Assembly (NCBI GenBank): GCA_009695095.1
Contig: SIBQ01000022.1
Location: forward strand, 1-39,729
Length of the DNA: 39,729 bases
Reading direction: 5' to 3'
Source: Lacunisphaera sp.
Lineage (GTDB): Bacteria; Verrucomicrobiota; Verrucomicrobiia; Opitutales; Opitutaceae
A program made the translations under genes and the position numbers. The notes beneath the pieces were generated by a model. That model was not told the origin of the DNA, made no database searches, and worked only from the letters and a program-made list of their open reading frames with translations. Positions 1-39,729 of this stretch are shown in pieces. The number at the start of each line of letters is the position of its first letter. The first letter of the stretch is position 1.

Positions 1-213
1 CTCTGGACGCTCACCGAGGCGCGGGTGGTCATCGAGGACTTCCGCATCGACTACAATACTCGGCGGCCCCACAGTCGCCTTGGCTACCGCAGCCCGGTGA
101 ACTACGCCGCTCAACTTCCTGCTGTCCCGACTCCGGTCGGCCTCCGGCCGACCTCCGTCGGGACAACGCAAACCCAACCCAACACATCAACCCATAACAG
201 GCGCCCAGACTAA
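1..213 (+). CDS. IS3-family transposase OrfB, C-terminal fragment
   Basis: This is the last 70 residues of an IS3-family DDE transposase (integrase core), cut by the window start. The visible stretch includes FRIDYNTRRPHSRLGYRSP, the hallmark C-terminal YN..RPHS.LGY.sP block that follows the catalytic glutamate in IS3/IS150 transposases. The tail after NYAAQL is low-complexity (proline, threonine, asparagine) and is not conserved in the family. The catalytic residues lie upstream of the window, so intactness cannot be judged. It sits about 120 bp from the 3' end of sucD, in a convergent arrangement. Confidence 0.85.
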   Translation, partial: LWTLTEARVVIEDFRIDYNTRRPHSRLGYRSPVNYAAQLPAVPTPVGLRPTSVGTTQTQPNTSTHNRRPD

Positions 214-247
214 CCCTCCGGGTGGCTCGAAAAATTGAGGCCGGTCA
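1..247 (+). mobile_element. 3' end of an IS3-family insertion sequence
   Basis: The window opens inside the last part of an IS3-type transposase gene. Downstream of its stop codon, at 213, the sequence runs on to GGCCGGTCA at about 239-247. IS3/IS150-type right ends commonly finish in GGTCA just after the transposase, so the end is placed at about 247. The left end and any target duplication lie outside the window, so the boundary is inferred from family habit. Confidence 0.55.
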
Positions 248-331
248 CAACCCGCTGGACGATCTGCTCGCCGGATGAGTTGGGGAGGTAGCTTCGGGTC
301 AGGCGGCGAAAACGAGCGGGGTGCTGGGCAG

Positions 332-1255
332 TCACGTCATCCTAGCGCCTTTGTTTTTTGCCGCGCGGATAAGGGCGGCTGCCATGTCGGACGGGGTGAC
401 GGCGCACTCGATGCCGCATTCCTTGAAGACGGCGATCTTGGCGGCGGCGGTGTCCTCGGCTCCGCCGATGACGGCGCCGGCGTGGCCCATGCGACGGCCG
501 GCGGGCGCCGTGGCCCCGGCGATGAAGCCCGCGACGGGCTTCTGGCAGTTGGCCTTCACCCAGCGGGCGGCCTCGACCTCGGCGTTGCCGCCGATCTCGC
601 CGATCATGATGATGCCCCAGGTTTCCGGGTCATCGTTGAACATCTTGATGACGTCGAGGTGCGACGTGCCGTTAACGGGATCGCCGCCGATGCCGACGGA
701 GGTGGTCTGGCCGATGTTTTTCGAGGTGAGCTGGAAGACGGCCTCGTAGGTGAGGGTGCCGGAACGGGAGACGACGCCGACGTGGCCTTGCTTGTGAATG
801 TAGCCGGGGGCGATGCCGATGCGGCAGCCGCCGGAGGAGTCCTTGCCCGTGCCGGGCGTGACGATGCCGGGGCAATTCGGACCGATGAGTCGGGTCTTGC
901 GGCCCATCATGGCGCGCTTGACCTCGATCATGTCGCGGATCGGAATGCCCTCGGTGATGGCGACGCAGAGGTCGAGGTTCGCGTCCACGCCCTCGAGGAT
1001 AGCGTCGGCGGCGAACGGCGGCGGGACGAACACGGCGGCGGTGGTGGCGCCGGTGGCGGCGACGGCGTCGGCCACGGTGTTAAAGATGGGAACCCGGTGC
1101 GCGCCGTGCTCGAAGAACTGGCCGCCCTTGCCGGGCGTCACGCCGGCGACGATTTTCGTGCCGTAGTCGAGGGAGAGCTTGGTGTGGCGGCCGCCGAACT
1201 CGCCGGTGATGCCCTGGACAAGGACCTTGGTTTCAGGAGTGACGATGATGGACAT
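332..1255 (-). CDS. sucD: Succinyl-CoA ligase (ADP/GDP-forming), alpha subunit
   Basis: The 307-aa alpha subunit of succinyl-CoA synthetase interconverts succinyl-CoA and succinate with substrate-level phosphorylation in the TCA cycle. The N-terminal CoA-binding Rossmann domain shows VQGITGEFGGRHT; the ligase domain shows GPNCPGIVTPG and VSRSGTLTYEAV. The phosphorylated histidine lies in GRRMGHAGAVIGG at residue 258. A few extra residues (GTGKDSSGG) precede CRIGIAPGYIHKQG, a small insertion relative to typical homologues. The length is normal. It lies downstream of sucC on the same strand, but a broken VOC gene separates the two, whereas sucC and sucD are usually adjacent. Confidence 0.96.
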   Translation of the reverse strand: MSIIVTPETKVLVQGITGEFGGRHTKLSLDYGTKIVAGVTPGKGGQFFEHGAHRVPIFNTVADAVAATGATTAAVFVPPPFAADAILEGVDANLDLCVAITEGIPIRDMIEVKRAMMGRKTRLIGPNCPGIVTPGTGKDSSGGCRIGIAPGYIHKQGHVGVVSRSGTLTYEAVFQLTSKNIGQTTSVGIGGDPVNGTSHLDVIKMFNDDPETWGIIMIGEIGGNAEVEAARWVKANCQKPVAGFIAGATAPAGRRMGHAGAVIGGAEDTAAAKIAVFKECGIECAVTPSDMAAALIRAAKNKGARMT

Positions 1256-1286
1256 GGAAGAAGCTGGGAGCAGGGAGTGAAGGGGA

Positions 1287-1675
1287 TCAGATTTTATCGA
1301 CGCCGTCGGGCTTCGCCTTGCGCTGGTGGAGACCGATCTGGTTGCCGTCAGGATCCTTGACTGCGAACATGAGGCACGGGGGGAATTCCATCACGTCGAA
1401 CGCGAGGGTGACGCCGCCAGCCTTCGCGGCCTTGAGCGCGGCGTCGAGATCGGCAACTTCGAGCGTGAGACTGGCCTGCGGCTTGCCGTCGGGCATCGCG
1501 TTGGAAATGGCGAGCGCCTGGCCGGCGACATCGAATTCGATCCCAACTGGCGGGGCCCAAACTCGACCTGGATGCCGGACTTCAAGCCAAGGAAACCCTC
1601 GTAGAATTTGCGCGCGCGCGCAATGTCGGTGACGGGGTGGAAGACGAAGGCGAGTTCCTTGACTTTGATGCTCAT
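1287..1675 (-). pseudogene. VOC/glyoxalase-family protein, frameshifted
   Basis: This is a single-domain vicinal-oxygen-chelate (glyoxalase/bleomycin-resistance) protein of about 130 residues. The N-terminal half (MSIKVKELAFVFHPVTDIAR, then ARKFYEGFLGLKSG) is typical of the fold. The C-terminal half (LTLEVADLDAALKAA, FAVKDPDGNQIGLHQ) is also typical but lies in another frame. The switch falls at about 1545-1556, where IQVEFGP should continue into GIEFDVAGQALAISNAMP. The span is 389 nt, one short of a multiple of three, so a single missing base would explain it. It sits between sucC and sucD, 31-46 bp from each. Real decay and assembly error are both possible, since both halves otherwise look well kept. 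The substrate is unknown. Confidence 0.75.
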
Positions 1676-1721
1676 GGGGGGAGGGAATAAGTTTTAAGCG
1701 GTAAGGTTTAAGCCAGGCAGT

Positions 1722-2906
1722 TCACGCCACCAGCTTGACGATCTTCTGCGCGGCGTCAGCCATCGTGGTGGCGGACTCGATCTTGAGGCCGGACGCGGCA
1801 AGCGTCTGCTTGCCGGCAACGACATTGTTGCCCTCGAGGCGGACCACGAGCGGGATCTTGAGGCCGAGGTCCCGCGCCGCGGCGACGACGCCGGTGGCGA
1901 TGGTGTTGCAGTCCATGATGCCGCCGAAAATATTCACCAGGATGCCCTTCACCTTGGGGTCCGTCAGGATGATCCGGAAGGCGGCCTGCACCTGCTCCTT
2001 CGTAGCGCCGCCGCCGACATCGAGGAAATTGGCCGGGCTACCGCCGTAGTGCTTGATGATGTCCATCGTGCTCATCGCGAGGCCGGCGCCGTTGACCAGG
2101 CAGGCGATGTTCCCGTCGAGCGCGATGTAGGAGAGGTTGTATTTTGAGGCCTCGATTTCCTTGGAGTCCTCCTCGTTGAGGTCACGGAGGGCGGTGATCT
2201 CGGGGTGGCGGAAGAGGGAGTTGTCGTCGAAGGAAACCTTGGCGTCGAGGGCGAGGACCTTGTTATCCGGCGTGACGATGAGCGGGTTGACCTCGACCAT
2301 CGCGGCGTCGGTCTCCCAATACATCCGGTAGAGCGCGGTGATGAGCTTGACGGCGTTCTTGAACGCCTCGCCGGTCAGGCCGAGCTTGAAGGCCAGCTCG
2401 CGCGCCTGGTAGCCCATCAACCCGACGGCCGGGTCGACGACGATCTTGAAGATCTTGCCGGGCGTCTCGTGCGCGACCTTCTCGATCTCGACGCCGCCCT
2501 CGGTGGAGGCGACGATGACCGGGCGCGAGGTGATGCGGTCGAGGAGGATGGCGAGGTAGTATTCCTTTGCGATGTCACACGCGGCGGTGAAGTAGATCGT
2601 CTGGACCTTGCGGCCGGCGGGGCCGGTCTGGGCGGTGACGAGCGTGTTGTTGAACATCTTGTTAGCGAAATCGAGCGCCTCGGCCTTGGTCTTCGCGAAC
2701 TTCACGCCGCCCTTGAAACCGTCGTTAAACGTGCCCTTGCCGCGGCCACCGGCGTGGATCTGGGATTTTACGATAAGGGCGCCGTCGTGCGAGAGGGTGG
2801 AAAGCGCGGACTCAAATTCGGCCGGCGAGCGGGCAGCTACGCCGCGCGGTACCGCGACGCCGAATTTTTCGAACAGGGCCTTGGCCTGATACTCGTGGAT
2901 GTTCAT
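1722..2906 (-). CDS. sucC: Succinyl-CoA ligase, beta subunit
   Basis: The 394-aa ATP-grasp beta subunit of succinyl-CoA synthetase binds nucleotide and pairs with SucD. The start is the ATG opening [17 protein letters not shown], the canonical SucC N-terminus; the upstream in-frame ATG would add 14 non-conserved residues. Visible motifs are [19 protein letters not shown]-like [20 protein letters not shown] and the C-terminal [14 protein letters not shown] / [12 protein letters not shown] blocks. No clear Shine-Dalgarno sequence precedes the start. It is the first gene of the sucC-VOC-sucD run; upstream lie an A-rich tract and a paired repeat. Confidence 0.96.
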
Positions 2907-3011
2907 GCGGGGAGGAAGAGGCGTAGTTTTAGCCACAAAGCGGCACATAAAGACACCAAAAAGAAGGCCGTTCCCGCCAATTGCGTGGGGCGGTTTGGTT
3001 CAGCCGTCATT

Positions 3012-3072
3012 GTAGGTCGGGGTTTATCCCCGACACACGCCGGCCGATTGTCGGGCATCAAGCCCGACCTAC
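3012..3072. repeat. Paired REP-like palindrome (REPIN-type)
   Basis: Two 24-nt arms, at 3012-3035 and 3049-3072, are reverse complements of each other apart from about four mismatches. The left arm starts GTAGGTCGGGG and the right arm ends CCCGACCTAC. Each arm is itself palindromic (GTCGGGG-tttat-CCCCGAC; GTCGGGC-atcaa-GCCCGAC). This doublet of small hairpins is the layout of a REP doublet or REPIN. It lies between sucC and the CII-like gene, where it could also act as a boundary hairpin. No transposase of the associated RAYT type is seen in the window. Confidence 0.65.
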
Positions 3073-3141
3073 CTCAATCCGATGCCCGCGCGTCCTCTCG
3101 GGGGTTGCCTTATGGCCGCCCGCGCCCAGCATCGGCGCTCT

Positions 3142-3621
3142 ATGCAATCCCATGAGTTGCTCAAGGAGGTGCTGAAGAAGACCCGCGCGAAACAGATTGC
3201 AGCTGAAATGGGCCTGTCCCTTTCGCTCATCTACAAATGGGCCGAGCCACCCGATGACGGCGCGGGCAGCGGGGCCCACAATCCCCTCGACCGCATTGAG
3301 CAACTGCTCCGCATCACCGGCGACACCCGCATCGCGCAATGGGTGTGCGAACTCGCCGGGGGCTTTTTCATCACCAACCCCAAGGTGAAGCCGGATGCGC
3401 AGCAGCTCATCCCCTCGACCAACAGCATCGTGCAGGAATTCGCCGACATGCTCGGCGTGATCGCCGTCGCGGCGTCGGACAGCGCCATTTCCCAGGATGA
3501 GGCGAAGGCCATCCGCCGCCGCTGGGAGGACTTGAAGTCGGTGACCGAGGGCTTCGTGCGCAATTCCGAGTTGGGGAATTTCTCCGCCATCCGGGACGCG
3601 GCGACGAAGCCCGGCGCCTGA
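3142..3621 (+). CDS. CII-like putative DNA-binding regulator
   Basis: This 159-aa protein is probably soluble. The N-terminal third (MQSHELLKEVLKKTRAKQIA, then AEMGLSLSLIYKWAEPP) is a helix-turn-helix with a recognition helix ending in IYKW. It resembles the phage regulatory CII-like (CP76-type) family, followed by GSGAHNPLDRIEQLLRITGD. The C-terminal half is predicted helical. Two earlier in-frame ATGs (3082, 3112) would add arginine-rich residues without homology character; the start at 3142 is chosen because conserved-looking sequence begins there, although no strong ribosome site is seen. It converges with the DUF885 gene 19 bp away. The family match is from memory of motifs, and the target is unknown. 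Confidence 0.7.
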   Translation: MQSHELLKEVLKKTRAKQIAAEMGLSLSLIYKWAEPPDDGAGSGAHNPLDRIEQLLRITGDTRIAQWVCELAGGFFITNPKVKPDAQQLIPSTNSIVQEFADMLGVIAVAASDSAISQDEAKAIRRRWEDLKSVTEGFVRNSELGNFSAIRDAATKPGA

Positions 3622-3640
3622 CCGGGCGCCAGGGGCGATC

Positions 3641-5443
3641 TTATTTCGCGTTCTGGGCGGGGATGAATTGTTCGCGCACGACCTTCGCCAGCAGCTCGGG
3701 CGGGAGCAGGCCCTGGCTGATGATGAAATCGTTGAAGGCTTGGCGATTGAACCTGGGTCCGAGGGTGACTTCCGTGGCGGCGCGCAGCTCCATCAGCCGG
3801 ATATAGCCGTAGAAATAGGCGGTGGCCTGACCGGGGGACCGGAAGGTATAGCGGTCGATTTCCTGCCGGGTCATGGCCTCGGAGAGACCGACCTCCTGCG
3901 TGAGGATGTCGTGGGCGCGCTCCCGGGTGATGAGGCCCAGATTGAGCATCGGGTCGAGGAAGGCGCGGGCGGCGCGCAGGAGGCGGGCCTGCAAAGCGAA
4001 GAGCTGGCCGTCGAGCGGCTCGTAGGGTTTCAACTCGGCCTCGGCATAGAGCGCCCAGCCCTCGACATTGACGCTGTTGAACGCGAAGAGGCTGCGCGCG
4101 AGCGACACGCCGCGCTCAACCATGGCGGAGTACTGCAGCTCGTGTCCGGGCCGGCCCTCGTGGGCGGTGAGCGTCCAGGTGGCGCTCTTGTGCGTGAAAT
4201 CGTCATAACCCTGCGTGGGTGCGCCGCCCGCGGCGGGCGGGTTGCCGGTGGTGAGGATGAACTGGCCGCGTTCGCCCTTGTTGTTGATGAGGGGCGGCGG
4301 CTGCATGTGCGGCGCGGGCTGCCGGGCGTTCTCGGCCTCGGAAGCGAGGCGCATGATCATGGCACGCTCGGGCAGGGTGACGATGTGTTCGCGGCGGATG
4401 ATGTCCTCGATCTGCCTGATGACCCCGGCGTAGTAGGATTCGACCTGGTTCTTGGGGAGCTGCGCCTTCTTCAATTCGCGGATGACGGCGCGGTAGTCGG
4501 GGTCGGCAAGGCCGTGCTCCCTAGCGACGAGCGGGGCGATGGCCTGCATCTCGTTGCGGATCTCGGCGTAGGCGACTTGGGCCTTCGCCATGAGCTCCTG
4601 GGGCGGAATATCGAGGCCAACCTGCTTCAGGTTGTCGGCGTAAAGCTCGGCCGGCAGGCGGTAGTCGGTGCGGGTGCGCGGCAGGACCGTGGTCTTGATC
4701 CATTCGTTGTAGCCGGCGAGTTGCTGGTCAAAGGCCTCCAGCGCTGCAGGGGCACCCTCGAGCTGGTCTAGGCCGTATTTCTTATACAAGCTGCGGATGC
4801 TGGTGGTGTAGCGGGCGGTGTTGGCGAGGCTTTGCGTGATACGGTCCTTGAAGGGTCCGAGCTTGGCCGGATCCGCGGCGGCTTCGGCAAAGCGCGCCTT
4901 GGCGAGCTCGGTGACCGGCGTGGTGCCGGGCTCGAGGCCGGTGTAGCGCTTGAGACGGGCGAGGGCGGCCGGACGTCGGGCGACGTCCACCTGGTCCTGC
5001 AACAGGTCGAACTCGCCGGAAAAGATGAGCTGGCCGGCATCGGTGAAGGGCACCAGGAGGCGCTCGGTGAGCAGGCTCGTCTCAATATTCTCGGTGGCGG
5101 CCCGGATGAGGATCTCGATGTCCTGCCGAACCAGCGGGTCGGGCTCTGCCAGGCGGCGGCGGGCGAGCTCGTCACGCGCCACGAGGGTGGCGGCGCGGCT
5201 GCGCGCGTTTACGCCGGGGGAGAGATCAACGACTTTGTCATCGTAGCCGGGAATGCCAGTCGACGAGGCAAACTCGGGCGAGTATTTCGCGAGGACGTCG
5301 AGCAACAGCTGGGCGTGCTCGTTGCTCCGGGCGATCCAAGCCGGGGTGTCAGCGGCGGTCGCGCTGAGCGCCGCGCCGAGGAGGAACGCGCCGCCCAGCA
5401 TAGGCCGGGCGAGGCGGAGGAGGTGGGGGAGAAAATCTCTCAT
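3641..5443 (-). CDS. Secreted DUF885-family putative metallopeptidase
   Basis: This is a 600-aa exported protein. Residues 1-31 form a signal peptide (basic start, hydrophobic MLGGAFLLGAALSATA, cleavage near ATA-ADT). The body belongs to the DUF885 family, recognised by TAHEGRPGHELQYS followed some 45 residues later by EGWALYAEAEL. The HE..PGH and EGWALY blocks are thought to form the zinc-binding, thermolysin-like catalytic centre of these M3/M32-related enzymes. The length is typical. It is the last gene of the long minus-strand run, 27 bp after rph, and ends convergently with the CII-like gene. The likely role is periplasmic peptide hydrolysis; the substrate is not deducible. Confidence 0.88.
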   Translation of the reverse strand: MRDFLPHLLRLARPMLGGAFLLGAALSATAADTPAWIARSNEHAQLLLDVLAKYSPEFASSTGIPGYDDKVVDLSPGVNARSRAATLVARDELARRRLAEPDPLVRQDIEILIRAATENIETSLLTERLLVPFTDAGQLIFSGEFDLLQDQVDVARRPAALARLKRYTGLEPGTTPVTELAKARFAEAAADPAKLGPFKDRITQSLANTARYTTSIRSLYKKYGLDQLEGAPAALEAFDQQLAGYNEWIKTTVLPRTRTDYRLPAELYADNLKQVGLDIPPQELMAKAQVAYAEIRNEMQAIAPLVAREHGLADPDYRAVIRELKKAQLPKNQVESYYAGVIRQIEDIIRREHIVTLPERAMIMRLASEAENARQPAPHMQPPPLINNKGERGQFILTTGNPPAAGGAPTQGYDDFTHKSATWTLTAHEGRPGHELQYSAMVERGVSLARSLFAFNSVNVEGWALYAEAELKPYEPLDGQLFALQARLLRAARAFLDPMLNLGLITRERAHDILTQEVGLSEAMTRQEIDRYTFRSPGQATAYFYGYIRLMELRAATEVTLGPRFNRQAFNDFIISQGLLPPELLAKVVREQFIPAQNAK

Positions 5444-5470
5444 GGGGAAAATGAAAAAACTGGGATTGGC

Positions 5471-6211
5471 TCAAGGGAGCCGCTGCGCGAGGAAAGCCGT
5501 CTGCCGGGCGGTCAATGCCTGCACGCCTTTCTGGGCGAGGGCGATGAGGCCCTGCAGTTGCGCGTGGGAAAACGTGGACTCCTCGCCGCTGCTCTGCACC
5601 TCGACAAACTGGCCGCGGCCGGTTATCACGATGTTGGCGTCGACCTCGGCGTCCTTGTCCTCGAGGTAGTTCAGGTCGAGCAGCTCCTGCCCGCCATAGA
5701 GGCCGACGCTGACGGCTGCGACGGAGTCGGTCAGCGGATTCTCGGTGATTTTTTTGGCATCAAGCAGCTGCTGGATGGCAAGGCGGGCGGCGAGGTAGGC
5801 GCCGGTGATGGAGGCGGTGCGGGTGCCCCCGTCGGCTTGCAGCACATCGCAGTCGATCCATAGCGTATGCTCGCCGAGTTTCTGCAAGTCGAGCACGGCG
5901 CGGAGCGAGCGGCCGATGAGGCGCTGGATCTCGACAGAGCGGCCATCAAGCTTGCCCTTGGTGATGTCGCGCTGCTTCCGGTCGAGCGTGCTGTAGGGCA
6001 GCATGGAGTATTCGGCGGTCAGCCAGCCGCCGGTGACGCCCTGCTGGCGCATCCATGAGGGCACCTTGGCCTCGATGGTGGCGGCGCAGATGACGCGGGT
6101 GGCGCCGAAGCCGATGAGCACGGAGCCCGAGGCGTAAGGCGCGATGTTCGCTTCGATGGTGAGAGGGCGCAACTCGTCGGCCCTGCGCCCATCGGGTCGT
6201 GGGGAAGGCAT
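5471..6211 (-). CDS. rph: Ribonuclease PH
   Basis: The 246-aa phosphorolytic 3'-5' exoribonuclease trims tRNA 3' ends, forming a hexameric ring in the cytoplasm. It opens with RPDGRRADELRPLTIE and contains the family block TAEYSMLPYSTLDRKQRD. It also has RSVEIQRLIGRSLRAVLDL, with the conserved arginines, and WIDCDVLQADGGTRTASITG, the PS00-type RNase PH signature. The length is standard. It begins 5 bp after hprK ends on the same strand, so the two are probably cotranscribed. Confidence 0.96.
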   Translation of the reverse strand: MPSPRPDGRRADELRPLTIEANIAPYASGSVLIGFGATRVICAATIEAKVPSWMRQQGVTGGWLTAEYSMLPYSTLDRKQRDITKGKLDGRSVEIQRLIGRSLRAVLDLQKLGEHTLWIDCDVLQADGGTRTASITGAYLAARLAIQQLLDAKKITENPLTDSVAAVSVGLYGGQELLDLNYLEDKDAEVDANIVITGRGQFVEVQSSGEESTFSHAQLQGLIALAQKGVQALTARQTAFLAQRLP

Positions 6212-6216
6212 GAAAA

Positions 6217-7254
6217 TCAGGCGGGATCCACGCCGGCCTTGTCGTCCTTGCCCATGGCCTCGAAGGGCGGCTTGGAAGAGACCTTGTGGCTGGTCGCCCG
6301 GGGCGCGTTGGCCTCGGCCATCTGGGCGATGAGGCGGTCGTTGAAGGTCTTGGCGGGATCATGCCCCATGTTCTTGAGTGCCTGCACCAGCGCGGCGACT
6401 TCGACCAGGCGGGCGATGTCGCGGCCGGGACGGACATAAAACTCGATGTGCGGCACCTTGATGCCGAGGATCTCGTAATAGTTTTCCTCCAGCCCCGTGC
6501 GTTCCTCGATGACGTCGGGCGACCATTCGTGAAGGGAGACCACGAGGTCGATGCGCTTCTCGAGCCGGATGCTTTTCACCCCGAACATGTCGGCGATGTT
6601 GATGATGCCGATGCCGCGGCACTCCATGTAGCCGCGGTTGAGCTGACGGGAGCTGGCGGAGAGTTCGCGCTCGCCGAGCAGCTTGATGACGGTGAGATCG
6701 TCAGCGACCAGCGAGTGGCCGCGCTCGATGAGGGCGAGGGCGCACTCAGACTTGCCGATGCCGCTGTCGCCGCGGATCAGCACGCCGATGCCCTTGATGT
6801 CAAGGGTGGTGGCGTGCTCGGTGCCGGAGGGGGCAAACTCGTGGTCCACGCACAGCGTCGCGAGGTTTACAAAGTTCATCGTGATCATCGGCGTGCGGAA
6901 GATGGGCAGCTTCATCTCCTCGGAGACGGCGAGCATCGGGTGGGTGGCGACGTAGTTGCGTGTCAGCACGATGGCGGGGATGCCGCGCTTGACCATTTCC
7001 GAGAAAATCTCGATCTGGGCGTACTGGGCCAGGGTCTTGAGGTAGGTCATCTCGGCGGCGCCGAAGACCTGGATGCGCTTGTTCGCGAAATATTTGAAGA
7101 AGCCGGTGAGCGCAAGCGACGGACGGTTGATGGAGCCCTCCTTGATCAGGCGGTGCAGGCCGGCTTGGCCGGTCACGAGCTCGAGCTGCAGTTTACCGCG
7201 GTAAGTCTCGAAAAAGTGCGCGACGGTGATGCCGTGGATGGCTTTGGTGGGCAT
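6217..7254 (-). CDS. hprK: HPr(Ser) kinase/phosphorylase
   Basis: The 345-aa bifunctional enzyme phosphorylates and dephosphorylates a serine of HPr-type phosphocarriers. The N-terminal domain runs to about residue 135. The Walker A loop RGDSGIGKSE lies at 161-170 and the HprK signature MECRGIGIINIADMFG at 210-225; His147 lies just before the P-loop region as in the family. Walker-type DDLT and the C-terminal helix VEVAALVQALKNMG are present. In proteobacteria hprK often lies in a cluster with kdsC-lptCAB, rpoN, hpf and ptsN; here it directly follows lptB and the rpoN, hpf and ptsN genes are absent. Its phosphocarrier partner is not in the window. Confidence 0.95.
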   Translation of the reverse strand: MPTKAIHGITVAHFFETYRGKLQLELVTGQAGLHRLIKEGSINRPSLALTGFFKYFANKRIQVFGAAEMTYLKTLAQYAQIEIFSEMVKRGIPAIVLTRNYVATHPMLAVSEEMKLPIFRTPMITMNFVNLATLCVDHEFAPSGTEHATTLDIKGIGVLIRGDSGIGKSECALALIERGHSLVADDLTVIKLLGERELSASSRQLNRGYMECRGIGIINIADMFGVKSIRLEKRIDLVVSLHEWSPDVIEERTGLEENYYEILGIKVPHIEFYVRPGRDIARLVEVAALVQALKNMGHDPAKTFNDRLIAQMAEANAPRATSHKVSSKPPFEAMGKDDKAGVDPA

Positions 7255-7263
7255 GGGGCTCGA

Positions 7264-7334
7264 AGTAGCGAGTAGTGGGTAGCGGGTAGTGAGTAGAGGA
7301 AGAAATCACCGGCAACAAGCTCCTACTCGCTACT
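7264..7334. repeat. Inverted repeat with GTAG-rich tandem units
   Basis: AGTAGCGAGTAG at 7264-7275 is perfectly repeated in inverse at 7323-7334 (CTACTCGCTACT). Between them are further degenerate GTAGYGRGTAG-like units on the left side. It fills the 99-bp gap between hprK and lptB and could form a hairpin in the transcript. No T-run follows on either strand, so it is not called a terminator. Confidence 0.55.
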
Positions 7335-7353
7335 CGACGCTCGCTCCCCGCTG

Positions 7354-8085
7354 CTATAAATTGAAATCCTTCCCGAGGTAGATCTCGCGGGCCTGGGCGT
7401 CGTGAATAAGGAAATTTCCGGAGCCCTCGGTCATGACCTTGCCCTTGTGGATGATGTAGCCGCGGTCCACGATGCGCAATGTCTCGCGGACGTTGTGATC
7501 GGTGATGAGGACGCCTATGCCGCGCTCCTTCAACTGGATGATGATTTTCTGCACCTCGGCGACTGAGATGGGGTCGACGCCGGCAAAGGGTTCGTCCATC
7601 AGCAGGAACTTGGGCCGGGTGACGAGCGCGCGGGCGATTTCCAGCCGGCGGCGCTCGCCGCCGGACAGGGTGTAGGCCATCTGCTTTGCGAGGTGGCCGA
7701 GGCTGAGTTCGTCGAGGTGATGCTTGACCAGCGCCGGGTGCTCGGCGGCCCGGACCGGCAGGGTCTGGACAATGGCCAGGAGGTTTTCCTCCACGGTCAG
7801 CTTGCGGAAAACCGACGGTTCCTGCGGCAGGTAGCCGACGCCCAGCCGGGCGCGGCGGTGCATGCGCAAGTGGGTGGCGTCCTGGCCATTGATGAACACG
7901 CTGCCAGAAGTGGCGGGCACGAGGCCGACAACCATATAAAAGGTCGTGGTCTTGCCCGCGCCGTTGGGGCCGAGCAGGCCGACGACCTCACCCGCCAGCA
8001 CGTTGACGTTGACGCCGTTCACGACCGGGCGCTGGCCGTAGACCTTGAGCAATCCCTCCGTGCGAATCTGGGCTGGGGGCTCCAT
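7354..8085 (-). CDS. lptB: LPS export ABC transporter ATP-binding protein
   Basis: The 243-aa ATPase powers lipopolysaccharide extraction from the inner membrane with LptF/LptG. The start is the ATG at 8085 (MEPPAQIRTEGLLKVYG); longer in-frame sequence upstream overlaps lptA and is not conserved. Motifs in order: Walker A GPNGAGKT at 39-46, Q-loop GYLPQEPSVF, signature LSGGERRRLE, Walker B FLLMDEPFAGVD and switch His in TDHNVRETL. The C-terminus YLGKDFNL is typical of LptB. Only 2 nt separate it from the lptA stop. An LptF/G-family permease is encoded at 30941-32080. Confidence 0.95.
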   Translation of the reverse strand: MEPPAQIRTEGLLKVYGQRPVVNGVNVNVLAGEVVGLLGPNGAGKTTTFYMVVGLVPATSGSVFINGQDATHLRMHRRARLGVGYLPQEPSVFRKLTVEENLLAIVQTLPVRAAEHPALVKHHLDELSLGHLAKQMAYTLSGGERRRLEIARALVTRPKFLLMDEPFAGVDPISVAEVQKIIIQLKERGIGVLITDHNVRETLRIVDRGYIIHKGKVMTEGSGNFLIHDAQAREIYLGKDFNL

Positions 8086-8087
8086 GC

Positions 8088-8645
8088 TTAGGGCTGCTTC
8101 CGCGTCTCCGCCGGCGGTGCAGATTCCGGTTTCAGCCGCTTGTCGAAGCCGAGATCCTTGATGGGCGGGGCAGTGAGGACGGGTGTCTCGATCTGCACCC
8201 GGCGTTGGCCGCGAAACATGGTGATTTTTTCGCCGGCAAAGCGGGTGTTCTGGTCGTGATCGACAACGACGGGATGGTCCGAGAGTACAACTTTCTCCTC
8301 CTCGGGCAGCACTTCGGCCCGGCCGCAAGCCGCCTCGCGGTCGCCCTGGACGATGATTACGTTGCCGGTGGCCAGCATTGAGCGGAATTTATCGAGCTTG
8401 CCCAGGGTGGCGGCCGGATCGCCGGTGCGCAGCACCACCACCTGCAGAAAGTCGCAGCTGAGCTTCATGTTGGTGCCGGTCACCACCACCTGGTCGCGAA
8501 ACGTGATGGTGGTTTCCTGGTCGGTGCTGATCATTTCCCCAAGGCCGGCACTGGTGATTTCGGTGTTTTGCAGCGCGGTGCTCTGGGCTAGGGCGAGCCC
8601 GGGCAGCCAGGCGCCGGTGAGGAGGAGGTGGCGGAAAAATCTCAT
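8088..8645 (-). CDS. lptA: LptA/OstA-like periplasmic LPS transport protein
   Basis: The 185-aa protein has an N-terminal signal peptide (MRFFRHLLLTGAWLPGLALA). An OstA/LptA beta-jellyroll region follows, with the usual repeating pattern TTITFRDQVVVTGTNMKLSCDFLQV, MLATGNVIIVQGDREAACGRAEVLPEEEKVVLSDHPVV and RFAGEKITMFRGQRRVQIE. It is expected to bridge the periplasm between LptC and LptD. The position between lptC and lptB, overlapping the former by 4 nt (ATGA) and 2 nt from the latter, strongly supports the call although sequence conservation in this family is low. The C-terminal 25 residues are polar and probably disordered. Confidence 0.87.
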   Translation of the reverse strand: MRFFRHLLLTGAWLPGLALAQSTALQNTEITSAGLGEMISTDQETTITFRDQVVVTGTNMKLSCDFLQVVVLRTGDPAATLGKLDKFRSMLATGNVIIVQGDREAACGRAEVLPEEEKVVLSDHPVVVDHDQNTRFAGEKITMFRGQRRVQIETPVLTAPPIKDLGFDKRLKPESAPPAETRKQP

Positions 8646-9085
8646 TTCAGAATGTCCTTGAACTCGGCGCGAAAAGTTATGCGGACATTCCGGGTGATGG
8701 AAACTTTTTTCTCCTTGTGCTCGAAACGCCAGCCCAAGCCGGTGGCCTCGAACTGGTCGTTGATGACCTGGATGGTGCCCGGGCTGGTGATAACCGCCGC
8801 GTCGGGCCGCACCTCGGCGATCGGGCTGAGAATCATGGTCTCAATTTTCTCGTTGTCAGCCTTGCCTGGAAAAATGGAGAGGGTCAGCTCCTTCACCGCG
8901 ATCTGCTGTGGGCTGACGAACCGTGCCTCCGAGCCGCGGATCAGCCACGCGCGATGGCCCTCGGCCGTGAAGGCGGGCAGGTGGAAATTGATGACGGGCT
9001 TGTCACTCGAGATCGAAGTGTTCGCAGCCAGCGCCACCGCGGCGGGCGCGAGGAACAGGAGAAGCTTTTTGACCGGTGCGGGCAC
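8642..9085 (-). CDS. lptC: LptC-like LPS transport protein
   Basis: A 147-aa protein with a short N-terminal hydrophobic segment (VKKLLLFLAPAAVALAA) that serves as signal or membrane anchor. A beta-rich region follows (ISSDKPVINFHLPAFTAEGH, then RAWLIRGSEARF, VSPQQIAVKELTLSIFPG, GWRFEHKEKKVSITRNVRI), matching the jellyroll pattern of LptC. It should pass LPS from the LptBFG complex to LptA. It overlaps lptA by 4 nt and lies 5 nt after kdsC, the usual kdsC-lptC-lptA-lptB order. Slightly shorter than E. coli LptC; the call rests on fold pattern plus context. Confidence 0.8.
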   Translation of the reverse strand: MPAPVKKLLLFLAPAAVALAANTSISSDKPVINFHLPAFTAEGHRAWLIRGSEARFVSPQQIAVKELTLSIFPGKADNEKIETMILSPIAEVRPDAAVITSPGTIQVINDQFEATGLGWRFEHKEKKVSITRNVRITFRAEFKDILK

Positions 9086-9090
9086 GGGGT

Positions 9091-9615
9091 TTATTGACCG
9101 CGACTACCCAGGATATGTTCACATACATCGCGCACGGCGCCGCGGCCGGCCGGCCGGCCGGGCAAATAATTGGCGGCGCGTAACGCCGCGGGCATGGCGG
9201 CGGCCGGCGCCACACCGATGCCCGCCCACGCGATGGCCGGGGCGTCAATGTCATCATCGCCCATGTAGCAGATTTGCGGGGCGGTCAGCCCGAGCTGGCT
9301 GGCCAGTTCCTGCAGGGCAATGTGCTTGTCGGTGCGGCCCTGGACGAGGTGGGAAATTTTCAGCTCCGCGGCTCTCACACTGGTCGCGCCCGAGGCGCGG
9401 CCGGAGAGCCAGGCTACGGCGAGCCCGGCCTGCTGCAACCGCTTGAGCCCCATGCCGTCGAGGATGGAGAAATTTTTGGACTCCGTGCCGTCGGAATGAA
9501 TTTCAACGGTGCCGTCGGTCAGTACTCCGTCCACGTCCATCGCGAACAACCGGATGGCGGCCCAGCGCGCTGGGGAGATTTTCGATTTCCGCAATTTGAT
9601 TCTCGATTGGGCCAC
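9091..9615 (-). CDS. kdsC: 3-deoxy-D-manno-octulosonate 8-phosphate phosphatase
   Basis: The 174-aa HAD-superfamily (C0) enzyme dephosphorylates KDO-8-phosphate to KDO for lipid A core synthesis. HAD motif 1 is FAMDVDGVLTDG (Asp27, Asp29), motif 2 AWLSGRAS, motif 3 the lysine of QGRTDKHIAL, and motif 4 YMGDDDIDAPA. The start is a GTG at 9615. The first 16 residues (MAQSRIKLRKSKISPA) are unusually basic, and their DNA is one arm of an AATCGAAAATC-type repeat (see that entry), so the N-terminus may be an addition. It heads the lpt run, 65 bp after the E1 gene. Confidence 0.93.
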   Translation of the reverse strand: MAQSRIKLRKSKISPARWAAIRLFAMDVDGVLTDGTVEIHSDGTESKNFSILDGMGLKRLQQAGLAVAWLSGRASGATSVRAAELKISHLVQGRTDKHIALQELASQLGLTAPQICYMGDDDIDAPAIAWAGIGVAPAAAMPAALRAANYLPGRPAGRGAVRDVCEHILGSRGQ

Positions 9616-9680
9616 GGGATGAGTGCCCCGCAGCTTGCGGTCAAAATCGGAAATCCCAAATCTAAAATCGAAAATTCGAT
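9577..9680. repeat. Inverted pair of degenerate AAATC-type repeats
   Basis: Tracts at 9577-9608 and 9644-9680 consist of repeated AAATC/GATTT units. They face each other: GATTTTCGATTTCCG on the left matches the complement of CGGAAATCCCAAATC on the right with two mismatches. The left arm forms the start of kdsC and the right arm runs up to the E1 stop codon. A related copy lies inside the SUI1 gene at 24167-24193. Confidence 0.5.
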
Positions 9681-11704
9681 CAGTCCATCCAGGCGGCGAT
9701 TGCCTCCACGATCTTGTCCTTGCTGGGGCGGTAAACAGCCTCGAGCTCGGGCGCGAACGGGACGGGCAGGTCGAGGGCGGCGATGCGCAGGGGCGCGGCC
9801 TTAAGTTGGGCGAAGTGCTCCGCAGTCAGGTGCGCGACGAGCTCGGCCCCGAAGCCGTGCGTGCGCCGGCCCTCGTGCACGACCACCAGCCGGCCGGTGC
9901 GGGCAAGCGAGGCCTTGATGGCGTCGAGCCGGAGCGGCGCGAGCGCACGGAGGTCGAACAGGTCGAAGGTCTTCTCGTATTCCCTGGCGAGGTAGTCGCA
10001 GGCCTCGCCGGTCAGCAGCACCATCTCACCGTAGGTGATGATGGTGGCATGGTCGCCCGAGCGGAGTTTCGCCGGTTGCCAGATGCTGCGGTAATTGGGA
10101 TCCCATTTCACGGGATGCTTGCCATGGCGGTAGAGGGCCTTGTGTTCAAAAAGGATGACCGGGTTGTCGTCCTCGTAGGCGGCGAGCAGGGCGTTGAAGG
10201 CATCTTGTGGATTGGACGGATAAAGCGCCTTGAGCCCGGGAAAGGAGAGGTAGGCCGATTCGAGTTCCTGCGAGTGGAACGAGCCGAAGGTCAGGCCGCC
10301 GCCGCAGGGGAAGCGGAACACGACCGGGCATTTCTGCCCGGCGCGGAAGTGGTAGGTCGCAGCGTTGAGGACGATCTGCGTGGTGGCGTCGGTGGCGAAG
10401 TCGGCGAACTGGAATTCCTCGATGGTGCGGTGGCCGTTGATGGAGAGGCCGAGCGCATAGCCGGTGCTGGCGGACTCGCAGAGCGGCGTGCTGAAGACGC
10501 GCGGCCGGCCGAAATCATCGACCAGGCCCTCGGTGACCTTGAACGCGCCGCCGTAGGTGCCGATGTCCTGCCCGAGCACGACCGACTCGGGGCGCTCGGT
10601 CAGAATTTTGCGCAGACCGTGGTTGAGCGCCTGCGCCATGGTCATGGGCTCCGGCGCAAGGGGCGCGGGCTGCCAGGGCATCGGCGGGGTGGGGGGAGCG
10701 AACACATCGAGTTCCATGCCCTCGGAACTGATGGGCGGGATGGCCAGCGCGGACTTGATCGTGACCTCGACAAAGTCATGCACCGTGGTGTCGATGGCGT
10801 CGAGCCGGGCGCCGTGGCCGGCGGCCGCGAGTTTCGCGCGGAATTTCGGCAGCGGATCCTGCGCAAGGAGGGCCTCGGCCTCGCCGGGCTTCATGTAGTC
10901 GCAGGTGTCATAGGCGGCGTGGCCACGCAGGCGGAAGGTGTGCGCCTCGATCAGCAGTGGGCGGCAATTCTGGCGGGCATGATCGATGGCGGTGCCGAGC
11001 GTCTGGAGCACACCGGCCGGATCGCTGCAGTCCAGGGCGAAGCCCTCCATGCCGTAGCCCTTGGCGCGCTCGTACAGGTTGGGAGCGACGTATTGCTCGC
11101 AGACGGGCGTCGAGTAGGCGTATTGGTTGTTCTCGATCACAAAAATCACCGGCACCGAGAGCAGTGCAGCGAGGTTCATCGACTCGTGGATGTCGCCGGT
11201 GCTGGAGGAGCCGTCGCCGAAGAAGGCGAAGCCCACGGCGGGTTTGCCGAGGCGGCGCTGCGAGTCGGTGCTGCCGATGACGTTCGAGAGCATGATGCCG
11301 AGGTGGGAAATCATCGGCAGGCTGCGGTTCGCCGGGTCGCCGTGGTGGATGTTGCCCTCGCGAGCCTTGGTCGGGCTGCCGCTGTTGGCAAAATACTGGC
11401 AGAGATGGTCGCCGAGATGGCCGCTCCAGATGAGGTGGCCGCCCAGACCGCGGTGGGAAAACGAGACTACGTCGATCGCCTTGTCGGCCAGTAACGCGAG
11501 GGGCACGATGAGGCCCTCGTTGCCCTGGCCGCCGGTCACGGTCCCGCGGATCAGGCCCTGCCGGAAAAGGTCGAGGATGCGATTGTCGCCGGTGCGGGCG
11601 AGCTGCATCCAGGCATAGGTGCACAGCAGGCTATCCGGCTGGCCCAGTTCGGCGAGCCGGATGGCTCGGCGCTCGAACAGACCCGGGGTGTTGGGGAAAC
11701 TCAT
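9680..11704 (-). CDS. 2-oxoacid dehydrogenase E1, fused alpha and beta subunits
   Basis: A 674-aa thiamine-diphosphate enzyme carrying both E1 halves in one chain. Residues 1 to about 330 are the alpha part with the TPP motif FFGDGSSSTGDIHESMN (GDG 163-165) ending in ENNQYAYSTP. Residues from about 350 on are the beta part (MTMAQALNHGLRKILTERPE, VVLGQDIGTYGGAFKVTEGL, STPLCESASTGYALGLS, FEHKALYR). Separate alpha and beta genes are more usual; fused forms of the branched-chain/oxoisovalerate type occur in several phyla. It would decarboxylate a 2-oxoacid and pass the acyl group to an E2 lipoyl protein. No E2 or E3 gene is nearby, so branched-chain oxoacids are the likely but unproven substrate. 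Confidence 0.9.
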   Translation of the reverse strand: MSFPNTPGLFERRAIRLAELGQPDSLLCTYAWMQLARTGDNRILDLFRQGLIRGTVTGGQGNEGLIVPLALLADKAIDVVSFSHRGLGGHLIWSGHLGDHLCQYFANSGSPTKAREGNIHHGDPANRSLPMISHLGIMLSNVIGSTDSQRRLGKPAVGFAFFGDGSSSTGDIHESMNLAALLSVPVIFVIENNQYAYSTPVCEQYVAPNLYERAKGYGMEGFALDCSDPAGVLQTLGTAIDHARQNCRPLLIEAHTFRLRGHAAYDTCDYMKPGEAEALLAQDPLPKFRAKLAAAGHGARLDAIDTTVHDFVEVTIKSALAIPPISSEGMELDVFAPPTPPMPWQPAPLAPEPMTMAQALNHGLRKILTERPESVVLGQDIGTYGGAFKVTEGLVDDFGRPRVFSTPLCESASTGYALGLSINGHRTIEEFQFADFATDATTQIVLNAATYHFRAGQKCPVVFRFPCGGGLTFGSFHSQELESAYLSFPGLKALYPSNPQDAFNALLAAYEDDNPVILFEHKALYRHGKHPVKWDPNYRSIWQPAKLRSGDHATIITYGEMVLLTGEACDYLAREYEKTFDLFDLRALAPLRLDAIKASLARTGRLVVVHEGRRTHGFGAELVAHLTAEHFAQLKAAPLRIAALDLPVPFAPELEAVYRPSKDKIVEAIAAWMD

Positions 11705-11806
11705 TCAGGCGGAAGTTGCCGGCCGCCCGCGGTGGCTTCCAGTTAAAAGTTTCGGGCAGTCCTGCAGCTTCATCGATTCATGCCTTTGGACTAACCACAC
11801 TCGGCG

Positions 11807-12425
11807 TCAGGGGGCGACCCGGAGGAAATTCCTCGCCACGGCGAAGTCGGCGGGGACGAGCCCGTGGCTGGCCACGTGGGTGTGTAGCGTCACGTTGGCG
11901 CCCGCCCGACGCAGCAGGTCCTCGAGGCGCCCCGGGTGACCGTTGGGCACGATGGGATCCAGGTTGCCGGCGGAAAGGAGCACGCGCCGGCCGTGGAGGT
12001 CGGGTAGTGTGTCCGGATCGAGGACGACCATCGGACGCAGCAGCACGGCGGCGTCGAGCGATTCCGGACGCAACAGCAGCAGGGTGGCCGCGATATTGGC
12101 CCCGTTGGAAAAACCCACGGCGGTGAGCCGGCGCGGATCAAAGCCATATTGCTTCGCCGCCGCGGCGATGAAGTCCGCCAGCGCGTGGGTGCGGCGCGTC
12201 ACCTCGGCCGGGTCGAACACACCCTCGGCCAGCCGGGCGAAGAAACGCCGGGCACCGTGTTCGCTCACGTTGCCGCGCGGGCTTAGCAGCGCCGAGCCCG
12301 GCGAGAGTTTTTGCCCGGCCGGAACCAGGTCGTTCTCGTCGCCGCCCGTGCCGTGCAGCAACAGCAGCGGCGGGGCGGAAGGATTTGAGCTTGGCTCGAA
12401 ACGGTGGACGTAGGAGAGCGGGCAT
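11807..12425 (-). pseudogene. MhqD-like alpha/beta hydrolase, frame broken at the start
   Basis: An esterase/phospholipase-like hydrolase of about 205 residues. The core is intact: LLLLHGTGGDENDL (oxyanion region), AVGFSNGANIAA with the nucleophile serine, GNLDPIVP with the aspartate, and ASHGLVPAD with the histidine. The expected N-terminus MPLSYVHRFEPSS is encoded, but an extra C at about 12420-12422 puts the ATG at 12425 out of frame. The span is one base over a multiple of three. The alternative is a TTG start at 12361, which would give 184 residues lacking the first strand. It follows the dioxygenase stop by 3 nt. In Bacillus the MhqR regulon pairs such a hydrolase (MhqD) with a ring-cleaving dioxygenase. 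Confidence 0.7.
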
Positions 12426-12428
12426 GTT

Positions 12429-13364
12429 CTAGTTCACCTTGGGCAGGGCGGCCTCAATTTCGGCGCGGTGGGGCTCGAGATGCGGCGGGAGCGACAGCCG
12501 CGAGCCGAGGGTCTCGACCGGCTCGTCGATGGCGAAGCCGGGCTGGTCGGTGGCGATTTCAAAAAGCACGCCGCCCGGCTCACGATAGTAGATAGACTTG
12601 AAATAGGCGCGATCAATGACCGGGCTGACCTGCAGCCCGCTTTCCAACAGCTGGGTGCGCGCGGCGTTTTGGGTGGCGTCATCCGGCACGCGGAAGGCGA
12701 CGTGATGAATCGTGCCCGAACCATTCAAGCCGCGCGGTAGCGTCGGGTCGACCAGCAGATCAACGTAGTTGCCGGGACCACCTGGGCCGGCGGCGTAGCG
12801 GGTGCGATGTCCCTCTTGGGCTACTTTTCGATAGCCCATGCTGACGGTCAGCACCGCCGCGGTTGGTGCGGGTTCGATTAATCCGAGTGTGGTGCTGTGA
12901 AAGCCGCGGATGGCTTTCTCCGCCGGCACCTCGGTGGAAGGCGAGGGAGTGCGGGCATCGGCTTCACCGGTCGCTACCAGTTCAAGGCGGAGACCGTCGG
13001 GGTCGAAGAAGGGCAGCACCTCGTCAGCGAAACGTTTCTCGATGGCGGCAGTCCCGACCTTTAGTTCGGCGAAACGCTTTTGCCAGCAGGCCAGGGTGCC
13101 TGAGGGCACGGAGTAGCCCGTGGCATAGGCCTGACCGCTGCCGGGGCGGCCCCGACGCAACCCGGCCCACGGGAAGAATGTGAGGATGGTGCCGGGCGAG
13201 CCGGCGTAATCGCCGTAATAGAGATGGTAGGTGCCCGGGTCGTCCTGATTAACGGATTTCTTCACGAAGCGCAGGCCGAGCACTCGAGTGTAGAATTGCA
13301 TGTTCCGGGTCACGACGGAAGAGATGGCGGTGATGTGGTGCAAGCCGGTGACTTGGGTTTTCAT
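12429..13364 (-). CDS. Ring-cleaving dioxygenase of the VOC superfamily (MhqO/MhqE-like)
   Basis: A 311-aa two-module VOC protein. Module 1 opens with TGLHHITAISS and contains FVKKSVNQDDPGTYHLYYGD and GTILTFFPW, very typical of MhqO/MhqA-type dioxygenases. Module 2 has GTIHHVAFRVPDD and GGVLFEIATDQPGF, supplying the second histidine and glutamate of the metal site. These enzymes are linked to hydroquinone/catechol resistance. The start at the ATG of 13364 (MKTQVTGLHH) is preferred over one 15 codons upstream, which would run across the putative operator. It lies 37 bp downstream of marR on the same strand. Confidence 0.88.
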   Translation of the reverse strand: MKTQVTGLHHITAISSVVTRNMQFYTRVLGLRFVKKSVNQDDPGTYHLYYGDYAGSPGTILTFFPWAGLRRGRPGSGQAYATGYSVPSGTLACWQKRFAELKVGTAAIEKRFADEVLPFFDPDGLRLELVATGEADARTPSPSTEVPAEKAIRGFHSTTLGLIEPAPTAAVLTVSMGYRKVAQEGHRTRYAAGPGGPGNYVDLLVDPTLPRGLNGSGTIHHVAFRVPDDATQNAARTQLLESGLQVSPVIDRAYFKSIYYREPGGVLFEIATDQPGFAIDEPVETLGSRLSLPPHLEPHRAEIEAALPKVN

Positions 13365-13368
13365 AAGA

Positions 13369-13384
13369 ACTTTGATGTTAAAGT
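13369..13384. promoter_or_regulatory. Candidate MarR-type operator
   Basis: ACTTT-gatgtt-AAAGT is an inverted repeat with 5-bp arms and a 6-bp centre, followed by the palindrome GTATAC at 13383-13388. It lies between marR and the dioxygenase start, immediately upstream of the latter. MarR dimers bind such 16-20 bp palindromes. The assignment rests on symmetry and position only. Confidence 0.35.
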
Positions 13385-13401
13385 ATACGGGAAAGGTAGA
13401 A

Positions 13402-13845
13402 TCAGGCATGCAGGCCGATCTTTTTGCAGAGCCGGCCGAGGTCCGCGAGTTCGGTAGAGGACAGGGCGTTCATTTCGCGCGTCACATTTCCGACCACCTT
13501 GGGGAATAGTGCGGCGATGAAGGACTCGCCCTTCGCCGTCAGCTGCACCACGACATAGCGCCGGTCGGCCGGGTCGCGCTCGCGCGCCACGTAGCCGGCC
13601 TTTTCCAGGTTATCCACGACGAGAGTGAGATTGCCGCCACTCCTGAACAGCTTTTCCGCCAGCTCACCCTGGCAAAGCGGTCCGATGTGATGGAGCGTCT
13701 CCAGCACGCCGAATTGGGTGATCGTCAGGTTCTCAGGCAGCACGGTGTGGATCCTAACAGACACGGACTCCGCCGCGCGCTGCAGCTTGATAAAGGCATT
13801 CAGGGCGTTGATCTCTTCGATTGTGCCGCGGTGGCGTGTTCCCAT
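13402..13845 (-). CDS. MarR-family transcriptional regulator (MhqR-like)
   Basis: A 147-aa winged-helix protein. After an N-terminal dimerisation helix, the DNA-binding part reads LTITQFGVLETLHHIGPLCQGELAEKLF (given in pieces: HTH about residues 41-70), then the wing with VDNLEKAGYVARERDPADRR and VQLTAKGE. The DPADRR-type wing is the MarR signature. There is no N-terminal redox cysteine as in OhrR; the single mid-protein cysteine is Cys58. It heads a run with the dioxygenase and hydrolase, the gene content of the MhqR quinone-sensing regulon, and it may repress itself and them. A TTGACA-like -35 box lies on the minus strand at 13876-13881, without a convincing -10. Confidence 0.88.
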   Translation of the reverse strand: MGTRHRGTIEEINALNAFIKLQRAAESVSVRIHTVLPENLTITQFGVLETLHHIGPLCQGELAEKLFRSGGNLTLVVDNLEKAGYVARERDPADRRYVVVQLTAKGESFIAALFPKVVGNVTREMNALSSTELADLGRLCKKIGLHA

Positions 13846-13920
13846 GCAGAAAGACGCTGCGAAAGAAAGCTTCTATGTCAAAATAATAATAAGCAGACCA
13901 TTGGCTGCTGTTGCAAGGCG

Positions 13921-14361
13921 TTAATAGGTATCAATTTTATTAATCCTGGCGAGATGACGCCCACCTTCAAAATTGCTTAAAAGCCAGATGCGGACGATCT
14001 TCAAGGCTTCCTCCTCCGTGATGGTCCGCTGCCCCAGGGAAAGGCAATTCCCGTCATTGTGGGAGCGATTCCAGACGGCGAGCTGCTCGTTCCAGCACAC
14101 GCCGCAGCGGATGCCTTTAACGCGGTTGGCGACGATCGCTTCGCCGTTGCCCGAGCCGCCCAGCACGATGCCGCGCTCGAACTCGCCGCGCGCCACCGCC
14201 TCAGCCACCGGGCGGATGAAATCCGGATAATCACACGGCGCATCCGAGTTGGTGCCGAAGTCGCGCACCGTGTGGCCTTCTGCAAACAACATGGCCTTGA
14301 CCTTCTCCTTGTAGGCGAAGCCAGCATGATCGGAGCCGATGGCGATGGTGAACTTTTTCAT
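13921..14361 (-). CDS. rpiB: Ribose-5-phosphate isomerase B
   Basis: The 146-aa RpiB/LacA/LacB-type isomerase interconverts ribose 5-phosphate and ribulose 5-phosphate. The start is ATG 14361 (MKKFTIAIGSDHAGFAYKEK). SDHAGF and VRDFGTNSD are canonical. The active-site segment reads VLGGSGNGEAIVANRVKG, the actinobacterial-style version with a glutamate (Glu74), in place of the cysteine used by E. coli RpiB. CWNEQLAVWNRSHNDGNCLSLG is the conserved block that binds the phosphate. It follows the HAD gene by 52 bp on the same strand. Confidence 0.95.
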   Translation of the reverse strand: MKKFTIAIGSDHAGFAYKEKVKAMLFAEGHTVRDFGTNSDAPCDYPDFIRPVAEAVARGEFERGIVLGGSGNGEAIVANRVKGIRCGVCWNEQLAVWNRSHNDGNCLSLGQRTITEEEALKIVRIWLLSNFEGGRHLARINKIDTY

Positions 14362-14413
14362 CCGGGTGAATTCATTGCCGGATTCGGGGGCGGCACGCAA
14401 GCGCGGAGCCCTG

Positions 14414-15103
14414 CTACGAATCGATCACGCGCAGAAACGCAGCGGTGTCGGCAAAGTCGGAAAACACCGCGGTGGGCCGGTGCGCCCTCAGCTCGTCCAC
14501 ACGGTAACGACCGGTGGCAACCCCGATGGTCTTGGCGCCGATGACCTGGCCGCATTCGATGTCGTGCGGCGTGTCGCCGATGATGAAGGTGTGCTCCGGG
14601 GCAAATTCCACGGCATGCTTCTCCTGCGCGCGCCGCAGCGCATGCGGGCCGAGGTCGTTGCGGCGCGGGCTGTCGTCCGCAAACGCCCCAAACTCGAAAT
14701 AGTGCCAGACTTGGTAGTGCGTGAGCTTGAACTCCGCACTGCGCTGCAGATTGCCCGTCAGCAGCCCCTGCGCGACATCTGGGCGCCGCTTGAGCGTCTC
14801 GAGCAACTCAAGGATTCCGGGCAGCACCCTGCCCTGCGGGCCAGATTTCAGCTCGACGGGCAGCAACTCCAGATAGGCTTCCAGATAATCATGCGAATTT
14901 TGCGGCGTATCCGGGATGCCAGTATGGCGAAATACTTCCCCGGTGATCCAGGTGTCGGTGCTACCGGCCCAGTCAATCTTTCCTAGGTCACATTTGACTC
15001 CGAAACGCTGAGTGAGCGCGCGTTCCATGGCCCGGACGCCCGCGCCGTGTGAGACGATGAGCGTGCCGTCGATGTCCCAGAGAATAAGTTTCTTCGCGGC
15101 CAT
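14414..15103 (-). CDS. HAD-family hydrolase, phosphoglycolate-phosphatase-like
   Basis: A 229-aa haloacid-dehalogenase phosphatase. Motif 1 is LWDIDGTLIVSHG, the helical cap follows to about residue 90, motif 2 is GLLTGNLQ, the motif 3 lysine lies in the ALRRAQEK region, and motif 4 is FIIGDTPHDIECG. The layout matches Gph/PhnX-like HAD enzymes, but the substrate cannot be read from sequence. It directly abuts the decayed permease: the last recognisable permease codons lie about 85 bp upstream of its start. It is thus the last gene of the conserved block before the accessory region. Confidence 0.85.
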   Translation of the reverse strand: MAAKKLILWDIDGTLIVSHGAGVRAMERALTQRFGVKCDLGKIDWAGSTDTWITGEVFRHTGIPDTPQNSHDYLEAYLELLPVELKSGPQGRVLPGILELLETLKRRPDVAQGLLTGNLQRSAEFKLTHYQVWHYFEFGAFADDSPRRNDLGPHALRRAQEKHAVEFAPEHTFIIGDTPHDIECGQVIGAKTIGVATGRYRVDELRAHRPTAVFSDFADTAAFLRVIDS

Positions 15104-15184
15104 GTGCCGAAGATGGGAGAGGCGGAGCCGTGCCGCAGCAAGGCCAGATTGCCGCCGGCCGATTTACTCGGTCCCAGCCCTGGC

Positions 15185-15872
15185 CCGATCCGCATTGCGG
15201 ATGGCCGGGAAAGCCGTGACAGATAAGGACGAGCCGTTCAGCCAGCCCCTTGGCGCTGGCCGTTCGAATGTAGTCTTCACTCAGAGTCTTCAGCGCTGTC
15301 ACGCGGGTCATCCTGGTAATTCGCGCCATGACAATCAGGCCAGTAGCAAACGCGGGCATAGCCAGGCGATGGAGGAGGGGGCCGAACCCATCGCTGGGGG
15401 CGATATATCCCGCCGCCGGAAACGGAGACAGCATGACTGCAAAGATGTATCTCAAGAGGAAACCCAGCCATAAGACCGGTATGGAGAACCTCGGGGTGGC
15501 AGCCACCATGACGGACCGGTCTAACCAGGTGTTGGCTTAGCACGCGGCAAGCACCCCTAGAGGGAGCGCCAGCGACAGGGGTTGGGCCTGCCCGCTCACG
15601 GATGAGGTCTAGCAGCGTGTGCTTGGCTATGAGGGATCGTCCCAGGTCGCCCTTCAGGATGTTCTTGAATCACAGCCCTAGCTGCACTGGGAGTAAGCGG
15701 TCCAGTGCTAACTGCCTCCTTATGCCATCAACCTTGTCCTTGGTAGCCTCGATTCCGGCAATAATGGCCGTCGGGTCTCCGGGAGCAAAGCGAATCAGGG
15801 CGAACTTACCAGCGCGACCACTCTCGTCACGGGTATCGTCGCCTGAAGGCGTCTGATTATATAACCTGTCAT
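15185..15872 (-). pseudogene. Remnant of a DppB/OppB-type peptide ABC permease
   Basis: Reading several frames in order reconstructs an oligopeptide permease. MTGYIIRRLQATIPV starts at 15872; then FALIRFAPGDPTAIIAGIEA and QLALDRLLPVQLGL; then FKNILKGDLGRSLIAKHTLL; then LSLALPLGVLAA; then NTWLDRSVMVAATPRFSIPV and LWLGFLL. Next come LPAL-like MPAFATGLIVMARITRMTR, the EAA-loop region EDYIRTASAKGLAERLVLI, and finally AIRNAD. Frameshifts fall near 15805, 15590 and 15215. In-frame stops are TGA at 15670-15672, where tryptophan is usual, and TAA at 15537-15539. About 90 C-terminal residues are missing. It starts 9 bp after the CocE remnant. Confidence 0.85.
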
Positions 15873-15881
15873 GCCCCGCCC

Positions 15882-17631
15882 CTAGGTAACCACAGGCAGG
15901 AGTATATGCGAGGGATGCTCCCTGTCGTGATATACCGTCTGGCGCGCTGACTGGAGCGCGGCGTCCAGTCCGAATGGGTTTCCGGTGTTGGGGTTGCGAT
16001 CGAACTGGGGGAAGTTGCTGCTGGTCAGCTCCACCCGAATGCGGTGCCCCTTCAGGAAGCAATTGCTGGTGGACCACAGGTCTATCTCAAACTTATAGAT
16101 CGCGCCAGGCTCCATGAGGGCGGGACTCTCCCACGAGTCTCGGTAGCGGGCTCGGATTATCCCTTGGGCCACGTTCATGGCGTAGCCATCCGGAAAAACG
16201 TCCACCAGCTTGGCGGCGAAGTCGGTGTCCCTGGCGGATGAGGAGGCATGGAGGGCCAGTTTGACGGGACCAGTGACCTCGATATCCTGATCCAGGGGAG
16301 GCGTGGTATAGACAAGCACATCGGGCCTGTACTCGTTGGGGCGCTGGTCGCGCGGCCCCATCGAGACCGGCAGGGTCTCTTCCGAGCAGCAGGTGGAGCC
16401 GCCGATGGTCATCACAGGATGCCTGGGGTCGTAGGTGTATTGGTCTGGAGCTTCCCGGCCTGGCTGAGCGGCATTGAGGATGCCGTTGCCAAGGATCGAG
16501 TTGGCCTGGCCGCCGCTATGAAGGTAGTAGGGGACGTAGCTGGTGCCCGGAATGGGCCACTCGTCGGCCTCGCGCCAGCGGTTTTCGCCCATGACGAAGA
16601 CCTTTACGCGAGGTTCGTTCAGGATGCCGTTGGCAGTGCTTTTGAGCCAGTAGTCGAACCAGCGCAGCTCCTCGACTCGCAAGTCAATGAGGGCAGTCGG
16701 TCCAAAGTCTATATCACCGGTCTTGCTGAGAGCGCCCCTAGGCGCGCCGATAAGGAAGTTGCCTCCGAGGCCATGGATCCAGGGACCGACGATGAGCTTC
16801 TGGCTGCGCCGGGCCTTCTCGGTCCTGGAGTTTTTGGACATCCCCATAAAATTGTTCAGGCTGCCCTGGAGGAACACATCAAACCATCCTGCCATGCTAT
16901 AGGATGCTACCTCCATCTCCGAGTAGTGCTCTTCCACTGGCCTCAGCCGCCTCCAGTAGTCGTTGTAGGCGGGGTGGCTGATCCAGTCCTTCCAGTGGCG
17001 GATGCTGCGGCCCGCCGCCTCGTCGCTGGTGTTCAGGGGGAGGTGTCAGAACAGAGTGCTGAGGTGCAGCTCAGGAGGTAGCGACAGGTACTGCAACTGG
17101 TTGCCGCGGGTAGCCATGGCGATGGACTAGGAGAGATTAAAAGCCAGCTGAAAGGCCCCGCCGGTATAGGCCCAGTTGTGGAAGACATTTGAGCAGGCGA
17201 CCCTGGGTACCGAGGCAATCAGGCGGGAGCTGCTCCCCTGGGCGGCCTGCCACTGTGTAAGCCCTAAGTAAGAGCTTCCCGATGGTGCCGACTTTTCCTG
17301 TGGACCAGGGCTGCTTGGCGGCCCACTCGATGGCATCGTGGCCGTCGTTGGCCTCGTTGATGAAGGGGTACCAATCCCCAGGGGAGTCGTACCACCCCCG
17401 CACGTCCTGAACTACCACAGCGTAGCCTCGCTGGGCCTGGTAAATGGCATCAGGCAGAACGCCGGCCCCGTCGTGATTGTCATAGGGGGTGCGCATCAGG
17501 AGGGTCGGGAACGGGCCTCCTGTGGCGGGCATATAAACGTCCGTAGAAAGCTCGATGCCGTCCCTCATAAGGCACTTGAGGTCGTGAAGCTCCCGCAGCT
17601 TGTGAATTGCCTGTGACTGCGATAATGTCAT
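15882..17631 (-). pseudogene. CocE/NonD-family hydrolase (X-Pro peptidase-like), disrupted
   Basis: An S15-type alpha/beta hydrolase of about 583 codons. The N-terminal part (MRDGIELSTDVYMPATGG, FPTLLMRTPYDNHDGAG, YAVVVQDVRGWYDSPGDWYP) is in one frame up to TGKVGTIG. An extra A at about 17279 shifts the frame, and the nucleophile loop GSSYLGLTQWQAA continues in the second frame through to the C-terminus at 15882. That frame has TAG at 17127-17129 and TGA at 17046-17048; tryptophan fits the context of both. The later parts (GWFDVFLQGSLNNF, LIVGPWIHG, LRWFDYWLK, ELTSSNFPQFDRN) are well preserved. The loss of function therefore looks recent. It is paired with the permease remnant, suggesting a former peptide or amide utilisation operon. 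Confidence 0.85.
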
Positions 17632-17730
17632 GGGGTTACGCGAAATCGCGAGCGTGAGGTGAGAACCGGGGTGAATTTTGGAGCGGCGTTAGCGCGCATG
17701 TGGCTGCGATTGAGTGGTGATTGAGTGAGA

Positions 17731-18834
17731 TTACTTGGCTTGGATGCGGAGCCAGCGGATATTTTGGACATTGTCTTCCATGCACCAGAAGACACCGAAA
17801 ATGGAGCCGTCGGGGAGGAGAGACATCATGGGGCAGCCAAACTTGATAGTGGAGAGGTTAGTGGCGTTGTTGCCAGCGGAGCCACCGACGACGTTGGCGT
17901 CAGCCCCCTGCCACATTGGGACTTGGTCGCGAATGGTCCAGGAGTCTTGGCCAACGTCGGCGAGGAAGGCCCAAAGACCTTTCTGGTCGATGCGACGATA
18001 AAGGCCGAAGACGGTGTTGCCGCCGAGGGCAATGATCTTGATCGTCTCACCGCTGAGTTTTGCGGGCATGATCGGCCCGAACTTTTGGCCGTCTTGACTG
18101 ATGGCCAGACGATTGGGGAAACTGGTACCGGAGGGTTCATGGAAGGCCCAGGCGACGTCGACGAGCCGGCCGTCACCGATCTGCGCAAAGCCCTGTTCGA
18201 AGTGGATTACACCGTTCCGATAGTCGTCCATGATGTCGATGTAGGTCGGCCAAGTCTTGCCCTGATCAGTGGAGACGAAGGCGACGGACTTCATGCCGTT
18301 GGGGGCCTCGCCGTTCCAGCCTTTCCAGGTATTGGTGGGACAGAGCCAACGACCGTCCTTGAGCGGCACGATGCGATGGCAGAGTTCGAACGCCGGGCCG
18401 ACGAGGGGTGGCTTGATGACTTCGGGGCCCTGAAAGGTCATTCCCCTGTCGGATGAACGTAGAAGAATGACGTCGCTTTTGGTAAATCCGAAGGTGGCGC
18501 GATTGATGATGCCTTCGCTGGGGTTGTCGCGGTACGCGCGGACACCGATGGCGACGATCGAGCCGTCGAGCATAATAGCCATGCGGGCGGAATGGGTGGT
18601 GGCCTGAATGGGATCCTGAAACATGCGATAGGGTTCGGACCAGTTTCTTCCTCCATCGGTAGAGCGGGCGACCCAAGTGGAATAGTCCATGCTCTCAGCC
18701 CCTTGCCCGAGGTCGAAGCTGGAGAGCAGTTCGTTAGCGCTGAGGACTACGATGGAGGGATGCCAAGTGTGGATGGCGCGAAGATGAGGTTTAGGATTGC
18801 GGTAGACGATGCCAGTATCGATGAGTTTTATCAT
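17731..18834 (-). CDS. Sialidase-like BNR-repeat protein
   Basis: A 367-aa protein with no signal peptide, predicted to fold as a six-bladed propeller of the sialidase superfamily. Asp-box repeats are visible as STDGGRNWS, SSDRGMTF and STDQGKTW. An N-terminal WHPSIVVLSANELL and repeated LPDGSIFGVFW/LDGSIVAIGVR strands support the fold. The catalytic arginine triad of true sialidases cannot be confirmed by eye, so glycosidase activity on sialic acid is not claimed. It is transcribed divergently from the SDR gene, with 184 bp between the two starts. Its neighbours (SDR, PLP enzyme, cupins) suggest a sugar-derivative catabolic locus. Confidence 0.82.
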   Translation of the reverse strand: MIKLIDTGIVYRNPKPHLRAIHTWHPSIVVLSANELLSSFDLGQGAESMDYSTWVARSTDGGRNWSEPYRMFQDPIQATTHSARMAIMLDGSIVAIGVRAYRDNPSEGIINRATFGFTKSDVILLRSSDRGMTFQGPEVIKPPLVGPAFELCHRIVPLKDGRWLCPTNTWKGWNGEAPNGMKSVAFVSTDQGKTWPTYIDIMDDYRNGVIHFEQGFAQIGDGRLVDVAWAFHEPSGTSFPNRLAISQDGQKFGPIMPAKLSGETIKIIALGGNTVFGLYRRIDQKGLWAFLADVGQDSWTIRDQVPMWQGADANVVGGSAGNNATNLSTIKFGCPMMSLLPDGSIFGVFWCMEDNVQNIRWLRIQAK

Positions 18835-18931
18835 GGTGGGATTTTTTGGATTCTAGGTGAAGGATGATCGCCCAAGGGGCTTAATCGGAGAGGGAAAATG
18901 TAGCAGTCCCACCTTCCACTTGCAATCGTAA

Positions 18932-19768
<837 letters not shown>

Positions 19769-19783
19769 CCGGGAACCCAAAGC

Positions 19784-19797
19784 CAGTTTCCTATCAG
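19784..19797 (+). promoter_or_regulatory. 14-bp repeated motif, copy 2
   Basis: CAGTTTCCTATCAG lies between the SDR stop and the PLP-enzyme start at 19835. It differs from copy 1 at one position. It would suit an operator within or ahead of the second gene. Confidence 0.45.
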
Positions 19798-19834
19798 TTA
19801 TTACGCCGGACCGGTCACGGGAATAAGTTGCAAC

Positions 19835-20950
19835 ATGAAACACCCCTACGCGATCCGCGAGACGGAACGGATTATCACGCCCGCGCTGGTAATTTTCTTC
19901 GACCTGCTCAAGCAGAACATCGCCGAGATGATTCGTATTGCCGGCGACCCGCTGCGACTGCGGCCGCATTGCAAGACGCACAAGATGTGCGAGGTCGTCC
20001 GGTTGGAATTGGAACACGGGGTTACGAAGGGGAAGTGCGCGACTTTCGCCGAGGCCGAGATGCTCGCGGACGCGGGGGTGGCGGACATTTTTCTGGCGTA
20101 CAACTTGGTAGGGCCGAACATTGGGCGCGCGGTGCGGTTTCGGCAGAAGTTTCCCAAAGTGGTTTTTTCCGCGACCGGGGATCATGCCGGGCCGGTGGCC
20201 GCGCTCGGGCAAGCGATGACCGCGGCCGGACTAACGATGGATGTCTTGCTGGATATCGACACCGGACAGCACCGCACCGGGCTAACCGTCGGGCCGGCGG
20301 CCAAAGAGTTGTATCGACTGATCGCCAGCACGCCGGGGCTCAAGCCTGGTGGACTGCACCTGTACGACGGACAAAATCATCAACGGTCGCTCGCGGAACG
20401 GACAGCGGCGGTAATGGCGGGCTGGGAGTCGGTCGCGCGGTTTCGAGATGAACTTGTCGCGGCGGGCTGGCCGGTGCCGCGGATCGTCGCGGGCGGGACA
20501 GGATCGTTTCCTGTGTTCGCGGCGATGAACGATCCGACGCTGGAACTCAGCCCCGGCACGGTTGTGTTCTACGACGCCGGTTACGCCGAAACATTTCCTG
20601 ATTTGCATTTCACGCCGACCGCCCTGCTGCTCACGCGAGTGATCAGCCGGCCGACACCCGACCGCGTGACGCTGGATCTTGGTTACAAGGCGGTCGCATC
20701 GGATCCGCCCGCCGGGAATCGGGTGATCTTCCCGGACCTTCCGGATGCCAAGGCTGTGCTGCAGAACGAGGAGCACCTCGTCATTGAAACGTCGCGCGCG
20801 GCGGAGTTCCAGCCGGGCGACGAATTACTCGCCATCCCGCGCCACGTCTGCCCGACATCGGCGCTCCACAAACAGGCTTACGTGATCCGTGACGGCCGCG
20901 TGGCGGAAATTTGGGATGTGGTGGCCCGTGACCGGTATTTGACAGTGTAA
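19835..20950 (+). CDS. PLP-dependent D-serine dehydratase / D-threonine aldolase-like protein
   Basis: A 371-aa fold-type III PLP enzyme with an alanine-racemase N-terminal barrel. The PLP lysine lies in RPHCKTHK (Lys47), the typical motif. Further barrel segments are GKCATFAEAEMLADAGV, DIFLAYNLVG and LLDIDTGQHRTGL. The C-terminal beta domain carries HVCP (His337, Cys339). A His-x-Cys pair is the zinc site of eukaryotic-type D-serine dehydratase (Dsd1), whereas D-threonine aldolases use His-x-Asp for their metal, so a dehydratase-type site is favoured. It is preceded by motif copy 2 and followed by copy 3. Pairing with an SDR suggests breakdown of a 3-hydroxy-D-amino acid or an analogous compound; the actual substrate is unknown. 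Confidence 0.85.
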   Translation: MKHPYAIRETERIITPALVIFFDLLKQNIAEMIRIAGDPLRLRPHCKTHKMCEVVRLELEHGVTKGKCATFAEAEMLADAGVADIFLAYNLVGPNIGRAVRFRQKFPKVVFSATGDHAGPVAALGQAMTAAGLTMDVLLDIDTGQHRTGLTVGPAAKELYRLIASTPGLKPGGLHLYDGQNHQRSLAERTAAVMAGWESVARFRDELVAAGWPVPRIVAGGTGSFPVFAAMNDPTLELSPGTVVFYDAGYAETFPDLHFTPTALLLTRVISRPTPDRVTLDLGYKAVASDPPAGNRVIFPDLPDAKAVLQNEEHLVIETSRAAEFQPGDELLAIPRHVCPTSALHKQAYVIRDGRVAEIWDVVARDRYLTV

Positions 20951-21330
20951 TCGCATATGGACGCAGGCAAAATGATAAACCCTACATCATTGTCCCCACC
21001 ATCATATGCCATTTCTCTTGCCTTCTCACTCGGCCGGCTTGGGATGGCGTCAGGGGAATCCAGTTTCCTGTCAGGAATGGGTGGCGCATCAAGAGGGCTA
21101 AGTGCATGGGCTGCTTGACCGGCACTCCGGGGCGGGCTGGCGAACTAATCACATTAGAAACTAAAATACAAAACCGGGCCGAGCCAGCTCGTGAAATTCG
21201 CTTCAACCAAATGAGAAATCACACAATCAATATTCAGCGTGGCGATGCCTGGTCGGATCAACTATTGGCGAAGCGCAAATTCAGTTTTTTGTCTGATACG
21301 CCACCGCCAGCGACTTTGCCGCTACCGCGG
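20951..21330. other. 380-bp intergenic stretch
   Basis: No supported gene. It holds the third copy of the 14-bp motif at 21061-21074. An open frame on the plus strand continues upstream from the propeller-cupin gene to 21106, but its residues look non-protein-like (no conserved pattern, lies before the signal peptide). Base composition drops toward AT here, and no clear terminator follows the PLP-enzyme gene. Confidence 0.5.
21061..21074 (+). promoter_or_regulatory. 14-bp repeated motif, copy 3
   Basis: CAGTTTCCTGTCAG; here the context makes a perfect palindrome, TTCCTG-T-CAGGAA (21065-21077), the symmetry expected of a dimeric repressor site. It lies 110 bp after the PLP-enzyme stop and 257 bp before the propeller-cupin start. 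Confidence 0.45.
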
Positions 21331-22662
21331 ATGGATATGAGGGAAACCGCCCAAAAGCTTTGTCCGTCTGTTATGTTGCCTTTGCTGATACTGGGGCTGG
21401 GCTGCTGCCCAGCCTTTGCGGTGGAAAGGATTTTTGTTCTTCAAGACCAGACCCATATCCTTCAATATGGGATGGATAATGAGGGCTTGGTTTCTCTGGT
21501 GAGGATGTACTCCGATAAGGACCTTCCGCAGATGTTTCCTGCCGAATCAATTGATATGAAAGGCGGAAACATTCTATGCACTTATGGCAAGCAACGAAAT
21601 TTGCTGGGGCGCTCTCTTTATGATCCTGCGACCAACGGTCTCAAGGCGTACCAGGGGAATCCCGGCGAATCTTCGAATCTTACGGGCCGCATCTTGGAAA
21701 AACCACCCCTAGAGGAAACATTTCGTGGCGACGATTCACTCTACTCCAAAACAAAAGTGAGCAGCTACCGCGAGAGCTTGATGCTGGAGGAATTCCAAAA
21801 GATTGCTGGTATGAACTATCAGGATCTCTTCGTCTTGGACGGGCAAGTTTTTGGCATAACGGGGGATCACATCGATCGGCTTTCCCGCAAAGATGGCGCT
21901 TCTATCGCCGGGGCACCCGAGAAGGCCCTGACGCTGCCCGGTGCTAATTTGGTAGCTGCTGCAGTGAGTCCCTGGAACGAGGTCTTCATCTCGGATTTGG
22001 CAAAGAATTCCCTTCAACGTGTCTTATGGCGCAATAGTGCCTTTGAGTCCAATGGCTCGATTAGCTCCTTTCAATCCAGGTATGCAGAAACGAACTTGGT
22101 CTCACCGGGGGGGCTGAAGTTCAGCGCTGATGGTGATTTGTTTGTAGTCAACCGGGCTAAGGGATCCCTAGGAGTACTGCGCTTCCAGTTCGTCCTGAGC
22201 AACTTTGTCATTTGGCAGGCTATAGCCAAGGGCGGTATTGATCTGGGTGGTGTCGGTGCTCTGGATGTGGCCTTGGCCAGACCGGTGGGATTTGTCATCT
22301 CAGAAAAAACAAACCCCATAGAAAAATTGAATACGGCGGCAAGCGGTGGCCATTTCGGCATTTCACAAACGATCTTCGTGTATCCCGTGGCTCCACGAAC
22401 GAATTCCGAGGCCGCTGTGCTAGCCTTGGTGCAGTACGAACCGGGTGGGTACACCCCCGTTCATCAGCATCCAACCATGGAACAGATGGAGATTGTGCTG
22501 GAGGGCAAAGCACTCTGGGAGGTCGGAGAATTCGAAAGGGAAGTTGGGCCAGGCGACGTCATTTTCTGCCCGCGGAATGTCAAACATGGATATAAGGTCT
22601 TGGGGAACACTCCCTTTAAATTCTATCAGGTCGAATGGGATGTATCGAAGATGAAAAAATAG
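21331..22662 (+). CDS. Secreted propeller-like protein with C-terminal cupin domain
   Basis: A 443-aa exported protein. The start at ATG 21331 is chosen because a signal peptide follows (MDMRETAQKLCPSVMLPLLI, hydrophobic LGLGCCPAFA, cleavage near AFA-VE). Residues about 30-330 contain repeated strand patterns (ERIFVLQDQTHILQYGMDN, LFVLDGQVFGITGDHIDRL, PWNEVFISDLAKNSLQRVLW, GGLKFSADGDLFVVNRAKGS) that resemble an NHL/SMP-30-like propeller. Residues about 345-440 are a cupin_2 domain: YEPGGYTPVHQHPTMEQMEI, VLEGKALWEVG, GPGDVIFCPRNVKHGYK. The metal-ligand histidines are present (HQH, then KHGY). The joining of the two folds is unusual. Base composition is lower in GC than the flanking core genes. 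The role is unknown, possibly periplasmic binding or modification of a small acid or sugar. Confidence 0.72.
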   Translation: MDMRETAQKLCPSVMLPLLILGLGCCPAFAVERIFVLQDQTHILQYGMDNEGLVSLVRMYSDKDLPQMFPAESIDMKGGNILCTYGKQRNLLGRSLYDPATNGLKAYQGNPGESSNLTGRILEKPPLEETFRGDDSLYSKTKVSSYRESLMLEEFQKIAGMNYQDLFVLDGQVFGITGDHIDRLSRKDGASIAGAPEKALTLPGANLVAAAVSPWNEVFISDLAKNSLQRVLWRNSAFESNGSISSFQSRYAETNLVSPGGLKFSADGDLFVVNRAKGSLGVLRFQFVLSNFVIWQAIAKGGIDLGGVGALDVALARPVGFVISEKTNPIEKLNTAASGGHFGISQTIFVYPVAPRTNSEAAVLALVQYEPGGYTPVHQHPTMEQMEIVLEGKALWEVGEFEREVGPGDVIFCPRNVKHGYKVLGNTPFKFYQVEWDVSKMKK

Positions 22663-22992
22663 AGGATGGTTGTGACGTGCTATCTTGACGCGGAGGAAGG
22701 CCGTAAGCGGGCAGGTTAAACGAATTATGCATCACTTCCTCGCCTTTTTGTTGGCGCAGGTTCCGCTCCACATGGTTTGCGGCGGGGTGTGCGATTGGTT
22801 TCTTTTCACCTGCAGTTTTCTCGACGGATTGGCGATTTTCCGGTTCCCCGCGGCGTGCGGTCGAAGAACCTCCTCGTTCTAACAACAATACCTACGAACC
22901 TGGCCCCTCCGCGCCGACGTCGCTCGCCACCCTGAGCAACTGGGAGCAAGGCTGCCTGTAGCCCTCAAGACAAAATATTATAAACACATTTA
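22663..22992. other. 330-bp intergenic stretch between the two cupin genes
   Basis: No supported gene on either strand. Short open frames exist in both directions but lack recognisable motifs, codon character or ribosome sites. Just before the downstream cupin gene the sequence turns AT-rich (AAAATATTATAAACACATTTA, about 22972-22992), which would suit a promoter or leader for it. Confidence 0.45.
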
Positions 22993-23487
22993 ATGGATGA
23001 ACTAGATAAAGCACTCAATATTAGTGTTCACGGTGTTTTAGCCGAACGAGCACTGCGCGATTTTAAACAGCATGTCGATCGCTGGGGGATCGCCTTGCCC
23101 TCTATTGAACCACTAGTGCTCGACTTTGGTCTGGGTGAATTTGCGCGAATCGGCTTGATCGAGTACTGGATCGCAAACGAAGCCCGGGCGGGGTACTGCG
23201 GCAAATACCTTTTTGTGTTTGACGGTCAGAGCTGCCCGAGGCACTGGCACCGAACTAAGCATGAGACATTTTTCGTGCTGAAGGGAGCGCTGGATGTCGA
23301 ATGCGGTGGGCGCTCGATGGTCCTCCGTGAGGGTGAGCGGTTACCTATTCCCGCAGGAGTTCTCCACGGTTTTCGGGGCCTGGGCCCCGCGCTGTTACTT
23401 GAGCTAAGCATGCCGTGCGAGATCGATGACAATGTCTTTGAAGACAGACGGATCCCAATCGGCGGCAATTACCGCAAATCCCAATGA
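22993..23487 (+). CDS. Cupin-fold sugar isomerase-like protein (D-lyxose isomerase-like)
   Basis: A 164-aa single cupin. Metal ligands can be read as His84 and His86 (RHWHRTKHETFF), Glu91 and His125 (PAGVLHGF), the full His-x-His-(x)n-Glu...His set. The flanking phrases LIEYWIANE, GYCGKYLFVFDGQSCP, GALDVECGG, ALLLELSMPCEIDDNVFEDR resemble cupin proteins annotated as D-lyxose/D-mannose-type ketol-isomerases and the cupin domain found with sialic-acid synthases. It may isomerise or epimerise a sugar of the locus. Lower GC at the 5' end. Function is inferred from family resemblance only. Confidence 0.7.
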   Translation: MDELDKALNISVHGVLAERALRDFKQHVDRWGIALPSIEPLVLDFGLGEFARIGLIEYWIANEARAGYCGKYLFVFDGQSCPRHWHRTKHETFFVLKGALDVECGGRSMVLREGERLPIPAGVLHGFRGLGPALLLELSMPCEIDDNVFEDRRIPIGGNYRKSQ

Positions 23488-23806
23488 AATCCACCGACTC
23501 AGCGGCCAAGGTGCCCGTCAACCCCGGGGTTCGAACGGCGCTAGGCGCGGCGCCACAACGCAAAAACCCGCCAACTATGGCGGGTTCTAATTGCCGTCCT
23601 CACGGGGATTGATTCGCGGTGCTCAGGGCTGTGACGTGACCGGCTGAAGTGAAGCCAGGGCTGGTGTTAGTCTTGGCCAGCCTCTGGCCTGAGGCCTTCC
23701 TCCGCGATGGATTGCCAAACCCACCTTTTCCCGTCACATCAACCAACCTCCCGGACTAACATCGCCCCTGGCCCGAATCCCGCGTTCCCGTCACCAGACC
23801 GACAAA
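23488..23806. other. 319-bp intergenic stretch with a hairpin
   Basis: No protein gene is supported. It contains a strong hairpin at 23565-23586 (separate entry). GGGGTTCGAAC at 23525-23535 looks like a tRNA T-loop, but no paired stem or acceptor arm can be built around it. The rest shows nothing recognisable. Confidence 0.45.
23565..23586 (-). terminator. Rho-independent terminator, minus-strand polarity
   Basis: AACCCGCCA-acta-TGGCGGGTT is a perfect 9-bp stem with a 4-nt loop. Read on the minus strand it is followed by TTTTTG (complement of CAAAAA at 23561-23566, partly within the stem); on the plus strand only TTCTAATT follows. It therefore fits transcription from the right, yet no minus-strand gene is recognised between here and 25091. 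It may act in both directions for the cupin gene, or end an unannotated small RNA. Confidence 0.55.
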
Positions 23807-24064
23807 ATGCCTGAAACCAGCATCAGAGCAGCCCTAATCTCGCTGCACGCCGGGATAAAGAATTCTGATGGGACGGCGGTCTCATCCGCGCTGGTTGAGC
23901 TCGAGACATTGCTCGCGGCCCAACGGGAGGAATTGTCCCCGCAACTCCGGCATTTCCTTGAAGGCCGCAGCTATGCCAAAGCGCTTGCTTATCTTGGCGG
24001 CGGGGCGGAAATCACCGCCCAACCGGCGTCGCCACCCGGCGGCTGTGGAGGCGGCCATGGGTGA
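23807..24064 (+). CDS. Small conserved-looking protein, unknown function
   Basis: An 85-aa soluble protein; not recognised. MPETSIRAALISLHAGIKNS and ALVELETLLAAQREELSPQL are amphipathic helices, and LRHFLEGRSYAKALAYLGG continues the helical pattern. The C-terminus is glycine-rich with a single cysteine (GGCGGGHG). It overlaps the start of the SUI1 gene by 8 nt in another frame, implying translational coupling. The coupling and the helical repeat-like character support a real gene. Confidence 0.65.
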   Translation: MPETSIRAALISLHAGIKNSDGTAVSSALVELETLLAAQREELSPQLRHFLEGRSYAKALAYLGGGAEITAQPASPPGGCGGGHG

Positions 24065-24446
24065 TGCCGGTAAAATCCCCACCAGCGGCGGCCAGGCGCT
24101 CGGGCAGAATCCATTCGCCGCGCTTAACCCAACAGAACTTTCTTCCGCTCCCGCTGCGCCGGTCCGCAATCTGAGATCCGAGATCCGCAATCCTGCGAGG
24201 AACCGCGGCCGGGTCGACCTCAAGCGCACCACGGCCGGGCGTGGCGGGAAGACTGTGACGATCGTCACCGGCTTCACCGGCATCGGTCTGCCCGAGAAGG
24301 AATCGCTCGCGAAGAAAATGCGCAATGCCTGCGGCTGCGGCGGCTCGGTGAAGGATGGTGACATCGAGATCCAGGGCGACCAGCGCGAGACCGTCGCCCG
24401 CATCCTGACCGAGGCCGGCTTCCGGCCGGTCTTCGCCGGCGGATGA
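24057..24446 (+). CDS. SUI1/YciH-family translation-initiation-factor-like protein
   Basis: A 129-aa protein whose C-terminal 65 residues form a SUI1 (eIF1-like) domain: GKTVTIVTGFTGIGL, SLAKKMRNACGCGGSVKDGD, IEIQGDQRETVARILTEAGF. YciH-type bacterial homologues bind the ribosome and influence start-site choice. The start is ATG 24057, inside the end of the upstream gene. The N-terminal half is low-complexity; the part reading NLRSEIRNPARN is encoded by a copy of the AATC-type repeat seen near kdsC, so the linker seems to contain an inserted repeat. KRTTAGRGGKT before the domain is typical of YciH. Confidence 0.9.
   Translation: MGDAGKIPTSGGQALGQNPFAALNPTELSSAPAAPVRNLRSEIRNPARNRGRVDLKRTTAGRGGKTVTIVTGFTGIGLPEKESLAKKMRNACGCGGSVKDGDIEIQGDQRETVARILTEAGFRPVFAGG
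24167..24193. repeat. AATC-type repeat embedded in the SUI1 gene
   Basis: The 27-nt tract CAATCTGAGATCCGAGATCC plus GCAATCC encodes NLRSEIRNP. It is built of the same GATYY/AATC units as the pair at 9577-9680, whose translation would be of the type NLKSKIRN. It leaves the reading frame open. Confidence 0.45.
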
Positions 24447-25090
24447 GCCAGGAAATCCAAGCTTCATCCATAATAGTATGCCCAATGAAACAGCTCAGGC
24501 TTGTTTTCTGGTTATCGGCTTGTCGCCCAGACTGGCGGGCAGCCCGACGGCGCCGGGAGATACGGGGGTCGGCTTCGAAGCGGTAGCTACGGTTTTGGCC
24601 AAAGGACCGAGGGATGGCCGAGCGGGCTGAGGCCTACGCGGGACTGCCCAATCCATTTGGGGAGGACGAACTCATTGAAAAACAGCAGCACGCGAAGGAG
24701 TGCGGCAGATTGCCGGTGAATGGTTCTACGCCAAACCGCAGGAAGCCAGACTGGGAGATATTCTAAAATTGCCGCTGCTCACCGCGGCCAAGCTGCTTCA
24801 GCCTTGGCGGGGCATGAAACTCTGCGGCGGGTTTCATGCCGATTTCGCCGCGGCCCTCAACCCGTAATAACGCTCTACGTATTTTTCCGTTTTGGCTGTC
24901 ATGAAGCCAAGTTCATCAGCGAGACCCAGACCTTTGCTGCGGACCTCAACACTGTCGATTTTCGCCTGATCACGGATCTGAACAATATATCCTTAGAGGA
25001 ATTGCGTTCGCTCCTCGCGGCCTATCGCAAAGAGCGTCCAGCGCGCACCATTGTGTCATCAGGTGGCCAGGCGGCAAAACCAGCGGAAGT
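24447..25090. other. 640-bp stretch with possible gene remnants
   Basis: No intact gene is convincing. On the plus strand one frame from 24679 to 24867 reads protein-like (REGVRQIAGEWFYAKPQEAR, LGDILKLPLLTAAKLLQPWR, GMKLCGGFHADFAAALNP) but has TGA codons just upstream and no good start. A different plus frame ending at 25094 reads FGCHEAKFISETQTFAADLN, then ISLEELRSLLAAYRKERPAR. Neither is recognised. They could be pieces of one or two decayed genes. A perfect inverted repeat lies at 24811-24840. Confidence 0.4.
24811..24840. repeat. Perfect 10-bp inverted repeat
   Basis: GGCATGAAAC (24811-24820) and GTTTCATGCC (24831-24840) are exact complements around a 10-nt loop. No T-run follows on either strand. 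It could be a dimeric protein site or an RNA hairpin; it lies within the protein-like frame ending at 24867. Confidence 0.5.
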
Positions 25091-26743
25091 TTAAGGCCGG
25101 GCAGAACTGGCTGACCCCAGGCGGTAGGCAAAAATCGTGTGGATTTCGGCTGCGCGGGCGTGACCGCGGGCTCGGTGCTCCTTAGCCAGTCTCAAATGCA
25201 GCAGGGCGTAGGGTGCAACTGGCGGATCTAGTCCATCTACAAAACCAAGGCTGGCCTTGACATTGTCAATGTATTGTCCGGCTGCGGTCAGCTCCGGGTG
25301 GCGGCCGAATATTATTTCTCCCGCGGCCAATCGTCCCCGGCTTTGTTCAAATCGGCCGCGCAGAAAATCAGTGATGGCCGGGCGCGCGAAACTCAAGCGG
25401 GCATTGGGATGCATCGCGGTGGCTGATTCCAGTCTGGCCTGCACCGAGTCGGTGTCGCGCCACGCGGCCAGAGCGGCGCGATAGGCCAGGCTGGTGGGCA
25501 CCATCAGTGTGATCAAGCCGGCCGTCATGGCGACCTGCCCTGAGCGGCTGGTGATTTGCGAAATCAAATGGGCCAGCCCCGCCGCGATCACCGCCAGAGC
25601 GAGAAAGGCATACCGGTCGCTGACCACCTGATCTTGGTCAAGCAATCCCACGAAGGGCAGCAGGCTGGCGGCAGCCAGTGCGAGGAAAAGAGCGGTGGCC
25701 CGGCGGGTGCGTTTGCCCGCCAACAGTACAATCGCCAGCGCCAGCACGCCGAGCGCGAGGTAACGCTGGGAAGCAAATTGCGACAACTGCGCAGATGTCC
25801 CGTAGAAAATCGCCGTGTCGCCCGGCCAGAAAATCCGCCCGGTGTAATGACCGGTCATCGCTACCAGATGCTGGGCACGCGACCAAAGCGGGTAGCCGCT
25901 GGCGCCGGCTATCGGGGTGAAGCCGGTGTGCGGTGTGGCGGCGGCAAACAGATTGAGTGCGCCCACCAGCAGGACGACGACCAGCCATCCGGCGTATTTG
26001 TGCAACGCGCCCCGGCAGGCTTCGGCACTGTAGGGACGGGCAGCACCGGTTCCGCGGCCGCCTTCGGCGAGAATCAGGGCCAGCGGCAAACTCAGGCCGG
26101 CCGGATACAAGAGCAATGAAAGCGAAAAGAGCAGCAAGCCCGCCACTTTTCTCCCGGAAGCGCGCTAGCGCGATTGGTGCGGCAGTCTCATGTCAAGAGT
26201 CACCAGGATTGCGAATGAGGCGAAACACTGGCTTGCCAGATACAGCAAAGCCGAAGCCCAGCCGACGGTTTCCGCCCGAAGGGGATGCCCCGCGAACAGT
26301 GCGACCGCCATCACCGCACTCAATTCGCGCCAAACATGCTTGGGGCGCGTGGCATCGGAATTCACCGGCTCCAGAAATTTACTCACGATTAGAAAGAGCA
26401 GGACCGCATTTACGGCGGCGAGCAGCCAGCTCGCGGCGTGGAACACGACGGCATTGAGGCCCCCGAATCCGAACAGGCCGTCGAACATCAGCCAGCCAAG
26501 GGGCAGGTAGTAGCGAGCATAATTGAAGTTCGTCCAGGCCCACTTGATAGTGTCCCAACTGCCGCCCGTCAGATGCGGGTTCAGCAGGATATTGATGTCA
26601 TCGTCGAAATATTTCCAGGCGTGATCCAGCACCGGCCTGTTAAGAAAGAGCACAAATACCCCCAGTGCACCGCCCAGGGCGAAGAGCCTGAAAACTTCCT
26701 GGCGGTGGCTTTGGGTAAAAATCCTCACGGTCGTGTCGCGCAT
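25091..26743 (-). pseudogene. Polytopic membrane protein (TMTC/glycosyltransferase-like) with in-frame amber codon
   Basis: A reading frame of 551 codons interrupted once by TAG at 26165-26167. The start is ATG 26743 (MRDTTVRIFTQSHRQEVFRL), 25 bp after metF. The first part has DDDINILLNPHL, FNYARYYLPLGWLMFDGLFG and HPLRAETVGWASALLYLASQ. This is the loop pattern of O-mannosyltransferase-like TMTC/DUF1736 proteins (D-D near the first loop, HPLR.E.V.W). After the stop the same frame continues with LLLFSLSLLLYPAGLSLPLA, DQVVSDRYAFLALAVI and a C-terminal helical-repeat-like region. About ten membrane segments in total. One point mutation or read error would account for the split; the second part could otherwise start only at a GTG. 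Confidence 0.72.
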
Positions 26744-26768
26744 CAGGGGGACTGAGGGCGCCCATGCC

Positions 26769-27647
26769 TTACGCCGCCAGGTCCGCGGCCAGCGCCAGTG
26801 CGCTCTTCGCACGGTTCATGATGTAGAGGTGGTAGCCGGGGGCTTCGTGTGCGAGCAGGTCGCGGATTTGCGTCAGCGCCCACTCGATGCCAATGGTCTC
26901 GATGATCTCGGGCACTTCGCCGGCGGTCTCAAGGCGCTTGATGAGTTTTCCCGGCAGCGTGGCGCCGCACATCTCCGTGAAACGCTTGATCTGCTTAAGC
27001 GACAACACGGGCATAAGGCCCGGCACGATGGGCACGCTGATGCCGCGAGCCCGGCATTTTTCAACAAAGCGGTAATAGACGGCGTTGTCAAAAAACAGCT
27101 GTGTGGTGACGAAGGCCGCACCGGCGTCGACCTTGCGCTTGAGATTATCCAGATCCACTTCGAGCGACGGTGCCTCCGGGTGCTTTTCCGGATAACCGCC
27201 GACGCCGAGGCAGAAATCGGTATGGCGCGCGTTGAGCAAGGCAACCAGGTCACTGCCGTAACGCAGGCCATCCCGGAAGGGTGTGAACTCGGTCTGGCCC
27301 TTCGGCGGATCGCCGCGCAGCGTCATGATGTTGCGGTAGCCGCCGGCATGGAGTTGATCCGCAATGCCGTTCAATTCGTCGCGCGTGTGGCCGACGCAGG
27401 TAAGGTGGGGCATGACCATGAAGCCGATCTCGGTGCGCAGCAGCCCGCTGACCTGCGCTGTGCGTTTGCGGGTGCTGCCACCGGCGCCGTAGGTTACGGA
27501 CACGAAATCCGGCGCCATACGCTGCAGCGCCATGGCAGTCTGGCGCAGGGCTTCCACGCCGGCCTCATCCTTGGGCGGGAAAAATTCGAGCGAGCGTACG
27601 GTGCGCTGCGTGGCGAGCAATTCGGAGATGGGCCGGTCGGCGGTCAT
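26769..27647 (-). CDS. metF: Methylenetetrahydrofolate reductase
   Basis: The 292-aa FAD-dependent TIM-barrel enzyme reduces 5,10-methylene-THF to 5-methyl-THF for methionine synthesis. Recognisable blocks: LEFFPPKDEAG (the E-F-F-P-P motif), DFVSVTYGAGGSTR, HLTCVGHTRDEL, IMTLRGDPPKGQ, CLGVGGYPEKHPEAPS, QLFFDNAVYYRFVEKCRARG and VPIVPGLMPVLSLKQIKRF. The length is standard and the barrel is complete. It sits between two membrane-protein genes on the same strand. Confidence 0.96.
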   Translation of the reverse strand: MTADRPISELLATQRTVRSLEFFPPKDEAGVEALRQTAMALQRMAPDFVSVTYGAGGSTRKRTAQVSGLLRTEIGFMVMPHLTCVGHTRDELNGIADQLHAGGYRNIMTLRGDPPKGQTEFTPFRDGLRYGSDLVALLNARHTDFCLGVGGYPEKHPEAPSLEVDLDNLKRKVDAGAAFVTTQLFFDNAVYYRFVEKCRARGISVPIVPGLMPVLSLKQIKRFTEMCGATLPGKLIKRLETAGEVPEIIETIGIEWALTQIRDLLAHEAPGYHLYIMNRAKSALALAADLAA

Positions 27648-27698
27648 TTGTGCATCAATGCCTTTGCCAGCGAGGCGGTGTAAAGCCCAGACTGCGTC

Positions 27699-29549
27699 TT
27701 ACCGCGGCGGGGCCGTGGTGATCGTGGCCTCGAGGATCAGGCGGGTTTCCGTCTCGGCCGCCGGCAGCAGTGAGAAGTAGGGGGCTCGCCACCGTGCGTG
27801 GGTGCGAATAAAGTCCGAACTCGGCCCGGTTTTGCCGAGCACGAGGTAACGCAGGCCGGATTTCTGCCAGCGCCGGGCAACTTCCTCGGGCTTGAGGCTG
27901 GCATCAAACAGCCAGGCCACTTCCGGACTCCATAACGGCACGGTCGCGGAACCGATGGCCGCCAAGACCCGCGGGAGGCTGGCGTCATCCGTCACAATCC
28001 GACCCCGGCCGGGTAGCGGTTTGAGTTTCGTCAGCAATTCCTGCTCCCCAGCCCGCACCGCATCGGTGAACTGCCGTCCGGCCTGCAGCCAGTCGCGCAC
28101 CGCGGCCCGGTAGGGATTTTCCAGCAGCACCAGCGTCTTGGGCAGCGACTCAAGCAGCACCAGCGCGACGGCCAGCGCGGCATACTTCGCCGCTTCTGCA
28201 TGCCGGATAAAAAGCCCGAGGGCGTAACTGGCCACGATCACCAGCAGGCCAAACGCCGGGCTCAGCACACGCAGCGAATAGAACAATCCGCCGGCGGTGT
28301 GGGCCAACGACAAAAACCAAAGCGCGAAGCTGAGCGCCACGAACCAAGCCACGACTTGCGCCTCGCGCAGGCGCTGGACCAACAGGATCATCAGCGCGAC
28401 GAGTCCGAGCACAGCCGGCAGCGCCCAGAGCAAAAAGTAACGACCCAGTCCCTGCCAGTCCGCGGCCGTGGCCAGTGCTGCGGTGTGGGGGGCATGAAAC
28501 GCCTCCGTCCATGCCACAAATACCGGGTTCACCGGAAACAGCCCGCCCAGATCCAGGCTGTAGAGCGGGTTGCCCGTCAGCGCCCACACCCGCAGCGGCC
28601 AAACAAGAGTGGTAGGTAAGGCGACCAGGGCCAGAATGATTATGCGTCGCCGCGGAAGTTTCATGAACCCGGCGGCCACGATCGCGGCCACGGCGAAGAC
28701 CGCGCCGTATTCCCGCGTACTTGCCGCCGCGATGGCAAAAAGGCCGGTGAGCGGGGCCCAGCGTCTGCCGTCCTCCTCGCGTAAGTGATGCAGGCACCAT
28801 ACGATTCCCGCCACCGCAAGGGCGCCCATGCCCGTCTCCTGCCCGATCAGGAAGGACCAGGTGAGCTGCGGGCACGCCGCCGCAAGCAACACTGCGCGCC
28901 GCGCCACCACCTCGCCGCCCCAGCGACTGGCCAGCCGCCAGATGACCTCGTGCAGCGACAGCAATTGCAGCGCCACGACCGGCGAGGTCCACAGCGCATG
29001 CTTGTTGCCGCCGCAGCCGTAGGCCCACGCATACAGGCTGGCAATGCCGGGCGGAACGCTTTCCGTCCAGTAGTAGCGGACAAAATCCCCGCCGCTGCGC
29101 GGTGGATAAAAATCGAGTGAACCGAATTGCAGCATCTGCTCGGCCAGATAACTCCAGCGAAAATATACATCCGGCCCGCTGAGTGGCTGGGTGATGAGCC
29201 GGTAGCCGACGACCGCCCAGAAGACCAGGTAGAGCGGCCACCAGTAACCCATCCAGGTAAAGCAGGCGAAGGATGAAGTGAGCTCCGTCGCGCCACGCCG
29301 CGCGGGCACGAGGCGCGCGGTCAGGGCCACAAGTCCGAGCGAGACGGCGATCGTGACCAAGGAGATGGTGATTCCCGTGCAGGCTAAAAACAGCACGACG
29401 ACGTAGAGCGTGGCGCTGGAGGCAGTGAACGCCGCGGCCAGCGACCACGGCAGGCGCAGGGCGCGAAGCAGCATCGAGCCCGGCAGCAGCAATCCGGCGA
29501 GCAGGAGGGCTAGGCGGAGAACGATGAAGGGTGGGGCTGACCAATCCAT
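27699..29549 (-). CDS. Polytopic membrane protein, GT-C glycosyltransferase-like
   Basis: A 616-aa protein with about 11-13 hydrophobic segments, then a soluble C-terminal part from about residue 480. The first long periplasmic loop contains QPLSGPDVYFRWSYLAEQML, FGSLDFYPPRSGGDFVRYYW. An acidic residue in that loop (GPDVYFRW) is the hallmark position of GT-C enzymes (PMT/ArnT/GT39-like), which use polyprenyl-phosphate sugars. The C-terminal part (GRIVTDDASLPRVLAAIGSA, SGLRYLVLGKTG) resembles the soluble tail of such proteins. Not assignable to a characterised family. It lies upstream of metF and the similar, amber-split membrane protein. Confidence 0.68.
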   Translation of the reverse strand: MDWSAPPFIVLRLALLLAGLLLPGSMLLRALRLPWSLAAAFTASSATLYVVVLFLACTGITISLVTIAVSLGLVALTARLVPARRGATELTSSFACFTWMGYWWPLYLVFWAVVGYRLITQPLSGPDVYFRWSYLAEQMLQFGSLDFYPPRSGGDFVRYYWTESVPPGIASLYAWAYGCGGNKHALWTSPVVALQLLSLHEVIWRLASRWGGEVVARRAVLLAAACPQLTWSFLIGQETGMGALAVAGIVWCLHHLREEDGRRWAPLTGLFAIAAASTREYGAVFAVAAIVAAGFMKLPRRRIIILALVALPTTLVWPLRVWALTGNPLYSLDLGGLFPVNPVFVAWTEAFHAPHTAALATAADWQGLGRYFLLWALPAVLGLVALMILLVQRLREAQVVAWFVALSFALWFLSLAHTAGGLFYSLRVLSPAFGLLVIVASYALGLFIRHAEAAKYAALAVALVLLESLPKTLVLLENPYRAAVRDWLQAGRQFTDAVRAGEQELLTKLKPLPGRGRIVTDDASLPRVLAAIGSATVPLWSPEVAWLFDASLKPEEVARRWQKSGLRYLVLGKTGPSSDFIRTHARWRAPYFSLLPAAETETRLILEATITTAPPR

Positions 29550-29632
29550 GCGGCGCCCAGACCGCTAGCAGGTGGTGGCGGCATGGCAATGGTGGAGCGC
29601 GGCGGTGTCCGGCAATGAATTACCCTTAAAAC

Positions 29633-29693
29633 TGTGGGAGCGAGCTTGCTCGCGATGTTTGCATGAAGGAGGCGCGAGCAAGCGCGCTCCACA
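29633..29693. repeat. REP doublet (REPIN-type)
   Basis: Left arm 29633-29654 begins TGTGGGAGCGAGCTTGCTCG; right arm 29673-29693 ends AGCGCGCTCCACA. The arms are inverse complements apart from one indel and one mismatch, with an 18-nt spacer. Each arm has the GTGGGAGC...GCTTGCTCGCG shape well known from Pseudomonas REP elements. It sits between rlmN and the membrane-protein gene. Confidence 0.75.
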
Positions 29694-29709
29694 AGAGTGC
29701 TATCGCCCA

Positions 29710-30825
29710 CTAGCCCACGGCCCCCTCGCGGGCTTTCTCCGTTTTCAGCCGCAACTGACCGCACGCGGCGTCAATGGCATGGCCTTTCTCGCGGCGCAGT
29801 GTGACCGAGACGCCCCCGTCGAAGAGGACGCGGGCGAATCTTTTCTGCCGGGTGAGGCCGGGGCGCTTCCACGGCAGGCCCTCGACAGTGTTGTAGGGGA
29901 TAAGGTTCACATGGGCGTGCAGATCGTAGGCGATGTCGCGGAGTTTTTGGGCCTGTTCGAGCGAGTCGTTGACGTCCGAGATGAGAATGAACTCGAGCGT
30001 GGCCATGCGGCCGTGCTTTTCGGAAAACTCCCGCACGGCGGGCAGCAGCTCCTTGAGCGGCCATTTCTTGTTGATTGGCATGATCTGTTCGCGCACCTCG
30101 TCGGTGGCGCCGTGCAGGCTGACGGCGAGGCGGATGCCCAGCGGCTCGTCGGCGAGCTGCTTGATTTTTGGCACCAGGCCGGAGGTGGAGAGGGTGATGC
30201 GGCGCGCGCCGAAGCCGAGGCCCCACCCGGCATTGAGGATGGTGAGCGCGCGGATGATGGCGTCGTAATTATGCAGCGGCTCGCCCATGCCCATGACGAC
30301 GAGGTTGTCGAACGACACCAGCTCTGCGCGGGCGCGCAACGTACGGCTGTCCTCCTGCCGGCAGACCTGGATGAGCTGGTGGACGATTTCGCCGGCGGAG
30401 AGGTTGCGCTTGAGACCCTCGAGGCCGGAGGCGCAAAATTTGCAGCCCATGGCGCAACCGACCTGGGTGGAGATGCAGATGGTCTTGCGCGAGTTCTCCT
30501 GGCCGACGCCGAGCTGCGGCGCGCGGATGATGACAGTCTCGATGAGCGACCGGTCGCCAAGTTCGAGGAGGAGCTTGTCAGTGACGTCCTCGGACTGCCG
30601 GGTCAGGACAAAGCGGGTCGGCTCAAGCTCAAAGGTGGCGGCCAGCCAGGCGCGGAGCGGGCGGGAAAGGTTGGTCATCTCGTCCCAGGTACGGACGCGC
30701 TTCTTGTAGAGCCACACCAGGATCTGGCGGGCGCGAAACGCCGGGTGCCCCTCCGCCTGCAGGCGGGCGGTGAGCGAGTCGCGCGTCTCGCCGTGGATGG
30801 CCGGTTTTTCGGGAGTGAAAAGCAT
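29710..30825 (-). CDS. rlmN: 23S rRNA (adenine2503-C2)-methyltransferase
   Basis: The 371-aa radical-SAM dual-specificity methyltransferase modifies A2503 of 23S rRNA and A37 of some tRNAs. The start at ATG 30825 (MLFTPEKPAIHGETRDSLTA) gives a normal length; the longer in-frame extension overlaps the divergent promoter region. The 4Fe-4S motif is CAMGCKFC (Cys124, 128, 131). The transiently methylated cysteine is Cys355 in AACGQLR, matching the position in E. coli. STQVGCAMGC, VVMGMGEPLHNYD, LSTSGLVPKI and AVSLHGATDEVR are all family signatures. It is transcribed divergently from the LptF/G gene. Confidence 0.96.
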   Translation of the reverse strand: MLFTPEKPAIHGETRDSLTARLQAEGHPAFRARQILVWLYKKRVRTWDEMTNLSRPLRAWLAATFELEPTRFVLTRQSEDVTDKLLLELGDRSLIETVIIRAPQLGVGQENSRKTICISTQVGCAMGCKFCASGLEGLKRNLSAGEIVHQLIQVCRQEDSRTLRARAELVSFDNLVVMGMGEPLHNYDAIIRALTILNAGWGLGFGARRITLSTSGLVPKIKQLADEPLGIRLAVSLHGATDEVREQIMPINKKWPLKELLPAVREFSEKHGRMATLEFILISDVNDSLEQAQKLRDIAYDLHAHVNLIPYNTVEGLPWKRPGLTRQKRFARVLFDGGVSVTLRREKGHAIDAACGQLRLKTEKAREGAVG

Positions 30826-30940
30826 GCGGGTCCGGACAGTGGAGGAATGGGGGCGGGGAGTTGAGAGAAAAATCGCGGGGCCAAAGTCAGGCGTTGCTGT
30901 CTTATTCTCAATCCTCAACCTTCAACATACAACCCGCCTT

Positions 30941-32080
30941 ATGAACCTCATTCACCGGCATATCTTCGCCAATGTCGTGCTGACGTGCGGGGCGGCCGTG
31001 GGGTTGTTCGCGTTTGTGCTGATGATCGGTAACGCGCTGAAGGACCTGCTCGGCCCCATGCTAGCCGGCCAGCTGTCGATCGATTCTTCCATCCGGCTCA
31101 TCGGGCTGCTCGTGCCGTTTGTGGTGTCGTATGCTTTGCCCATGGGCATGCTGACGGGCATCCTGCTGGTGCTCGGGCGGATGTCGGCAGACCGGGAAAT
31201 CACGGCGCTGCGCGCGGCCGGGGTAAGTGTCGTGTGGCTGTCGGCCCCCATCATTTTCTTCGCCCTGATCGGCGTGGTGCTGGCCGGACTGATCAATTTC
31301 CAGTTCATGCCGGTGGCGCGGCTGACCTACCAGCGCGAATTCGCCGAGGCAGTGCGGCAGAACCCGCTCAGTTTCATCGTGCCCAAAACCTTTATCCGGG
31401 ATTTTCCCGGCCTCGTCATCTACGCCGGCGACAAACAGGGGGACATCATGCAGGACATCTGGGTGTGGGAGCTCGACCGGCAGAACCGGGTGATTCACTC
31501 TGGCCGGGCCACCTCCGGGCGGATCAACTTCGACGAGAAGAACAACAAACTCGTGCTGGGTCTGGCCAACCTGCAGGCTGAGCTGCACGACGAGAAGGAT
31601 CCGGAGAACATGGCCAAGGTGCACAGCGGCGGCGGCTCGGACCTTGCCACCTTCGACCTGTCGCTCGAGCGGCTGACCGGCGAGCGCGTGGTGCAGAAAA
31701 AACTGAAGTGGTTCACCTTCGGCCAGCTCGTGGCGGAGTGGCGCCGGCTGAACCGACCCGATCCGAACGTGCCGGCGGCCGAGCGGGCGAAGCAGCAGAT
31801 GCGGGTGCAGATAATCATCCACGAGAAATTCGCCACGGCGTTCTCCGTGCTCTCCTTTGCCCTCATCGCGGTGCCACTCGGCATCAAGGTGTCGCGGAAG
31901 GAAACCTCTGCCAATCTAGGCGTCGGGCTGGCCCTGGCCCTGGCCTACTATTTTGCGACCATCGTGATGGGCTGGTTTGACAACCATCCGGCGCTGCGGC
32001 CCGACCTGTTAATGTGGCTGCCCAACGTCGTCTTCCAGTCGCTCGGGTTGTGGATGTTTTACAGGGTGGACCGGGCGTGA
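30941..32080 (+). CDS. LptF/LptG-family LPS export permease
   Basis: A 379-aa YjgP/YjgQ permease. The start is ATG 30941 (MNLIHRHIFANVVLTCGAAV). Three N-terminal membrane segments (to about residue 115) carry the family phrase GILLVLGRMSADREITALRAAG. A periplasmic beta-jellyroll of about 180 residues follows (FVPKT-like FIVPKTFIRDFPGLVIYAGD). Three C-terminal segments follow (AFSVLSFALIAVPLGIKVSR, LALAYYFATIVMGWF). It should work with LptB (7354-8085) to extract LPS. Whether it is LptF or LptG cannot be decided, and only one such gene is in the window. Confidence 0.9.
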   Translation: MNLIHRHIFANVVLTCGAAVGLFAFVLMIGNALKDLLGPMLAGQLSIDSSIRLIGLLVPFVVSYALPMGMLTGILLVLGRMSADREITALRAAGVSVVWLSAPIIFFALIGVVLAGLINFQFMPVARLTYQREFAEAVRQNPLSFIVPKTFIRDFPGLVIYAGDKQGDIMQDIWVWELDRQNRVIHSGRATSGRINFDEKNNKLVLGLANLQAELHDEKDPENMAKVHSGGGSDLATFDLSLERLTGERVVQKKLKWFTFGQLVAEWRRLNRPDPNVPAAERAKQQMRVQIIIHEKFATAFSVLSFALIAVPLGIKVSRKETSANLGVGLALALAYYFATIVMGWFDNHPALRPDLLMWLPNVVFQSLGLWMFYRVDRA

Positions 32081-32214
32081 AACACCCGCCGGCCAAAAGA
32101 CCCTTGGAGGCTGCGGCAGTTTGGTTTACGACTGGATAATGCACCGGATATTAACGGTAACTGCAGGCCGGGCCGGGCCGTCACTTGCCGTGTGGCCCAT
32201 CTCTGCACAACTCC

Positions 32215-32802
32215 ATGGCTGATGAATCGTTCGACCTCGTCGGTTGCCTCACCCGCGTGAGCCAACGCGACCAGACGGCTGCCCGGCTGCTGGTCGAGCA
32301 CCTCTATCCCCTGGTCATCCGCATCGTCCGCTCCCATCTGCCCCGGCGCGTCGCCGAGGAAGACCTCGCGCAGGACATCTTTCTTAAAATGTTCACCCGC
32401 CTCGAACAATACCAGGGCAAAGTGCCGTTCCCTCACTGGGTATCCCGCATCGCGGTGACAACTTGCATCGACCAGCTGCGCGTGCAGAAGAGCCGGCCGG
32501 AGTTCCGCTGGGCCGACCTGTCGGAGAGCGAGGCCGAGGTGCTCGACCACGTCCTCACCAACGAGCGCGATGCGACCCCCGGCGACGCCCTTGCGGCCCG
32601 CGAGCTCGTCCACCAGCTGCTCGGCCAGCTCAAGCCCGACGACCGGCTGGTCATCCAGCTGCTCGACCTCGAGCAGAAGACCATCGCCGAGATCAGCGCC
32701 GCCACCGGCTGGAACCAGACCCTCGTCAAGGTGCGCGCTTTTCGCGCGAGACGGAAATTGCAAAAGCTATTCCAGGAACTACAAAGCAAGGAGAAGCCAT
32801 GA
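32215..32802 (+). CDS. ECF-type RNA polymerase sigma factor
   Basis: A 195-aa sigma-70-family factor with regions 2 and 4 only. Region 2 reads RIVRSHLPRRVAEEDLAQDI, FLKMFTRLEQYQGKVPFPHW, VSRIAVTTCIDQLR; EEDLAQDIF is the core-binding part. Region 4 reads LVIQLLDLEQKTIAEISAAT and GWNQTLVKVRAFRARRKLQ, a helix-turn-helix. The start is ATG 32215 (MADESFDLVGCLTRVSQ). It overlaps the next gene by 4 nt (ATGA) and is followed by a membrane protein and a Spy-like protein, the layout of envelope- or metal-stress sigma modules. Confidence 0.9.
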   Translation: MADESFDLVGCLTRVSQRDQTAARLLVEHLYPLVIRIVRSHLPRRVAEEDLAQDIFLKMFTRLEQYQGKVPFPHWVSRIAVTTCIDQLRVQKSRPEFRWADLSESEAEVLDHVLTNERDATPGDALAARELVHQLLGQLKPDDRLVIQLLDLEQKTIAEISAATGWNQTLVKVRAFRARRKLQKLFQELQSKEKP

Positions 32803-33092
32803 ACCACTTCGATCACCAATGGCAGAAACTCACCACGCTGGCCCGGTCGGCCGGCGAGCCCCGCGATGCGACGGCCCCGTCTGGCTTTGCCACCCGCGTG
32901 GCGGCCCGGGCCGCCCGGGCCCCGGCCGCCAGTCCGTGGGCGGCGTTCGAGCGCTTTGCCCTGCGTGGCCTGATGGTCGCCGTGGCGCTCAGCGTGGCCG
33001 CGGTCGCCTTCAATTATGCGGAGATCATGTCCGAATCGACGGATGATCTGGCCCTGACCGACACGGTTGGTGAGATGCTGGATCTACCCTGA
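32799..33092 (+). CDS. Small single-pass membrane protein, putative anti-sigma factor
   Basis: A 97-aa protein, not matching a named family. The N-terminal 50 residues are cytoplasmic in character (MNHFDHQWQKLTTLARSAGE, then an alanine/arginine-rich helix). One membrane segment lies at about 53-70 (LRGLMVAVALSVAAVAFNYA), and a short acidic tail follows. This is the topology of minimal anti-sigma factors such as CnrY. A good ribosome site (AAGGAG) precedes the ATG, and the start overlaps the sigma-factor stop. Assignment as anti-sigma rests on position and topology. Confidence 0.65.
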   Translation: MNHFDHQWQKLTTLARSAGEPRDATAPSGFATRVAARAARAPAASPWAAFERFALRGLMVAVALSVAAVAFNYAEIMSESTDDLALTDTVGEMLDLP

Positions 33093-33586
33093 TGAACAAG
33101 CCCTGGAAACTCATCCTGGTCCTGGTGGGCATCTTCGCCGCCGGGGTGGTCACCGGCGCCTTTGTGACGCTGCGCGTGGGCCGGGAGATGATGGCCAAGC
33201 GTGCCATACCCGAGCAGTGGGCGCCCCAGCGACTGAAGCAGCTGGCCGGACGGCTCGACTTGCAACCGGAGCAGGTGGAGCAGCTCCGGCCCATCATGCG
33301 GCGCAACATGGAGGAACTGAACCGGCTGCGCACTTACAGCCTGACGGAAACCAGGAGCGTGTTCGAACGCCTAGAGCGGGAGATTTCGGAAAAACTCACG
33401 CCCGAGCAGCGCGCCAAGTTCGAGCAGATGAACCGGGAAATGCGTGAGCGGACGAAAAAGTACAATGATCGCCGGGCCCGTCCGCCCGGCTCCGACTGGC
33501 CCCGCCCGGAACGCGAGCGGCCGATGGGCGAGCCCGGCAAGCCTCCAGGGCAGCGGCACCCGCCGGACAAACCGCCTGGCAACTAG
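33092..33586 (+). CDS. Spy/CpxP/CnrX-like periplasmic sensor-type protein
   Basis: A 164-aa protein with an N-terminal membrane anchor (KLILVLVGIFAAGVVTGAFV) and a helical periplasmic domain. The LTxxQ-type pattern is seen twice: LDLQPEQVEQLRPIMRRNM and KLTPEQRAKFEQMNREMRE. This is the helical-hairpin family of Spy, CpxP, ZraP and the metal sensor CnrX. The C-terminal 40 residues are proline/arginine-rich and probably disordered. It starts within the stop codon of the preceding gene (TGATG), so the three genes are translationally coupled. The likely job is to sense envelope or metal stress and release the sigma factor. Confidence 0.78.
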   Translation: MNKPWKLILVLVGIFAAGVVTGAFVTLRVGREMMAKRAIPEQWAPQRLKQLAGRLDLQPEQVEQLRPIMRRNMEELNRLRTYSLTETRSVFERLEREISEKLTPEQRAKFEQMNREMRERTKKYNDRRARPPGSDWPRPERERPMGEPGKPPGQRHPPDKPPGN

Positions 33587-33598
33587 CCAATTGATCGA

Positions 33599-33630
33599 CG
33601 GACGCCCGGGGTGGCGGCCGTTTTTATTTT
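33599..33630 (+). terminator. Rho-independent terminator of the sigma-factor operon
   Basis: CGGACGCC (33599-33606) and GGCGGCCG (33613-33620) pair with one mismatch around a 6-nt loop, followed by TTTTTATTTT. It lies 13 bp after the Spy-like stop codon and just ahead of the SRP RNA promoter. Confidence 0.65.
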
Positions 33631-33632
33631 GG

Positions 33633-33660
33633 TTGAAAGGGGAGAGGGCCGACCTACCTT
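33633..33660 (+). promoter_or_regulatory. Putative sigma-70 promoter of the SRP RNA gene
   Basis: TTGAAA at 33633-33638 and TACCTT at 33655-33660, separated by 16 bp. Transcription would begin about 7 bp downstream, at about 33667, which coincides with the first paired base of the SRP RNA. Confidence 0.5.
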
Positions 33661-33667
33661 TCACCTT

Positions 33668-33764
33668 GGCCAGGCGCCATGCATGGGGCAGGCGCGTGAA
33701 CCCCGCCAGGGCCGGAAGGCAGCAACGGTGACGACGTCCTCCCAGTGCCGTGGATTGCCTGGCC
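33668..33764 (+). ncRNA. ffs: 4.5S signal recognition particle RNA (small bacterial type)
   Basis: A roughly 97-nt hairpin RNA. The ends pair (GGCCAGGC at 33668 with GCCTGGCC at 33757-33764). The apical domain carries the universally conserved SRP signature: CCAGGGCCGGAAGGCAGCAA (33706-33725), i.e. GGAA tetraloop plus the AGCA side of the symmetric internal loop that binds Ffh. It has no Alu domain, as in most Gram-negative bacteria. It lies between convergent genes, behind its own promoter. Confidence 0.92.
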
Positions 33765-33787
33765 ACTTTATTGCCAGGCGGCGATGC

Positions 33788-34869
33788 TTAGTGCGCCTTT
33801 TCGGATTGCCGGAGGGCCTCGGCCAGCGCACTGAGCACAGGGGTAAATGGCTCCACATCGATGACTCGCGGCGTGCGCAAGAAACCGACCACGAGCACTT
33901 TGGCGCCGATCAATTTGCAGGCGGTGGGTTCCCAGATGCCGTCGCCGAGTTTGAAGGAAGGCCCGGGTTCCCAGCCTGCCGGCAGATTGGCGGGAGCCGG
34001 ATCCTTGCGGGAGTTGGGTCCGGATATCTTCGTGATGACCTCCGGCACGCTCACGGCGTCAATCGTTGCTACTTCGACGCTCACATCCGGCAGACTCGGG
34101 GCCAGACGATCGAGATAGTCGGCCGTCGCATTCGACTTCGGGTCGGGACGCGCCAGCCACACGAATCCGTCATCGGGCAGCTGCACCCGCAGGCCGGCTT
34201 TCGGCAGCACCACCTCGCGGGCGGCCACGGAATTCTCGCGCACCTTGACGGCCGGGTTGCGGGTCGGCAGGGAGGGGCCGTATTGGCCCTTCCAATAGGC
34301 CTGGAATACGGCCCGAAGGATGGGCGACTCTTGGGCGCGGGCGAGCATGTCGTCCCGGGACAATTCCGCATCGCGCAGGAAGTAATGATGCAGCATGAGC
34401 GACGGGCCCTCGGGCGACTGCCGGATGGCCAGAACCAGCGCGGGCTTGATGCCCAGATCGTTTCCGAAATCCCACTTGCCGCCGCGCACCTGCCATTCGG
34501 CGTCCCACAGACTTGCCGTCATCACGGGCCAGGCCTTCTTCAGGTCCGGCTCCTTGACCACCTCGGCCGGCCCCCCGGCGTTGAAATAACCGATGTGCAC
34601 CCAGCGGCGATCATGGTGTCGTTCTCGGCCACGGTGAACTCGTCGAGCACGTACCTCGAATCAAATGTATTTTTGTCAATTTGCAGGCTCCAGCTGGCGG
34701 TAATCTTGAGGACGATCTTCTCCCGGGCCGGGAAGACTACTGACAGACCGGTGAGCGGCAGGGTCACAATGCCGCCCCCGGCGGGAACCAGGATGGGGGT
34801 AGCGGCAAAAAGTCCGGACGCCAGGGTGGCGAACAGGCTGACTAGCGAGAGGAAACAACGCGCGGTCAT
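33788..34869 (-). pseudogene. Secreted protein of unknown function, frameshifted
   Basis: About 360 codons. A signal peptide (MTARCFLSLVSLFATLASGL, FA-ATP) starts at 34869. The first frame runs to DEFTVAENDT; from there the second frame continues HDRRWVHIGYFNAGGPAEVV to the stop at 33788. The shift is at about 34608-34615, and the span lacks one base for a multiple of three. Later segments include KWDFGNDLGIKPALVLAI, LMLHHYFLRDAELSRDDML and a C-terminal FLRTPRVIDVEPFTPVLSAL. The family is not recognised. Both halves look well conserved in codon use, so the lesion is recent or an error. It converges with the SRP RNA. Confidence 0.7.
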
Positions 34870-34926
34870 TGGAGAAAGGGAATCGGCTTCATTATCCCGG
34901 ATGGACGGGCATCAAGTCTGGGTAAT

Positions 34927-35057
34927 GCCGGGTAGTGGCACAGTTTGTCATTGCGAGGAGCCCGCGAAGCGGGCGACAAAGCAATCCATCTAGCTGGATC
35001 GCCACGCCCGGCTGCGCCGGGCTTGCGATGACAAGACAAACCATACCACTACCCGGC
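34927..35057. repeat. 131-bp nested inverted repeat, MITE-like
   Basis: Outer arms of 23 bp (34927-34949, beginning GCCGGGTAGTGG; 35035-35057, ending CCACTACCCGGC) are complementary with three mismatches. Inside are a second pair (GTCATTGCGAG and CTTGCGATGAC), paired CCCGC/GCGGG and CCCGG/CCGGG stems and a central AATCCA-TCTAGC-TGGATC. The whole element could fold into one long cruciform or RNA hairpin. The inner part resembles the TCATTGCGAG...GCAATCCA palindromes scattered in many bacterial genomes. It sits between two divergent genes, upstream of dnaX. No coding capacity. Confidence 0.75.
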
Positions 35058-35129
35058 CGGCAAAATGGGATCGGGCCGACATCAGGCTCGCCTTTCTGTT
35101 TTTCTGATCTCTGATTTCTACCTTCCAGC

Positions 35130-36256
<1,127 letters not shown>

Positions 36257-36272
<16 letters not shown>

Positions 36273-36294
36273 CGGCAGCGCCTGAGGGCGCTGC
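36257..36294 (+). promoter_or_regulatory. Putative programmed -1 frameshift / slippage signal of dnaX
   Basis: A run of nine A (36257-36265) lies just before the zero-frame TGA (36270-36272). A perfect 8-bp stem follows (GCAGCGCC 36275-36282, loop TGAG, GGCGCTGC 36287-36294), 9 nt after the run. A purine-rich GAGGA lies about 8 nt upstream of the run and could act as an internal Shine-Dalgarno stimulator. These are the same three parts as in the E. coli dnaX signal; the A9 run also matches the slippage run of Thermus dnaX. Confidence 0.75.
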
Positions 36295-36616
36295 AGCGAC
36301 AGGCGATAAGCCAAAAGCTTTAAGCAAAAACACTGAAGAGGAGGAGAGTGCGCCAGCGGCTCTCATGGCCGATGCACCAGCCGGACCGTCTTCAGAGGAG
36401 GAAGCCGCGTTTCTGGCACAGGACCAAACAGGTGAATCCGCATCTCGCCCCTCGTTTCTCGCCTCAGGCCCGGAGGAGAAGGACCTGCCGGACCTTCCTC
36501 CTCTCGAAGACCTGGTGAAACGGATCCCGGCCTCCACTCGGGCTTTGATGGAAGAGCTGCTTCGCACCCGGTTTGTCACGGTGAAGCGTGTGCCCAAGAC
36601 CGCGCTCAAGTCGTAG
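36263..36616 (+). CDS. dnaX: Tau-specific C-terminal extension of DnaX (-1 frame)
   Basis: In the -1 frame the sequence is open from the A run to a TAG at 36614-36616, adding 117 residues and giving a tau-like product of about 495 aa. The extension begins [18 protein letters not shown], has an acidic, alanine/serine/proline-rich linker, and ends with [20 protein letters not shown] and [19 protein letters not shown], a plausible folded helical tip. E. coli tau uses its extension to contact the polymerase and DnaB; this one is shorter and not similar by eye. An ATG inside it at 36365 could give a separate small protein, but the open stretch reaching back exactly to the slippery run favours the fusion. 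Confidence 0.75.
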
Positions 36617-38185
36617 TCATTCCTTCCAGACCGGGCCGATGGCCGGGTGGCCTTCGAGGCTGCGGAGGTAAAGGTAGGTCTGGGCCGGTTCGTCGGCGAA
36701 GGGCGGGGTGAGTTGAAGGGACACGCGTTCGTAGTGCGCCTCGGCCACGCTTTCGAGCTGGTCGAGTTCTGCGAGGCAGGCGGAGTCCACCGCCCAGACT
36801 TCGCCGGCAACGTCATTGCTGGGGTCGGTGGAACGCACCATGCCGGGATGGTTGCCGAGGGAATAAAGGGTGTAGCCGGCCGGGGTGCGGCCCTCGCCGA
36901 GAAATTGCTGGCCCGCGAGGTGAGGGTGATTGCGGTAGCCGCGCTTCAGCGTGCCGTAGACAAAAACCCGGGTCAGGGCGGCGGGGGCAAGTGCCTCGAC
37001 CACCAGCGCGGTGATGTTGTCCCGGCCGGCGCGTTCCAGCGCCGCGTTCAGGAGTCGCGTCGCCACCGGGACGGAGTCGGGCGCCCGGACGATTTCCTCG
37101 AGCTGGTGGTCCCGCAGGCCGTCGGTTAGGCCGTCGGAACAGAGCAGGAAGCGATCGCCCGGCGCGCAGGGGAGCACGCCGAATTGCGGCTCGATGAACT
37201 GGTGCCCGGCGCCGAGCGCCTGGTGCAGCACGTTGCGCATGGGGTGCGAGCGGGCCTCCCGTTCGGTGAGCTGGCCGCTGCGCCGCAGCCAGCCGACATG
37301 ACTCTGATCGTGGGTAAGCTGGCGCATGCCGTCCGCCTGCGGCAGATGGTAGATGCGGCTGTCGCCGATGTGGCCGAAATACATCCAGCCGGGCGTGAAC
37401 CAGGAGAGGCTGAGCGTGGTGCCCATGCCCCGGCATTCCTCGTAGGACTCGCCGAGTTTCATCAGGTCGTAGTGGATCGCGTGGAACAGCTCGTGCAGCA
37501 CGTCCACGAAGCCGCTGCCCGGGCCGGGCGCGGCCCGGCGAAAACCCCTCGGCAACAGGTGCGTGATCTTGTCCGCGGTGATGCGGCTGGCAAATTCGCC
37601 GGAATTGGCGCCGCCCATGCCGTCGCTGACGGCAAATACGAAGTCCGTCTTCGTCGCCGAGCCCTCGCCGGTCTTGCCGAGATAGCGGACTTCGCGGCCG
37701 TCAAACTCGAGGGCGAGAAAGGTGTCCTCGTTGTTCGGGCGGACATGCCCCCGGTGGGTCAGGCCGGACCACTGGAGGGTGGGGGACGGGGGCGCCGCGC
37801 CGGCGGCGGATTCGGCGAGCAGCGTGGCGAACTCGAAATCAATGATGCAAAACCGCCCGTCGGTCCGCCGGTAGGTGATATTGCGGATATCCGGATCGTC
37901 GTGGCGCACGACGAAGGCCTCGAGCTCGGCGAACAGCTCCTTCAGGCGTTCCGGGCCGACCTGGTCGACGCGCGAGCCGCAGTTGGTCGTGACAATCTTA
38001 AGGCCGGCCTCGTCCACGTCGAGGAGGCGGGGCACGAAGTCGCAGCCGCGCCGCTCTAGGTGGCGGAGCACCCGCACCTCGTTCTCGAACCGGGCGAACG
38101 CCTGTGCCCCCCGGAAGGTCTTGTGGACCCGCCCGTCGTAGCCGATGCGGACCAAGGCGCGCTTGGTGTCTTTGATCTCGTGCAT
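36617..38185 (-). CDS. Three-domain protein: kinase-like, PP2C phosphatase, gamma-glutamylcyclotransferase
   Basis: A 522-aa soluble protein. Residues 1-130 form a minimal protein-kinase-like fold: Lys22 (HKTFRG), Glu34/36 helix (FENEVRVLRHL), catalytic loop HDDPDIRN (His95, Asp97, Asn102) and IIDFE (Asp116). Residues 138-400 are a complete PP2C: NNEDTF (Glu153, Asp154), SDGMGG (Asp188), GTTLSLSW, GHIGDSRIYHL, CSDGLTDG (Asp351), GRDNITALVVE (Asp389). Residues 405-522 are an AIG2-like cyclotransferase: VFVYGTLKRG (409-418), GYTLYSL, VAGEVWAV, LDQLESV, YER. The start is ATG 38185; an upstream ATG would run through a proline-rich leader and the divergent promoter. It abuts tau end to end. Ser/Thr signalling coupled to gamma-glutamyl metabolism is suggested but unproven. 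Confidence 0.88.
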   Translation of the reverse strand: MHEIKDTKRALVRIGYDGRVHKTFRGAQAFARFENEVRVLRHLERRGCDFVPRLLDVDEAGLKIVTTNCGSRVDQVGPERLKELFAELEAFVVRHDDPDIRNITYRRTDGRFCIIDFEFATLLAESAAGAAPPSPTLQWSGLTHRGHVRPNNEDTFLALEFDGREVRYLGKTGEGSATKTDFVFAVSDGMGGANSGEFASRITADKITHLLPRGFRRAAPGPGSGFVDVLHELFHAIHYDLMKLGESYEECRGMGTTLSLSWFTPGWMYFGHIGDSRIYHLPQADGMRQLTHDQSHVGWLRRSGQLTEREARSHPMRNVLHQALGAGHQFIEPQFGVLPCAPGDRFLLCSDGLTDGLRDHQLEEIVRAPDSVPVATRLLNAALERAGRDNITALVVEALAPAALTRVFVYGTLKRGYRNHPHLAGQQFLGEGRTPAGYTLYSLGNHPGMVRSTDPSNDVAGEVWAVDSACLAELDQLESVAEAHYERVSLQLTPPFADEPAQTYLYLRSLEGHPAIGPVWKE

Positions 38186-38287
38186 GATGATGCCCCCCAC
38201 GCTTTGCCGGGCGGGGGGCGGTGGCAAGGGGCGAGTGGCGTCCGTCCGCCCGGCGGATCTGGCATAAACTGAAAATGGGCTTTCCTC

Positions 38288-38303
38288 TGGCATGTAAGGT
38301 GCT
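38288..38303 (+). promoter_or_regulatory. Candidate sigma-54 promoter of glutamine synthetase
   Basis: TGGCATGTAAGGTGCT has GG and GC exactly 12 bp apart as in the -24/-12 consensus TGGCAC-N5-TTGCA, with two mismatches. It ends 40 bp before the ATG. Glutamine synthetase genes are a classic sigma-54/NtrC target in Gram-negative bacteria. Confidence 0.55.
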
Positions 38304-38343
38304 TTTTGTGGACTGGAATAACCTCAAACCAACTCATTCAATC

Positions 38344-39378
38344 ATGGCCAAAATCAAATTGGAATACATCTGGCTCGACGGCTACACGCCGCTGGCAAGC
38401 CTTCGTTCAAAGACCAAGATCATCGACGGCGATGCCGCCAAGCTGAAGCTGGAGGGCGTGCCCGTCTGGGGTTTCGACGGCAGCTCGACGCAGCAGGCCG
38501 AGGGCAAGAGCTCCGACATCCTGCTCAAGCCCGTGGCGCTGTATCCCGACGCCACGCGGAAGAGCGCCTTTCTCGTGATGTCCGAGACGCTCCTGCACAC
38601 GGGCGCCCCGCACCCGTCGAACTCGCGCGCCACCATCGCCGATGACCCGGACACCTGGTTCGGCTTCGAGCAGGAGTATTTCTTCTGGCAGAACGGCGCC
38701 CCCCTGGGTTTCCCCAAGGAAGGTTTCCCCGCCCCGCAGGGCCCCTATTACACCGGCGTCGGCTACCGGAACGTCGGCCCGATCGCCCGCCAGCTGGTCG
38801 AGGAGCACATCGACCTGTGCATCGCCGCCGGCATCAACATCGAGGGCATCAATGCCGAGGTCGCGAAGGGCCAGTGGGAATTCCAGATCTTCGGCAAGGG
38901 TTCCAAGACCGCGGCCGACCAGATGTGGGTCGCCCGCTACCTCATGACCCGCCTCTGCGAACCGCACGGCATCGACATCGAGTGGCGCTGCAAGCCGGTC
39001 CTTGGGGCCTTCAACGCCCCGCTCGACTGGAACGGCTCCGGCATGCACACCAATTTCTCGACCAAGTATCTGCGCGAGGTCGGCGGCAAGGAATACTTCG
39101 ATAAGCTGATGGCGGCGTTTGCCAAGCACGTGGACGAGCACATCGCCGTCTACGGCCCGGAAAACCACCTCCGCCTCACCGGCCTCCATGAGACGCAGTC
39201 CATCGACAAGTTCAACTACGGCCTGTCCGACCGCGGCGCGTCGGTGCGCATGCCCGTCAACTTCGTCAAGGACGGCTACAAGGGCTATCTCGAGGATCGC
39301 CGGCCGAACTCCGCCGCCGACCCGTATCTGGTCGCCGGACGGATCATCAAGACGATCCAGACCGTCACGACCAAGTAA
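38344..39378 (+). CDS. glnII: Glutamine synthetase, type II (GSII)
   Basis: The 344-aa eukaryotic-like glutamine synthetase makes glutamine from glutamate, ammonia and ATP. The start is ATG 38344 (MAKIKLEYIWLDGYTP). Signatures: VWGFDGSSTQQAEGKSSDI (N-terminal GS pattern), DTWFGFEQEYFFW (metal glutamates), GPYYTGVGYRN, GINIEGINAEVAKGQWEFQI (catalytic loop), WNGSGMHTNFST (ATP-binding N-G-S-G-x-H) and ENHLRLTGLHET. It is shorter than GSI and lacks the adenylylation-tyrosine loop. It is divergent from the three-domain gene, with a sigma-54-like promoter in the 158-bp gap. A strong terminator follows. Confidence 0.95.
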   Translation: MAKIKLEYIWLDGYTPLASLRSKTKIIDGDAAKLKLEGVPVWGFDGSSTQQAEGKSSDILLKPVALYPDATRKSAFLVMSETLLHTGAPHPSNSRATIADDPDTWFGFEQEYFFWQNGAPLGFPKEGFPAPQGPYYTGVGYRNVGPIARQLVEEHIDLCIAAGINIEGINAEVAKGQWEFQIFGKGSKTAADQMWVARYLMTRLCEPHGIDIEWRCKPVLGAFNAPLDWNGSGMHTNFSTKYLREVGGKEYFDKLMAAFAKHVDEHIAVYGPENHLRLTGLHETQSIDKFNYGLSDRGASVRMPVNFVKDGYKGYLEDRRPNSAADPYLVAGRIIKTIQTVTTK

Positions 39379-39400
39379 GCGCGTTGCGCCGGTCACTTCA

Positions 39401-39432
39401 GCCGCCCGGCTTCGCCGCCGGGCGGCTTTTTT
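39401..39432 (+). terminator. Strong Rho-independent terminator after glnII
   Basis: GCCGCCCGGC (39401-39410), loop TTCGCC, GCCGGGCGGC (39417-39426): a perfect 10-bp GC stem followed by six T. It lies 22 bp after the glnII stop. Confidence 0.92.
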
Positions 39433-39474
39433 GTGGCTCTGCGGCGGCGGACGGTATTGAAAAGCGGGTGACGC

Positions 39475-39621
39475 ATGACCCCGCAGGCTTCCTCCCCCGG
39501 CACCGTGCCATCGCCGCTGCTGGCGTGGACGACGCTCTGCCTTGGCGGCTACCTGGCGGCGACGATAGTGGTGACCTCGGCGTTGACGGGATACGCTTTT
39601 TCGAGCCACTCGGAGAGTTAG
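39475..39621 (+). CDS. Possible small single-pass membrane protein
   Basis: A 48-residue open frame, MTPQASSPGTVPSPLLAWTT, then LCLGGYLAATIVVTSALTGY and AFSSHSES. Residues about 14-40 are hydrophobic enough for one membrane span. There is no clear ribosome site, though GCGGGTGACGC lies just ahead. It follows the glnII terminator, so it would need its own promoter. Not recognised; the remainder of the window (39622-39729) shows nothing. Confidence 0.35.
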   Translation: MTPQASSPGTVPSPLLAWTTLCLGGYLAATIVVTSALTGYAFSSHSES

Positions 39622-39729
39622 TCGGAGTGATGAGTTGAGGTTGGGGTAGTGGTTCTGGTTTGTCGATCTTCGGCGGAGGGTGGCCGGAGGCCAACCGGAG
39701 TCGGAGATCGAGAGAGTTGGGCGGCGTAG

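Follow-up and report, generated by a model that had tools for sequence, protein, structure and literature searches.

Probable transcriptional realignment at a conserved adenine run in dnaX of Opitutales, with the tau tail in any of three frames

Slippage at a run of nine adenines (A9) in the dnaX gene of Thermus thermophilus was reportedly described by Larsen et al. in 2000. A reversed-polarity form of dnaX carrying poly-A has been described by Antonov et al. (2013) for 17 genes from 12 genera, nine of them with a run of ten adenines (A10), and the criterion for transcriptional realignment in that study is that the direction of the shift is not kept among orthologues (PMC3711429). The main text names Chlorobium and Chloroherpeton for this cluster and does not name Opitutus, and an Opitutales gene may be among the nine A10 genes of its Supplementary Figure S3 (PMC3711429). 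Reversed-polarity dnaX is also taken up by Atkins et al. (2016), who suggest a possible association between the presence of two lysine tRNAs and slippage in Thermus (PMC5009743). Our literature searches on dnaX slippage and frameshifting, judged by title or abstract opening, returned no publication on recoding of dnaX in Opitutales.

The locus considered here lies in a 39,729-nucleotide stretch of a contig of Lacunisphaera sp. (hereafter, the window). The closest named records come from Lacunisphaera sp. and further Opitutaceae metagenome assemblies, at identities of 90% or lower, which places the window in Opitutaceae, order Opitutales, Verrucomicrobiota. The zero-frame open reading frame of dnaX (35130-36272, forward strand, starting at the ATG at 35130) encodes a short, gamma-like clamp-loader subunit of 380 amino acids. 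Its product matches the Pfam families DNA_pol3_delta2, DNAX_ATPase_lid, and DNA_pol3_gamma3, and scores 425 bits against NCBIfam TIGR02397 dnaX_nterm (cut-off 250), which confirms the AAA+ clamp-loader N-terminal region; PDB chains named DNA polymerase III tau/gamma match the same region at E ~1e-76. The end of the zero frame reads TCA AAA AAA AAC GAC TGA, in which the stop codon TGA (36270-36272) ends the short product, its first base being the fifth after the last A of an A9 run at 36257-36265, with 4 nucleotides between. The -1 frame continues as a tau tail at 36266-36616, with 116 codons after the run (117 by another count) and a TAG stop at 36614-36616. A reading of the sequence alone had pointed to this A run, the stop codon, an 8-bp stem-loop 9 nucleotides downstream, an upstream GAGGA, and the open -1 frame as a programmed dnaX signal, with the zero frame giving the short gamma-like product and the shift giving tau. 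Every one of these elements lies where it had been placed, and the proposed assignment of the two products is supported by the comparisons described below, in which it recurs among relatives. We note two neighboring features: A reading frame on the reverse strand (36617-38293), tail to tail with dnaX, combines a PP2C-type phosphatase with a GGACT (AIG2-like) domain, and a palindromic, REP-like stretch lies upstream of dnaX at 34947-35040, the 31-base core of which has no second copy in the assembled genome at up to 3 mismatches.

The run at the frame junction is the sole A9 or T9 in the window, where 0.10 would be expected, and at least one such run arose in 8 of 100 shuffled versions of the window. 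The assembled genome (2.14 Mb) contains four A9/T9 runs, that in dnaX included. Another of these (C18:27173-27181, L256) falls within an open frame of 685 codons with a peptidase M20 domain. In dnaX genes of the family, AAA makes up 28% of the lysine codons upstream, and the run is nevertheless pure A. The last six adenines and the base that follows form the heptamer A_AAA_AAC (36260-36266), a possible secondary ribosomal slip site that stands in phase and fits the X_XXY_YYZ pattern of E. coli-type -1 ribosomal frameshifting. Lysine tRNAs with anticodons UUU and CUU are both encoded in this genome, as they are in a single-contig genome of the same genus (G013).

Taken together with the comparisons that follow, these features lead us to propose, at a probability of roughly 0.82, that dnaX supplies two clamp-loader subunits through programmed transcriptional realignment, that is, RNA polymerase slippage, at the A9 run. 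Faithful transcripts would be translated up to the TGA at 36270 and yield the gamma-like protein of 380 residues, while transcripts with one extra A (or others of the same phase, such as those with two fewer) would carry the ribosome into the -1 frame and yield tau, some 496 residues long and equipped with both a linker and the conserved motif at its C-terminus. Third-phase transcripts would be expected to end at the TGA at 36283, giving another short product. We infer from the sequence comparisons that the polymerase is the agent; the ratio of the products and the roles of tau and gamma are likewise presumed.

The -1 tail evolves as a protein under purifying selection, as judged from substitution patterns in a set of 24 genus-like members, of which 23 have tau in -1 and one, L019, is discussed below. 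Over 91 gapless codons of the tail, pN/pS is 0.45, compared with 1.07 and 1.93 in the other two frames, and over the C-terminal 45 codons it is 0.31, compared with 1.08 and 2.85. The C-terminal part holds a motif (36494-36613 in the window, about 32-40 residues in Opitutales) that is conserved in homologues; the tail as a whole, which in tau is the part that binds the polymerase and helicase, has no match here in Pfam, NCBIfam, or the PDB, and the motif belongs to no named family there. When a profile of this motif was built from 20 same-genus tails, the frame in which it was found agreed with the frame predicted from the run in all 76 run-bearing loci with a match (these 20 included), with no decoy matches; after one iteration agreement extended to 101 of 101 loci, with 2 decoys. 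Further iteration drifted (10 decoy matches in rounds 4 and 5), and rounds 0 and 1 alone were used. The tail profile matched none of 47 loci from other orders of the class. In members of the family with A10 and tau in -1, similarity starts right behind the run, with an xL[ITMV] start in 28 of 30.

To place the run in a wider context, we classified 172 dnaX loci from 171 Opitutales genomes. Fifty-three of these loci are all of the full dnaX matches from a search of 57 genomes, and 119 were taken from the matches listed among 253 (at 1e-60) in 273 genomes of the order. Distant families with small genomes are under-sampled (one locus for f7 and none for f2 and f25-f28). Seven further listed loci of f19 were classified later and stand outside the tallies, tests, and tree, as do 80 named loci that overlap the sampled genomes in the case of the tallies, three of which were used in the stem-pairing test described below. 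Except for the count of changes on the tree, the statistics take no account of relatedness among these loci. For comparison outside the order, we used 47 loci from other orders of the class, 7 given and 40 picked by hand from the list of matches.

A run of 9 to 13 adenines occupies this site in 163 of the 172 Opitutales loci (A9 in 54, A10 in 103, A11 in 4, and A12 and A13 in one each); two loci have A8, and the run is absent in seven, one of which is a contig end. All seven of the additional f19 loci have A9, with tau in the zero frame. The kept homopolymer of eight or nine or more adenines that is expected of transcriptional realignment is therefore present in 163/172 and 7/7 loci. Within the window's own family, Opitutaceae, A9 or more is found in 58 of 59 loci, the 59th ending at a contig edge. 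No run occurs near this site in any of the 47 loci from other orders of the class; two of them have an A9 far from it, at codon 553 in one and codon 260 in the other, and the zero-frame products of all 47 have at least 442 residues. As far as these sequences tell, the A run is characteristic of Opitutales and not exclusive to the order. Five loci outside Opitutales (L101-L104 and L116) carry an A9 between codons 405 and 414 and encode tau in the zero frame; by their record titles, L101-L104 are from Verrucomicrobiales or Akkermansiaceae, with one from Porticoccaceae, and L116 is from Verrucomicrobiales. These are perhaps an independent, Thermus-like case of slippage.

The frame in which the tail is found is variable across the order. 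Of the 161 loci to which a tau frame could be assigned, 107 encode tau in -1, 32 in the zero frame, and 22 in +1 (the remaining 11 of the 172 comprise six with no run, two with A8, two that are unclear, and one contig end). When these assignments are placed on a tree computed from 362 N-terminal residues of dnaX (quick method, LG+G4), no fewer than 17 changes are needed. The site has thus evolved in a frame-neutral manner, and the direction of the shift is not kept among orthologues, as the criterion of Antonov and colleagues for realignment would have it; nor is it fixed at -1, as an E. coli-type ribosomal frameshift would demand, given the 22 loci with tau in +1. Within several clades the direction is uniform: tau lies in -1 in 27 of 28 loci of f11 (the remaining one lacks the run) and in 12 of 12 assemblies of the window's family that consist of one or two contigs, and in +1 in all four loci of f16 and all three of f22. 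The tau frames of f19 and f20 are mixed. Cephaloticoccus primus (L073), a named strain of Opitutaceae, has A10 and tau in -1. An annotation that follows the zero frame would give the short product at 129 of these 161 loci with an assigned frame.

We compared ten pairs of loci for run length, polarity, and tail identity, bearing in mind that many of the assemblies are fragmented and that a difference of one A in them may be an error. Four of the ten pairs differ by one A and in polarity while retaining tails that are 58-84% identical: L019 (A10, zero frame) and L017 (A9, -1) at 84%, L229 (A10, +1) and L242 (A9, zero) at 73%, L172 (A9, zero) and L183 (A10, +1) at 59%, and L164 (A11, -1) and L178 (A10, +1) at 58%. 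One further pair, L158 (A10, -1) and L159 (A12, zero), differs by two A's at 79% tail identity. Two pairs with a one-A difference have diverged tails (L231/L247 at 31% and L222/L192 at 25%), two have different polarities although their runs are equally long (L192/L205 and L227/L235), and in one (L202/L220) polarity is unchanged. The clade-wide +1 directions of f16 and f22 are less exposed to assembly error than such pairs.

The frames that do not lead to tau are mostly closed shortly after the run. In counts that ignore shared ancestry, 106 of the 107 loci with tau in -1 have a zero-frame stop within 10 codons (as against 30% at control positions in the same tails), and 103 of them have a +1 stop over the same distance (control 34%). 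For tau in +1, the zero frame is closed in 21 of 22 (control 38%) and the -1 frame in 19 of 22 (control 22%). Loci with zero-frame tau have an early stop in +1 in 31 of 32 cases (control 25%) and in -1 in 24 of 32 (control 41%), the latter being the weakest case of closure in what is otherwise the Thermus pattern of both wrong frames ending near the run. In the window, the third frame is closed by a +1-frame TGA at 36283-36285, within the hairpin loop, and a +1 stop stands at a constant offset in the 26 members of the family with A9 (TGA in 21, TAG in 4, TAA in 1). Closure of the +1 frame speaks for slippage, because a -1 ribosomal shift never enters it.

The stem-loop of the window (36275-36294) has perfectly complementary arms at 36275-36282 and 36287-36294 around a TGAG loop, and the 45 nucleotides after the run have a folding energy of -21.5 kcal/mol (z -3.6); it is perhaps an auxiliary stimulator. 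When each locus was tested separately, counting a stem as above control if it equaled or exceeded the best 5% of control windows, such stems were found in 17 of 161 loci order-wide, and in 8 of the 26 family members with A9 as compared with 9 of the 135 others (binomial P 2.7e-5 for the 8 of 26, uncorrected for relatedness). These eight are seven same-genus loci and L137; the others are in f8 (3/6), f24 (2/7), f1 with A10 or more (3/32), and f3 (1/2). Stems above control occur in 15 of 107 loci with tau in -1 and 2 of 54 otherwise (Fisher P 0.057). Folding energies and best-stem scores are only slightly shifted relative to control windows (mean energy percentile 0.41 order-wide and 0.33 in the family members with A9). 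In a test of fixed-position pairing in 30 sequences, permutation of the 3' arm gave a borderline P of 0.059, and six of the 30 (L001, L006, L008, L011, L022, and L024) have differing stem sequences that pair at 7 or 8 of the 8 positions. With these tests showing a slight or local signal, we rejected conservation of the hairpin across the order. Matches to a Shine-Dalgarno sequence, of which the GAGGA at 36246-36250 is the one in the window, are not enriched in relatives (2.81 vs. 2.70 in controls over the 161 loci, and 2.21 vs. 2.63 in the family). The conserved 3' stem and upstream Shine-Dalgarno sequence of E. coli-type frameshifting are thus not a feature of the order.

These results bear directly on what the sequence-only reading had suggested without choosing a mechanism, namely that the hairpin favors the ribosome and the long A run the polymerase. 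The polymerase is favored by the comparison, because the A run is constant, the direction of the shift variable, and the wrong frames mostly closed. The hairpin and the GAGGA as pointers to the ribosome fared less well, since neither is kept in the order and neither provides general evidence, although the hairpin is enriched in the family members with A9. Run, hairpin, and -1 frame, whose joint conservation had been put forward as a check, do not travel together: the run is kept (163/172), the hairpin is not, and the -1 frame is used in 107 loci and other frames elsewhere. It had also been anticipated that a relative with one A more and a single frame would argue for a homopolymer error. Among 21 same-genus loci, 20 have A9 with tau in -1, and one, L019, has A10 with tau in the zero frame and matches that description. 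We do not regard L019 as refuting the proposal, given the purifying selection on the -1 tail and the recurrence of one-A polarity swaps elsewhere.

A competing explanation is that tau is produced mainly by programmed -1 ribosomal frameshifting at A_AAA_AAC, aided by the stem-loop and GAGGA and thus using E. coli-like parts in reversed polarity. Every one of those parts is present in the window, including the hairpin at z -3.6; that hairpin is enriched in the family members with A9 and somewhat commoner with tau in -1, which is the commonest arrangement and also one that a -1 ribosomal shift would serve. However, six A's would suffice for the heptamer, yet the run stays at nine or ten; early stops occur in +1, a frame that such a shift would never enter; and 18 of the 26 family members with A9 have no hairpin above control, nor is there any Shine-Dalgarno enrichment. 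By itself, a -1 ribosomal shift gives no access to tau where the tail is in +1 (22 loci), whereas gain or loss of A's by the polymerase accommodates each of the three arrangements, and we consider ribosomal frameshifting an unlikely main source. A locus that does resemble a ribosomal case is L176 (f21; G196:C2:91327-93348), the sole genome of its genus in the sample, which is without a long run and has only A6 within an in-phase A_AAA_AAC, GGGAG upstream, and a long bulged stem (-15.9 kcal/mol) 7 nucleotides past the heptamer, with the tau motif in -1. It looks like an E. coli-type site, which makes ribosomal shifting at this position seem possible within the order and is to be read as a lead only. 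Compatible with polymerase slippage, and in fact a sub-case of it, is a dual use of the site, in which slippage would supply most of the tau and the hairpin and A_AAA_AAC would possibly add some -1 ribosomal frameshifting in the window's genus, tuning the ratio. The enrichment of hairpins and the differing stems that still pair in 6 of 30 sequences suggest as much, but the permutation result is borderline, stems are absent in most of the 30, and the region is GC-rich; we regard this refinement as conceivable but doubtful.

Explanations that do without recoding fare worse. Were the run a phase-variable switch acting through slippage in replication, cells and not transcripts would differ; L019 amid its A9 relatives, and the other single-A pairs, would fit such a switch, but several clades show a single run length and a single polarity, tau is in -1 in every one of the 12 family assemblies of one or two contigs, and on/off switching of a replication subunit would be odd, all of which makes it very improbable. 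We hold it equally hard to credit that the tail is a separate, unfused protein made by re-initiation. The tail does contain internal Met codons, at residues 34 and 95 of 116, but re-initiation is disfavored because protein-level similarity sets in immediately behind the run (28 of 30 family members with A10 and tau in -1) and because the fusion is encoded outright in relatives whose tau occupies the zero frame. A sequencing error or a decayed gene, for which the homopolymer itself speaks and nothing more, was rejected on the recurrence of the run at the same site in 163 of 172 loci and on the purifying selection acting on the -1 tail, and we give it practically no weight.

Returning to polymerase slippage, we tentatively suggest a broader picture for Opitutales, one that we think somewhat less probable than not, in which selection keeps the A run and not the frame. 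Because slippage would fill all three phases, the tau frame could drift among -1, 0, and +1 by single-A changes, and which product is the "standard" one would be nearly neutral. The window's genus (with the run and, in part, the hairpin) might then represent an intermediate, and L176 (with the run lost and a heptamer, stem, and purine element in place) an end point, in the replacement of polymerase slippage by ribosomal frameshifting at one and the same site. What had been a handful of known cases would become an order-wide natural experiment, in which a slippery run is kept and the long product lies in any frame. This suggests that selection favors a tau-gamma mixture and not any particular frame, and sequence alone here separates polymerase slippage from ribosomal frameshifting.

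Among described systems, the two-ORF dnaX genes of Antonov et al. (2013) are the most like the window, with a short zero-frame product, tau made by -1 recoding, poly-A, and a proposed transcriptional realignment (PMC3711429). The hallmarks of that cluster, a gamma stop in the zero frame beside poly-A and an extended -1 frame that encodes a conserved tail, are all found here; in contrast, the 17 genes of the cluster have -1 shifts only (PMC3711429), and Opitutales have zero-frame and +1 forms as well. The Thermus thermophilus gene resembles the window in its A9, the closure of both wrong frames nearby, the two lysine tRNAs, and the two products, but has tau in the zero frame and gamma as the product of slippage, so that the window is reversed with respect to it (PMC5009743, PMC1088944); in polarity, the 32 Opitutales loci with zero-frame tau agree with Thermus. 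The E. coli gene shares with the window an adenine-rich heptamer, an upstream Shine-Dalgarno-like sequence, and a 3' stem-loop, but the window differs in having A_AAA_AAC instead of A_AAA_AAG, reversed polarity, and two lysine tRNAs, and its relatives differ in that the accessory elements are not kept and nine or more A's are (PMC5009743, PMC3711429). In Shigella mxiE, a gene unrelated to dnaX, slippage is likewise required for the longer product (PMC1088944). The two-product arrangement of dnaX is itself already known; what is new here, as far as we have seen, is the order-wide, frame-neutral evolution of the site.
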